Below are positions 1 to 64,000 of a stretch of DNA of 64,000 nucleotides, piece after piece. The notes beneath the pieces are model-generated. The model was not told the DNA's origin. It searched no databases and was given only the letters and a program-made list of their open reading frames with translations. Position numbers and translations under genes: made by a program. This stretch comes from Thauera aromatica K172 (GTDB lineage: Bacteria; Pseudomonadota; Gammaproteobacteria; Burkholderiales; Rhodocyclaceae), in assembly GCF_003030465.1 (NCBI RefSeq), contig NZ_CP028339.1, forward strand, positions 2,852,001 through 2,916,000. Reading direction: 5' to 3'. Every line of letters starts with the position of its first letter. Position 1 is the stretch's first letter.

Positions 1-1
1 T

Positions 2-148
2 CTCGATGCAGCCTTCCTCGCCAACCCGAAACGTTTCAAGGGGCGCCGCCCTGAGCCCCCCGCGCTGCCCAGCGCCGTCTGGATCAACCCACCCGCAACG
101 GAGACAAACGACGACCCGAACACCCTGGCTTCCCCAGTAAATTCATGA
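2..148 (+). pseudogene. IS3-family transposase orfB, C-terminal end (cut by window edge)
   Basis: An open frame enters from the left edge and stops at 146-148. Its last 48 residues read NPKRFKGRRPEPPALPSAVW followed by INPP. The pattern NP.RF......PP.LP..VWINPP is the characteristic tail of IS3-family OrfB, downstream of the integrase catalytic core. The DDE residues lie outside the window, so whether the gene is intact cannot be judged. It belongs to the mobile region on the left of the integrase. I could not fix the terminal inverted repeat; a possible end lies near 165-172. Confidence 0.7.
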
Positions 149-760
149 AGCACGGTGACGCAAAGTCATTGACACGTTCCGCCGGGTGGCGCGTTGCGGA
201 GCGAACTCTGGAATTTTCAGACGCGGGCCGAAACCCTCATGCAAGCAGGGTGCGCACTCTGCCGGGCAGGGTTACAGTTTTTCCCACTCTCTACACCAGT
301 CCTCGATCTTTCTTAGTGGACACGAGATGCTTGCATTCTTTGAGTACGGCCGATGCGAAGGCGGCCTTTGATCGGTACTTGCTGGGCAAGACTTGCCATT
401 CCGCCCACTTTGCTTTGACAAAGGCCTTTTCTTGCTGTCGTGGATCAACCGCATGCTTGGACTTAGCCGCATGCACGCCCCGTTTTCTCTGATTTTCGCT
501 CTGCAATTCGGCAAAAGCCTCACGCAAGGCGGGTTTTTGAATCAACAGGTTTTGAAATCGCTCGTGCATTCGGGCAGCGACACACAGCTGATCGACGATC
601 ACCGCATGATCGGACGGATTATGCTCTATGGCTAAGCGGCAGCCATCAATCGCATTGACCGCCATCACAAGCAACCCTCCTACACCGAGTTGATTGCATT
701 GCTCATGGAACGCTCGTGATGCACCCTCAAACCCGTTAGGAATAAGGACCCCGCAGTTAG

Positions 761-1846
761 CAGGGTGTTGATTTAATGCACTTTCCAGCATCTGCGCGGG
801 CTCTACGGCTGATATAATTACGTCTGCATTTCTACAGCAATTATTCCCATGCGCGGCATCGACCACAAACAGAACGCCCTGTTCAGCTACGTCAATATCG
901 AAGATCGAATTGCCCCCGATCATCCGTTGCGCCGGATCAAGACGCTGGCCGATATGGTTTTGCGCACGATGTCGCCGCATTTCGATGCGCTCTATGCCGA
1001 GGGCGGGCGCCCCTCGATTGCGCCGGAACGCTTGCTGCGCGCGTCGTTGTTGCAATGCCTGTTTTCGATTCGCTCGGAGCGCGCACTGGTCGAGCATATC
1101 GACTTCAACATGATGTTCCGTTGGTTCGTCGGCCTGACGCTGGACGAGGCGGTATGGGATCACTCGACGTTCAGCGCCAATCGCGAACGGCTGCTCAAAG
1201 AGAGCGTGATGCGCGAATTCTTCGGCGGCGTGGTGGCGATTGCCGAGTGGGCAGATCTGGTCTCGGACGAGCATTTCAGTGTCGACGGTTCGCTGCTGCG
1301 GGCGTGGGCCTCGCACAAGAGCCTGATGGCGCGCGACGGCTCGGACGAACCACCGGGGCCGGACCAGGGGCGCAACCCCGAGGTGGACTTCCGAGGGCAG
1401 AAACGCTCGAACAAGACGCACGTCTCGCGCACCGACCCGCAGGCCTTGCTGGCCAGCAAAGGCGGCGCAGGTGCCTACCTGAGCTTCACGACTCATGCGC
1501 TGGCGGAGAACCGCAATGGGCTGATCGTCGATGTGCATACCACGCAGGCCACGGGCACCGCCGAGCGCGAGGCCGCGCTGGTGATGGTCAAGCGCACCGT
1601 GAAGCCGGCCGATGCGACGCGCGAACCGACGCTGGCCGCCGACCGGGGGTACGACACCGCCGAGTTCATCGCTGCGCTTGAGCCGCTGGGCGTGCTGGCG
1701 CACGTTGCCGCCAAAACCAAGGGTAGTGCCGTCCCCGTGGCGCTCAAGGCCACGGAGGGCTATGCGGTCAGCCTGCGTCGTCGAAAGATGATCGAAGAGG
1801 CGTTCGACTGGAAACCGAAGGTGACGGTGAGATTTTCAACACCCTG
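761..1846 (+). mobile_element. IS5-family element, copy 1, internally deleted
   Basis: The 1086-bp element has perfect 10-bp ends (CAGGGTGTTG / CAACACCCTG) and is flanked by a 4-bp TTAG duplication at 757-760 and 1847-1850. This fits the YTAR target preference of IS5. Compared with copy 2 (18984-20371, 1388 bp) it lacks 302 bp, equivalent to copy 2 positions 20028-20329: the last part of the transposase gene and the 3' non-coding segment. The remainder looks identical apart from at least one base near the right end. Both ends are intact, so it could still be moved in trans. Confidence 0.9.
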
Positions 1847-1850
1847 TTAG
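849..1850 (+). pseudogene. IS5-family transposase, 3'-truncated
   Basis: It encodes 333 aa, of which about the first 319 match the 361-aa transposase of copy 2. An N-terminal DUF772/InsH-like region (GGRPSIAPERLLRASLLQ, DHSTF) is followed by the DDE nuclease domain (DGSLLRAWASHK, AADRGYDTAEF, RRRKMIEEAF). The 302-bp deletion replaces the C-terminal tail with residues read from the right end of the element, and the stop codon TAG is supplied by the flanking target duplication. The catalytic glutamate region survives, but the closing helix (RLMARGLETIRAH) is gone, so activity is doubtful. A TGATATAAT extended -10 lies at 810-818. Confidence 0.85.
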
Positions 1851-2117
1851 GATCGCCCTCGCTCAATCGATCGAACAGATCGTGGAGAATCTCTTGCCGC
1901 ATCTCAGAAATGCTGTCACGGACGGCATCGAGCGTAATGCCTTCAGGCGATGCGAGGTCGGACAGGTCTTGCTCAAGCCACTGCAGCTTGGATTCAATAG
2001 CGGATAACACGATGCGCTCCTTCAATAGCGCACCTTCAATGGTGGACGCCGCGCCAGGTCGGTGAAGGTGCCCGACTCTTCGCCCGGCCAAAGGCTAGGC
2101 GCAGCATGTCAAGATTA

Positions 2118-3341
2118 TCAGGCTCGGCGCTGAGTGATGTCGATCACCTCTGCGCCCTTCCTCACCTGGTCGAGCCAATCCGCCCACTGCTGCATCATCA
2201 CCTTGCGCTGCGGCAGGAACTTGGTTCGGTTGTACGCACGCCCCAGCACATCCGGCACCTGGTGCGCGAGCTGGTGCTCGATCACAGCAGCATCCACGCC
2301 CAGCACCTCGTGCAGGATCGTGCGCGCCATCGCCCGGAAGCCGTGGCCGGTGATCTCGGTGCGGGTGTCGTATCCCATGCGCCGCAGTGCGTTGTTCACG
2401 GTGTTCTCGCTCATGGGCTTGCCATGGTCCCGCACCCCCTGAAACACGAACCGGCCGTGTCCAGTCAACGGGTGCAGATCTCGGAGAATGTCGGCGGCCT
2501 GTCGTGACAGCGGGACGATGAAGTCGCGCCGCTTCTTCATCTTTTCGGCAGGAATCCGCCACTCACCCTGCTCGAGGTCGATCTCGGACCATTCCGCCTG
2601 TCGAAGCTCGCCCGGTCGGACGAAGAGCATCGGAGCAAGGCGCAGGGCGCTGCGCACGATCAGCGAGCCCTTGTAGCCCTCGATAGCCTTGAGCAGTGGG
2701 CCCACCTCCCCTACTTCGGTGATCGCCGGGAAGTGCTTCTTCGATACCGGCGTCAGGGCACCTTGAAGGTCGGCAGCAGGGTTGCGGTCCGCACGGCCCG
2801 TGGCAATGCCATAGCGGAAGATCTGGCCGGCGATCTGCTTGGCACGGTGCGCCGTGTCGACCGCGCCCCGCTCCTCGATGCGTCTCAGTGTGCGCAGCAG
2901 CTCGGGCGCCGTGATCTCGCCGACAGGACGATTGCCTAGCCATGGGAAAAGATCCTTCTCCAGAACGGCGAGCGCCTTCTCCTGCGTCAGCGGGGTCCAC
3001 TTCGCGCTCTTGAGCTTGTGCCATTCACGCCCGATGACCTCGAAGGCGTTGGCGACGGCTTCGACGCGAGCCTGCTTGCTTTCCTTTTTGGCTGCTACGG
3101 GATCGGTCCCGGCGGCGATCAGCTCCCGCGCTCGGTCTCGCGCCTTGCGAGCCTCAGCCAGGGACACGTCGGGGTAACTCCCCAGGGCAAGCGTTTTGCG
3201 CTTTCCATCGAGTCGGTAGTCGAGCCGCCACAGCTTGCCGCCGGTCGGCTGGATCAGCAGGTACATCCCGCGCTCGTCGGCGAGTTTTCGCGGTTTGTCG
3301 GTTGGCTTTGCTTGCCTGACGGCAACGTCATTCAGCGGCAT
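2118..3341 (-). CDS. P4-type tyrosine integrase
   Basis: A site-specific recombinase of 407 aa that would integrate or excise the island to its left. The N-terminal DUF4102 arm-binding domain (PLNDVAVRQAKPTDKPRKL, GMYLLIQPTGGKLWR) is followed by a SAM-like core-binding region and a C-terminal catalytic domain with the RPGELR arginine, HGFR, a HQLAH histidine region and the nucleophile in AYNRTKFLPQR. The start at 3341 is chosen because MPLNDV is the conserved N-terminus and GAGGGGTGGG lies just upstream; the 14 codons before it look spurious. The gene ends 3.5 kb from the window edge and starts about 185 bp from the 3' end of tRNA-Val on the same strand, the usual arrangement for an island in a tRNA gene. 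All key residues are present, so it is probably functional. Confidence 0.93.
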   Translation of the reverse strand: MPLNDVAVRQAKPTDKPRKLADERGMYLLIQPTGGKLWRLDYRLDGKRKTLALGSYPDVSLAEARKARDRARELIAAGTDPVAAKKESKQARVEAVANAFEVIGREWHKLKSAKWTPLTQEKALAVLEKDLFPWLGNRPVGEITAPELLRTLRRIEERGAVDTAHRAKQIAGQIFRYGIATGRADRNPAADLQGALTPVSKKHFPAITEVGEVGPLLKAIEGYKGSLIVRSALRLAPMLFVRPGELRQAEWSEIDLEQGEWRIPAEKMKKRRDFIVPLSRQAADILRDLHPLTGHGRFVFQGVRDHGKPMSENTVNNALRRMGYDTRTEITGHGFRAMARTILHEVLGVDAAVIEHQLAHQVPDVLGRAYNRTKFLPQRKVMMQQWADWLDQVRKGAEVIDITQRRA

Positions 3342-3374
3342 TTCCCACCCCTCGCAGCACCCGCCGTGGCGGTA

Positions 3375-3425
3375 TACCGTCAAGGGTAGCGTGTACCGTC
3401 AGGTGTACCGCCACTTTTGACGGTA
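3375..3425. repeat. Short repeats upstream of the integrase, candidate arm-type sites
   Basis: TACCGTCA occurs at 3375-3382 and again at 3394-3401 (19-bp phase). A variant TACCGCCA lies at 3406-3413 and a perfect inverted copy TGACGGTA at 3418-3425. They sit between the integrase start and tRNA-Val, where integrase arm-type sites or an excisionase/autorepression site usually lie. The repeats are seen directly; their role is inferred. Confidence 0.5.
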
Positions 3426-3460
3426 TGGGGTGCGATGGTGTGGAACGGCTTGGCACAAGA

Positions 3461-3495
3461 AAAAACCCGCAAAGCCTTAAGCTGTGCGGGTTTTT
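3461..3495. terminator. Bidirectional intrinsic terminator after tRNA-Val
   Basis: AAAAACCCGC at 3461-3470 pairs with GCGGGTTTTT at 3486-3495 around a 15-nt loop. This gives a GC stem with T-runs on both strands. On the minus strand it ends the tRNA-Val (and possibly hupB) transcript before the integrase. Confidence 0.8.
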
Positions 3496-3526
3496 GTACT
3501 GCTTGCCACGGCGTGGCAGGTGTTCT

Positions 3527-3602
3527 TGGTGGGTGCTGACGGGATCGAACCGCCGACATCCAGCTTGTAAGGCTAGCGCTCTACCAACTGAGCTAAGCAC
3601 CC
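3527..3602 (-). tRNA. tRNA-Val (anticodon TAC)
   Basis: The minus strand folds into a full cloverleaf: acceptor GGGTGCT/AGCACCC, a D-arm with AGTTGGTAGAGC, an anticodon stem CTAGC/GCTGG with loop CTTACAA (anticodon TAC, reading GUA), a T-loop containing TTCGATC, and an encoded CCA at 3527-3529. It lies just beyond hupB, and its 3' end faces the integrase, making it the likely attachment site of the left-hand island. No second copy of its 3' end was seen in this window. Confidence 0.95.
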
Positions 3603-3648
3603 GCGCATTGCACCGCCTCCAACAATTCAGGCAGCACAGCAAAGTCCG

Positions 3649-3921
3649 TCAGTTTACCGTCTCTTTCAGACTTTTGCCAGCGCGGAATTTAGGGACTTTG
3701 GCAGCCTTGATTTTGATGTTCTTTCCTGTGCGCGGATTGCGCCCAGTACGGGCGGCACGCTCTCCAAGATAGAAAGAGCCGAAGCCAACCAGGGTGACCG
3801 TATCATTTTTCCGGAGCGCTTCGGTCACGGTTGCGACGGCCGCGTCGAGCGCGCGCCCGGCATCCGCTTTGGTGAGTGAGGCCTTCTCCGCAATGCTAGC
3901 GACAAGTTCTTGTTTATTCAC
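3649..3921 (-). CDS. hupB: DNA-binding protein HU-beta
   Basis: A 90-aa nucleoid-associated HU protein that bends and compacts DNA as a dimer. It begins [20 protein letters not shown] and carries the signature [20 protein letters not shown], with RNP in the beta-arm that enters the minor groove. The start is a GTG at 3921 preceded by GGAGGGG; the 32 upstream codons lack HU similarity. It follows lon in the same direction (about 215 bp apart) and precedes tRNA-Val, the common proteobacterial order. Its own promoter is visible at 4028-4057. Confidence 0.96.
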
Positions 3922-4027
3922 GTAACCCCTCCGGATGTGAACTGCGTTCGAACGAACTTCACCAGATCCGCGCCGGGCGCGGGACTCAGAGCCACTCAAG
4001 AAACCGGACTGCTTCACACGTGCCTGT

Positions 4028-4057
4028 CTTATAGCGCGCTGAATTCAGGCCTGTCAA
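4028..4057 (-). promoter_or_regulatory. hupB promoter (sigma70-type)
   Basis: On the minus strand TTGACA (4057-4052), an 18-bp spacer and TATAAG (4033-4028) lie about 110 bp upstream of the hupB GTG. A perfect -35 and a near-consensus -10 suggest strong, growth-coupled transcription independent of lon. Confidence 0.75.
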
Positions 4058-4136
4058 CGACAGTGCGGCAACGGCGACAAGGACTCACCCATGAAGTTCG
4101 CGGCGGCCATTAGCGGGGCGTCATCGGAAGGGCGGA

Positions 4137-6563
<2,427 letters not shown>

Positions 6564-6584
6564 TTTTTCTTTCCTTAAGCAAAA

Positions 6585-6622
6585 GGTCACCCCCATTTAT
6601 GGGCGTGACCTGGAAATTCAAG
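6585..6622 (-). promoter_or_regulatory. lon sigma32-like promoter with overlapping palindrome
   Basis: CTTGAA (minus strand, 6622-6617), 13 bp and CCCATA (6603-6598) match the heat-shock consensus CTTGAA-N13-15-CCCATN. Overlapping the -10 and presumed start is a 26-bp near-perfect palindrome at 6585-6610: arms GGTCAC/GTGACC and CCCAT/ATGGG around TT, with one C:C mismatch. The promoter assignment rests on known sigma32 sites. The palindrome may be an operator or a 5' RNA structure. Confidence 0.6.
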
Positions 6623-6640
6623 CGGCGGGTTGAATTCGGC

Positions 6641-6661
6641 CCCGCACACCGAAGGTGCGGG
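6641..6661. other. Intergenic hairpin between clpX and lon
   Basis: CCCGCAC (6641-6647) and GTGCGGG (6655-6661) form a 7-bp stem directly after the clpX stop. There is no T-run on the minus strand, so it is more likely an mRNA 3'-end stabiliser or processing site than a strong terminator. Confidence 0.5.
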
Positions 6662-6669
6662 AGAGCCTT

Positions 6670-7938
<1,269 letters not shown>

Positions 7939-7955
7939 GTGAAATCTCTCCTGAA

Positions 7956-8594
7956 TCAGGTGTCGTCGCGACTGGTCAGCACCTTGTCGACCAGGCCGTA
8001 CTCGACCGCCGCCGCAGCGGACATGAAGTTGTCGCGATCGGTGTCCTTCTCGATGCGTTCGAGCGATTGGCCGGTGTGCTTGGACAGCATGTCGTTCAGG
8101 CGCGCGCGCAGGTAGAGGATTTCGCGGGCATGGATTTCGATATCCGAAGCCTGGCCCTGGAACCCCCCGAGGGGCTGATGGATCATCACCCGCGAATTGG
8201 GCAGAATGAAGCGCTTGCCCTTCTCTCCCGCTGCCAGCAGGAAGGCCCCCATGCTCGCAGCCTGGCCGATGCACAGCGTGCTGACGTTCGGCTTGACGAA
8301 CTGCATCGTGTCGTAGATCGCCATCCCGGCAGTCACCGAGCCGCCGGGCGAGTTGATGTAGAAATAAATGTCCTTGTCCGGATTTTCCGACTCGAGGAAC
8401 AACAACTGGGCGACGATGAGGTTCGCAGTGACGTCATTGACCGGGCCGACCAGGAACACCACCCGCTCCTTTAGAAGGCGCGAATAGATGTCGTAAGCGC
8501 GCTCGCCGCGACCGCTCTGCTCGACCACCATCGGAACCAGGCCGAGACCGACCGGGTTCCAGTCGCTGCTGTGCTGGGGTGTTCCTTGCATCAT
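7956..8594 (-). CDS. clpP: ATP-dependent Clp protease proteolytic subunit
   Basis: Serine peptidase of the ClpXP complex, 212 aa, assembling as a tetradecamer. Catalytic Ser114 lies in GQAASMGA and His139 in MIHQPLGG; the aspartate is in the KDTDRD segment. The oligomerisation handle region ([15 protein letters not shown]) is present. Two adjacent ATG codons (8594 and 8591) are possible starts with only a weak AGAGGGT site. A short N-terminal propeptide is likely removed before activity. It lies 20 bp downstream of tig. Confidence 0.96.
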
Positions 8595-8614
8595 GGATCA
8601 GACCCTCTGCGGCA

Positions 8615-9922
8615 TCAGGCCGCGTTGTTGCCCATCAGTTCGTCGAACGCCACGTCCTTGTCGGTCGTGTCGGCCTTGCTGCTGACCCAGACGACGACGT
8701 TATCTTCGATGACCACGGCTTCGGCCTGGGCCAGGCGTTCGGGTTCGGAGTAGTACCAGCGCATCAGTTCGGACGGATCCTCATAGCTCTGTGCCATTTC
8801 CTCGACCAAGGCACGCACCTGCTCGGGCTTGGCATGGAGTTCGTTGGCCTTCACCAGTTCGGCCATGATCAGGCCGAGCTTGACCCGACGCACTGCCTGA
8901 TCGGCAAACCAGGCCGGCTCCACCGGAATGTCCTTGGTCTTGAGGCCGCGCATTTCCAGGTCGCGGCGGGCGCTGTTGGCGAGTTGCTCCGACTCGGCCT
9001 GCACCAGCGCCTTGGGCACTTCGATCGGAGTCGCGGCGAGCAGCGCCTCCATGACCTGTTCCTTCACGCGGGACTGGATGCGGCGCTTCACCTCGCGCTC
9101 GAGATTGGCCTTCACCTCCTCGCGCAGCTTGGAGACGTCACCATCGGCCACACCGAGCGCCTTGGCGAAGTCGCCATCGACGGTCGGCAGCACGGCCTCT
9201 TCGACCGCCTTGAGCGTGACCTCGAACTGCACCGCCTGGCCGGCCAGGTGCTGTGCGTGATAGTCCTCGGGGAAGGTCATATCGAAAGTCTTGCTGTCGC
9301 CCGCCTTGAGACCGGCAACCGCGCCCTCAAACTCCTTCAGCATCGATCCAGCGCCAATCACGAAGGGGAAATCCTGAGCCTGACCACCATCGAACACCTC
9401 ACCGTCCTTGCGCCCGGTGAAGTCGATCACGACACGGTCGCCTTCGGCTGCGGCACGATCGACGGCGGTGAACGTGGTGCGCTGCTTGCGCAGCACGTCG
9501 ATGGTCTGGTCGACTTCGGCCTCACCGACGCTCAGCACGGGACGCTCGATCTTCTGGCCGGCAAGATCGCCGACCACCACCTCGGGGTACACTTCGAACA
9601 CCGCGGTGAATTCCAGGGTGCCTTCGGTAGCGGCCTCCTTGGGCTGGATCTGCGGGTAACCGGCAACGCGCAGGTTTTCCGCGCGCACCTTGTCGCCGAA
9701 AGCCTTTTCCACCGCGGCACCGACCGCCTCGCCGCGCGCCTGGCCACCGTGCGTCTGGGCGACGATCTTCATCGGCACCTTGCCCGGGCGGAAACCCGCC
9801 ATCTTCACCGTGCGGGCGATACGCTTGAGGCGGTCATCCACCTCTTTCTCGATGTCCGCCAGCGAAACGGCGATGTCGATACGGCGCTCCAGCGCGCTCG
9901 GGGTTTCCTGGTTCTGCTCCAT
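8615..9922 (-). CDS. tig: Trigger factor, ribosome-associated chaperone
   Basis: A 435-aa chaperone and peptidyl-prolyl isomerase at the ribosomal exit tunnel. The N-terminal domain carries the ribosome-docking signature GFRPGKVP. The middle FKBP-type PPIase domain starts near EGDRVVIDFTGRKDG, and a long helical C-terminal chaperone domain follows. Length matches the family (about 430). It heads the tig-clpP-clpX operon, coupling nascent-chain folding with degradation. Confidence 0.97.
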   Translation of the reverse strand: MEQNQETPSALERRIDIAVSLADIEKEVDDRLKRIARTVKMAGFRPGKVPMKIVAQTHGGQARGEAVGAAVEKAFGDKVRAENLRVAGYPQIQPKEAATEGTLEFTAVFEVYPEVVVGDLAGQKIERPVLSVGEAEVDQTIDVLRKQRTTFTAVDRAAAEGDRVVIDFTGRKDGEVFDGGQAQDFPFVIGAGSMLKEFEGAVAGLKAGDSKTFDMTFPEDYHAQHLAGQAVQFEVTLKAVEEAVLPTVDGDFAKALGVADGDVSKLREEVKANLEREVKRRIQSRVKEQVMEALLAATPIEVPKALVQAESEQLANSARRDLEMRGLKTKDIPVEPAWFADQAVRRVKLGLIMAELVKANELHAKPEQVRALVEEMAQSYEDPSELMRWYYSEPERLAQAEAVVIEDNVVVWVSSKADTTDKDVAFDELMGNNAA

Positions 9923-10334
9923 TGAGTCGATCCTGAGAAGTCAAAAATCCGTTCCCGCCCTTCCAAGGACACGCGCCGAAACACAGCACACGCATCCCTC
10001 GCCAGCGTGAACACGTTGTACGAAGAGCGCGATTCTAGCACAGCGCACGGTTCCGCCCCGCAGGAGCGCGGAAGCCGCGCCCCCTCCCCGCCGGGGACAC
10101 CGCCGATGTGCTCCGGGCCGCCCCCATCGTGTGGCCGGAAAAGGATTCGCGATAAAAAAAGACCGCCCGGGGGAGGAACTCGGCCTCGGCTCGTCATATC
10201 CTATGATCAACAGATCCGGCGCCGGCAGGGTGGGCAAACCGGACCCCGTCGCACAAGGCGGCTGACGCAGCAAACGTTGTTTCTTGGCGGTTGCGATCGA
10301 TCGGCACCGCACTTCGCTCGGACAGGAGACTTCC
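9923..10334. promoter_or_regulatory. Divergent tig/prkA intergenic region
   Basis: A 412-bp gap between divergent tig and prkA. On the tig side the minus strand carries the extended -10 TGCTAGAAT (10040-10032), about 110 bp from the tig start, without a clear -35. On the prkA side I see only ACAGGAGAC just before the ATG; no convincing sigma70 or sigma54 promoter was recognised. No tRNA or small gene was detected here. Confidence 0.45.
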
Positions 10335-12257
10335 ATGACCATCTTCAACGCCTACCAGGCCCGCTTCGAGGCTGCCCGCGAGGAGGAGATGTCCCTCCAG
10401 GAATATCTCGAACTGTGCCGCGCCGACCGGATGGCCTATGCCACCGCGGCGGAACGGATGCTGGACGCGATCGGCGAGCCCGAACTGGTCGACACCCGCC
10501 TCGATCCGCGCCTGTCGCGCATCTTCTCCAACAAGATCCTCAAGCTCTACCCGGCCTTTCGCGACTTCTACGGAATGGAAGAGGTCATCGAGAACATCGT
10601 GGCCTACTTCCGCCACGCCGCCCAGGGCCTGGAAGAGAAAAAGCAGATCCTCTACCTGCTCGGCCCGGTCGGCGGCGGCAAGTCCTCGCTCGCCGAAATG
10701 CTCAAGAGCCTGATCGAGAAGGTTCCTTTCTACTCCATCAAAGGTTCCCCGGTGCACGAGTCCCCGCTGGCGCTGTTCGACGCCACCGAGGACGCCCACA
10801 TCCTCGAAGGCGATTTCGGCATTCCGCGCCGCTACCTCGACACCATCATGAGCCCATGGGCGGTCAAGCGCCTGCACGAATACGGCGGCGACATCACCAG
10901 ATTCCGCGTCGTCAAGCTCAACCCCTCGGTGCTGCGCCAGATCGCAGTGGCCAAGACCGAACCCGGCGACGAGAACAACCAGGACATCTCGTCCCTGGTC
11001 GGCAAGATCGACATCCGCAAGCTCGAGCAATACTCGCAGGACGACCCCGACGCCTACAGCTACTCCGGCGGGCTGTGCCTGGCCAACCGCGGGTTGCTCG
11101 AGTTCGTCGAGATGTTCAAGGCGCCGATCAAGGTTCTCCACCCGCTGCTCACCGCCACCCAGGAGGGCAACTACAAAGGCACCGAGGGCTTCGGCGCGAT
11201 TCCCTTCGACGGCATCGTGATGGCGCACTCGAACGAGTCCGAATGGGTCGCCTTCAAGAACAACAAGAACAACGAAGCCTTCCTCGACCGCATCTACACG
11301 GTCAAGGTGCCGTACTGCCTGCGCGTCTCCGACGAGATCCGCATCTACGAAAAACTGCTCGTCCACAGCTCGCTGTCCGAAGCGCCCTGCGCCCCCGACA
11401 CGCTGAAGATGATGGCGCAGTTCGCCGTGCTGTCACGCCTGAAGGAGCCGGAAAACTCGAGCATCTTCTCCAAGATGCGGGTCTACGACGGCGAAAACCT
11501 CAAGGACACCGACCCCAAGGCCAAGAGCTACCAGGAATACCGCGACTACGCCGGCGTCGACGAAGGCATGACCGGGCTGTCTACGCGCTTCGCCTTCAAG
11601 GCCCTGTCCAAGGTGTTCAACTTCGACCACCGCGAAGTCGCCGCCAACCCGGTGCACCTGATGTACGTCCTCGAGCAGCAGATCGAAGCCGAGCAGTACC
11701 CGGCCGAGACCGAAGCGCGCTACCTGGGCTACATCAAGGAATACCTCGCCCCGCGCTACGCCGAGTTCATCGGCAAGGAAATCCAGACCGCCTACCTCGA
11801 GAGCTACTCCGAATACGGCCAGAACATCTTCGACCGCTACGTCACGTATGCCGACTTCTGGATCCAGGACCAGGAATTCCGCGACCCCAACACCGGCGAG
11901 ATCCTCGACCGTGCAGCGCTCAACGAAGAGCTGGAAAAGATCGAAAAACCGGCCGGCATCAGCAATCCAAAGGACTTCCGCAATGAAGTCGTCAACTTCG
12001 TGCTGCGTGCCCGCGCCAAGCACGACGGCCGCAACCCGAACTGGACCTCGTACGAAAAACTGCGCGCGGTGATCGAGAAGAAGATGTTCTCCAACACCGA
12101 GGACCTGCTGCCGGTGATCAGCTTCAATGCCAAGGCCAGCGCCGACGAGCAGAAGAAGCACCAGGACTTCCTCAACCGCATGATCGACAAGGGCTACACC
12201 GAAAAGCAGGTCCGCCTGCTGTGCGAGTGGTACCTGCGCGTGCGCAAGTCGTCTTGA
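10335..12257 (+). CDS. prkA: PrkA/YeaG-type AAA+ serine protein kinase
   Basis: A 640-aa protein kinase of the PrkA family. An N-terminal AAA+ domain has Walker A GPVGGGKS at residues 110-117, and the C-terminal half is the PrkA kinase-like domain (SEYGQNIFDRYVTYADFWIQ). In enterobacteria YeaG acts with YeaH in stationary-phase and nitrogen-starvation responses. The start at 10335 (MTIFNAYQ) follows GGAGAC; the 17 codons upstream are not conserved-looking. It is first in prkA-yeaH-spoVR. A perfect 14-bp hairpin separates it from yeaH. Confidence 0.94.
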   Translation: MTIFNAYQARFEAAREEEMSLQEYLELCRADRMAYATAAERMLDAIGEPELVDTRLDPRLSRIFSNKILKLYPAFRDFYGMEEVIENIVAYFRHAAQGLEEKKQILYLLGPVGGGKSSLAEMLKSLIEKVPFYSIKGSPVHESPLALFDATEDAHILEGDFGIPRRYLDTIMSPWAVKRLHEYGGDITRFRVVKLNPSVLRQIAVAKTEPGDENNQDISSLVGKIDIRKLEQYSQDDPDAYSYSGGLCLANRGLLEFVEMFKAPIKVLHPLLTATQEGNYKGTEGFGAIPFDGIVMAHSNESEWVAFKNNKNNEAFLDRIYTVKVPYCLRVSDEIRIYEKLLVHSSLSEAPCAPDTLKMMAQFAVLSRLKEPENSSIFSKMRVYDGENLKDTDPKAKSYQEYRDYAGVDEGMTGLSTRFAFKALSKVFNFDHREVAANPVHLMYVLEQQIEAEQYPAETEARYLGYIKEYLAPRYAEFIGKEIQTAYLESYSEYGQNIFDRYVTYADFWIQDQEFRDPNTGEILDRAALNEELEKIEKPAGISNPKDFRNEVVNFVLRARAKHDGRNPNWTSYEKLRAVIEKKMFSNTEDLLPVISFNAKASADEQKKHQDFLNRMIDKGYTEKQVRLLCEWYLRVRKSS

Positions 12258-12264
12258 CCGCACC

Positions 12265-12300
12265 CGGGCCCTGCGGGGTTTCACCGCCCCGCAGGGCCCG
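12265..12300. other. Strong intercistronic hairpin between prkA and yeaH
   Basis: A perfect 14-bp stem, CGGGCCCTGCGGGG (12265-12278) with its complement at 12287-12300 and an 8-nt loop, fills most of the 63-bp gap. There is no following T-run, so it is unlikely to end transcription. It could stabilise the prkA transcript or set the ratio of kinase to the downstream proteins. Confidence 0.65.
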
Positions 12301-12320
12301 GCCGGTCCAAGGGAGGCAGC

Positions 12321-13589
12321 ATGGTCCGCATCATCGATCGACGCTTCGACAGCAAGAACAAGAGCGCGGTTAACCGTCAGCGCTTCATGCGTCGTTTCAA
12401 GCAGCAGATCCGCAAGGCGGTGTCCGAGGCCATCCAGGGTCGCTCCATCCGCGACCTTGACAACGGCGAACAGGTCTCGATTCCCGCCCGCGACCTTTCC
12501 GAACCGTCGCTGCACCACGGCCGTGGCGGCGTGTGGGAGCAGATTTTCCCCGGCAACGACCAATTCAACGCCGGCGACCGCATCAACCGCCCGCTCGGCG
12601 GTGAAGGCGGTGGCGCCGGCAAGGGCAAGGCCAGCAACGAGGGCGAGCACGAGGACGACTTCGTCTTCCAGCTCTCGCGCGAGGAATTCCTCGACCTCTT
12701 CTTCGAGGATCTCGAACTGCCGCGCCTGATCCGCACCCAGCTCGCCAAGGTCACCGACTACAAGACCCAGCGCGCCGGCTTCAAGTCCGACGGCACGCCG
12801 GCCAACATCAACATCATCCGCTCGATGCGCGGCGCCCTCGGCCGCCGCCTCGCGCTCGGCTCGCCCTACGCCGCACGCATCCGAGAGCTGCAGCAGGAAC
12901 TCGACGAAGCCCTCGCCCGCCTCGGCGAAGACAGCGACGAAGTGCGCGCGCTGCGCGAAGAACTCGCCCTGCTCCGCGCCAAGATCGAACGCATCCCCTT
13001 CATCGACAGCTTCGATCTGCGCTACAACAACCGCATCAAGGTGCCACGGCCGAGCACGCGGGCGGTGATGTTCTGCCTGATGGACGTCTCCGGCTCGATG
13101 GACGAAGAGCGCAAGTCCATCGCCAAGCGCTTCTTCATGCTGCTCTACCTGTTCCTCACCCGCACCTACGAGCACATCGAAGTCGTCTTCATCCGCCACC
13201 ACACCGTCGCCAAGGAAGTCACCGAAGACGAATTCTTCCACTCGCGCGAATCGGGCGGCACCGTGGTCTCGAGCGCGCTGGTGATGATGCGCGACATCCT
13301 GCGCGAGCGTTACACCAGCGGCCAATGGAACATCTACGGCGCCCAGGCCTCCGACGGCGACAACTGGGACAACGACTCCCCCATCTGCGGGCGGCTCCTC
13401 GGCAATGAAATCCTGCCCTGGTGCCAGTACTTCGCCTACGTCGAAATCACCGCCGGCGACCCGCAGAACCTGTGGCGCGAATACACCAAGATCGCCGCCG
13501 GGCACGACAACTTCGCCATGCAACGCATCGAAACCCCGGCCGACATCTACCCGGTGTTCCGCGAACTGTTCAAGAAGACCATCGCATGA
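12321..13589 (+). CDS. yeaH: YeaH/DUF444 family protein with VWA-like domain
   Basis: A 422-aa DUF444 protein encoded with PrkA across many proteobacteria. The N-terminus is basic (RIIDRRFDSKNKSAVNRQRF). The C-terminal half holds a von Willebrand A-like fold with a MIDAS-type DVSGSMDEE starting at residue 255, suggesting metal-dependent protein binding. The biochemical function is not established; in E. coli it works with YeaG. GGGAGG precedes the ATG. The stop overlaps the spoVR start (ATGA), implying translational coupling. Confidence 0.92.
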   Translation: MVRIIDRRFDSKNKSAVNRQRFMRRFKQQIRKAVSEAIQGRSIRDLDNGEQVSIPARDLSEPSLHHGRGGVWEQIFPGNDQFNAGDRINRPLGGEGGGAGKGKASNEGEHEDDFVFQLSREEFLDLFFEDLELPRLIRTQLAKVTDYKTQRAGFKSDGTPANINIIRSMRGALGRRLALGSPYAARIRELQQELDEALARLGEDSDEVRALREELALLRAKIERIPFIDSFDLRYNNRIKVPRPSTRAVMFCLMDVSGSMDEERKSIAKRFFMLLYLFLTRTYEHIEVVFIRHHTVAKEVTEDEFFHSRESGGTVVSSALVMMRDILRERYTSGQWNIYGAQASDGDNWDNDSPICGRLLGNEILPWCQYFAYVEITAGDPQNLWREYTKIAAGHDNFAMQRIETPADIYPVFRELFKKTIA

Positions 13590-15136
13590 AAGCGACGACC
13601 CCCAAGGAAGGCCGTAGCCGCCGCAAGGCGCCCCTGCCGATCGGTTCGGAATGGACCATCGAGGCGATCGAGCGCTATCACACCGAAATCGCCCGCGTCG
13701 CCGCCGATTTCCGCCTCGACACCTACCCGGTGCAGATCGAGATCATCACCGCCGAACAGATGATGGACGCCTACGCCTCGGTGGGGATGCCGGTGAACTA
13801 CCACCACTGGTCCTTCGGCAAGCATTTCCTCTCCACCGAAAAAGGCTACAAGCGCGGCCAGATGGGCCTGGCCTACGAGATCGTGATCAACTCCAACCCC
13901 TGCATCGCCTACCTGATGGAAGAAAACACCCTCACCATGCAGGGCCTGGTGATCGCCCACGCCGCCTACGGTCACAACAGCTTCTTCAAGGGCAACTACC
14001 TGTTCCGCACCTGGACCAACGCCGACGCCATCATCGACTACCTCATCTTCGCGCGGAACTACATCACCGCCTGCGAAGAGCGTTACGGCGAAGAAGAAGT
14101 CGAGCAAGTCCTCGACTCCTGCCATGCCCTGATGAACTTCGGCGTCGACCGTTACAAGCGCCCCCCGCCGCTGTCGCTGGCCAAGGAAAAACTGCGCCAG
14201 CAAGAGCGCGAGGAATACCTCCAGAGCCAGGTCAACGACCTCTGGCGCACCCTCCCCGTCCACGACACCCAGCCCGGCCCCCAGGCCGAACGGCGCTTCC
14301 CGCCCGAGCCGGAAGAAAACCTGCTCTACTTCATCGAAAAGAACGCTCCCCTGCTCGAGCCCTGGCAGCGCGAAGTCGTGCGCATCGTGCGCAAGATCGC
14401 GCAGTACTTCTTCCCCCAGCGCCAGACCCAGGTCATGAACGAAGGCTGGGCCACCTTTTGGCACTACACCCTGCTCAACCGGCTGTACGACGAAGGCCTG
14501 CTGTCCGACAGCTTCATGCTCGAATTCCTCCAGTCGCACACCAACGTCGTCTACCAACCGCCTTACAACAGCCGCTGGTTCAACGGCATCAACCCCTACG
14601 CGCTGGGCTTCGCGATGTGGCAGGACATCCGCCGCATCTGCGAGCACCCCGACGACGAAGACCGCCACTGGTTCCCCGACATCGCCGGCAGCGACTGGCT
14701 CGAAACCTTCGATTTCGCGATGCGCAACTTCAAGGACGAAAGCTTCGTCGCGCAGTACCTGTCGCCCAAGGTCATGCGCGACTTCCGCATGTTCGCCGTG
14801 CTCGACGACGACCGCGAAGACAAGCTCCAGGTCTCCGCGATCCACGACGAAAACGGCTTCCAGCGCGTGCGCGACATCCTCTCCGACCACTACAACCTCG
14901 GCGCCCGCGAACCCTACGTCCAGATCTGGAATGTCGATCTGCGCGGCGACCGTTCGCTGACCCTGCGCCACCAGCCCTACCGCCGCCGTCCGCTGGGCAA
15001 CAGCACCGACGAAGTCCTGCGCCACCTCGCGCGTCTGTGGGGGTTCACCGTGCGCCTCGAAACCGTCGACGAGCACGGCCACGCCGAACTCTCGCACGAA
15101 ATCCGCGTCGACCGCCGCCACGCTCCGCTCCCCTGA
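13586..15136 (+). CDS. SpoVR/YcgB family protein
   Basis: A 516-aa SpoVR family protein. The family is named from a Bacillus spore cortex gene but is widespread in non-sporulating proteobacteria beside prkA and yeaH. Conserved stretches include NYHHWSFGKHF, HAAYGHNSFFKGNYLF and NEGWATFWHY; the many His/Glu residues hint at metal binding (inference). The start at 13586 overlaps the yeaH stop. It is last in the operon. Its molecular role is unknown. Confidence 0.93.
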   Translation: MKATTPKEGRSRRKAPLPIGSEWTIEAIERYHTEIARVAADFRLDTYPVQIEIITAEQMMDAYASVGMPVNYHHWSFGKHFLSTEKGYKRGQMGLAYEIVINSNPCIAYLMEENTLTMQGLVIAHAAYGHNSFFKGNYLFRTWTNADAIIDYLIFARNYITACEERYGEEEVEQVLDSCHALMNFGVDRYKRPPPLSLAKEKLRQQEREEYLQSQVNDLWRTLPVHDTQPGPQAERRFPPEPEENLLYFIEKNAPLLEPWQREVVRIVRKIAQYFFPQRQTQVMNEGWATFWHYTLLNRLYDEGLLSDSFMLEFLQSHTNVVYQPPYNSRWFNGINPYALGFAMWQDIRRICEHPDDEDRHWFPDIAGSDWLETFDFAMRNFKDESFVAQYLSPKVMRDFRMFAVLDDDREDKLQVSAIHDENGFQRVRDILSDHYNLGAREPYVQIWNVDLRGDRSLTLRHQPYRRRPLGNSTDEVLRHLARLWGFTVRLETVDEHGHAELSHEIRVDRRHAPLP

Positions 15137-15190
15137 CCCCCCCGGCCAAGCGCCCCTGCAGCACAGCGCGCCCCGGACGCCGAACGGCCA

Positions 15191-16726
15191 CTAGCGGATC
15201 GGTCGCTGAGGAGGTGTAATGCGCGGATCGCGCTGGGCTTCGATCAGCCACCCGTTGAAAACCCCACGGGCGGCATCGATTGTTTCACTGGCGGTCAGCC
15301 CCACCGGACCGATGCCTTCGCGGGCAAGCCGATCGGCGGCGGCACCATGCAGATGGACGGCGGCCAGCAGGGCTGATTCGGCGGGCCACCCCTGGGCCAA
15401 CAAGCCCACGACCAAGCCGGTCAGGACATCGCCCATGCCCGCGGTCGCCATGCCGGGATGGCCCGTGCCATTGATGAACCAGCGCTCGTCGGGTGTGGCG
15501 ACGATGCTGCCGCAGCCCTTGAGCACGACCAGGGCACGGTGGCGGCGGGCGATTTCGAGCGTGGCATGCAGACGGTCGCCCTGCACGCAGGCGGTGTCGC
15601 AGCCGAGCATGCGGGCCGCTTCGGCCGGGTGCGGCGTGAGCACGCTGGGAGCTTCGCGTGCGGCGAGCGCGGATTGCAGCGCGACGTCGGTGCCGATCAG
15701 ATTGAGGGCATCGGCATCGAGCACGAGCGGAACGGGACGCCCGAGCGCAGCGGCAAGCAGGCCTTCGGCCGCAGGCTGAGTGCCGAGGCCGGGGCCGACG
15801 GCGAGCGCACTGAGGCGCTCGGGCAGGGCGTGGGCGCGGCGCAGCATCAGCTCGGGCTGGGAGCAATCGACCGAAGGCCCATGCTCGTCGAGCAGGCCGA
15901 CATAGACGCGCCCGGTACCGAGCCACAACGCGGCACGCCCGGCCAGCAGCGCGGCACCGACCATGCCGGTGTTGCCGCCGAGGATCCCGGCATCGCCATG
16001 GTTTCCCTTATGGGTGTTGCGCGCACGCGGGCGCAGATGGGCACGGAACAGCGCCGGGCGAATGGCCTGGCCGCGCACCGGAACCCACGCGGGGGCCTCG
16101 ATATCGAGGCGCTGGACGCTGATCTCGCCACAGTAATCGGGGCCGTCATTGGTGAGCAGGCCGGGCTTCAGGGCGATAAAGGTGGTGGTATGCGTCGCCC
16201 GGAAAGTGGTCCCCAGCGGCTGGCCGGTATCGGCGTCGAGGCCGCTGGGAACGTCGAGCGCCATGCGCGGCGCCGGCTGCGCGTTGAGGGTATCGATCCA
16301 GCCCGCGTAGCGTCCTTCGATCGGGCGGGCGAGGCCGATGCCGAACAAGGCATCGACAACCAACGCCCAGCCGCTGGCCGGAGCGGCAGGCAGATCGGAG
16401 ACGATCGTACCGCCGGCGGCAAGGTAGTCCGCATGGGCCTTGGCCGCCTCGGCGGGCAGACGCTCCGGCACGGCGGCGAAGGCGACCACGACTTCGCGGC
16501 CCGCCTGGGTGAGCTGGCGGGCCATGACAAAACCATCGCCACCATTGTTGCCCGGGCCGCAGGCGATGAGGATCGCCCCCGGACGGTCGAGAATGAGGCG
16601 GACGGCGTCCTCAGCGGCGGCCCGCCCGGCGCGCTCCATCAGCGGCGGCTTCGCACTGGGAACGAGCTGGTCTTCGATCTCACGGATCGCACGAACGGGA
16701 TAAATGGGCTGGGCAGTGGAGAACAT
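15191..16726 (-). CDS. nnr: Bifunctional NAD(P)H-hydrate epimerase / ADP-dependent dehydratase
   Basis: A 511-aa repair enzyme for hydrated NAD(P)H. The N-terminal YjeF_N epimerase domain has GPGNNGGDGF. The C-terminal ribokinase-like dehydratase domain has GNHGDAGILGG, LTPHPAEAARMLG and NGTGHPGMATAGMGDVLTG, with ADP and NAD(P)HX sites. The start at 16726 (MFSTAQPIYPVRAIREIE) is set by the conserved beginning of the epimerase domain; the 34 codons upstream are probably untranslated. It is convergent with spoVR (54-bp gap). An unassigned palindrome lies about 40 bp upstream. Confidence 0.95.
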   Translation of the reverse strand: MFSTAQPIYPVRAIREIEDQLVPSAKPPLMERAGRAAAEDAVRLILDRPGAILIACGPGNNGGDGFVMARQLTQAGREVVVAFAAVPERLPAEAAKAHADYLAAGGTIVSDLPAAPASGWALVVDALFGIGLARPIEGRYAGWIDTLNAQPAPRMALDVPSGLDADTGQPLGTTFRATHTTTFIALKPGLLTNDGPDYCGEISVQRLDIEAPAWVPVRGQAIRPALFRAHLRPRARNTHKGNHGDAGILGGNTGMVGAALLAGRAALWLGTGRVYVGLLDEHGPSVDCSQPELMLRRAHALPERLSALAVGPGLGTQPAAEGLLAAALGRPVPLVLDADALNLIGTDVALQSALAAREAPSVLTPHPAEAARMLGCDTACVQGDRLHATLEIARRHRALVVLKGCGSIVATPDERWFINGTGHPGMATAGMGDVLTGLVVGLLAQGWPAESALLAAVHLHGAAADRLAREGIGPVGLTASETIDAARGVFNGWLIEAQRDPRITPPQRPIR

Positions 16727-16756
16727 AAAGATCCTGGCCGGTGGATTTTGTGCAGG

Positions 16757-16784
16757 ATTGTAAAACCTCGACCGTCCGGTCGAG
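16757..16784 (-). promoter_or_regulatory. Palindrome and possible -10 upstream of nnr
   Basis: CTCGACCGTCCGGTCGAG at 16767-16784 is a perfect 8+2+8 inverted repeat, the size and style of a TetR-family operator. TACAAT on the minus strand (16762-16757) could be the nnr -10, placing the palindrome in the spacer/-35 region. No regulator gene lies next to it. Confidence 0.45.
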
Positions 16785-17007
16785 TAAACATTGCTGCAAT
16801 ACCAAGCGCATCCTCCCTGCCGCCACAACGCCAGCCACCGCCGGACGGCTGCGCAGCGAAAACCGCCGCTGCCGCCTTACCGGCAATGCACTGGCCCCGG
16901 GGCACAGCGATCAGCGCTTGACGCCCCCCTGCCCCCACCGCCATAATCCGCGCCCTCCTGCTGTTCCCGGCGCATCCGCTTGCGTCGCCGGACGTCGGTG
17001 GCGAGAA

Positions 17008-17092
17008 GCCTTGGTGGTGAAATTGGTAGACACGCTATCTTGAGGGGGTAGTGTCGAAAGACGTGCGAGTTCGAGTCTCGCCCAAGGCACCA
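17008..17092 (+). tRNA. tRNA-Leu (anticodon GAG)
   Basis: A class II tRNA of 85 nt: acceptor GCCTTGG/CCAAGGC, D-arm with AAATTGGTAGACAC, anticodon stem CTATC/GGTAG around TTGAGGG (anticodon GAG, reading CUC/CUU), a short variable arm, a T-loop with TTCGAGT, and an encoded CCA at 17090-17092. A terminator follows at once. Confidence 0.94.
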
Positions 17093-17097
17093 ACAAA

Positions 17098-17118
17098 CCC
17101 GGCCCACGCCGGGTTTTT
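17098..17118 (+). terminator. Intrinsic terminator of tRNA-Leu
   Basis: CCCGGC (17098-17103), a 4-nt loop and GCCGGG (17108-17113) are followed by TTTTT, six bases after the tRNA 3' end. Confidence 0.85.
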
Positions 17119-17194
17119 GCAGTCTTTCCCTTGCACACCCGGCAGCCCCACTTCCCCTCGCCCGCCAGCAATACCGGGCGAGCGCTCTTCAGGC

Positions 17195-18052
17195 TTAGGC
17201 TTCGACGTGGCGAAGCGACAGATCGAGGGCGCGGACGTCTTTGGTCAGGGTGCCGATGGAAATGCGGTCCACGCCGGTTTCGGCGATGGCGCGCACGCGC
17301 TCGAGATTGACACCACCGGAGGCCTCGAGCTCGGCGCGCCCGGCGGCGACCGAAACCGCTTCGCGCATGTCGTCGAGGCTCATGTTGTCGAGCAGGACCA
17401 TCTTCACGCCGGCATCGAGCGCTTCACGCAACTGCCCCAGGTTTTCGACCTCGACTTCGATGAACACGTTGGACGGGGCGATCGCGCGGGCTTCTGCAAC
17501 CACTTCGCGGATGCCCCCGGCGGCAATGATGTGGTTTTCCTTGATCAGGATTCCGTCATAGAGACCGACGCGGTGATTGGTCCCCCCACCGATGGCGACG
17601 GCGTATTTTTGCGCCAGCCGCAGGCCCGGCAGGGTTTTGCGGGTATCGACGATTTTGGCCCGGGTGCCGGCGACGGCATCGACGAAGCGGCGGGTAACGG
17701 TGGCGGTGCCCGAAAGCAGCTGCAGGAAGTTGAGCGCGGTGCGCTCGGCGGTGAGCAGCACGCGGGCGCGGGCGATGATGTCGCACAGCACCTGCCCGGC
17801 CTGTACCGTGTCGCCATCCTTGACATGCCAATGCACAACGGCCGCGGGGCTGAGCGCGGCAAAAGCGGCATCAAACCAGGCGGTGCCGCAGATCACTGCG
17901 TTTTCGCGGGTGATGACGCGGCCACGAGCCTCGGTGTCGGCAGCGACCAGGCGCGCGGTGAGATCCCCTGTGCCGATGTCCTCGGCGAGCGAGGCGGCGA
18001 CGTTGCGCTGGATTTCGACGCGAAGCTGTTCGGAAAGCATGATCTCGGCCAT
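17195..18052 (-). CDS. nadC: Nicotinate-nucleotide pyrophosphorylase (QPRTase)
   Basis: A 285-aa enzyme converting quinolinate and PRPP to nicotinate mononucleotide in de novo NAD synthesis. It has the N-terminal [14 protein letters not shown], substrate-binding [11 protein letters not shown], and [20 protein letters not shown] in the barrel. The start at 18052 (MAEIMLSEQ) or the internal ATG at 18040 are both possible; neither has a strong ribosome site. An extended -10 TGCTAGAAT is read on the minus strand at 18080-18072, 20-28 bp upstream of the first ATG. It stands alone between tRNA-Leu and the damaged sugar locus. Confidence 0.95.
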
Positions 18053-18071
18053 GGAGTGAATGTGGGCGGGA

Positions 18072-18080
18072 ATTCTAGCA
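18072..18080 (-). promoter_or_regulatory. Extended -10 of nadC
   Basis: TGCTAGAAT on the minus strand lies just upstream of the nadC start. The same element precedes tig (10032-10040), and TGATAGAAT precedes the MFS gene (42609-42617). No clear -35 is visible, as is usual for extended -10 promoters. Confidence 0.5.
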
Positions 18081-18174
18081 TCGACCTCGGCTTGCATCCG
18101 CCCGATGACCACTGCCGCCGAAAGCGAGGGGGTGCGGATCGTGCAGGCGCACAGCAAGCGGCCTGCCATGCATT

Positions 18175-18651
18175 ATGACGCTCGACTGGCTCATCGGTCC
18201 GGTCGAATCCGTCATGGCCTACACCGGCACGCTCGCCCGCGACATCGAGGTGGAAGACTCCGGCGTCGCCGCCATCCGCTGGCGCAGCGGCGCCATGGGC
18301 ACACTCAACGTCACCATGCTCACTTACCCCAAGAACCTCGAAGGCAGCATCACCCTCCTCGGCGAAAAGGGCACGGTGCGCATCGGTGGCGTCGCGGTCA
18401 ACGAGGTCCAGCACTGGGAATTCGACGAAAAGCGCCCTGAAGACAACGAAATCCAGCACGCAAGCTATGCCACCACCAGCGTGTATGGCTTCGGCCACCC
18501 GCTCTACTGCGACAACGTGATCAACACCCTCCAAGGGAAGGCGGAACCCGAGACCGACGGCCGCGAAGGCCTCAAGAGCCTGGAACTGCTGATCGCCCTG
18601 TATCTCTCGGCACGCGATGGCAAGCGCATGTCGCTGCCGCTGGAATACTGA
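18175..18651 (+). pseudogene. Gfo/Idh/MocA sugar dehydrogenase (WbpB-like), C-terminal remnant
   Basis: 158 codons match the C-terminal substrate-binding half of WbpB/WlbA-type dehydrogenases, which oxidise C3 of UDP-GlcNAcA in the UDP-diNAcManA/GlcNAc3NAcA pathway. The text runs LDWLIGPVESVMAYTG ... EDSGVAAIRWRSGAMGTL ... GFGHPLYCDNVINTL. The N-terminal Rossmann half (about 170-190 aa, including the NAD-binding GxGxxG) is missing. The sequence before about 18170 is nadC upstream DNA, so the break lies there. The remaining ATG is internal, and a functional enzyme is not expected. The stop is one base before the ATG of the next gene. Confidence 0.75.
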
Positions 18652-18983
18652 AATGGGCATCACCCTCCACCCCAGCGCCATCGTCGACGACGGCGCCCAG
18701 ATCGGCGACGGCTCGCGCATCTGGCATTTCGCCCACGTCTGCGCCGGCGCCCGCATCGGCCAGGGAGTCTCCCTGGGGCAAAACGTCTTCGTCGGCAACA
18801 AGGTCGTCATCGGCGACCACTGCAAGATCCAGAACAACGTCTCGGTGTACGACAACGTCACCCTCGAAGAAGGCGTGTTCTGCGGCCCGAGCATGGTCTT
18901 CACCAACGTCTACAACCCGCGTGCCCTCGTCGAACGCAAAAACGAATACCGCGACACCCTGGTCAAAAAAGGCGCCACCCTAG

Positions 18984-20371
18984 CAGGGTGTTGATTTAAT
19001 GCACTTTCCAGCATCTGCGCGGGCTCTACGGCTGATATAATTACGTCTGCATTTCTACAGCAATTATTCCCATGCGCGGCATCGACCACAAACAGAACGC
19101 CCTGTTCAGCTACGTCAATATCGAAGATCGAATTGCCCCCGATCATCCGTTGCGCCGGATCAAGACGCTGGCCGATATGGTTTTGCGCACGATGTCGCCG
19201 CATTTCGATGCGCTCTATGCCGAGGGCGGGCGCCCCTCGATTGCGCCGGAACGCTTGCTGCGCGCGTCGTTGTTGCAATGCCTGTTTTCGATTCGCTCGG
19301 AGCGCGCACTGGTCGAGCATATCGACTTCAACATGATGTTCCGTTGGTTCGTCGGCCTGACGCTGGACGAGGCGGTATGGGATCACTCGACGTTCAGCGC
19401 CAATCGCGAACGGCTGCTCAAAGAGAGCGTGATGCGCGAATTCTTCGGCGGCGTGGTGGCGATTGCCGAGTGGGCAGATCTGGTCTCGGACGAGCATTTC
19501 AGTGTCGACGGTTCGCTGCTGCGGGCGTGGGCCTCGCACAAGAGCCTGATGGCGCGCGACGGCTCGGACGAACCACCGGGGCCGGACCAGGGGCGCAACC
19601 CCGAGGTGGACTTCCGAGGGCAGAAACGCTCGAACAAGACGCACGTCTCGCGCACCGACCCGCAGGCCTTGCTGGCCAGCAAAGGCGGCGCAGGTGCCTA
19701 CCTGAGCTTCACGACTCATGCGCTGGCGGAGAACCGCAATGGGCTGATCGTCGATGTGCATACCACGCAGGCCACGGGCACCGCCGAGCGCGAGGCCGCG
19801 CTGGTGATGGTCAAGCGCACCGTGAAGCCGGCCGATGCGACGCGCGAACCGACGCTGGCCGCCGACCGGGGGTACGACACCGCCGAGTTCATCGCTGCGC
19901 TTGAGCCGCTGGGCGTGCTGGCGCACGTTGCCGCCAAAACCAAGGGTAGTGCCGTCCCCGTGGCGCTCAAGGCCACGGAGGGCTATGCGGTCAGCCTGCG
20001 TCGTCGAAAGATGATCGAAGAGGCGTTTGGCTGGGTGAAGGACATCGGCACGCTGCGCCGTCTGATGGCGCGCGGGCTGGAAACGATTCGCGCGCATGCG
20101 CTGCTCAATTTTGCCGCCTACAACCTGACGCGGCTGGGTAATTTGCTGGCGCCGTAATCCGATGGCGCAAGCGCGCCATTCGTATTGCGGCATTGGATTG
20201 TTGAATACGTTGGCTTTGCAGCGACGGGAGCGCTGCTGAATTGCGGTTGCACAATCGGCGGGAAAAGCGGCTGGAATCGTCATCAGGGCGGCTTGGAACG
20301 GATCTTTTTCGCGTCGATTTTTTCCGGGGCGACTGGAAACCGCAGGTGACGGTGAGATTTTCAACACCCTG
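18984..20371 (+). mobile_element. IS5-family element, copy 2, complete
   Basis: 1388 bp with perfect 10-bp ends CAGGGTGTTG / CAACACCCTG and a 4-bp CTAG duplication at 18980-18983 and 20372-20375. One intact transposase gene occupies most of the element. About 204 bp of non-coding DNA precede the right end. It splits the acetyltransferase gene, whose reading frame is restored exactly on excision. It is probably the autonomous source for copy 1 or a close relative of that source. Confidence 0.93.
19072..20157 (+). CDS. IS5-family transposase, full length
   Basis: A 361-aa DDE transposase. The N-terminal DUF772-like region (residues about 1-110, GGRPSIAPERLL, DHSTFSANRERLL) precedes the catalytic core, with aspartates in DGSLLRAW and AADRGYD and the glutamate in RRRKMIEEAFGWVK. 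The C-terminal helix RLMARGLETIRAHALLNFAA completes it. All expected residues are present and the frame is open, so it is likely active. TGATATAAT lies 31 bp upstream of the ATG. IS1182-type relatives are similar, but the 4-bp YTAR duplication favours IS5. Confidence 0.92.
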   Translation: MRGIDHKQNALFSYVNIEDRIAPDHPLRRIKTLADMVLRTMSPHFDALYAEGGRPSIAPERLLRASLLQCLFSIRSERALVEHIDFNMMFRWFVGLTLDEAVWDHSTFSANRERLLKESVMREFFGGVVAIAEWADLVSDEHFSVDGSLLRAWASHKSLMARDGSDEPPGPDQGRNPEVDFRGQKRSNKTHVSRTDPQALLASKGGAGAYLSFTTHALAENRNGLIVDVHTTQATGTAEREAALVMVKRTVKPADATREPTLAADRGYDTAEFIAALEPLGVLAHVAAKTKGSAVPVALKATEGYAVSLRRRKMIEEAFGWVKDIGTLRRLMARGLETIRAHALLNFAAYNLTRLGNLLAP

Positions 20372-20459
20372 CTAGGCGCCAACTGCACGATTGTTTGTGG
20401 CGTAACCATTGGCGAATATGCCTTCATTGGTGGTAAGCGTCCGCCGCACCCACGGCCTC

Positions 20460-22025
20460 TTACGCTTGCGCAGCCGCTTGCTTTCTGATCGGCAGCAGTT
20501 CGTCGATGCGGCTATTGGGCCAGGTCGGTAGCTTCTCGAGCGTATCGGCAAGCCAGGTCAGCGGTTCGAAGCCATTGGCGCGCGCCGTGGCGAGCAGGGA
20601 TTGAACCACGGCGGCACGCTTGCCGGCGGCTTCGGAGCCCGCAAACATCCAATTCTTCTTGCCCAGGGCGATCGGCCGGATGGCGTTCTCGATCGGGTTA
20701 TTGTCGATCGGCCAATCGCCGCGACTCGCATAGCGCGCGAGCGCCGGCCAGCGCTTCAAGCTGTAGTCGATGGCGCGGGCGAGCGCCGCACCGTCGGCCA
20801 CGGTCTTGCGGGTCTGCACCAGCCACAGGTACATCGCCTCCAGGCGCGGCTGCGCGTACTGCAGTCGCAGTTCGGCGCGCACCTTGACCGAAACGTCGCG
20901 GGCCTGCTCTTCGAGCGCGTACAACTCGCCGATGCGCGCGAGTGCCTCGGCCGCGACCGGGCTCTTGTTCGCCTGGTGAAGCTCGAAGTACTTGCGTCGT
21001 GCGTGCGCCAGACAGGCAAGCTCTCCGATGTCGCCACCGAACAGGGCCTTATAGCCCCCGTAGTCATCGACCATGAGCATGCCCTTCCAGCCTTTCAGGA
21101 AGGCCTGGGGGTATTGCCCGCCGCGACCGGGCTGGTAATCGAAGATGACGATGGGCGGGTCGGCATCGAGTGTGTTGCTGCGGTAGGCCCACAGATACGC
21201 CCGCTTGGTCTTGCCGCGCCCCGGATCAAGTTGTTCGACCGGGGTTTCGTCGGCATGCAACACGTTGCCTTCGCGCAGGCGCTCGATCAGGCGATCGCAC
21301 AGCGGCGCGAGCGCCACCCCGATCCGCCCGACCCACTCGGCCTGCGTCGAGCGCGGTAGCGGCACCTCGCTGCGCGCGGCGATCTGCTCGATCCGGTACA
21401 GGGGCAAATGATCGACGAACTTGCTCACCGTCACCCACGCCAGCAGCCGCGGCGCAGCCATCCCGCCGTCGATGATCGCCGCCGGCACGGGCGCGGCCGA
21501 CACCGTCTCGCAGCGCCGGCACGCGTACTGCGGGCGGATGTGGCGATGGACGAAGAATTTGGCCGGGATGATGTCGAGCTGCTCGGAGACGTCCTCGCCG
21601 ATCTTGACCAGATCCTGCCCGCACTGACCACAGGTGCACGATTCAGGTTCGTGGCGATGTTCGATGCGCTCGAGGTGTGCCGGCAGCGCAGGCCGTCCGG
21701 CACGCGGGCGCCTCGGGCTCGCCGGCGGCGCCTCGGGCGGAGTCTCGCGCAGCGCTTCGAGGCGGGCTTCGCAGGCGGCCAGATCGGCCGCGAGCGTCTC
21801 GTCGAACAGATCCTTCATATCCGCCGCCCGGGCCTCACTGCTGGCGCCGAAACGCAGGCGCTTGAGCACGGCGATCTCATGGACCAGCGCTTCGATCTTG
21901 ATCTTGCTCAGCTTGAGTTCGGCTTCGAGGCGGGTCACATCAGCCGCCTGCGCGACCCACCTCTGAACCTGCTGCACGAGCTCGGGCGGCAGGTCGAAAG
22001 CAGTCAGTTGCGCAGCGGAATCCAT
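20460..22025 (-). CDS. tnpC: IS66-family transposase TnpC
   Basis: A 521-aa DDE transposase of IS66. An N-terminal coiled-coil/leucine-zipper region ([20 protein letters not shown]) leads to a zinc-binding segment (CTCGQC ... CRRC). The catalytic core follows ([42 protein letters not shown]), and a C-terminal IS66_C domain ([16 protein letters not shown]) closes it. The start MDSAAQL at 22025 is preferred to an upstream ATG 13 codons earlier. The gene is intact, but with one terminus missing the element cannot move by itself. Confidence 0.92.
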
Positions 22026-22121
22026 GCCGGAATTATACCCGAATAACGCGCTACATCCCAGCATCTACAAGGGTTTCAGGCTCTTTTGCGCAGCGGATCG
22101 TGGATGGTTTCGGCGCACCGA

Positions 22122-22460
22122 TCACACCTGCCAGTGGGCCGGTGCCGCGGCGCTCAGGCGCTGCCACTCGACCCCCGCCACGAGCCACTGCCATTGCTCG
22201 GCCGACAGCGCAAACACCGCGTTGTCGGCACGGGGCCAGCTGAAGCTGCCCCGATGCAGGCGACGCTGACTCAACCACACCCCGGTGCCGTCCCACACCA
22301 GCACCTTCAGGCGCGTGCGCGCCCGGTTGATGAAGGCGTAGGCACTGCCGTCGCACGGGGCGCGCCCCAGGCTGTTCTGCAACCGTGCCGACAGGCCGTC
22401 GATGCCCAGACGCATGTCGATCGGCTCGACCGCCAGCCAGATCTGATCGGGCGAGATCAT
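22122..22460 (-). CDS. tnpB: IS66 accessory protein TnpB (Orf2)
   Basis: 112 aa with the family signature IWLAVEPIDMRLGIDGLSA, YAFINRARTRLKVLVWDGTG and W..QRRLHRG, the usual length of TnpB. The ATG at 22460 overlaps the TGA of the tnpA remnant (TGATG), the typical coupled arrangement. It lies 96 bp upstream of tnpC. Confidence 0.92.
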   Translation of the reverse strand: MISPDQIWLAVEPIDMRLGIDGLSARLQNSLGRAPCDGSAYAFINRARTRLKVLVWDGTGVWLSQRRLHRGSFSWPRADNAVFALSAEQWQWLVAGVEWQRLSAAAPAHWQV

Positions 22461-22525
22461 CACGGCGCCTGGTGCGCGAGCACTTCGGACAGCCACGACG
22501 CCGACGGCAGCGTAGCGAACTCCAC
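22460..22525 (-). pseudogene. IS66 tnpA, C-terminal remnant
   Basis: In the frame whose TGA overlaps tnpB, the minus strand reads EFATLPSASWLSEVLAHQAP before running into antisense aminotransferase sequence. A closing W-L-x-x-x-L helix is common at the end of IS66 TnpA. Everything upstream, including the helix-turn-helix and the terminal repeat, is gone. The assignment rests on position and the coupled stop more than on sequence. Confidence 0.5.
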
Positions 22526-23438
22526 CTTGTACGGCACCCGCTACGACGTCGAGCACGAGATCACGGTCACCGCCGGCGCCACCCAGGCGCTGTTCACCGC
22601 AGTCACCGCCTGCGTCCGCCCGGGCGACGAAGTGATCGTGTTCGAACCGGTGTACGACTCTTACGCGCCGGCGATCGAGCTAGCCGGCGGCACCGTCGTG
22701 CGCCTGCAACTCGCCGCCCCCGACTACCGCCCGGACTGGGCCGCCGTGGCCGCAGCGATCACTGCGCGCACGCGGATGATCATGATCAACACCCCGCACA
22801 ATCCGACCGCCACGGTGTGGACGGCGGACGATCTCGACCGCCTCGCCGCACTCGTGCGCGACACCGCCATCGTCGTCGTCGCCGACGAGGTCTACGAGCA
22901 CATCGTCTTCGACGGCGCCACCCACGCCAGCTGCGCCCGCCACCCGGAACTGGCCGCACGCAGCTTCGTGGTGTCGAGCTTCGGCAAGACCTACCACATC
23001 ACCGGCTGGAAGGTCGGCTACATCCTGGCGCCGCGCGAGCTGATGGCCGAATTCCGCAAGGTGCACCAGTTCAACGTGTTCACCGTGAACACCCCGGTCC
23101 AGCTCGCGCTCGCCGACTACATGAGCGAGCCTGCGCGCCACACCGGCCTGGCGGCGTTCTACCAGGCCAAGCGCGACTTCTTCCGCGACGCGCTCGCCGA
23201 CACGCGCTTCGAGCTGCTGCCTTCGCGCGGCACTTATTTCCAGCTCGCCCGCTTCGGTGCAATCTCCACCCTGCCCGACACCGCCTTCTGCGAATACCTG
23301 ACCCGCGACATCGGCGTCGCCGCGATTCCGCTGTCGGCCTTCTTCGCCGACGGCCGCGACGAGCGCGTGGTGCGCTTCTGCTTCGCCAAGACCGAAGCCA
23401 CGCTCGCCGCCGCCGGCGAACGCCTGCGCCGGGTCTGA
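22521..23438 (+). pseudogene. Class I/II PLP aminotransferase (methionine aminotransferase type), 5'-truncated
   Basis: About 305 codons from LYGTRYDVEHEITVTAGATQ to the stop, matching residues about 75-385 of YbdL/methionine-type aminotransferases. The PLP lysine lies in SSFGKTYHITGWKVGY, the phosphate/PLP site in NTPHNPTATVW and VADEVYEHIVFDG, and the closing motif in VVRFCFAK. The N-terminal 70-80 residues, including the usual SQGFPDF region, are lost at the IS66 junction. The frame stays open leftward only as antisense of tnpB. Being directly upstream of mtnA, it probably once supplied 2-keto-4-methylthiobutyrate transamination (inference). Confidence 0.85.
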
Positions 23439-23492
23439 ACGCCGCCGCCCGCGCCGCCCACCGGACCACCCACACCGCAAACCGCCCGCCCC

Positions 23493-24563
23493 ATGTTCGT
23501 ACAACCGATTCCCACCCTGCGTCGCGAGGCCGACACGCTCGTCATCCTCGACCAGACCCTGCTGCCGTTCCGCAGCGCAACCGTCGCCCTCGCCTCCCTC
23601 GAAGCCGCCGCCGACGCGATCCGCCACATGCAGGTGCGCGGCGCGCCGCTGATCGGCGCCACCGCGGCCTTCGGCGTCGCTCTCGCCCTCGCCCGCGGCC
23701 GCGCCGACGACGCCGTGCTCGAACACGCCCTCGCCGTGCTCGGTGCCACCCGCCCGACCGCGGTCAATCTGCACTGGGCACTGGCGCGCATGGCCGACGT
23801 GCTGCGCCCGCTGTCGGCGCCCGCCCGCTGCGCCGCGGCCTGGGCCGAAGCCGAGGCGATCCGCGCCGACGACGCCGCGACCTGTGACGCCATCGGCCGC
23901 CATGGCCTGGCGCTGATCGCGGCGATCGCCGCCCGCCGTCCCGGCCCGGTGCGCCTGATGACCCACTGCAACGCCGGCTGGCTCGCCACCTGCGGCGCCG
24001 GCACCGCGCTCGCCCCGGTCTACGCCGCCCAGGCCGCCGGCATCGCGGTCGAGGTCGTGGTCAGCGAAACCCGCCCGCGCAACCAGGGCCTGCTCACCGC
24101 CTGGGAGCTGCGCGCGGCCGGCGTGCCGCACACGCTGATCGCCGACAACGCCGCCGGCCTGCTGCTGATGCGCGGCGAAGTCGACCTCGTGATCACCGGC
24201 GCCGACCGTGTCGCCGCCAACGGCGACGCCGCGAACAAGGTCGGCACCTATCTCAAGGCGCTCGCCGCGCACGCCGCCGGCGTGCCCTTCTACATCGCTG
24301 CGCCGCATTCGACGCTCGACTTCGGCTGCCCGGACGGCCGTGCGATCCCGATCGAGGACCGCGGCGCCGACGAGGTCTGCCGCATCCGCGGCCTCGCCGC
24401 CGACGCCACAATCGCCGAGCTCAGCCTCGCCCCCCCCGCCACCCGCGCCGCCAACCCGGCCTTCGACGTGACCCCAGCCGCGCTGATCGCCGGCATCGTC
24501 ACCGAGCGCGGAATCGCCGCCCCCGGGCACCTCGCCGCGCTCTACCCGGAGCAGGCACGATGA
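23493..24563 (+). CDS. mtnA: S-methyl-5-thioribose-1-phosphate isomerase
   Basis: A 356-aa isomerase of the eIF2B-like family converting methylthioribose-1-phosphate to methylthioribulose-1-phosphate. Motifs are HMQVRGAPLIGATAAFG near the N-terminus, the catalytic cysteine in MTHCNAG, and the catalytic aspartate in VITGADRVAANGD. Length and motifs are complete. It overlaps the next gene by ATGA, so the pair is coupled. Transcription may now depend on whatever reads across the truncated aminotransferase; no own promoter was recognised in the 54-bp gap. Confidence 0.95.
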   Translation: MFVQPIPTLRREADTLVILDQTLLPFRSATVALASLEAAADAIRHMQVRGAPLIGATAAFGVALALARGRADDAVLEHALAVLGATRPTAVNLHWALARMADVLRPLSAPARCAAAWAEAEAIRADDAATCDAIGRHGLALIAAIAARRPGPVRLMTHCNAGWLATCGAGTALAPVYAAQAAGIAVEVVVSETRPRNQGLLTAWELRAAGVPHTLIADNAAGLLLMRGEVDLVITGADRVAANGDAANKVGTYLKALAAHAAGVPFYIAAPHSTLDFGCPDGRAIPIEDRGADEVCRIRGLAADATIAELSLAPPATRAANPAFDVTPAALIAGIVTERGIAAPGHLAALYPEQAR

Positions 24564-25282
24564 AGGCGGCGGCAATGAAAGCGGCCGATCTCCCGGCGCT
24601 GCGCGACGCCCTCCTCGACACGATGCGGGCGATGGGCGAAGCCCATCTCAACGTCGGCACCGCCGGCAACGCCAGCGTGCGCCTGGACGAGCCCCGTCCC
24701 GATGAGGGCGGCCACGGCCGCGCGCCGCGCATGCTGATCACCCCCAGCGGACTGCCGGTGCCGCGCTGCACCGCCGACGACATGGTGATCGTCGACGCCA
24801 ACGGCAGCTCCCTCGGCGCCCTCGCTCCATCCTCCGAGTGGCTGCTGCACCGCGACCTCTACGCCGCCTTTCCCGCCGCCGGCGCGATCCTCCACGCTCA
24901 CGCCCCATTCGCCACCGCGCTCGCCTGCCAGCGCCTCGACATCCCGCCCTTCCACTACATGATCGCGCGCTTCGGCGGGCCGACCATCCGCTGCGCGCGC
25001 TACGCCACCTTCGGCACCCAGGCCTTGTCGGACGCCGCGGTGGCCGCGCTGCACGAGCGCAACGCCTGCCTGCTGGCCAACCACGGCATGGTCGTGTTCG
25101 GCCGCGACCTCAGCCATGCGCTCGCGCTCGCGATCGAATTCGAAACCCTGTGCGAGCAGTACTGGCGCACCCTCCAGCTCGGCAACCCGGTGCTGCTGTC
25201 GGCGGCGGAAATGGCAGAGGTGATCGAGCGCTTTCGCTGGTACGGCAAGCCGCGCGGGGCAGGTACGGATTCGGATCATTGA
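24560..25282 (+). CDS. Class II aldolase (probable methylthioribulose-1-phosphate aldolase)
   Basis: A 240-aa zinc-dependent aldolase of the FucA/AraD fold. The catalytic glutamate lies in SSEWLLH, the metal ligands in HAHAPF and the C-terminal ANHGM histidine. GNASVR and LITPSGL form the phosphate pocket. This pattern is aldolase-like rather than MtnB dehydratase-like, which lacks SSEW. Coupled to mtnA, it fits the DHAP shunt (Ald2-type cleavage of methylthioribulose-1-phosphate to DHAP and a methylthio-aldehyde). A dehydratase role cannot be ruled out from sequence alone. Confidence 0.8.
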   Translation: MKAAAMKAADLPALRDALLDTMRAMGEAHLNVGTAGNASVRLDEPRPDEGGHGRAPRMLITPSGLPVPRCTADDMVIVDANGSSLGALAPSSEWLLHRDLYAAFPAAGAILHAHAPFATALACQRLDIPPFHYMIARFGGPTIRCARYATFGTQALSDAAVAALHERNACLLANHGMVVFGRDLSHALALAIEFETLCEQYWRTLQLGNPVLLSAAEMAEVIERFRWYGKPRGAGTDSDH

Positions 25283-25434
25283 TGCTTGGCCGGGCTACGT
25301 GCCCTCGATCACCCGCGCCACATCAAATCGATCCCCACCGTTGGCGGGCGGGCTTGGTAAAAATGGGCAGCCCGAGTTCGACAGTTACGCTTGCAAGTGT
25401 TTGTTTTTGCTAGAGCGCACTTTCAAAAATGCCA

Positions 25435-26091
25435 CTACAACAGCGCCAGCTGCTCCGGCACCGCTGGTTTTCCTATCCTTAAGGCATGAAGCACCTCGTT
25501 CTGCTCCGTGCTGATCGTCGACACCCCCGCCACCGGCTCGCCGCCGTTCAGGCGCACGCGGTGATGCTGAATGCGCTGCAGTTGCTCGAGCGCCCGCTCG
25601 GGCGTGTAACCCGCGTCGGCGGCCTTGAGGCGGCTACGCATCACCCGATGCAGGATCAGCGCCATGAAGCAGATCGACGCATGGGCGCGAATCCGCTCGG
25701 GCAGACGGTGATACACCGGGCCGATCTCGATCTCGGACTTGAGCACCTTGAAGCCGCGCTCGATGTCGACGAGCGACTTGTAGCGCTGAATCACGTTCTG
25801 GGCGGACAAGCCCTCGGCGTTGGTGACCAGGAGCAGCTTGCCGTCCATCATTTCTGCGAGACGCTTGGCCTTGTCGTCGATGGGGTAGCTGAACAGCTCC
25901 TCAGCCAGATCCACCTTGATGATGCGCGACAGGTGCGCCTCGCTGACCGCGTGGTAAAAGCGCGCCTTGGCGCCGCTGTCCGAGAGTTTGCGGCCCCGGT
26001 GCTTCACGCCTTCGTCCCGCTCGGTGAGCTTGCCCGTCCATTGGTCCGCCTGGCGGGTCAGCGCGTCGATAGACGAGTGACAAGCAGCCGC
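25435..26091 (-). pseudogene. IS1634/IS4-type transposase, N-terminally truncated
   Basis: About 215 codons match the C-terminal half of IS1634-family DDE transposases: GVKHRGRKLSDSGAKARFYH, LVTNAEGLSAQNVIQRYKSL, DIERGFKVLKSEIEIGPVYH, RIRAHASICFMALILHRVM. The catalytic glutamate is in DIERGF; the two aspartates lie in the missing N-terminal half. The break is near 26090, where an unrelated 170-bp stretch starts before higB. No terminal repeat was identified, so the remnant is probably immobile. Confidence 0.8.
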
Positions 26092-26255
26092 CGACACACT
26101 CAGCATTGATTACGGTGCCAAAAACTGCTGGCGGAATACGGAACTGAACCCACGTCCGTGTATGAGGTTCGTTAGGAAAGCACGGTTCTTGAGGACGCCC
26201 GCCTCTATCAAATGGCCGTTTTGCATCCTGAAAAACCGGTTGAACCAGCCCAAAA

Positions 26256-26284
26256 TTGCGGCAGTCCCAAAATGGGACTACACT
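26256..26284 (+). promoter_or_regulatory. higBA promoter with operator palindrome
   Basis: TTGCGG (26256-26261), 17 bp and TACACT (26279-26284) form a sigma70 promoter. AGTCCCAAAATGGGACT (26263-26279), a perfect 7+3+7 palindrome, fills the spacer and touches the -10, ideal for repression by HigA. The expected transcription start is at about 26291, one base from the higB ATG (26292), so the message may have no leader. Confidence 0.75.
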
Positions 26285-26291
26285 GTAACCA

Positions 26292-26594
26292 ATGCGAGTC
26301 ATTGCCGTGTCCACCCTTCGAGCATTTTGGGAACTGCACCCTGATGCCGAGCAGCCACTGAAGGCTTGGTACGAGGAAGCGACGCTCGCATCCTGGACCC
26401 AGCCCGCCGACATCAAAGCGCAGTACCGCAGCGCCAGCGTGCTGAAGAACCGTCGTGTGGTCTTCAACATCAAAGGCAATGACTATCGACTGATCGTAGC
26501 CATTGCTTACAAGTTACAGATCGTCTACGTGAAGTTCGTCGGCACCCACAAGGAGTACGACGCTGTCGACGCAGAAACCGTTGAAATGGCCTGA
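26292..26594 (+). CDS. higB: HigB-family mRNA interferase toxin
   Basis: A 100-aa RelE/HigB-superfamily toxin predicted to cleave mRNA on the ribosome. It matches HigB_toxin: a basic helix then VLKNRRVVFNIKGNDYRLIV, IVYVKFVGTHKEYDAVDAE. The His and Asp/Glu at the end of the fold are preserved. There is no Shine-Dalgarno site upstream and the promoter lies immediately before the ATG. It precedes its antitoxin by 18 bp, the toxin-first order typical of hig loci. Confidence 0.92.
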   Translation: MRVIAVSTLRAFWELHPDAEQPLKAWYEEATLASWTQPADIKAQYRSASVLKNRRVVFNIKGNDYRLIVAIAYKLQIVYVKFVGTHKEYDAVDAETVEMA

Positions 26595-26612
26595 CCGGCC
26601 ACGGAGGAAAAC

Positions 26613-26984
26613 ATGGACATCCGCCCTATCCACACCGAAGCAGACTACAAGGCCACGCTCAAAGAGATTTCGGCCTTGATGGAGTCCGACCCTGATCTGG
26701 GCACGCCGGAGGGTGATCGCCTGGACATCCTAGCCACACTGGTGCAGGCCTACGAGGCCAGGCACGTTCCCATTACTGCGCCGGATCCGGTGGAAGCCAT
26801 CAAATTCCGGATGGATCAGAGCGGGCTGTCCGTCAAAGATCTTGAGCCCATCATTGGCAAGAGCAACCGCGTCTACGAAGTCCTGAGCCGCAAGCGCCCG
26901 CTCACGCTGGCCATGATCCGCAGATTGCACAAGAGTCTGGGCATCCCGGCCGATGTGCTGATTGCGGAGACGGCTACAGGGTGA
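26613..26984 (+). CDS. higA: HigA antitoxin with HTH domain
   Basis: A 123-aa antitoxin. The N-terminal part (IRPIHTEADYKATLKEISAL) resembles HigA proteins that pair with HigB. The C-terminal XRE-type helix-turn-helix (EAIKFRMDQSGLSVKDLEPI, SNRVYEVLSRKRPLTLAMI) should bind the palindrome upstream of higB. GGAGG precedes the ATG. Immediately after its stop (26984) the sequence enters a broken CRISPR repeat at 26993. Confidence 0.93.
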   Translation: MDIRPIHTEADYKATLKEISALMESDPDLGTPEGDRLDILATLVQAYEARHVPITAPDPVEAIKFRMDQSGLSVKDLEPIIGKSNRVYEVLSRKRPLTLAMIRRLHKSLGIPADVLIAETATG

Positions 26985-26992
26985 TCGTCGAA

Positions 26993-27072
26993 CCACGCAC
27001 GTGGGGAACGCCACTCCTGCATTTGCAGACCGTCCAGCTCACGCGGTTCATCCCCACGCACGTGGGGAACGC
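26993..27072 (-). CRISPR. Type I-E CRISPR relic: one full and one partial repeat
   Basis: A 29-nt repeat at 27044-27072 has the I-E form CGGTTCATCCCC ... GGGGAACGC with a CCCCACG-CA-CGTGGGG stem. Its last 19 nt are repeated exactly at 26993-27011. Between them lies a spacer of exactly 32 nt, the I-E size. The first 10 nt of the left repeat are replaced by sequence next to higA. Repeat polarity implies transcription on the minus strand with the leader on the right. No third repeat is found in either direction and no cas gene is in the window. Confidence 0.8.
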
Positions 27073-27181
27073 TCTTGGTGGTGGTCTCGGTGTCACTGAC
27101 CGCCACAACAGAGCCACCGATGATCGGCGTATAGAAGCCACTTGAACCAAGGCTATTTTCTGTAGTTCCCCGAGTAATGTC

Positions 27182-27411
27182 GCTCTGACACCAGGGCCTC
27201 CGCACTCGGTTTACATAATATGTCTATGGATTTAATCAATAAAATCAAGGCGCCGAGCGATATCGCCTGAATGTTTCTCTTAGCCGAAGCCAGCGAACTT
27301 TGGTTCCTTTTCCGCTCACTGCAATTCGGGCTCAGCGAGGAGTGTATTTAGTATCAGTTGCTTGGCGAGCGCTGGCGCGATGATGTTCGAGTGCGGAGGC
27401 CCTGCTCTGAC
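27182..27411. mobile_element. 214-bp MITE-like insertion with 16-bp inverted repeats and 8-bp direct repeats
   Basis: AGGGCCTCCGCACTCG at 27193-27208 is exactly inverted at 27388-27403. GCTCTGAC flanks the unit at 27182-27189 and 27404-27411, consistent with an 8-bp target duplication. Three extra bases (ACC) separate the left direct repeat from the left inverted repeat. The interior is AT-richer and has no plausible gene. It lies directly after the stop of the lipoprotein gene. No matching full-length IS is present in the window. Between the CRISPR relic and this unit (27073-27181) I see no gene; this may be the CRISPR leader. Confidence 0.6.
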
Positions 27412-27413
27412 GC

Positions 27414-27665
27414 TTACTCTCCATCCTCGCCGACCGCCGCATCGACCCCGGCCGCGGCCACATCGACGGTGGTCTCGACCACCGTCGCCCCGATCTTGAC
27501 TGCGGTCACGCCGACGGTGACCACGGCGTCGGCCACCGCCACCACCGCGCAGCCCTGCAGCAGCACGGCCAAGGCCACGCCGACCAGCACCAGACCAGAC
27601 CGCGGCACCGCCCCGCACCCGGGACGGGCGCTCGCCGCGACGGCGCTGCCGCGCCCCTCAGCCAC
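27414..27665 (-). CDS. Small lipoprotein (NF038104-like)
   Basis: An 83-aa putative lipoprotein. A basic N-region and hydrophobic stretch (SGLVLVGVALAVLLQGC) end in a lipobox, followed by AVVAVADAVVTVGVTAVKIG and an acidic tail. This is a pattern found in many short proteobacterial lipoproteins of unknown function. It starts with GTG at 27665 and overlaps the stop of the upstream dehydrogenase (GTGGCTGA). An internal GTG nearer the hydrophobic segment is an alternative start giving a more normal signal peptide. Confidence 0.7.
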   Translation of the reverse strand: MAEGRGSAVAASARPGCGAVPRSGLVLVGVALAVLLQGCAVVAVADAVVTVGVTAVKIGATVVETTVDVAAAGVDAAVGEDGE

Positions 27666-28524
27666 GCCCGCCTTCGAGCACGCGCAGCAGGCTGGAGGTG
27701 TCCTCCCGCCCCCAGCCCGCGCCCATCAGCGCGTTGAGCTGTTGCCAGACCTGCGCCGCCACCGGCAGCGGCGCCCCGAGCCGGGCAGCCTCGTCCATCA
27801 GGAGGGCGAAATCCTTGTGGTGCAGGCGGGCCTCGATGCCGGCGCCGAAGTCGCGCTCGACCATGCGCTGCCCCATCACCTCGAGCACCCGCGACCCTGC
27901 CGAACCGCCCATCAGCGCACTGCGCACCGCGGCGACATCGACGCCGTGCACAGCGGCAAGGCGGACGGCCTCGGCGCAGGCCTGGATCGTGCTGACCATG
28001 ATCATCTGGTTGCACGCCTTGGCCACCTGCCCGGCGCCGGGCGGGCCGATATGGACGATGCGCCGCCCCAGCACCGCGAGCAGCGGGCGCACCCGCTCCA
28101 GCGTCGCCGCCTCGGCGCCGGCCATGATCGCCAGGCTCGCCTCGTGCGCGCCCTGCGCCCCGCCCGATACCGGCGCATCGACCCAGCCCACGCCGCGCTC
28201 GGCATAGCGGGCGGCGAGCATGCGCGCGCTCGCCGGCGCGATCGTGCTCATGTCGACATGGACCGCGCCGGGGCTGAAGCCCTCGGCCAGCCCGTGCGCC
28301 CCGAACGCCAGCGCCTCGACATCGGCGCTGGCGGTGACCATGGTGATGACGACTTCGCTGCGCGCCGCGAGCGCGGCCGGGGTCGCGCACACTGGCACCC
28401 CTTCGGCAACGAACGCCGCCGCTTGCGGCCGCCGCGCCCACAGCGCGAGTTCATGGCCGGCAGCGAGCAGGTGGCGCGCCATCGGCGCACCCATCACGCC
28501 CAGCCCGATAAAACCCACTTTCAT
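27658..28524 (-). CDS. NAD(P)-dependent beta-hydroxyacid dehydrogenase (paralogue 1)
   Basis: A 288-aa member of the 3-hydroxyisobutyrate dehydrogenase / tartronate semialdehyde reductase family. The N-terminal Rossmann motif is GFIGLGVMGAPMARHLL, the substrate motif is DAPVSGGAQGA, and the catalytic lysine lies in GAGQVAKACNQM. The C-terminal helical domain carries HHKDFALLMDEAARLG. AGGGG precedes the ATG. It follows a paralogue by 51 bp in the same direction. The substrate cannot be told from sequence. Confidence 0.9.
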   Translation of the reverse strand: MKVGFIGLGVMGAPMARHLLAAGHELALWARRPQAAAFVAEGVPVCATPAALAARSEVVITMVTASADVEALAFGAHGLAEGFSPGAVHVDMSTIAPASARMLAARYAERGVGWVDAPVSGGAQGAHEASLAIMAGAEAATLERVRPLLAVLGRRIVHIGPPGAGQVAKACNQMIMVSTIQACAEAVRLAAVHGVDVAAVRSALMGGSAGSRVLEVMGQRMVERDFGAGIEARLHHKDFALLMDEAARLGAPLPVAAQVWQQLNALMGAGWGREDTSSLLRVLEGGRG

Positions 28525-28575
28525 GTGATTGCCCCTGTTTTCGACCGTGACGGTTCGAACGCCACGGTCCGATCG

Positions 28576-29457
28576 TCACTCGCCCGCAGCGCCGCTCATG
28601 CGCTCGAGCAGCTTGAGCATGGCCACCGAATCCTCCTCGCCCAGGCCGCTGCCGACCATCGCCGCATACATCTGCGCCGCCGCCGCGGTCGACGGCAGCG
28701 CCAGGCCGAGGCGCTGGGCCTCGTCGAGGACGATGCGCATGTCCTTGTGGTGCATCCAGGCCTTGAACCCGGGGCGGAAGTTGCGCTCGAGCATGCGCTG
28801 GCCGTGGTTCTCCAGGATGCGCGAGGCGGCGAAACCGCCGAGCAGGGCCTCGCGCACCTTGCCGCCGTCGACGCCGCTCTTGCGCGCGAAGTTGAGCGCC
28901 TCGGCGACCGCGGCGACCCCGACTCCGGTGAGGATCTGGTTGCACGCCTTGGCGACCTGGCCGGCGCCGGCCTCGCCGACGCGGGTGATCGACTGCCCCA
29001 TGGCTTCGAACAGGGGACGGGCGCGCGCGCAGGCCGCCGCCTCGCCGCCGACCATGATCGTCAGCGTGGCGCCTATCGCCCCGCCCTCGCCCCCGGAGAC
29101 CGGCGCATCGAGCGCGGTGATGCCGCGCTGTGCCAGGCGCGCGGCGATCGACTGCGCCGCCGCGGGGGCGATGGTGCTCATGTCGATGTGCAGGTGGCCT
29201 GCGCCCGCCCCGTCCGCCACTCCGGACGGGCCGAGCACGACCTCTTCGACGTCAGGCGCATCGGCGACCATGCTGATCGTCACCGGCGCCCGGCGGGCGA
29301 GTTCCGCGGCGCTGGCGCAATCGCCCGCCCCGGCGTCGAGGAGGGGCTGCATCGATTCGCGCCGCCGGCTCCACACCTGCACCGTGTGCCCGGCCTTGAG
29401 GAGGTTGAGCGCCATGGGTCGCCCCATGAGGCCCAGCCCGATGAATCCGACATCCAT
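28576..29457 (-). CDS. NAD(P)-dependent beta-hydroxyacid dehydrogenase (paralogue 2)
   Basis: A 293-aa relative of the downstream gene with GFIGLGLMGRPMALNLL, DAPVSGGEGGAIGATL, catalytic GAGQVAKACNQI and MHHKDMRIVLDEAQRLGL. Its overall pattern is slightly closer to GarR/GlxR-type 2-hydroxy-3-oxopropionate reductases. The start at 29457 follows GGGAGA. The tandem pair probably arose by duplication and may reduce related semialdehydes. It is divergent from ybiB with a 77-bp gap. Confidence 0.9.
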   Translation of the reverse strand: MDVGFIGLGLMGRPMALNLLKAGHTVQVWSRRRESMQPLLDAGAGDCASAAELARRAPVTISMVADAPDVEEVVLGPSGVADGAGAGHLHIDMSTIAPAAAQSIAARLAQRGITALDAPVSGGEGGAIGATLTIMVGGEAAACARARPLFEAMGQSITRVGEAGAGQVAKACNQILTGVGVAAVAEALNFARKSGVDGGKVREALLGGFAASRILENHGQRMLERNFRPGFKAWMHHKDMRIVLDEAQRLGLALPSTAAAAQMYAAMVGSGLGEEDSVAMLKLLERMSGAAGE

Positions 29458-29534
29458 TTTCCGCATTCTCCCTGGGTTCGCTCCGGCCCGCGTCAGGCTG
29501 GCCCCGCGGTCGGATCGCGGCCATAATCGCCGCC

Positions 29535-30452
29535 ATGAAATACGGCGCAATCATCAAGGAAATCGGGCGGGGCGCCAAGGGCGCGCGCGCGCTCGATGCG
29601 GCCACCGCGGCCGCGCTGTTCGGCGACATCCTCGACGGCACGGTCCCGGCGCTCGAGCTGGGCGCGATCCTGATCAGCTTCCGCCTGAAGGGCGAGTCGC
29701 TCGACGAACTGGTCGGCTTCAAGCAGGCGATGGACGCGCGCACCGCGCAGCTCGCCGTGCCCGCGGGGCCGCGCTGCGTGGTGCTGCCGACCTACAACGG
29801 CGCCCGCCGCCAGCCCAACCTGATGCCGCTGGTGGCCCTGCTGCTGGCGCGCAGCGGGGTGCCGGTGCTGATCCAGGGGCGGCACGACTTCGACGCCCGG
29901 GTGAGCCCGTTCGAGCTCCTCGCTGCGCTCGAGTTGCATCCGGCCGCCGACCCGGCCGCCGCTTCGGCGCAGCTCGCGGCCCGGCGCATCGCCTGCCTCG
30001 GCGTGGACCAGCTGCTGCCGGGACTGGACGCGCTGCTCGCGCTGCGCCTCCGCCTGGGCGTGCGCGCCAGCGGCCACACCGTCGCCAAGCTGCTCGACCC
30101 CTGCCGCGGACGCAGCGTGCGGGTGGTTGCGGTAACCCATCCCGAATACCTCGAGCGGATGGACGCCTTCCTCCGCGCCGACCGGGCGCGTGCGATGCTG
30201 CTGCGCGGCACCGAGGGCGAGATCTACGCCAACCCGCGGCGCTGCCCGGAGATGAAGACCTATGTGGACGGTGAAGCGGCGATCGGCGTCGCCGCTGAAA
30301 CCGGCGGCGCGCCTCCGCTCGAGACCCTCCCCGGCACGCCCTCTGTGGCCGACAACGCGGCGCTGATCCGCGCCATGCTCGCCGGCGACGTCCCGGTCCC
30401 GGGGCCGATCACCGCCCAGGTCGCGGCCCTGAAGGCGCTGGCGGAGAATTGA
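29535..30452 (+). CDS. ybiB: DNA-binding protein YbiB (TrpD2 family)
   Basis: A 305-aa protein with the anthranilate phosphoribosyltransferase fold but of the TrpD2/YbiB branch, which binds nucleic acid rather than acting in tryptophan synthesis; E. coli YbiB is LexA-regulated. It begins KYGAIIKEIGRGAKGARALD and contains PTYNGARRQPNLMPLVALLL, SGVPVLIQG and HTVAKLLDPC. The typical TrpD PRPP motif is degenerate. No SOS box was seen upstream. The role is inferred from family. Confidence 0.9.
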   Translation: MKYGAIIKEIGRGAKGARALDAATAAALFGDILDGTVPALELGAILISFRLKGESLDELVGFKQAMDARTAQLAVPAGPRCVVLPTYNGARRQPNLMPLVALLLARSGVPVLIQGRHDFDARVSPFELLAALELHPAADPAAASAQLAARRIACLGVDQLLPGLDALLALRLRLGVRASGHTVAKLLDPCRGRSVRVVAVTHPEYLERMDAFLRADRARAMLLRGTEGEIYANPRRCPEMKTYVDGEAAIGVAAETGGAPPLETLPGTPSVADNAALIRAMLAGDVPVPGPITAQVAALKALAEN

Positions 30453-30538
30453 AGGCGGCGCGCGCCGGGGGAATGCGCCCCCGGCACGGCGCACCGGATG
30501 AGGAAACCGGGCGGGCAGGAAAGCGGACGCCCCGACGC

Positions 30539-31435
30539 TCAGTCCCCCAGGCGCCCGGCACGGTAGTCGGCGACGGCGCGGTAGATTTCCTGCTCGGTAT
30601 TCATCACGAAGGGGCCGTACTGGGCGATCGGTTCGTTCAGCGGCCGCCCGGCGATCAGCAGCGCACGGGTTTCGACGCCTCCTTTCACAGCTTCGACCAC
30701 CACGCCGTCGCTGCCGGCTTCGTTGCCGAGGATCGCCATGGTGCGCACCGGCACGGCGGTGCCGCCCACCGCCAGTTCCCCCCGGTAGACGTAGAGGAAG
30801 GCGTTGTGTCCGGGCGGCAGCGCCTGGCTGAACGTAGCCCCGGCCGGCAGCCGGAGGTCGAGGTAGAGCGGCGCGGTGGCCTCGCGGCTGACCGCGCCCT
30901 GCACGCCCTGGCTTTCGCCGGCGATCACGACCACTTCCACCCCGGCCGCGGTGGTAAAGCGCGGCAGCGCCGCGGCGGCGAAATCACGATACCAGGGGGC
31001 GCTCATCTTGTCCTTCGCCGGCAGGTTCAGCCACAGCTGGAAGCCTTCCATCCGCCCTTCTTCCTGCTGCTGCGGGATCTCGGAGTGGATCACGCCGCGC
31101 CCGGCGGTCATCCACTGCACGCCGCCGCTCTCGAGCAGGCCTTCGTGGCCGGCGCTGTCGCGGTGCAGCATGCGCCCGGCGATCATGTAGGTGACGGTCT
31201 CGAAACCGCGATGCGGATGGTCGGGAAAGCCGGCGATGTAGTCGTCGGCGCGGTCGCTGCCGAAAGCGTCAAGCATCAGGAAGGGATCGAGACGCTTTTG
31301 CAGCCCCTGGGTCAGTACCCGGGTGAGCTTGACCCCGGCGCCGTCGGACGTGGGCCGGCCGGTGACCAGGCGCTCGACCGTGCGCGGACGGCGAAGCGCC
31401 GCTGGCGGGGTCGGAAACGGATTCACGGCATTCAT
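30539..31435 (-). CDS. Pirin family protein
   Basis: A 298-aa bicupin of the pirin family. The metal-binding N-terminal cupin shows DHPHRGFETVTYMIAG and then GVQWMTAGRGVIHSEIPQQ, supplying three histidines and one glutamate. The C-terminal pirin domain follows (LYVYRGELAVGG, EPIAQYGPFVMNT). Some pirins act as quercetinases or redox regulators; the substrate is unknown here. The start at 31435 follows AAGGAGA. It lies downstream of azoR in the same direction (118 bp) and may share its LysR control. Confidence 0.92.
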   Translation of the reverse strand: MNAVNPFPTPPAALRRPRTVERLVTGRPTSDGAGVKLTRVLTQGLQKRLDPFLMLDAFGSDRADDYIAGFPDHPHRGFETVTYMIAGRMLHRDSAGHEGLLESGGVQWMTAGRGVIHSEIPQQQEEGRMEGFQLWLNLPAKDKMSAPWYRDFAAAALPRFTTAAGVEVVVIAGESQGVQGAVSREATAPLYLDLRLPAGATFSQALPPGHNAFLYVYRGELAVGGTAVPVRTMAILGNEAGSDGVVVEAVKGGVETRALLIAGRPLNEPIAQYGPFVMNTEQEIYRAVADYRAGRLGD

Positions 31436-31553
31436 CAGCGTTCTCTCCTTGAGGTGGGGGGCGGGCGATCCCGCCCCATCCTTCATCGACCGGGGCGGGG
31501 GCGGCATCGAGCCGCTCCCCGCACCCGACCGCACAAGCCGCCGGGCGCCGCGC

Positions 31554-32153
31554 TCAGCTCAGCGCAGCGACGATGTCGGCCTCGGCTTCGGCGAAGCCCT
31601 GCTTCACCGCCTCTTCGCCCATGTTCAGGCCTTCGGCGTAGATGAAGCGCACGTCGGTGATGCCGAGGAAACCGAACAGGGTCTGCAGGTAGGGCGTCTG
31701 GGTATCGGCCGGGGTGCCGCGGTAACGGCCGCCGCGGGCGAAGGCGACGAACACTTTCTTGCCCCCGAGCAGGCCTTCCGGGCCGTTCTCGGTATAGCGG
31801 AAAGTGACGCCGACGCGGGCGATGGCGTCGATCCAGTTCTTGAGCTGGGTCGAGATGCCGAAGTTGTACATCGGCACGCCGAGCACGATGACATCGGCGG
31901 CCTGGACTTCGGCGATCAGCGCATCGCTCGCAGCCACGCGGGCGGCCTGCTCGGGGGTACGCTGTTCGGCGGGGGTAAACAGCGCCCCGAGCGCGGTCTC
32001 GTCGATCACCGGCGCCGGAGCGCGGGCGAGGTCGCGCTCGACGACTTCGGCCTGCGGGTTCTCCGCCTGCAGGCGGGCGACGATGTCACGGGCGATCCGG
32101 GTGGAGTTGCCGGCTTCGGAACGGGCGCTGCCGTTGATCTGCAGAATCTTCAT
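31554..32153 (-). CDS. azoR: FMN-dependent NADH-azoreductase
   Basis: A 199-aa flavodoxin-fold quinone/azo reductase. FMN-binding motifs are [15 protein letters not shown] at the N-terminus and [20 protein letters not shown] in the middle; [11 protein letters not shown] and [20 protein letters not shown] follow. It is likely a detoxifying two-electron reductase of quinones. The start at 32153 follows GAGGAC. It is divergent from a LysR regulator, the usual pairing, suggesting quinone-responsive induction. Confidence 0.93.
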
Positions 32154-32239
32154 GTCAAGTCCTCGCAAGGGTTGGGATCAGGTGGGGCTCAGTCTATTAG
32201 CGGAAACTGATTGCATTAAGCGGGCCGGACGAACATCAT

Positions 32240-32257
32240 TGTTCCTTCCATGGAACA
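32240..32257. promoter_or_regulatory. Palindrome over the LysR start codon
   Basis: TGTTCCTTCCATGGAACA (32240-32257), a 6+6+6 inverted repeat with T-N16-A ends, covers the ATG (32250) of the LysR gene. It could be an autoregulatory binding site in the azoR/lysR divergent region (96 bp), or limit translation by folding. Confidence 0.45.
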
Positions 32258-33146
32258 GATAGACCCCAACGATCTGCTGATCTTTGCCCGCGTCGTCGAC
32301 GACGGCAGCTTCACTGCCGCCGCCGAGCGCCTCGGCCTGCCCAAATCGACCGTTTCACGCCGGCTCTCCCAGTTCGAGGAACGCCTGGGAGAACGCCTGC
32401 TGCTGCGCACTACGCGCCGGCTCAACCTCACCGAATTCGGCCGCGCGCTGCTCGAACACGCGCGCCAGGTCGGGGCCGAGGTGGAGGCGGTGGCCGCATT
32501 GGCCGAAAGCCGCCAGGTACAACCGAGCGGGCGACTGCGGGTATCGATGCCGAGCGACTTCGCCAACCTGCTCCTGACCGACATGCTGGCCGCGTTCTCG
32601 GCGATGCACCCGGCAGTGACGCTGGAGCTGGATCTGTCGCCGCGACGGGTCGATCTGCTCGGGGAGAATTTCGACATCGCCATCCGCCTCGGCGACTTGC
32701 CCGACGACACCCTGCTCGCCGCCCGCCGGCTGGCGGAATTCTCCTGGGGACTGTATGCGGCGCGGAGCTATCTGGCCGAAAACGGCACCCCCGAACGCCC
32801 GGAAGACCTCCACCGGCACCGTGCGTTACACCTCCAGGCACGCACCGGCGAACCCGCCGGGTGGACCCTGCTGCATGCCGACGAACGCTGGGAGGGCGTG
32901 CCGCCGGGCTCGATCACGGCCAACTCGCCCGAGCTGCTGATCCGCTTCGCCCGCGCCGGCGCGGGAATCGCCGCCGTGCCCGATTACTTCGCCGAACCTT
33001 ACGTGCGGCGCGGCGAACTGCAGCGGGTGATGCCGGCGTGGAGCCTGCCGTCGATCACCGCCTGGGCGGTCTTTCCCGGGCGCAAGCTGATGCCGACCAA
33101 GACGCGCGCCTTCCTCGACATGCTGCTGGCCGCATTGGCGCGCTGA
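32250..33146 (+). CDS. LysR-family transcriptional regulator
   Basis: A 298-aa regulator. The N-terminal winged HTH (FARVVDDGSFTAAAERLGLP, STVSRRLSQFEERLGERLL) precedes a LysR substrate-binding domain (GRLRVSMPSDFANLL, ELDLSPRRVDLLGENFDIAI). The HTH type (STVSRR) resembles regulators beside quinone reductases. It is divergent from azoR and the pirin gene, its probable targets. The effector is unknown. Confidence 0.92.
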   Translation: MEQIDPNDLLIFARVVDDGSFTAAAERLGLPKSTVSRRLSQFEERLGERLLLRTTRRLNLTEFGRALLEHARQVGAEVEAVAALAESRQVQPSGRLRVSMPSDFANLLLTDMLAAFSAMHPAVTLELDLSPRRVDLLGENFDIAIRLGDLPDDTLLAARRLAEFSWGLYAARSYLAENGTPERPEDLHRHRALHLQARTGEPAGWTLLHADERWEGVPPGSITANSPELLIRFARAGAGIAAVPDYFAEPYVRRGELQRVMPAWSLPSITAWAVFPGRKLMPTKTRAFLDMLLAALAR

Positions 33147-33287
33147 ACCGCCCCCGACCGGGGCGCGCTGCGAAAGCGGCTCGGGTGCCGGCGCCGCCGA
33201 CGAGCATCACAAGCACCGCCGCGTCCCGGGTGACATGCCGGGAACCGGAACGAGCGCCTACAATGCCGCTTTCCCGACCGAAGACGG

Positions 33288-33797
33288 ATGCCCATGGCCC
33301 TGCTGCAACGAATCCTGTCCCTGCCCGCGCGCGTGCTCTATCTCGCGCTCTTCCTGGTCGCCGCCGGTCTGCTCGGTTTCGGCCTCTATCTGCAGCACGT
33401 CGTCGGCCTCGAGCCCTGCCCGATGTGCATCATGCAGCGCTACGCCTTCGCCCTCGCCGCCGTGCTCGCCCTGCTCGCCGCAATTCACGGCCCGGAACGG
33501 ACCGGAGTACGGGTCTATGCCGCCCTGATCGGCCTCGCCGCCCTTGGCGGCGGCGCCATCGCCGCCTGGCAGAGCTGGCTGCAGCTCGACCCGCCGGCGA
33601 TTCCCGAATGCGGCCCCGGGCTGGAGTTCATGCTCGAAAGCTTCCCGCTCGCCGAAGCCCTGCCGATGATCTTCCGCGGCGCGGGCGACTGCGCGGTGGT
33701 CGACTGGACCTTCCTCGGGCTGTCGATCGCCAACTGGTCGCTGCTGAGCTTCGGCGCGACCCTGGCGTTCGCCGTGTGGATGCTGCGCCGCGGCTAG
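33288..33797 (+). CDS. dsbB: Disulfide bond formation protein DsbB
   Basis: A 169-aa inner-membrane quinone reductase that reoxidises DsbA. Four membrane segments are expected. The first periplasmic pair is Cys44/Cys47 (EPCPMC) and the second is Cys108 and Cys135 (PECGPG ... GDCAVVDW). Arg51 after IMQ fits the quinone-site arginine. The start at 33288 or the ATG two codons later are both possible. It is monocistronic between the LysR gene and the convergent DUF2892 gene. Confidence 0.95.
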   Translation: MPMALLQRILSLPARVLYLALFLVAAGLLGFGLYLQHVVGLEPCPMCIMQRYAFALAAVLALLAAIHGPERTGVRVYAALIGLAALGGGAIAAWQSWLQLDPPAIPECGPGLEFMLESFPLAEALPMIFRGAGDCAVVDWTFLGLSIANWSLLSFGATLAFAVWMLRRG

Positions 33798-33808
33798 GCA
33801 GACCGGCT

Positions 33809-34030
33809 TCAGCTGCAGCGGGCCGGGCCGTCCTTGACGCCGAGCTTGTGCAGGATGTTCACCAGCGGACACACGCCGGTGAACGCGCTCTGGAACAGGT
33901 TTGCGCCGACGAAGGCGGTCACCCACAGGAAGTGCTTGCTGACGAACAGCGGCGAAGCCTCGACACCGAGCGCGAGCGAGATCAGGACGAAGGCGCCGGC
34001 GAAGGCGCGCACGTAGTCGTTGGTGGTCAT
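33809..34030 (-). CDS. DUF2892 (YgaP-like) membrane protein
   Basis: A 73-aa protein with two hydrophobic segments (YVRAFAGAFVLISLALGV; FLWVTAFVGANLFQSAFTG) followed by VCPLVNILHKLGVKD, the DUF2892 signature also found in the membrane part of YgaP rhodaneses. It overlaps the RND permease stop (ATGA), so it is translated with the efflux genes. It probably handles sulfur or thiol-linked stress at the membrane, but the function is not established. Confidence 0.88.
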   Translation of the reverse strand: MTTNDYVRAFAGAFVLISLALGVEASPLFVSKHFLWVTAFVGANLFQSAFTGVCPLVNILHKLGVKDGPARCS

Positions 34031-37000
34031 GCGGGATTCTCCTCGGGGTTTTTGAGGCTTGCGATGCGGCCGCGCATGGCGGCGTAGTAGAGCACCGGGA
34101 TCACCACCAGGGTGAGCACGGTGGACACGAAGATGCCGAAGATCAGGCTGATCGCGAGCCCGTTGAAGATCGGGTCGTCGAGGATGAACACCGCGCCGAT
34201 CATCGCTGCCAGCGCAGTGAGCCCGATCGGCTTGGCGCGCACCGCGGCGGCGCGGATCAGCGCCTCGCCGAATTCCATTCCCGGTTTTCCATCCTCGCCT
34301 CGCACCTGCTGATTGACGAAATCCACCAGCAGGATGGAGTTGCGCACGATGATGCCGGCGAGCGCGATCATGCCGATCATCGACGTTGCGGTGAATTGCG
34401 CGCCAAGCAGGGCGTGGCCCGGCATCACGCCGACGAGGGTGAGCGGGATCGGTGCCATGATGATGAGCGGCACGAGGTAGCTCCGGAACTGCGCCACCAC
34501 CAGCAGGTAGATCAGGATCAGCCCGACCGCGTAGGCGGCACCCATGTCGCGGAAAGTCTCGTAGGTGATCTGCCACTCGCCGTCCCACTTCAACTGATAG
34601 CCGGCGTAGGGGTCGGCGGGCGGGCGGATGAACCACTCGCCGAGCGTGCCGGCGAGCCCCGGCGCGCCTTCGAGCGCCATGCCATTCACCTTCGATCGGA
34701 TGTCGAACATGCCGTACAAGGGCGAATCGAGCTTGCCCCCCATGTCTCCGGTCACATACACCACCGGCAGCAGGTCCTTGCGGTAGAGGATCTGCTCGCG
34801 GCGGGTCTCGGCGACCTGCACCAGTTCGGAGATCTTCACCAGCTGGCCGGCGTTGTCGCCGCCGCGTGCGCGCACCTGCATCGCGAGCAGGTCGGCGAGG
34901 TCGGACTGGCGTGCCGCGGGCAGCTGGACGCGCACCGGAATCTCGTACTTGTTGTCGCCGCCATGCACCGGAGTGACGTTCTCGCCCGAGAGGCCGAGGC
35001 GCACGACTTCGACGATGTCGGCCTGGGCCACGCCCATGCGCGCGGCCTTGGCCTGGTCGACGCGCAGCACCAGCTTGGGCGCATCCTCGTCCACGGTGTC
35101 GTCCACGCCGACGATGTCGGGCGTGTCCTCGAAGGCGGCGCGCACGCGCCTTGCCACCTCGACCTGACCGTCGTAGTCCGGGCCGTAGATCTCGGCGACA
35201 ATCGGCGACAGCACCGGCGGGCCGGGCGGGACTTCCACCACTTTGGCGTTGCCGCCGCTGCGACGCGCGATCGCGGTGACCGCGTCGCGCACCGACACCG
35301 CGATCTCGTGGCTCTGGCGCGTGCGCGCAGTCTTGTCCACCAGGTTGACCTGGATGTCGCCCTGCTCGGGCGCGCTCCTCAGGTAGTACTGGCGCACCAG
35401 GCCGTTGAAGTTGATCGGCGCCGCGGTGCCGGCGTAGGACTGCCAGTCGGTGACCTCGGGCACGGTCGCCAGATGGGCGCCGATCTCGTTCAGCACACGT
35501 GCGGTGTCCTCGACCGGGGTGCCGACCGGCATGTCGAGCACAACCTGGAACTCGCTCTTGTTGTCGAAGGGCAGCATCTTCATGACCACGAGCTGCACCA
35601 CCGGCAGCGCCACCGAGACGCCGATGAGGGCGAACACGGCGAGCCACAGCACCCGCCGGTTGCGCGCGCCGCGGCGGGCATCGAACATCGGCGTCATCAC
35701 GCGGCGGAAGAGGCCGTCGAGCCGCTGCGTCATCCTGTCCTCGCCGCCGTGCGGGTGGGCGTCGACGCTCTTCAGCATCTTCTGCGCCAGCCAGGGCGTG
35801 ACCACGAAGGCCACCACCAGCGAGATGAACATGCCCATCGAGGCGTTGATCGGGATCGGGCTCATGTAAGGGCCCATCAGCCCGGTGACGAAGGCCATCG
35901 GCAGGAGCGCCGCGATCACGGTGAAGGTGGCGAGGATGGTGGGACCGCCGACTTCATCCACTGCCTTGGGGATCCGCTTCCACAGCGGCGTGTCGGGCTC
36001 GAGCGTGTGCCAGCGGTGGATGTTCTCGACCACCACGATGGCGTCGTCGACCAGGATGCCGATCGAGAAGATGAGCGCGAACAGCGACACCCGGTTGAGG
36101 GTGAAGCCCCACGCCCAGGACGCGAACAGGGTCGCCGCGAGCGTAAGCGACACGGCGATGCCGACGATGATCGCCTCGCGCCGGCCGAGGGCGAAGAACA
36201 CCAGCGCCACCACCGCGGCGGTGGCGAAGGCGAGCTTGCCGATGAGCTGGCTGGCCTTGTCGTTGGCGGTCTTGCCGTAGTCGCGGGTGACGGTGAACTC
36301 CACGCCTTCCGGAATCAGGCTGCCGCGCAGGTTCTCCAGGCGCTCCATCGCCGCCCGGGTGACGTCGGCGGCGTTGGCGCCAGGCTTCTTCGACAGCGCC
36401 AGGGTGACTGCGGGGAAGAGGCCCTGCTGGCCGATACCGCGCTGTTGGGCGGCGGCGCCGGTACCGAACCAGACGTATTGCGCAGGCTGGTCGGGGCCGT
36501 CGACGACCTCGGCGACATCGCGCAGGAACACCGGCCGGCGCTCGGACACGCCCACCACCAGGCTGCGGACGTCTTCGGCGGACTCGAGATAGGTGCCAGT
36601 CTGCACCAGCACCTCGCGGTTGCCCGCGACCAGGCTGCCCGCCGGCTGCGAAGCGTTGGCGAGCTGCAGCGCGCCGCGCAGCTCCTGCGCGGTGACGCCG
36701 TGCGCGTTCATGCGCTCGATGTCCATGTTCACCCGGATCACATGGCCGGGGCCGCCGACGGTGACGACGTCGCGCGTGCCGGGGATGCGCTTCAACTCGG
36801 TCTCGGTCGCGCGCGCGACCTGCTGCAGCGAGAACGCGGCGCGCGCGGGATCGGCGGTCCACAGCGTGAAGCTGGCGATCGGCACGTCGTCGATGCCCTT
36901 GGGCTTGATCAGCGGCTGGCCGACGCCGAGCTGCGGCGACAGCCAGTCGGCGTGCGACTGCACCGTGTCGTACAGGCGCACCAGCGCGGTCTGGTTGGGC

Positions 37001-37317
37001 ACGCCGACCTCGAACTGGACGGTGATCACCGCCATCCCCGGGCGCGACACGGTATAGACGTGCTCGACCCCGGCGATACGCGACAGCACCTGCTCGGCCG
37101 GGCGCGCCACCAGGGCCTCGACGTCGTGCGCCGAGGCCCCGGGAAAAGGCACCAGCACGTTGGCCATGGTGACGTCGATCTGCGGCTCTTCTTCCTTGGG
37201 CGTGACCAGGGTGGCGAAAATGCCGGCGAGCAGCAGCACCAGCGCGAGCAGCGGCGTGATCGCGTTGCGCTGGAAGGCAGCGGCGATACGGCCGGAGATG
37301 CCGAGGCGGATTGTCAT
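34027..37317 (-). CDS. RND efflux permease
   Basis: A 1096-aa inner-membrane proton-driven transporter of the AcrB/HAE-like RND superfamily. It has twelve expected membrane helices and two large periplasmic loops. The proton-relay aspartate pair is in SIGILVDDAIVVVENIHRW (TM4), and the second half-repeat is in GMIALAGIIVRNSILLVDF (TM10-11). It is close in style to permeases encoded with sulfide/ArsR-type control, but substrates are not deducible. It lies 14 bp after the adaptor gene and overlaps the DUF2892 gene. No TolC-type outer-membrane gene is adjacent. Confidence 0.94.
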   Translation of the reverse strand: MTIRLGISGRIAAAFQRNAITPLLALVLLLAGIFATLVTPKEEEPQIDVTMANVLVPFPGASAHDVEALVARPAEQVLSRIAGVEHVYTVSRPGMAVITVQFEVGVPNQTALVRLYDTVQSHADWLSPQLGVGQPLIKPKGIDDVPIASFTLWTADPARAAFSLQQVARATETELKRIPGTRDVVTVGGPGHVIRVNMDIERMNAHGVTAQELRGALQLANASQPAGSLVAGNREVLVQTGTYLESAEDVRSLVVGVSERRPVFLRDVAEVVDGPDQPAQYVWFGTGAAAQQRGIGQQGLFPAVTLALSKKPGANAADVTRAAMERLENLRGSLIPEGVEFTVTRDYGKTANDKASQLIGKLAFATAAVVALVFFALGRREAIIVGIAVSLTLAATLFASWAWGFTLNRVSLFALIFSIGILVDDAIVVVENIHRWHTLEPDTPLWKRIPKAVDEVGGPTILATFTVIAALLPMAFVTGLMGPYMSPIPINASMGMFISLVVAFVVTPWLAQKMLKSVDAHPHGGEDRMTQRLDGLFRRVMTPMFDARRGARNRRVLWLAVFALIGVSVALPVVQLVVMKMLPFDNKSEFQVVLDMPVGTPVEDTARVLNEIGAHLATVPEVTDWQSYAGTAAPINFNGLVRQYYLRSAPEQGDIQVNLVDKTARTRQSHEIAVSVRDAVTAIARRSGGNAKVVEVPPGPPVLSPIVAEIYGPDYDGQVEVARRVRAAFEDTPDIVGVDDTVDEDAPKLVLRVDQAKAARMGVAQADIVEVVRLGLSGENVTPVHGGDNKYEIPVRVQLPAARQSDLADLLAMQVRARGGDNAGQLVKISELVQVAETRREQILYRKDLLPVVYVTGDMGGKLDSPLYGMFDIRSKVNGMALEGAPGLAGTLGEWFIRPPADPYAGYQLKWDGEWQITYETFRDMGAAYAVGLILIYLLVVAQFRSYLVPLIIMAPIPLTLVGVMPGHALLGAQFTATSMIGMIALAGIIVRNSILLVDFVNQQVRGEDGKPGMEFGEALIRAAAVRAKPIGLTALAAMIGAVFILDDPIFNGLAISLIFGIFVSTVLTLVVIPVLYYAAMRGRIASLKNPEENPA

Positions 37318-37331
37318 CGTCGCCTCCCGGC

Positions 37332-38390
37332 TCAGCGTGTGGCGGCCGCGCCGCGGGTCTCGATGCCGGCCTGCACCGGGTCGAGCGCGAGGGTTTCATT
37401 CCCTTCCAGCCCGGAGAGCACTTCGATCATGCCGCTGCCCTGGTCGAGGCGCCCCGGGCGGACCTGGCGCAGGCGGAAGCCGCCCTCCCCGTCGGCGACA
37501 TAGACCGCGCTCAGTTCGCCCCGGCGCAGCACCGCGGCAGCCGGAATCAGCACCGTGCCGGAGCCCCCCGCGGCGCCGAAATCGACCCGGGCGAAGCTGC
37601 CGGGAAGCACGCCTTCGATGCCCGCAGGCAGGTCGATGCGCACGCGCACGGTATGGGTGCGCGCATCGGCGGCCGGCAGCACGGTGACGGCGGCGGCATC
37701 GACCATCCGCCCGCCGCCCAGGTCGACGCGCACCTGCCGCAAGGGCGTGCCGAGCAGCGCCAGACGCTCCGGCGCCAGGTCGGCGACCGCACGCATTTGC
37801 GCCGGATCATAGACGGTGAGCAGACTGCGCCCGGGCTGGGCCATTTCGCCGTGCTCGATGTGGCGCTCGGCCACCACGCCGTCGAGCGGCGACGTGACGG
37901 TGGTGTAGGCACTCGCCGCCTGCGCCTGCGCCCGCGCCGCCCGCGCCGCATCGAGCTGCGCTTCGGCGGCCTGGTGGCGGGCGCGGGCGCTGTCGAGCGC
38001 GGACTCGCTGAGAAAGCGGCGCGCGACCAGGCTGCGGGCGCGCTCGTAGTCGGCCTTGGCGTTGATCCGCGCGGTTTCGGCCTGCACCACGCCGGCCTCG
38101 GCTGCGGCAAGTGCAGCAGCGGCTTCGGCGGGATCGATCCGCACCAGCACCTGGCCCTTGCGCACGCGCTCGCCGGCATCCACCGCCAGCGCCACGATCC
38201 GCCCCGGAACCTGGGCGGCAAGGGTGGATTGGTGCACCGCTTCGACCGTCGCTTCAGCCTGCACCGCAGCACCGAGGACGCGCATTTCGGCACGCACGGT
38301 CGCCACTTCGGCGTGCCCGGCAGCCGTGACCAGCAGTGCGACGAGGGCGGGGATCGCGCGCGCGGCGGCGAGGAAGCGAGGAATCTTCAT
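37332..38390 (-). CDS. RND periplasmic adaptor (membrane fusion protein)
   Basis: A 352-aa HlyD/AcrA-type adaptor linking the permease to an outer-membrane channel. A signal-like N-terminus (PRFLAAARAIPALVALLVTA) is followed by a lipoyl half-motif (GRIVALAVDAGERVRKGQVL), an alpha-hairpin (residues about 90-160, LDSARARHQAAEAQLDAARA), the second lipoyl half (YTTVTSPLDGVVAERHIEHG) and a beta-barrel/membrane-proximal end. The start at 38390 has no ribosome site and sits directly after a promoter-like sequence, suggesting a leaderless message. It is the first gene of the three-gene operon. Confidence 0.92.
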   Translation of the reverse strand: MKIPRFLAAARAIPALVALLVTAAGHAEVATVRAEMRVLGAAVQAEATVEAVHQSTLAAQVPGRIVALAVDAGERVRKGQVLVRIDPAEAAAALAAAEAGVVQAETARINAKADYERARSLVARRFLSESALDSARARHQAAEAQLDAARAARAQAQAASAYTTVTSPLDGVVAERHIEHGEMAQPGRSLLTVYDPAQMRAVADLAPERLALLGTPLRQVRVDLGGGRMVDAAAVTVLPAADARTHTVRVRIDLPAGIEGVLPGSFARVDFGAAGGSGTVLIPAAAVLRRGELSAVYVADGEGGFRLRQVRPGRLDQGSGMIEVLSGLEGNETLALDPVQAGIETRGAAATR

Positions 38391-38393
38391 ATT

Positions 38394-38425
38394 TATAAGT
38401 ATATTCTTATATATACGAAGGGCAA
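38394..38425 (-). promoter_or_regulatory. RND operon promoter with AT-rich palindrome
   Basis: On the minus strand TTGCCC (38425-38420), 16 bp and TATACT (38403-38398) place the start about 7 bp downstream, at the ATG itself. TATAAGTATATTCTTATA (38394-38411), a TATAAG/CTTATA palindrome, covers the -10 and resembles ArsR/SmtB-class operators. No arsR gene is in the neighbourhood. Confidence 0.6.
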
Positions 38426-38470
38426 GTGCGATCCATTCCCTGCGCCTCATGCGCAGCCGCCCGCGCCGGC

Positions 38471-38857
38471 TCAATCCAGGCAGTTGCGGGCGTAGCCGGC
38501 AATCGCGTCGACGACCTCGTCGGCTTCACCAGCCGCCATCGACAGCGTGATCCGGCACGCTGGATGGGCCCGCCGGCTCGATTCGATCAGAGCCGGCAGG
38601 TCGCGCTTGAGGTGGCCGCCCTGGGCCAGAAAGACCGGCACCACCGCCACCCGCCGCACACCTGCGGCCACCAGTTCGGCGATCGCTTCGGGCAGGGTCG
38701 GGCGGATGAATTCGAGAAAGGCGAGTTCGACCCGCGGCGCCTCGGGCGCGGCGAGCAGGCGCGCCCGGATACGCTGCATCGGCCCGGCCCATTCGGGATC
38801 GCGCGCGCCGTGGCCGAACAGCACGACAGCGGACGCATGCGGCGGCACTGCATTCAT
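38471..38857 (-). CDS. cbiX: CbiX-type small sirohydrochlorin chelatase
   Basis: A 128-aa single-domain class II chelatase (CbiX short form), acting on sirohydrochlorin to insert Co or Fe for cobalamin or siroheme. It contains VVLFGHGARDPEWAGPM with the metal-binding histidine, VELAFLEFIRPTLPEAIAEL, and the second histidine in VVPVFLAQGGHLKRDLP. GGAGG lies just before the ATG. It is 79 bp downstream of tcdA in the same direction. Confidence 0.9.
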   Translation of the reverse strand: MNAVPPHASAVVLFGHGARDPEWAGPMQRIRARLLAAPEAPRVELAFLEFIRPTLPEAIAELVAAGVRRVAVVPVFLAQGGHLKRDLPALIESSRRAHPACRITLSMAAGEADEVVDAIAGYARNCLD

Positions 38858-38936
38858 CGGGAGGCCTCCTCGGGTAGGGTTCGGATCGGTGCCGTCTCGC
38901 CGGGCATCGGCACCGCGGCTTCGCAGCGCCGACCGG

Positions 38937-39737
38937 CTAGGCGACAGCGGGCGCTGGCGGCCGCAGCAGCAGTTCGAGCGCACGGGCAGAGCATAGCAGG
39001 CCGACGGTGGCGGTGACTGCCATGCTCGAGCCATAGCCGGCACAGGCCAGCCCCTGCAGGCCGGCGCGCGCACCGGAGGCGGCGTCGGTATCGCAGGCCC
39101 GCGCTTCGGGGTAGCGCAGCGGCTCGGTGGAAAACACCGCGGCGATGCCGAACTTCTTTTTCGGGTCGCGGGGAAAGCCGTGCTCCTTGCGCAGCCGGGC
39201 CCGTACCTTGGAGAGCAAGGGGTCTTGCAGGGTGCGCGCCAGGTCGTCGATACCGACCCGCGCCGGGTCGGTCTTCCCGCCGGCCCCGCCGGCCATGACC
39301 AGCGGGATGCGCCGGCGCCGGCAGACGGCGGCGATCGCGACCTTGGCGCGGACGTTGTCGATCGCGTCGATGACCACATCGAAGCCCTGAAGCAGGGCCT
39401 CGGCATTCTCCGCGGTGAGGAAATCCTCGATCCGGGTCACCGTGCACAAGGGGTTGAAGGCGGCGATGCGCTCGGCCATCGCCACCACCTTGGCCTGGCC
39501 GAGCGTGGCGTCGAGGGCATGGACCTGGCGGTTGATGTTGGATTCGGCGACATGGTCGAGGTCGATCAGGGTCAGGCGGCCGACACCGCTGCGTGCGAGC
39601 GCTTCGGCCGCCCACGAGCCGACGCCGCCGATGCCGACGACGCAGGCATGGCGACGCTGCAGCAGGTCCACCGTGCCGCTGCCGTAGAGACGGTCGAGAC
39701 CGCCGAAGCGGCGCGCAGGATCGAGCTCGACGTTCAT
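38937..39737 (-). CDS. tcdA: tRNA threonylcarbamoyladenosine dehydratase
   Basis: A 266-aa E1/ThiF-like enzyme (TcdA/CsdL) that cyclises t6A37 of tRNA to ct6A using ATP. The ATP site is VVGIGGVGSWAAEALARSG followed by LIDLDHVAESNINRQ. VIDAIDNVRAKVAIAAVCRR and MAGGAGGKTDPARVGIDDLA are typical, and an adenylation arginine is present. The start at 39737 is placed at MNVELD; the 25 codons upstream overlap the MBL gene and are not conserved-looking. It has no CsdE partner nearby. Confidence 0.93.
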   Translation of the reverse strand: MNVELDPARRFGGLDRLYGSGTVDLLQRRHACVVGIGGVGSWAAEALARSGVGRLTLIDLDHVAESNINRQVHALDATLGQAKVVAMAERIAAFNPLCTVTRIEDFLTAENAEALLQGFDVVIDAIDNVRAKVAIAAVCRRRRIPLVMAGGAGGKTDPARVGIDDLARTLQDPLLSKVRARLRKEHGFPRDPKKKFGIAAVFSTEPLRYPEARACDTDAASGARAGLQGLACAGYGSSMAVTATVGLLCSARALELLLRPPAPAVA

Positions 39738-39744
39738 CGGCTGC

Positions 39745-40707
39745 TCAGGCGCGTTCCACCGCCGCACCTGGGCGGTCGAGCCAGACCCCGAGCCCCTGGG
39801 CGTTGAGTTCAAGGTCCATCCGCAGCAGCTCCAACGCCTGCTCTTCGTCGAGCGCCCAGTTCTGCCGTGCCGCCTCTTCGCGCATCACCTGCTCGAGGCC
39901 GGCAAGGATTTCGACGTGGCGGGCGACGCCGTCGCCGCGCGCCGCCCGTGCCACCGCGACCATGGTGTCGATCAGCCGGTGCAGGTCGGCGCCGAGGCGC
40001 TCGACGTCGACGACCCGGCCGTAGTGAGTGAGGTACATCGCCTGCGGCCGCATCGACAGCAGGCGATCGATCGAGGCGTGCATCGCCTCGGGGTCGAACT
40101 GGGTCGGGGTCGTCGTCGGCACTACGAAAGCGCGGCCGTCGACGTCGAGTTCGCGATAGGACAGGCCGAAGGCGTCACCGGTGAAGAACGCCTGCGCCCC
40201 CGCGTCCCAGATGCAGATGTGATGAAGCGCGTGCCCCGGGGTATCGAACACCCGGAAACGGCGCGAACCGAGGTCGAACTCGAAGCCGTCGGTGGCCGGG
40301 ACGATACGCTCCGCCGGCACCGGAACGAGATGGCCGTAGAGCGCGAAAGCGCGCTCGGCACCGTACACCGCGGCCGTGCCTTCCCACAGCCTGGCCGGGT
40401 CGATCATGTGGCGCACGCCGCGCGGATGGACCAGCAGCTTCGCCTCGGGCAGGGCGCACATCAGGCTGCCCGCCCCGCCGGCGTGGTCGAGATGGATGTG
40501 GGTGAGCATGACCCACTCCACCGCTTCGGGGGCGACGCCGAGCGCCGCCAGCGCACCCAGCACGCGCGGAACAGCGGCATTGCTGCCGGTATCGACCACC
40601 GCGGCACGGCCGTCATGCACGACCAGGTGGACGGCGGCGAGCTGCGGCCGGCCATAGCCCGACTCCACCGTGTGCACGCCATCGGTATGGCTGATCAGAT
40701 ATTGCAT
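39745..40707 (-). CDS. MBL-fold metallo-hydrolase
   Basis: A 320-aa metallo-beta-lactamase fold hydrolase with the zinc motif THIHLDHAGG, DTGSN upstream, DTPGHALHHICIW, FFTGDAFG and a C-terminal YLTHYG histidine. A separate helical C-terminal part (residues about 225-320) resembles glyoxalase II-like enzymes of unknown substrate. It ends 8 bp before tcdA and may be co-transcribed with it. Confidence 0.88.
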   Translation of the reverse strand: MQYLISHTDGVHTVESGYGRPQLAAVHLVVHDGRAAVVDTGSNAAVPRVLGALAALGVAPEAVEWVMLTHIHLDHAGGAGSLMCALPEAKLLVHPRGVRHMIDPARLWEGTAAVYGAERAFALYGHLVPVPAERIVPATDGFEFDLGSRRFRVFDTPGHALHHICIWDAGAQAFFTGDAFGLSYRELDVDGRAFVVPTTTPTQFDPEAMHASIDRLLSMRPQAMYLTHYGRVVDVERLGADLHRLIDTMVAVARAARGDGVARHVEILAGLEQVMREEAARQNWALDEEQALELLRMDLELNAQGLGVWLDRPGAAVERA

Positions 40708-40813
40708 GAACGTCCCTCCTCATCCTGCAAGCTTGGGGTCGTTCGCCCAGGTTCAATGGCCCGACGCCCGCGGCACAGTGAAGCGGGCGCGGCGCGGGCG
40801 TCGCGGACGCGTT

Positions 40814-41317
40814 TCAGAACGGGATATCGTCGTCGAAATCGCCGAAGCCGCCCGCCTGCGGAGCGGCGGAGGGCGCCGCCGCCGGGCGCTGCGGCGCCGA
40901 AGCCGGCGCACGCGCCGCCGCCGGAGACGGCGCATCCCAGCCGCCCTCGCCCGCCCCGCCGCGCATCGGCGCATCGCCGCCTTCGCGGCGGCCGAGCATC
41001 TTCATCTCGTCACCGCGGATTTCCGTCGTGTAGCGCTCCTGGCCGCTCTGATCCTGCCACTTGCGTGTGCGCAGGCTGCCTTCGATATAGACCTGGCTGC
41101 CCTTTTTCAAGTATTGCCCGGCGATCTCGGCGAGCTTGCCGAAGAAGACGACGCGGTGCCACTCGGTGGCCTCGCGGCGCTCGCCGGTGTTCTTGTCGCG
41201 CCAGGTTTCGGCGGTGGCGATGCGCAGGTTGCAGATCGCGTCGCCCGAGGGGGCGAAGCGGTTTTCCGGATCGGCGCCGAGGTTGCCGATCAGGATGACT
41301 TTGTTCACGGATGCCAT
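40814..41317 (-). CDS. ssb: Single-stranded DNA-binding protein
   Basis: A 167-aa SSB. The OB fold occupies residues about 1-110 ([60 protein letters not shown]), followed by a disordered Gly/Ala/Pro-rich linker and the acidic interaction tail GDFDDDIPF, which recruits repair and replication proteins. It follows the MFS gene by 57 bp; no LexA box was seen. Confidence 0.96.
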
Positions 41318-41374
41318 CCGGTTCTCCTTTGAATGCGTGTGCGGACGGGCGGCAGCGGCCGCCCGTAACAGGGT

Positions 41375-42583
41375 TCAGCCATGTGCCGGAAGCGGGGCCG
41401 CCGGACGCACCGGGGGCGGCGCCATCGAGGCCGCCAGCGCGAGCCACAGCAGGGCCAGGGCGGCACAGAACAGGCTGACCGCGGCGGGACCGAAGCCCTG
41501 CCCCAACCAGCCGCCGAGCAGCCCTCCGAGAAACAGCCCGATCGACTGCAAGGTGTTATAGACGCCGAGCGCGGTTCCTTTCGAGCCCGGCGGCGCGATG
41601 CGTGAAATCCACGACGGCTGGGTGGCCTCGAGCACATTGAAGGCGACGAAGAACAGCGTCAGCATCAATGCCATTGGTATCAAAGCGTCACCCGCCAGCC
41701 AGAGCCCGAACTGCACCAGCACAAGCAGCGCGATCGCGGCGTTGAACACCGCCTTCATCCGGTCGTGGCGCTCGGCGAGGATCACCGCCGGCACCATGAC
41801 GAGGAAGGACAGCAAGACCGCCGGCAGATAGACTTTCCAGTGCTCGGTCATCGCTAGGCCGCCGCCGGTGACCAGCGCCGAAGGCACCATGACCCACATC
41901 GTGGTCTGGATCAGATGCAGCGCGAACACGCCAAAGTTGAGCCGCATCAACTGGCCGTCGCGCAGCACGTCGATGAAACGGCCGGTGGCGCGCGGCACCG
42001 GCGGCGCTTCCGGCACCACCCACAGCAGCACGCCGATCGCGCCGAACGCGAGCACCGCGGTCAGCCAGAAGATTCCGTCCATGCCGATCACGGCGTACAG
42101 CAGCGGCGCCGCCACCATCGACAGCGCGAACACCAGGCCGATCGAGGAGCCGATCATGGCCATGACCTTGGTCCGATGCTGGTCGCGGGTGAGGTCGGCG
42201 GCGAGCGCGGTGACCGCCGCCGAGATTGCCCCCGCGCCCTGCAACACGCGGCCGACGATGATCATGTGGATGCCGTCGGCGAGCGCCGCGATCACGCTGC
42301 CGAGGACGAACAGCACGAGGCCGAAGACGATCACCGGCTTGCGCCCGAAGCGGTCCGACGCCGCCCCGTAGGCGATCTGCAGGCAGGCCTGGGTCAGCCC
42401 GTAGGCGCCGATCGCCAGCCCGACCAGGGTCAGGTCGTCGCCGCCCGGAATGCCCGCAGCGTGCACCGCGAACACCGGCAGGATCAGGAACAGCCCGAGC
42501 ATGCGCAGGGCGAAGATCGCGGCCAGGCCCAGGCCGGCGCGGCGCTCTTCGCGGCTCATCGGATCGCGTGCGGAAACGGGCAT
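41375..42583 (-). CDS. MFS transporter
   Basis: A 402-aa major facilitator with about 12 membrane helices. It shows the MFS motif A-like [17 protein letters not shown] between TM2 and TM3, and [21 protein letters not shown] in TM4, typical of drug:H+ antiporter (DHA1) exporters such as the YajR type, though its C-terminus is short. Two starts are possible (42583 MPVSARD or 42559 MSREE), neither with a good ribosome site. TGATAGAAT lies on the minus strand at 42617-42609. It is divergent from uvrA. The ssb gene follows. Confidence 0.88.
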
Positions 42584-42608
42584 CGGAAACGGCTTCGTCA
42601 AAACGCGG

Positions 42609-42617
42609 ATTCTATCA
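42609..42617 (-). promoter_or_regulatory. Extended -10 upstream of the MFS gene
   Basis: TGATAGAAT on the minus strand, 26 bp upstream of the first ATG of the MFS/ssb pair. It is the same promoter style as for tig and nadC. No LexA-type CTGT-N8-ACAG site was found in the MFS/uvrA gap. Confidence 0.5.
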
Positions 42618-42752
42618 TCGCCGGCCTGGCTGGAGTCCTTGAGCCGAATGAACCGGCGCACCTCGCCGTGCCCTCCTCCGCATTCGCTCACGGCTGGCTG
42701 CACGCCGCCTTCTCTCGTATAGTCGGGCGTCCACCTCCAGTCAGGCGCCTCC

Positions 42753-45638
<2,886 letters not shown>

Positions 45639-46696
45639 CCCTGCGGGTTGCATCGCTGCCAGCGCCAGGCGTCCTCGCACATCGCCGCGAGGTCGCGTAC
45701 CGCGCGCCAGCCCAACACCGCCGCGGCGCGTGCCGGATCGGCCCAGCAGGCGGCGACGTCACCCGCACGCCGGGCGGCGATGTCGTACGGCACCGCCCGC
45801 CCCGACGCCCGCTCGAAGGCACGGATCATTTCCAGCACGCTGTAGCCGCGCCCCGTTCCCAGGTTCAGCGTCGTGACTCCGGGCAGGCGGTCGATTTTCT
45901 CCAGCGCGCGCAGATGGCCCTGCGCCAGATCCACCACGTGGATGTAGTCACGCACGCCGGTACCGTCGGGAGTGGGGTAGTCGCCGCCGAACACCTGCAG
46001 GCGGGGCAAACGGCCCACCGCGACCTGGCTGACGAAGGGCATCAGGTTGTTCGGCAGGCCTTCTGGATCCTCACCGATGCGTCCGCTCGGATGAGCGCCG
46101 ACCGGATTGAAGTAGCGCAGCAGGATGATGTTCCAGCGCGGGTCGGAGGCGGCGAGATCGCGCAGGATCTGTTCGCCCATCAGCTTGGTCCGGCCGTAGG
46201 GATTGGTCGCGGAAGTGGGCGCATCCTCGGTGACGGGCATCGGCACCGAAGCGCCATACACCGTCGCCGACGAACTGAAGACGATCCGCCGGCAGCCGGC
46301 TTCGCCCATGGCCTGGAGGACGCTCAAGAGGCCCTGGAGGTTGTTGTCGTAATACGCGAGAGGCTGCGCGACCGATTCGCCCACCGCCTTCCTGGCGGCG
46401 AAATGGATCACCGCCTCGATGTCGAAGGCGGCGAACACTCCGGCCAGGGCCGCCCGATCGCGCACGTCCGCCTGGATGAAACCCGCCAGCGCAGCGCCGC
46501 TGATCTCCTCGACCCGGCGCAGAGCCTCCCGCGAGGCGTTCGAGAGGTCATCGACGACGACGACTTCACGCCCAGCTTCGAGCAGTTCGACGCAGGTATG
46601 GGAGCCAATGTAGCCTGCCCCCCCCGTAACCAGGATCGCCCCCATGACGGCCCTCCCTCGACACGACCCCTGCGGGGCCGGATTTACTGGCAAGCG

Positions 46697-46721
46697 AAAA
46701 AAAACCGGGCCGGGCCCGGTT
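46697..46721 (-). terminator. Terminator of the alpha (rplQ) operon
   Basis: ACCGGGC (46704-46710) and GCCCGGT (46714-46720) form a tight GC stem. On the minus strand it is followed by an 8-T run, 25 bp after the rplQ stop. It closes the whole ribosomal protein cluster. Confidence 0.9.
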
Positions 46722-46744
46722 CTTCGTTTGCGAGCGCCCCGAAA

Positions 46745-47143
46745 TCAGGCCGCTTCCGCTTCTTCCACTTCAACCGCGTCGACGTCCGGACGATCGAGCA
46801 ACTCGATGTAGGCCATCGGCGCGTTGTCGCCATCGCGGAAACCGCATTTCAGGATGCGCAGGTAGCCGCCATTGCGCGTGGCGTAGCGCGGCCCCAGCTC
46901 GTCGAACAGCTTGACCACCATGTCGCGATCGCGCAGGCGGTTGAACGCGAGGCGGCGATTCGACAGGCTGGGCTTCTTGCCCAGGGTGATCATCGGTTCG
47001 ACCACCCGGCGCAGTTCCTTCGCCTTCGGCAGGGTCGTTTTGATGACTTCGTGACGCAGCAGCGAGTTGGCCATGTTGCGGAACATCGCCTGGCGGTGGC
47101 TGCTGGTACGATTCAGCTTGCGAAGACCGTTACGGTGACGCAT
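46745..47143 (-). CDS. rplQ: Ribosomal protein L17
   Basis: 132 aa at the polypeptide exit side of the 50S subunit. It begins [20 protein letters not shown] and contains [24 protein letters not shown], then [22 protein letters not shown]. The C-terminal acidic tail ([13 protein letters not shown]) is a variable extension. It is last in the alpha operon after rpoA, with the terminator directly behind. Confidence 0.97.
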
Positions 47144-47168
47144 TTCAATTCCTCACTTGCCCGGCGAC

Positions 47169-48155
47169 TCAACCGAGCTTCTCAAGCCCGGCCGGCGGCC
47201 AGTTTTCCAGTTTCATGCCAAGCGTCAGCCCGCGGGAGGCCAACACTTCCTTGATCTCGTTGAGCGACTTCCGACCCAGGTTCGGGGTCTTCAGCAACTC
47301 GGTCTCGGTGCGCTGGATCAGATCACCGATGTAGTAGATGTTTTCGGCTTTCAGACAGTTCGCCGAACGCACCGTCAGCTCCAGGTCATCCACCGGGCGC
47401 AGCAGCACCGGATCGATCTTCGGCTCGGCCGCCGCCTGGGGCGTGGTCGGGGTGCCTTCGAGGTCGGCGAATACCGACAGCTGATCCATCAGCACGCGGG
47501 CGGCGAAGCGGATCGCTTCTTCCGGGTCGACCGCACCGTTGGTCTCGATGTCGATGATCAGGCGATCGAGGTCGGTACGCTGCTCGACCCGCGCGCTTTC
47601 GACGAGGTAGCTGACGCGCCGCACCGGACCGAACGAGGCGTCGAGCACGATGTGCCCGATCGACTTGCTCTCGGCATTGGCCGGGCGAGCGTTGCCGGGA
47701 ACATAGCCCCTCCCGGCCTCGACCTTGATCTGCATGTCGAGCTTGCCGCCAGGAGCCAGATGGGCAATGACGTGATCGGGATTGATGATCTCGACATCGT
47801 GACCGATTTCGATATCTCCCGCCGTCACCACCCCTTCGCCGGACTTGGCCAGACGCAGGGTGGTCTCGCTGCGGTTATGCAGCTTGAACACCACGCCCTT
47901 CAGGTTGAGCAGCAGATCGACGATGTCCTCGCGCACCCCGTCGAGCGTCGAATACTCGTGAAGCACGCCTTCGATCGTCACTTCCGTGGCCGCATGCCCG
48001 GGCAGGGACGACAGCAGGATGCGCCGCAGCGCATTCCCCAGCGTGTGGCCGAAGCCGCGCTCGAACGGCTCCATGGTCACCCGCGCCTGGACCGGCGAGG
48101 TGCTCTGGACGTCGATGATGCGCGGTTTCAGCAGTGCATTGCTTTGCATCGGCAT
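47169..48155 (-). CDS. rpoA: RNA polymerase alpha subunit
   Basis: 328 aa. The N-terminal assembly domain (residues about 1-235; [26 protein letters not shown], spanning the dimer helix) and a flexible linker lead to the C-terminal domain with [20 protein letters not shown] and [13 protein letters not shown], which contacts UP elements and activators. It lies between rpsD and rplQ as in other proteobacteria. Confidence 0.97.
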
Positions 48156-48188
48156 TCCCTCGGAACTAGAAGAGGATCCGTCTCCCGA

Positions 48189-48818
48189 TCAGCGGGAGTA
48201 CAGTTCCACGACCAGGCCTTCATTGATCGTAGCAGGCAGTTCGCTGCGCACCGGATAGGCCTTGAACACGCCCTTGCCGGCCTTGGTATCGACTTCGAGC
48301 CACTCCGGGAAGCCACGCGAACCGGCGGCTTCGAGCGCGGCCTTGACCCGCAGGTGGTTGCGGGCACGCTCGGTCAGCTCGAGCACGTCGCCCGGGCGCA
48401 CCACGTACGACGGAATGTTGACGCGCTTGCCATTGACCAGCACGCCGTTGTGGCGCACGACCTGGCGCGCTTCGGCACGCGAAGCGCCGAAGCCCATGCG
48501 GTAGGCGACGGAGTCCAGGCGACCTTCGAGCAGCTGGAGCAGATTCTCGCCGGTCTGGCCGCGGCGGCGGTCAGCTTCGGCATAGACCTTGCGGAACTGG
48601 CGTTCGAGCACGCCGTAGAGACGGCGGATCTTCTGCTTTTCACGCAGCTGGACGCCATACCCCGACAGACGCTGACCGGAGCGCTGGCCATGCTGGCCCG
48701 GCGCATAGGCGCGGCGCTCGATGGCGCACTTGTCGGTGAAACACTTTTCGCCCTTCAGAAACAGCTTTTCGCCTTCGCGACGGCACTGACGGCACTTGGG
48801 ATCGAGATTACGAGCCAC
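48189..48818 (-). CDS. rpsD: Ribosomal protein S4 (zinc-binding form)
   Basis: 209 aa, a primary 16S rRNA binder, and the repressor of the alpha operon in E. coli. The N-terminus carries Cys9, Cys12, Cys26 and Cys31 (CRQC ... CFTDKC), so this is the C+ zinc form. The S4 RNA-binding domain follows ([33 protein letters not shown]). It lies 14 bp after rpsK. Confidence 0.97.
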
Positions 48819-48832
48819 TTATCAACTCCTTG

Positions 48833-49222
48833 TCAGATACGACGCTTTTTCGGCGGACGGCAGCCGTTATGCGGGATGGGGGTGATGTCCGTGATGCTGG
48901 AAATCTTGATCCCCAGCGCATTGAGAGCGCGAACCGAAGACTCTCGCCCCGGGCCGGGGCCCTTGATGCGGACTTCGAGGTTCTTGATGCCGCATTCCTG
49001 AGCGACCTTGCCGGCCGCTTCGGCCGCCACCTGGGCCGCGAACGGCGTGCTCTTGCGCGAGCCCTTGAAGCCCGCGCCACCCGAAGTCGCCCACGACAGC
49101 GCGTTGCCCTGACGGTCGGTGATGGTGATGATCGTATTGTTGAAGCTCGCGTGAACGTGCGCGATGCCTTCCGCGACGTTCTTCTTGACCTTCTTACGAA
49201 CCTTCGTTCCAGTCTTAGCCAT
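48833..49222 (-). CDS. rpsK: Ribosomal protein S11
   Basis: 129 aa in the 30S platform. It contains [40 protein letters not shown] and the basic tail [18 protein letters not shown]. It follows rpsM by 12 bp. Confidence 0.97.
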
Positions 49223-49234
49223 TATCGGTTCCTA

Positions 49235-49597
49235 TTACTTCTTGCCGGCGATCGCCTTGCGCGGGCCCTTGCGGGTGCGGGCGTTGGTGCGGGTACGCTG
49301 ACCGCGCATCGGCAGGCCACGACGATGACGAACGCCGCGATAGCAGCCCAGGTCCATCAGTCGCTTGATGTTCATGGTGACTTCACGACGCAGGTCGCCT
49401 TCGACAACGAAGCGACCGACTTCGTCACGCAGCTTCTCCATGTCCGACTCGGTCAGATCCTTGACCTTCACCGAACGCTGGATACCGGCAGCGTCGCAAA
49501 TCTTTTGAGCACGCGAACGGCCGATCCCATAGATGGCGGTCAGCGCGATCTCGGCATGCTTGTGATTGGGAATGTTTACCCCAGCAATACGGGCCAT
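49235..49597 (-). CDS. rpsM: Ribosomal protein S13
   Basis: 120 aa in the 30S head, contacting tRNA and the 50S subunit. It reads [20 protein letters not shown], a helix-two-turn-helix region, [20 protein letters not shown] and a basic C-terminal tail reaching the P site. It opens the alpha block, after rpmJ and a 74-bp gap containing a tandem repeat. Confidence 0.97.
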
Positions 49598-49634
49598 CCG
49601 TCTACCCCAAAATGCGAAACATTAAATTCTAATG

Positions 49635-49676
49635 CCTGGCGTTGACTTGATCAACCCTGGCGTTGACTTGATCAAC
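49635..49676. repeat. 21-bp tandem duplication between rpmJ and rpsM
   Basis: Two perfect copies of a 21-bp unit (49635-49655 and 49656-49676) are followed by a partial third copy that runs into the rpmJ 3' end. Each unit contains GTTGATCAAGTCAAC, a small GTTGA/TCAAC inverted repeat. The second copy includes the rpmJ stop codon, so the array looks like slippage of the gene end. Confidence 0.8.
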
Positions 49677-49785
49677 CCTGGCGCTGCTTGTGCCGCGGAT
49701 CGCTGCAAATTACGCGAACCACTCCCTTGCGGCGAACGATCTTGCAATTGCGGCAGAGCCGCTTTACCGATGCCTGGACTCTCAT
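49672..49785 (-). CDS. rpmJ: Ribosomal protein L36
   Basis: 37 aa: [20 protein letters not shown] then [17 protein letters not shown]. The zinc ribbon is complete (Cys11, Cys14, Cys27 and His32), so it is the C+ form. GGAGC lies before the ATG. It sits between infA and rpsM as in the spc/alpha junction of related bacteria. Confidence 0.95.
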
Positions 49786-49810
49786 GGTCTTGCTCCTGTT
49801 TCTCTGTTCT

Positions 49811-50029
49811 TCACTTGGTCCGGAAAACGATCCGGCCCTTGGTCAGGTCGTAGGGGGTGAGTTGTACCGTCACCTTGTCGCCGGGCAGGATCCGGATGTA
49901 GTGCATCCGCATTTTCCCGGAAATGTGGCCAAGGACGTAATGTCCGTTCTCGAGCCTGACGCGGAATGTCGCATTGGGGAGGTTTTCGGTCACCTCGCCT
50001 TGCATTTCAATCACATCTTCCTTCGACAT
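49811..50029 (-). CDS. infA: Translation initiation factor IF-1
   Basis: 72 aa, a single S1/OB domain: [71 protein letters not shown]. It binds the 30S A site during initiation. It lies 4 bp after secY. Confidence 0.97.
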
Positions 50030-50033
50030 GGAC

Positions 50034-51359
50034 TTACCTGCCCGGGAAACCCGCCCCCTTGAAATTCGCCTTCTTCAGCAGACTCTCATACTGATGCGAC
50101 ATCACGAACGCCTGGACCTGGGCCATGAAGTCCATCGTCACCACGACGATGATCAGCAGCGAGGTGCCGCCGAAATAGAACGGGACGTTCCACTTCAGGA
50201 TCAGGAACTCGGGCAGCAGGCAGACCAGGGTGATATACACCGCTCCGGCCAGCGTCAGCCGCATGAGAATCTTGTCGATGTAACGAGCGGTCTGGTCGCC
50301 GGGACGGATCCCGGGAACGAACGCACCGCTTTTCTTCAGGTTGTCCGCCGTCTCCCGGGCATTGAACACCAATGCCGTATAGAAGAAGCAGAAGAACACG
50401 ATCGCCAGCGCGTACAGCATCACGTAGATCGGCTGGCCCGGCGACAGCGTGGATGCGATGTCGCGCAACCAGTACATGCCTTCGGAAGAACCGAACCACT
50501 GCCCCAGCGTCGCCGGGAACAGGATGATGCTGGAGGCGAAGATCGGCGGAATCACGCCCGACATGTTCAGCTTCAGCGGAAGGTGCGAGCTCTGTCCGCC
50601 ATACACTTTGTTGCCGACCTGACGCTTGGCGTAATTGACCAGGATCTTGCGCTGCCCACGCTCGACGAACACCACGAAAGCGGTCACCAGCGCCACCAGC
50701 ACGCAGATGAACAGCGCGGTGAAAGGATGCATCGCACCGGTACGGACCAGTTCGAACAACCCCCCGATCGCACTCGGCAGCCCCGCGACGATCCCCGCGA
50801 AGATGATGATCGAGATGCCGTTGCCGATGCCACGCTCGGTGATCTGCTCGCCCAGCCACATCAGGAACATCGTCCCGGTCACCAGCGTCGCCAAGGTGAC
50901 GAAGCGGAACATCAGCCCCGGATCGAGCACCAGGCCCGGCTGCCCTTCGAGGGCAATCGCGATCCCCAGCGATTGGGCGAAGGCAAGCAGCAGCGTGCCG
51001 TAGCGAGTGTACTGCGTGATCTTGCGTCTTCCGGCCTCGCCTTCCTTCTTCAGCGCCTCCAGCTGCGGCACCGCGACCGTCATCAACTGCATGATGATCG
51101 AGGCCGAGATGTAGGGCATGATGCCCAGCGCGAAGATGGTGAAGCGGGACAGCGCGCCGCCCGAGAACAGGTTGAACACCCCGAGAATGCCACCCGCCTG
51201 GGACTGGAACAGCTCGGCCAGTCGCTCGGGGTCGATCCCGGGAACCGGGATATGGGCGCCGATGCGATAGACGATCAGCGCGCCCACGAGGAACAGCAGG
51301 CGACGCTTGAGGTCGCCGAACCGCCCCGTGCTTCCCAGCGTGGCAGGAGGATTCGCCAC
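50034..51359 (-). CDS. secY: Preprotein translocase channel SecY
   Basis: 441 aa, an inner-membrane protein with ten transmembrane helices forming the Sec pore. The N-terminus is [32 protein letters not shown], the plug region [20 protein letters not shown], and the cytoplasmic loop [20 protein letters not shown] that contacts SecA and ribosomes are visible. It is the end of the spc ribosomal run, 15 bp after rplO. Confidence 0.97.
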
Positions 51360-51374
51360 AACCGTTTCCCTTGT

Positions 51375-51812
51375 TTACTCGGCCGCCACGGAACCGCCGG
51401 CAGCTTCGATCGCCGCCTTGGCACCCTGGGTAGCACCGACACCGCGCAACACAACCTTGCGGTTGATCGCCCCCGACAGCACGACCTTGGCGGACAGCGC
51501 ATCCGCGGCGATCACGCCCGCCTGCTTGAGCGTCAGCAGATCGACTTCATCGACCGGCAGCTTGTCCAGTTCGGACAGGCGCACCTCAACGTTGCGCGCA
51601 CGCGTCAGCGACACGAAACCGCGCTTCGGGAGACGACGCTGCAGCGGCATCTGGCCGCCTTCGAAGCCGACCTTGTGGAAACCGCCGGCGCGAGACTTCT
51701 GCCCCTTGTGGCCGCGGCCGCAGGTCTTGCCCAGGCCGCTGCCCATGCCACGACCGACGCGACGGGCGGTCTTCTTCGAACCGTCACCGGGTTTGATGGT
51801 ATTCAGGCGCAT
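51375..51812 (-). CDS. rplO: Ribosomal protein L15
   Basis: 145 aa: [20 protein letters not shown], a glycine- and lysine-rich extended arm ([20 protein letters not shown]), [20 protein letters not shown] and a globular C-terminus ending GGSVAAE. It is a late-assembly 50S protein. The start at 51812 is set by the conserved N-terminus. It lies one base from rpmD. Confidence 0.97.
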
Positions 51813-51813
51813 T

Positions 51814-51996
51814 TCAACCCTCGCACTTGAGCAGGTAGGACACCTTGTTGACCATGCCCCGGACCTCGGGCGTGTCCGCCAGCTCAACCGTGTGGTTGAG
51901 CCGGCGCAGGCCGAGGCCGCGCACCGTAGCGCGGTGGGACTGCTTGGTGCCGATCACGCTCTTGACGAGCGTCACCTTGATTTTCTTGTCCGACAT
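51814..51996 (-). CDS. rpmD: Ribosomal protein L30
   Basis: 60 aa of the short bacterial form: [56 protein letters not shown]. It lies between rpsE (3 bp) and rplO (1 bp). Confidence 0.97.
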
Positions 51997-51999
51997 CGC

Positions 52000-52524
52000 T
52001 TACCCCAGGATTTCTTCGACGGACTTGCCGCGCTTGGCCGCAATTTCCGCCGGGGTGTTGATCGCCATCAGGCCGTTGATCGTGGCACGGACGACGTTGT
52101 ACGGGTTGGCGGAGCCGATGCACTTGCAGATGACGTCGGTCACGCCCATCACCTCGAAGACGGCACGCATCGGACCACCGGCGATGATGCCGGTACCGGC
52201 CGGAGCGGGCTGCATCAGCACCGAGGCGGCGCCGTGCTTGCCGACCACGGTGTGCTGCAGGGTGCCGCTCTTGAGGGACACCTTGCGCATCTTGCGACGC
52301 GCTTCGTCCATCGCCTTCTGCACCGCCACCGGCACTTCGCGGGACTTACCCTTGCCCATGCCGATCCCACCGTCGCCGTCGCCGACCACGGTCAGCGCGG
52401 CGAAGCCGAGGATACGGCCGCCCTTGACGACCTTGGTCACGCGGTTGATCGCGACCATTTTCTCCTTCAGGCCGTCATCGCGCTCGTCGGAGGCTTGCGC
52501 ACGTTTGGTTTGCTGCTTGGCCAT
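52000..52524 (-). CDS. rpsE: Ribosomal protein S5
   Basis: 174 aa. The N-terminal double-stranded RNA-binding fold ([40 protein letters not shown]) and a C-terminal S5 domain ([20 protein letters not shown]) are both present. It acts in decoding fidelity at the mRNA entry site. It lies 12 bp after rplR. Confidence 0.97.
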
Positions 52525-52536
52525 ACGATTCCTCGC

Positions 52537-52890
52537 TTAGAACTTGAGGCCGCCTTCACGGGCAGCCTCGGCCAGCGCCTTCACGCGGCCGTGATACAGG
52601 AAGCCCGAGCGGTCGAACGAGACCTGCTCGACACCGGCAGCCTTGGCGCGTTCGGCAATCAACTTGCCGACGAGCTCGGCCGCAGCCTTGTTGCCGCCGT
52701 TCGGGGCCTGGGCGCGGACATCGGCCTCGACCGTCGAAGCGGCCGCGAGCACGCGGGAACCGCAACCCGAAATGACCTGGGCGTAGATGTGGCAGTTGGA
52801 CCGGAACACCGTCAGGCGAACCGCCTTGAGCTCCGCAATCTTGGCGCGAGTTTTGCGCGCACGGCGAAGACGAGTTTCTTTCTTGTTCAT
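52537..52890 (-). CDS. rplR: Ribosomal protein L18
   Basis: 117 aa, a 5S rRNA-binding protein: [60 protein letters not shown], then [20 protein letters not shown]. It lies 11 bp after rplF. Confidence 0.97.
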
Positions 52891-52901
52891 GACGAACCGC
52901 C

Positions 52902-53435
52902 TTACTTCTTCTTGGTTTCCTTGAGGACCACCACTTCGTCCGAATAACGGACGCCCTTGCCCTTGTAAGGTTCGGGAGCGCGGTAGGCACGCACCTCGGC
53001 TGCGACCTGGCCGACCTGCTGCTTGTCGATACCTTTGATCACGACTTCGGTCTGGGTCGGAGTTTCAACCTTCACGCCGGCCGGCATCTGGTGCACGACC
53101 GGATGCGAGAAGCCCAGCGACAGGTTCAGCTTGTCACCCTGAGCCTGGGCGCGGTAACCCACACCGACGAGGGTCAGCTTGCGCTCGAAACCCTTCGAGA
53201 CCCCGGTAACCATGTTGTTCAGCAGAGCGCGCACGGTGCCCGACATCGCGCGTGCATTGGGCACGCCGTCACGGGCCTTGCACACCAGGGCATCGCCTTC
53301 ACGCTCGACGCTGACTGCGGGGCTGAGCGGCTGGATGAGTGAGCCCAACGGGCCCTTGACCGCGACCTGGGAAGCGGAAATGCTGATTTCCACCCCTTGC
53401 GGGATCACGACCGGATTCTTCGCTACACGAGACAT
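52902..53435 (-). CDS. rplF: Ribosomal protein L6
   Basis: 177 aa with two repeated RNA-binding folds: [40 protein letters not shown], and the signature [16 protein letters not shown] near the C-terminus. It lies near the factor-binding site of 50S. The start at 53435 is chosen by the conserved MSRV; the 13 upstream codons overlap rpsH. Confidence 0.97.
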
Positions 53436-53445
53436 CGTTCCCCCC

Positions 53446-53841
53446 TTATGCGACGAGGCAGATGACTTCGCCACCGACGCGGTTCGCGCGCGCCGAACGG
53501 TCGGTCATCACACCGCGCGGCGTGGACACGATGGCGACACCGAGGCCGTTCATCACCCGCGGCAGATCGTCGCTGCCCTTGTAGATACGCAACCCCGGAC
53601 GGCTCACGCGCTCGATGCGCTCGATGACCGGACGGCCGGCGTAGTATTTCAGCGTCACGTCGAGCGAGGCCTTGCCAGCCTCATCGCGCACGGCGTAAGC
53701 GTCGATGTAACCTTCATCCTGCAACACTTTGGCGATCGCAACCTTCAGCTTCGACGAAGGCATCGAAACCGTTGCCTTCTGGGCCTGCTGGCCGTTGCGG
53801 ATGCGCGTCAGCATGTCGGCGATCGGATCGGACATACTCAT
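53446..53841 (-). CDS. rpsH: Ribosomal protein S8
   Basis: 131 aa, a central 16S rRNA binder; in E. coli it represses the spc operon. It reads [40 protein letters not shown] and ends with [20 protein letters not shown]. The start may be 53841 or two codons downstream. Confidence 0.97.
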
Positions 53842-53854
53842 CTTCGAATTCTCC

Positions 53855-54160
53855 TTACCAGCTCGCCTTGGTCATTCCGGGCACTTCGCCACGGAACGCG
53901 ATTTCGCGCAGCTTGTTGCGGCACAGACCGAACTTGCGAAAAACACCGCGCGGACGCCCGGTGAGCGCGCAACGGTTGCGCTGGCGCGTCGGATTGGCGT
54001 TGCGGGGCAGTTGCTGCAGGGCCAGGCGAGCGGCCATGCGTTCTTCCTCGGACAGATTGCTGTCCTTGACCTGCGCGACGAGCGCGGCACGCTTGGCGGC
54101 GAACTTTTCCACCAGCTTGGCACGCTTTACTTCGCGATTGATCAGAGCGAGTTTCGCCAT
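53855..54160 (-). CDS. rpsN: Ribosomal protein S14 (long, zinc-free form)
   Basis: 101 aa: [20 protein letters not shown], a long helical N-terminal half, then [20 protein letters not shown] and [20 protein letters not shown]. The CxxC pairs of the short form are absent, so this is the C- type. The start at 54160 is set by MAKLAL. Confidence 0.97.
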
Positions 54161-54167
54161 ATCACCC

Positions 54168-54707
54168 TCAATTCTTGAACGGGAACTTGAACGCACCGAG
54201 GAGGGCACGCGCTTCCTCGTCCGTCTTCGCCGTGGTCGTGATGCTGATGTTCATGCCACGCAGCGCATCGATCTTGTCGTACTCGATCTCGGGGAAAATG
54301 ATCTGCTCCTTGACCCCGAGGTTGTAGTTGCCACGACCATCGAAGCCTTTCGAGGCGATTCCGCGGAAGTCGCGCACGCGCGGCAGGGCGATGGTGATCA
54401 GGCGATCGAGGAACTCGAACATGCGCGGACCGCGCAGCGTGACCATGCAGCCGATCGGATAGCCGTCACGGATCTTGAAACCGGCGATCGACTTGCGCGC
54501 CTTGGTCGTGACCGGCTTCTGGCCGGCGATCTTGGTCATGTCACCAACGGCGTTTTCCAGGATCTTCTTGTCACCGACCGCCTCGCCGACACCCATGTTA
54601 AGGGTGATCTTGGTGATGCGCGGGACTTCCATCACGGACTTGTAGCCGAACTGCTGCTGCAGCGCCGGCGCGACTTCGTCCTTGTAAACTTGTTGCAAGC
54701 GAGCCAT
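54168..54707 (-). CDS. rplE: Ribosomal protein L5
   Basis: 179 aa, binding 5S rRNA and P-site t[83 protein letters not shown]. The start at 54707 is preferred over an ATG two codons upstream. It lies 9 bp after rplX. Confidence 0.97.
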
Positions 54708-54716
54708 CGTCACTCC

Positions 54717-55034
54717 TTAGGCGTTCACCAGCTCGCCGTTCGACTTGAAGAAACGGACCTTGCGGCCATCCTCAAGCGTCTTGATCCCGACACGCTCACC
54801 CTTCTGGGTCGCGGGATTGAACAGCGCGACATTCGACACGTGGATCGGCATTTCCTTCTCGACGATGCCACCCACCTCACCCTTGAGCGGATTCGGACGA
54901 ACATGCTTCTTCACCCGATTCACACCCTCGACCACGACGCGCTCGTCATCGACGCGGCGCAGCACGGTGCCGCGACGGCCACGATCCTTGCCCGTCAGCA
55001 CCACCACTTCGTCACCCTTGCGGATCTTGTTCAT
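54717..55034 (-). CDS. rplX: Ribosomal protein L24
   Basis: 105 aa, an assembly initiator of 50S with a KOW motif: [60 protein letters not shown]. It lies 11 bp after rplN. Confidence 0.97.
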
Positions 55035-55045
55035 CTACGGACTCC

Positions 55046-55414
<369 letters not shown>

Positions 55415-55567
55415 GAAAGTATCTCCAACTTATCCCGCATGCGCGGACAGTCTTGGAACCCGTCAGGGTAGAATGCCCCGAGCGAGCCCCGGAGCAAAGA
55501 GGCAAAAGTATAACAGCTTGGCACTACTGCGCCAAGCTGTTTTTCTGCGACTTGCTTGTAACTCTGG
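55415..55567 (-). promoter_or_regulatory. S10/spc boundary with perfect hairpin
   Basis: AACAGCTTGGC (55512-55522) pairs perfectly with GCCAAGCTGTT (55531-55541) across an 8-nt loop. It lies in a 153-bp gap, long for this cluster, between rpsQ and rplN, where E. coli starts a new operon. On the minus strand the stem is followed by TTATACTTTT, a weak T-run. A partial terminator plus a downstream promoter is likely; no clear -35/-10 pair was found. Confidence 0.55.
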
Positions 55568-55837
55568 TCAGATGATGCGTGCCTTTTCGAGCACCTTGGC
55601 GACCCGCCAGGTCTTGGTGCGCGAAATCGGACGGCATTCCTCGATTTCCACCAGATCGCCGGCGGCAGCCACGCCGTCTTCAACGTGAGCGTGGTACTTC
55701 GCCGAACGGGTAATGACCTTGCCGTACAGCGGGTGCTTGACCCGGCGCTCGACGAGGACGGTCACCGTCTTCTGCATCTTGTCGCTCACCACACGCCCAA
55801 CCAGCGCGCGACGAACCTTTTCAACTTGTTCGCTCAT
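55568..55837 (-). CDS. rpsQ: Ribosomal protein S17
   Basis: 89 aa, an early 16S binder with an OB fold: [80 protein letters not shown]. Its ATG overlaps the rpmC stop (ATGA). It is last in the S10 block. Confidence 0.97.
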
Positions 55838-56034
55838 TGCTGACCCGCCTTTTCGCGCAGGATGGTACGAACGCGTGCGATATCGCGGCGGACCTTCCCG
55901 ATCTGACTCGTATTGCCCAGTTGCTGAGTGGCGTGCTGCATGCGCAGCGAAAACTGCGCCTTCAGCAGCTCGAGCAATTCATTGTTCAATTCATCTGCGC
56001 TCTTGGCGCGGAGTTCAGTGGCTTTCATGTTCAA
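55834..56034 (-). CDS. rpmC: Ribosomal protein L29
   Basis: 66 aa, an alpha-helical hairpin near the exit tunnel that binds trigger factor and [63 protein letters not shown]. The start is at 56034, or two codons later at MKAT. It overlaps rpsQ. Confidence 0.96.
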
Positions 56035-56447
56035 CCCCCAATCTGACGGGTAACGAACACGGTCTCGATCGGCAGCTTGGCGGCAGCGAGCCGGAAAGCT
56101 TCGCGAGCGAGTTCTTCGGCCACGCCGTCCATTTCGTAGAGCACCTTGCCCGGCTGGATCTCAGCGACCCAGTATTCGGGGTTACCCTTGCCGTTACCCA
56201 TTCGGACTTCCGCCGGCTTCTTCGAGATCGGCTTGTCCGGGAAAATGCGGATCCAGATCCGGCCGCCGCGCTTGATGTGGCGGGTCATCGCCCGGCGCGC
56301 GGACTCGATCTGGCGCGCGGTCAGCCGGCCGCGGCCGACCGCTTTCAGGCCGTATTCGCCGAAGGACACCTTGGCGCCGCGGGTGGCAACGCCGGTATTG
56401 CGGCCCTTCTGCTCCTTCCGATACTTCCTTCTAGTCGGTTGCAGCAT
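56031..56447 (-). CDS. rplP: Ribosomal protein L16
   Basis: 138 aa at the 50S A site: [80 protein letters not shown]. The start at 56447 (MLQP) overlaps the rpsC stop (TGATG); an ATG just upstream is less conserved. Its end overlaps rpmC by 4 bp. Confidence 0.97.
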
Positions 56448-57217
56448 CATTCACTCCTGCTTTCTTCTTGCCGACCTTCGCCACGACGGGCGGGACGGCG
56501 ACCCGGACGGCCCTCGCCGTCACGCGGCGCGCCACGGCGACCACGGCGGTTGTCGGCTTCGGGTTCGGCCGCCACCGGCTGCTCGTTGCGACCCAGCATC
56601 TCGCCCTTGAACACCCAGACCTTGATCCCGATGATGCCGTAGGTGGTCTTCGCCTCCGACACGCCGTAATCGATGTTGGCGCGCAGCGTGTGCAGCGGCA
56701 CACGGCCTTCGCGATACCACTCGGTCCGGGCGATCTCGGCACCGTTGAGACGGCCCGAGCTCATGATCTTGATGCCCTGGGCGCCGAGGCGCATGGCGTT
56801 CTGCATCGCACGCTTCATCGCGCGACGGAACATGATCCGCTTCTCGAGCTGCTGGGCGATGGAATCGGCGATCAGCTTGGCATCGACTTCGGGCTTGCGC
56901 ACTTCTTCGATGTTCACGTGGACCGGCACGCCCATGATCTTCTGCAGATCACGCTTGAGCGCCTCGATGTCCTCGCCTTTCTTGCCGATCACCACACCCG
57001 GACGGGCACTGAACAGCGTGATGCGCGCGTTCTTGGCCGGGCGCTCGATGATCACGCGGCCGACCGAGGCGTGCGCCAGGCGCTTCTTCAGGTAGTCGCG
57101 GACCTTCAGGTCCTCGTGCAGCATGCCGGAATAATCACGGCTGGAAGCGAACCAGCGCGAACCCCAGTCACGCGTGACGGCGAGGCGGAAGCCGGTAGGA
57201 TGGATTTTCTGACCCAT
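56447..57217 (-). CDS. rpsC: Ribosomal protein S3
   Basis: 256 aa. The N-terminal KH domain ([40 protein letters not shown]) and the C-terminal S3 domain ([40 protein letters not shown]) are typical. A basic Arg/Glu/Pro-rich tail of about 40 residues extends beyond the usual end. It is at the mRNA entry helicase site. Confidence 0.97.
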
Positions 57218-57226
57218 ATTTACTCC

Positions 57227-57556
57227 TTACTCGCCGACAGTCACGTAGACGTGGCAGGTGGGCTTGAGGATGCGGTTGCCGCGACCCTTCGCACGCGCGG
57301 TGAAGCGCTTCAGCGTCATGCCCTCTTCCACGTGAATGGTCTTGACCTTCAGCGTGTCGATATCGGCACCATCGTTGTGCTCGGCATTGGCAATCGCCGA
57401 TTCGAGCACTTTGCGGATGATCTTCGCGCCCTTCTTGGGCGAGAACGCCAGGGTGTTCAGTGCCTGATCGACGCGCTTGCCACGGATCAGGTCAGCGACC
57501 AGGCGGCCCTTCTGGGCCGACAGGCGCACGCCACGGAGCATTGCTTTGGTTTCCAT
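57227..57556 (-). CDS. rplV: Ribosomal protein L22
   Basis: 109 aa: [40 protein letters not shown], and the long tunnel-lining beta hairpin near [20 protein letters not shown]. It is a macrolide-contact protein. It lies 14 bp after rpsS. Confidence 0.97.
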
Positions 57557-57570
57557 GTCGTCTCGTCCCC

Positions 57571-57846
57571 TTAACGCTTGGCTTTCTTGCTGGCGGCATG
57601 ACCCTTGAAGGTCCGCGTCAGCGCGAATTCGCCCAGCTTGTGGCCGACCATGTTCTCGGTCACGAACACCGGAATGTGCTGCTTGCCGTTATGGACAGCA
57701 ATCGTCAGGCCGATGAAATCGGGCAGGATCGTGGAACGGCGCGACCAGGTCTTGATCGGGCGCTTGTCGTTGCTCGTCCGCACCGCGTCGACCTTCTTCA
57801 GGAGGTGCGCGTCGATGAACGGGCCTTTTTTGATAGAACGTGCCAT
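57571..57846 (-). CDS. rpsS: Ribosomal protein S19
   Basis: 91 aa in the 30S head: [80 protein letters not shown]. It lies 10 bp after rplB. Confidence 0.97.
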
Positions 57847-57856
57847 CTTTTACCCC

Positions 57857-58684
57857 TTAACGCTTGTGACGACGCTGCACGATCATGTTGTCGGTGCGCT
57901 TGTTCGAACGCGTCCGATAACCCTTGCTCGGCGTCCCCCACGGGCTCACCGGCTCGCGTGCCTCACCCGTGCGGCCTTCACCGCCGCCATGCGGGTGATC
58001 GACCGGGTTCATCGCCACGCCGCGCACGGTCGGACGAATCCCGCGCCAGCGATTGGCGCCGGCCTTGCCGATCTTGCGCAGACCGTGCTCTTCGTTGCCG
58101 ACTTCGCCGATGGTGGCGCGACACTCGACATGGACGCGACGGATTTCACCGGAGCGCAGTCGAAGCTGGGCATAGGAACCTTCGCGCGCCAGCAGCTGCA
58201 CCGAGGTCCCGGCCGCACGCGCGATCTGCGCGCCCTTGCCCGGAGTCATTTCGATGCAGTGGATCGTCGAACCGACCGGAATGTTGCGGATCGGCAGGGC
58301 GTTGCCCGGCTTGATCGGCGCCTCGGAACCGCTGAGCAGCTGCTGACCGACCTCGACGCCACGCGGCGCGATGATGTAGCGACGCTCGCCGTCGGCGTAG
58401 CACAGCAGGGCGATGTGGGCGGAACGGTTGGGGTCGTACTCGATGCGCTCGACCTTCGCCGGGATGCCGTCCTTGTTGCGACGGAAGTCGACCAGGCGGT
58501 AGTGCTGCTTGTGACCGCCGCCCTGGTGGCGGACCGTGATGCGGCCGTTGTTATTGCGGCCGGCGTTCTTGCTCTGCTTTTCGACCAGGTTGGCGACGGG
58601 GCGCCCCTTGTACAGATCGGGGTTGACCACCTTCACCTGAGCGCGACGACCCGCAGAAGTGGGCTTCAGTTTTACCAGTGCCAT
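57857..58684 (-). CDS. rplB: Ribosomal protein L2
   Basis: 275 aa, required for peptidyl-transferase centre assembly: [40 protein letters not shown], and the signature [20 protein letters not shown] preceded by NPVDHPHGG, containing the critical histidine. It lies 6 bp after rplW. Confidence 0.97.
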
Positions 58685-58690
58685 GACTTA

Positions 58691-59002
58691 TCACTCCCCA
58701 GCCGCAAAGTTGATTTCCTGGCCGGGCTTGAGGCAGACGAAGGCCTTCTTCCAGTCCTTGCGCCGGCCCATCGTCTTGCCGAAGCGCTTGACCTTGCCCT
58801 TGACGTTCGCGATCTGCACCGACTCGACCTCGACCTTGAATAGCGACTCGACCGCCGCCTTCACTTCGGGCTTGGTCGCATCGGAAGCGACCTTGAACAC
58901 CACCTGCTCGTTCTTGTCGGCGATGTAAGTCGCCTTCTCGGAGATCTGCGGGGCGAGCAGCACCTGCAGCAGACGTTCCTGACTGATCGCGCTCATTGCC
59001 AC
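58691..59002 (-). CDS. rplW: Ribosomal protein L23
   Basis: 103 aa at the tunnel exit, the docking site for trigger factor: [60 protein letters not shown]. The start may be 59002 or two codons later. It overlaps the rplD 3' end by about 10 bp. Confidence 0.97.
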
Positions 59003-59613
59003 GCTTCCTCCATCTTCGCCAGCGCACCCTTGGTGACCAGCACCTTCGGGAAGCGCACGAGCGACACCGGATCCGCCTCATGCACCTCGAGCACCAGGAC
59101 CTGATGCAGATTGCGCGAAGACAGGAACAGGTTCTCGTCGATTTCGTCGGTAATCACCAGGACCGAGTCCAGGCCCATACCCTTGAGCTTCTGCGACAGC
59201 AGACGGGTCTTCGGCGCTTCCACGCTGAAGCTATCGACCACCGCGAGACGATCTTCGCGAGCGAGCTGCGACAGAATCGCAGCGACGCCGGCGCGGTACA
59301 TCTTGCGGTTGACCTTCTGGCTGAAGTTTTCGTCCGGGCTGCTCGGGAAGATCTTGCCGCCCCCGCGCCACAGCGGACTCGACGCCATACCGGCGCGGGC
59401 ATTGCCCGTGCCTTTCTGGCGGAACGGCTTGCGGGTCGACTTCGCGATCTCCGCACGGCCTTTCTGCTTGCGGTTGCCCGAGCGCGCATTCGCCATGTAG
59501 GCGGTCACGACCTGGTGCACCAGCGCTTCGTTGTAATCACGGCCGAACAGCACATCGGACGCCTGGAGCGTCGATGCCGCCTGACCCTGGTCATTCAAGA
59601 GTTTCAATTCCAT
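58993..59613 (-). CDS. rplD: Ribosomal protein L4
   Basis: 206 aa, lining the exit tunnel and, in E. coli, repressing the S10 operon: [20 protein letters not shown], the tunnel loop [25 protein letters not shown] region, and [20 protein letters not shown]. The start at 59613 is set by MELKLL. It lies 10 bp after rplC. Confidence 0.97.
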
Positions 59614-59623
59614 TGCGCGCTCC

Positions 59624-60262
59624 TCAGGCCTTGACCGCCGGACGGACGACGACGTCGCCACCCTTGGCACCGGGCACCGCACCCTTCACGAGAAGGAGCT
59701 GGCGCTCCACATCGACGCGAACGATCTCGAGCCCCTGAGTGGTCCGCTGCACGTTGCCGTACTGGCCGGCCATGCGCTTACCCGGGAACACACGACCCGG
59801 ATCCTGGGCCATACCGATCGAGCCCGGCGAGTTGTGCGAAATCGAGTTACCGTGGGAGGCGCGGTTCGACGAGAAGTTGTGGCGCTTGATCGGGCCCGAA
59901 AAGCCTTTACCGATGGTCACACCGGACACATCGACTTTCTGGCCGACCTGGAAGAGATCCGCACCGACGAGATCGCCGGCCGTGAAGCCGGCGAGCTGCT
60001 CGGCTTCGACGCGGAATTCCTTGATGCCGCGGCAGGGCTCAACCCCCGCCTTCGCGAGATGGCCCGCGACCGGCTTGGTGATGCGGCTGGCACGACGCTT
60101 GCCGTAAGCGATCTGCACCGCGGAATAACCGTCGGTGTCGCTCGTCTTGATCTGGGACACACGATTGTCCGACACGTCAAGCACCGTCACCGGGATGGTC
60201 CTGCCATCCTCGGCGAAGATGCGAGTCATGCCGACCTTGCGTCCAACAAGGCCTAGACTCAT
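59624..60262 (-). CDS. rplC: Ribosomal protein L3
   Basis: 212 aa: [20 protein letters not shown], the central extension [40 protein letters not shown]. It initiates 50S assembly near the peptidyl-transferase centre; the glutamine in MAQDPGR is the usual methylated site. Preceded by a 112-bp gap with its own promoter-like sequence. Confidence 0.97.
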
Positions 60263-60333
60263 TTTTTTCTCCTGAATCCCGGTTGCGATTGACCGGGGGT
60301 CACAATTAATGCGCCAAAAGGCACAAAGGCCGG

Positions 60334-60363
60334 ATTATACCGGCCCGTTGCAAACTTCCGCAA
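60334..60363 (-). promoter_or_regulatory. Promoter-like sequence between rpsJ and rplC
   Basis: On the minus strand TTGCGG (60363-60358), 18 bp and a perfect TATAAT (60339-60334) lie about 70 bp upstream of rplC. AGGAGA precedes the rplC ATG. It could drive the S10 genes from rplC onward separately from rpsJ. Confidence 0.6.
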
Positions 60364-60374
60364 GCAGCGAATGC

Positions 60375-60686
60375 TTACTGGAGCTTGATCTCGACATCCA
60401 CACCCGCCGGCAGGTCCAGCTTCATCAGCGCATCGACGGTCTTGTCGGTCGGGTCGATGATGTCCATCAGGCGCTGATGGGTGCGGATTTCCATCTGGTC
60501 GCGCGACGACTTGTTGACGTGCGGCGAACGCAGCAGATCGAAGCGCTCGATACGCGTCGGCAGCGGCACGGGGCCGCGCACCACGGCGCCGGTACGTTTC
60601 GCGGTCTCGACGATTTCGAGTGCCGACTGATCGATCAGGCGGTAATCGAACGCCTTCAGACGGATGCGGATTTTCTGGTTTTGCAT
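60375..60686 (-). CDS. rpsJ: Ribosomal protein S10 / NusE
   Basis: 103 aa, in the 30S head and also the antitermination factor NusE with Nus[61 protein letters not shown]. The start at 60686 is set by MQNQKI; ten upstream codons are spurious. It follows tuf after an 87-bp gap with a hairpin. Confidence 0.97.
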
Positions 60687-60717
60687 GAACTTGTTCCTAA
60701 AGAGCGGATCGGGCAAA

Positions 60718-60760
60718 AAGAGCGAAAAGAGCAGTCGGGCGGCGCCACCGGCGACGCCCG
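60718..60760 (-). terminator. Possible attenuating terminator after tuf
   Basis: CGGGCG (60736-60741) pairs with CGCCCG (60755-60760), extended after one mismatch by CGCC/GGCG around an ACC loop. On the minus strand the hairpin is followed by two T-runs (down to 60718). It probably lowers readthrough from tuf into rpsJ. Confidence 0.5.
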
Positions 60761-60773
60761 TACAGCGAGCGGA

Positions 60774-61964
<1,191 letters not shown>

Positions 61965-62014
61965 GTTCGTGGGTCCTTATTGTGTGGGTTGCTGAATAAT
62001 GTGAATGACTGGAA

Positions 62015-64000
<1,986 letters not shown>

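Follow-up and report, generated by a model that had tools for sequence, protein, structure and literature searches.

A type I-E CRISPR relic between a higBA cassette and an IS21-family terminus in Thauera aromatica K172

The relic and its repeat

The window, by which we mean the whole 64,000-nt stretch of Thauera aromatica K172 DNA that was analysed, holds a short piece of CRISPR DNA that is probably the inert relic of a type I-E array, one that had a cas operon to its right and was lost in place between an aldolase gene and a lipoprotein-like gene. The piece is recognisable by two identical 19-mers, at 26993-27011 and 27054-27072, whose spacing is 61 nt. An exact shared core of 19 nt, with 32 nt between the repeats, had been described in the original prediction and was confirmed at both coordinates, as was the loss of the first 10 nt from the left repeat, which consists of the last 19 of 29 nt and begins at 26993, with the higA stop (26984) 8 nt before it. 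The relic has four parts:

26993-27011, minus strand: left repeat, 19 of 29 nt, assigned by identity with the right copy and cut by the higBA cassette
27012-27043, minus strand: sole complete spacer, 32 nt, between the repeats
27044-27072, minus strand: complete 29-nt type I-E repeat, assigned by identity with the repeats of other arrays, the I-E cas neighbours of those arrays and a hairpin
27073-27090, minus strand: about 18 nt, a remnant of the following spacer or else further array DNA, between the end of the repeat and the IS21 tip

The strand given is the predicted crRNA strand, taken from the orientation of the cas genes in L096, a Derxia lacustris locus, and in the relative G041. A 29-nt repeat and a 32-nt spacer give a period of about 61, which is the spacing found here, and the crRNA strand of the full repeat folds as RNA into a 7-bp hairpin (-12.8 kcal/mol). 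One repeat is complete and the other has 19 of its 29 nt, so the pair falls short of the two complete repeats expected of an array, and no leader adjoins the first repeat, the tip of an IS21-family element lying about 18 nt from the full copy. What is present is I-E repeat DNA, visibly truncated and without cas genes of its own. Between 26900 and 27500 there were no promoter-like sites and one terminator-like site, near chance level. The Rfam family Chlorobi-1 matched weakly over the repeat hairpin (E 0.62; 14.4 bits against a gathering cut-off of 50) and was rejected.

In 100 Markov simulations of the window, no pair of identical 19-mers arose within 100 nt. The real window has two such close repeats, the relic pair and a short tandem repeat at 49635-49683, where a 21-nt unit in tandem yields 10 identical 19-mer pairs at a spacing of 21. 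Stronger evidence than this simulation came from an exact scan for the 27-nt core of the repeat in one genome per species, over 84,980 species. It returned 11 stretches, every one of which carries the full 29-nt repeat, with 26, 2, 2, 35, 9, 32, 17, 16, 16, 39 and 27 copies of the core (at least nine in 9 of the 11) that are mostly 61 or 62 nt apart. The stretches come from Derxia lacustris (three), Rhizobacter, Ramlibacter and Methanoregulaceae (two each), Zoogloeaceae (one) and a Burkholderiales record (one). Cas neighbours were looked for in two of the 11 at the curated NCBIfam cut-off: the array of L096 has Cas1e, Cas5e, Cas6e, Cas7e and Cse1 beside it, and that of L101, from a Rhizobacter metagenome-assembled genome, has Cas7e, Cas6e and Cas1e, all above the cut-off. 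The full repeat of the relic is therefore identical over 29 of 29 nt to the repeats of arrays with I-E cas neighbours. This agrees with the proposal of a decayed type I-E array, and 26993-27072 is, as judged from its sequence, a real type I-E CRISPR relic.

As had been suggested with the original prediction, the rest of the genome (two contigs, 3,711,792 bases) was searched for a second array with the same repeat or for I-E cas genes. No such array was found, there being no further copy beyond the relic of a 21-nt core at up to two mismatches and none of the exact 12-nt right half of the core. Nor were I-E Cas7 (Cas7e, PF09344) and I-E Cas6 (Cas6e, PF08798) found; absence of an I-E system from the genome is read from Cas7e, Cas6e and Cas1. 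The single Cas1 of the genome belongs to another locus:

G000:C1:3232700-3243100 (L103), at 3.23-3.24 Mb: type I-C CRISPR-Cas locus with Cas3, Cas8c, Cas4, Cas1 and an array

In the I-C array a 28-nt stretch recurs exactly at least 33 times, mostly at intervals of 66-69 nt, and the repeat differs from that of the relic. The locus is unrelated to the relic, and the CRISPR system of this strain does not match the relic repeat.

The spacer

The lone spacer had been put forward as a possible record of an old target, a reading for which we found no convincing protospacer in viral contigs, phages, the best 20 of 68 plasmid records or the genomes of the genus. Viral contigs gave no match to an exact 30-nt spacer pattern, to its 22-nt seed half or to any of three patterns in which every third base was left free. 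With blastn the spacer matched one phage record (E 3) and 68 plasmid records, the best 20 of these 68 at E 0.7 to 9; in four of the 68 the match spanned 80% or more of the spacer (27 nt, 85% identical, E 9), and we took the phage and plasmid matches to be at chance level. Across 29 genus genomes, the one match at up to three mismatches was the spacer itself. Spacers aimed at cas genes have been described for E. coli. Against 16 loci, made up of I-E loci, arrays and the strain’s own I-C locus, the best match of the spacer had 11 mismatches, compared with 10-13 in 60 shuffles, and that of the 18-nt partial spacer had four, compared with 3-5 in shuffles; cas genes were rejected as targets of either.

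The left junction

To the left of the relic, the window carries the following features:

24560..25282, plus strand: class II aldolase gene, the left flank (Pfam Aldolase_II; 95% identical to G041:1943146-1943854)
25366..26106, minus strand: IS1634-family element, truncated, with an open frame to 26106 that retains the C-terminal portion of the transposase (DDE_Tnp_1; IS1634 annotation in plasmid matches)
26126..26990, plus strand: higBA cassette with a few downstream bases of its own (90% identical to G018:C87 over 26126-26989)
26292-26594, plus strand: higB (Pfam HigB_toxin)
26613-26984, plus strand: higA (named from its position; in plasmid matches HigB is accompanied by an annotated transcriptional regulator or HTH protein)

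The aldolase gene is one that we take to be mtnB-like, the IS1634-family piece is 92% identical to L038 over 25366-25520, and higA matched nothing in Pfam or NCBIfam. The cassette recurs in G017, in G013 and at a second place in G041, kept in each from 26256 to about 26969-26984. Past the higA stop, G018, G017 and G041 continue with other DNA, and the cassette stops no more than two or three bases short of the truncated repeat. The left cut of the array is thus the end of the higBA cassette, and the fusion of the array’s left edge to higBA, as first proposed, is borne out by G018, which has the same cassette up to 26989 and then diverges. Around higBA in G018, G017, G041 and G013 (L107, L042, L045, L016) there was no repeat of the window or G041 type at up to seven mismatches. 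Further left in the window, at 20460-23438, an IS66-family element stands against a class I/II aminotransferase gene that has no start and whose homology to the G041 copy begins only at 22525.

The right junction

To the right of the relic lie, in order:

27091..27147, no strand: IS21-family (istAB) terminus, 57 nt, with the body missing (six other copies in relatives)
27148..27181, no strand: 34 nt in common with the interval between the lipoprotein-like gene and cas3 of G041, the putative far side of a deletion
27182..27404, no strand: MITE-like element with inverted ends (inverted repeat and second copy; edges not certain)
27414..27665, minus strand: small lipoprotein-like gene, the right flank (93.6% identical to G041 from 27424 on; named by look)
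27658-28524, beyond the lipoprotein-like gene: hydroxyacid dehydrogenase gene (NAD_binding_2 and NAD_binding_11)

The right cut of the array, which the original prediction lacked, is the IS21-family tip near 27091. Six other copies of this tip in relatives end in the same terminal letters and have different outer flanks, and one full copy from the relatives encodes IstB (IstB_IS21); most copies share two G before the tip, whose edge is therefore uncertain by up to 2 nt further left. The genome has no second tip at up to three mismatches, which makes 27091-27147 the sole copy. Since the element starts near 27091, at most about 18 nt to the right of the repeat (27073-27090) can be array, and the idea that a further target is recorded in the 32 nt following the full repeat is accordingly unsupported.

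Beyond the tip, the 34 nt align to the G041 interval with a score of 41, where the highest of 500 shuffles scored 22 and 21 loci from 20 relatives without CRISPR at the site scored 12-17; in BLAST the match to G041 is 86% identical with E 0.001. This match is consistent with the loss of leader and cas operon by deletion, and about two bases are common to both sides of the joint. No traces of cas genes were seen at the relic site. A deletion from inside the IS21 copy is the simplest reading of the right junction and explains the loss of the cas genes better than the arrival of the IS1634-higBA block does; the original view that this arrival cut the array keeps its force for the left edge and is incomplete as to the cas genes. 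The MITE-like element has a second copy at G000:1510463-1510684 (1.51 Mb; 86%) and possibly a 7-bp duplication, CTCTGAC, at 27183-27189 and 27405-27411. The lipoprotein-like gene has no match in Pfam.

The site in the genus

In G041 the flanks are 91-95% identical to those of the window, with 18.4 kb between them against 2.2 kb in the window. The 18.4 kb contain cas3, Cse1, Cse2, Cas5e, Cas1e, Cas2e, Cas7e and Cas6e together with an array of 69 exact copies of the first 28 nt of its repeat. This array is placed towards the aldolase gene and shares the strand of the cas genes. In the window, too, the relic is on the aldolase side of the scar, with a predicted crRNA strand that, relative to the flanks, is that of G041. 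Related arrays are not lacking in the genus, an absence on which the original prediction might have foundered: G041 has one at this site, and G003, G004 and G020 have arrays with similar repeats. At L033:7769-7827 in G041, an IS21-family copy interrupts the I-E array beside a broken-off repeat, in the same direction as the copy in the window.

In 20 of the 29 genus genomes the aldolase and dehydrogenase genes stand next to each other with no array between them. The gap between the two matches is 8-489 nt in 19 of them, six of which have a lipoprotein-like match between the flank genes, and 1,046 nt in G006, where it holds what is presumably a REP-type transposase. No repeat of the window or G041 type was found at up to seven mismatches in the site loci of these 20 genomes. 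Seven of the 29 stand outside this count: the genes are on different contigs in G004 and G010, the aldolase gene is at a contig end in G015 and G020, and it was not found at length in G011, G019 and G044. Cas7e occurs in 5 of the 29 genomes and Cas6e in 6, in G024 only as a 63-aa frame. This frame (L113, G024:C212:1575-1718) matches 48 residues of Cas6e and is possibly another I-E relic.

Over its 29 positions, the relic repeat differs from the repeats of G041 and G010 at 8 and 10 and from those of G004, G020 and G003 at 3, 3 and 4. Cas1e of Derxia is 78-84% identical to the proteins of Rhizobacter, G004, G020 and G003 and 36% identical to those of G041 and G010. For Derxia Cas7e the values are 77% with Rhizobacter, 69% with G003, 36% with G010, 33% with G004 and 32% with G041, and 37% and 49% with the two pieces of the G020 protein; for Cas5e they are 57% with Rhizobacter, 51% with G003 and 31% with both G004 and G010, with no match in G020 or G041. 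Because these identities conflict, Cas1e, Cas7e and Cas5e disagree on any single grouping of the operons; the relic repeat, as sequence, points to a Derxia-type I-E system. The Cas7e gene of G020 (G020:C29:1821-4741, L035) is split, its two pieces separated by about 1.7 kb, and 67 array repeats lie on the same contig. In G004 a lone I-E-like repeat at L049:7585-7613 (G004:C43) has three mismatches to the window repeat, with no second copy at up to six mismatches in 11.9 kb.

Discussion

From the repeat identity, both cut points, the absence of I-E Cas7 and Cas6, the shared 34 nt and the site and orientation in G041, all of them observed, we infer an array lost in place with its own cas genes, and an order of events. 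The original array would have stood between the aldolase and lipoprotein-like genes, with its cas operon on the right. The IS1634-higBA block would have replaced its leader-distal part, and an IS21-family element would have inserted into the array; a deletion running from inside this copy to just short of the lipoprotein-like gene would then have taken the rest of IS21, the leader-proximal array, the leader and all cas genes, and the MITE would have inserted beside the scar afterwards. With no leader and no I-E Cascade, the relic should make no working crRNA. Loss in place is favoured by the complete I-E operon that G041 has between the same two genes, with its array on the same side and strand. 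Against it stands the lack of any visible trace of cas genes at the site. The G041 repeat also differs at 8 of 29 positions and G041 Cas1e is 36% identical to that of Derxia, so that G041 is not simply the undeleted ancestor; the 34 nt, moreover, may be older intergenic DNA of the species pair, outside any CRISPR island.

An alternative that we consider rather improbable is that the array piece arrived already broken in a mobile mosaic of IS1634, higBA and IS21, or was a second, free-standing array served by cas genes at another place that have since been lost. The neighbours of the relic on both sides are indeed mobile or cassette DNA, and its repeat is closer to those of the cas loci of G003 and G004, which are at other sites, than to that of G041. 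However, site, side and strand agree with the complete locus of G041, the DNA to the right of the IS21 remnant is G041-like, and the higBA loci of the four relatives examined carry no window- or G041-type repeat at up to seven mismatches. Very unlikely, in our estimate, is a remainder of G041’s I-E system whose repeat changed by mutation. It would account for the agreement in site, side and strand with G041, the relative with the most similar flanks, but 8 of the 29 repeat positions differ where the flanks are 91-95% identical, and the relic repeat is exactly that of arrays whose Cas1e, in Derxia, is 36% identical to that of G041; given this repeat difference and this Cas1e identity, the relic is most likely not G041’s own system undone. 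Next to no probability attaches to chance or to a dispersed palindrome without relation to CRISPR, for although there are just two copies, one of them partial, they occupy the only two places in the genome, are spaced 61 nt apart and are exactly identical to array repeats with I-E cas neighbours.

Either, then, a Derxia-type system stood here and another entered this site in the G041 line, or a broken array was carried in. We suggest, as a doubtful possibility, that the site is a landing place where I-E systems replace one another, an orphan array having been targeted by a distant I-E system in the G041 line. If so, the relic would be the left-over of the first occupant, with the second occupant in the sister species. 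On any reading, one chromosomal site carries I-E DNA of two types in related species.

Comparison with known systems

The relic has close known counterparts in L096 of Derxia lacustris and L101 of the Rhizobacter genome, where the 29-nt repeat is identical to that of the relic, the period is mostly 61, and the array lies beyond the Cas1e end of the cas genes, with the crRNA strand the same as the cas strand. These arrays are longer and have cas genes, whereas the relic has a single full repeat and part of another, and neither leader nor cas. The I-E locus of G041 (L032, L033) shares the two flanking genes, the side and the strand and has also been hit by an IS21-family element, but differs in its complete cas operon, its repeat (8 of 29) and its distant Cas1e.

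Precedent comes from degraded CRISPR/cas loci of Escherichia and Salmonella. Touchon and Rocha (2010, PMC2886076) describe arrays of which only relics survive, with few repeats left, IS elements flanking both sides of regions of cas loss in E. coli genomes, and arrays that might outlive their cas genes and offer a hotspot for integration. The precedent fits a Derxia-type system here first and another later in the G041 line, and the present case is a new example without a new principle, IS elements at cas deletions and arrays outliving cas being already described there. The likeness lies in these features and in the few-repeat relic; the difference is that the bacterial group is another one and that both break points are seen here at the level of single bases. 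The joints show a route of CRISPR-Cas loss in which a toxin-antitoxin cassette lies to the left and an IS-bounded deletion to the right. As a case of CRISPR loss it is ordinary, but its joints are unusually clear.
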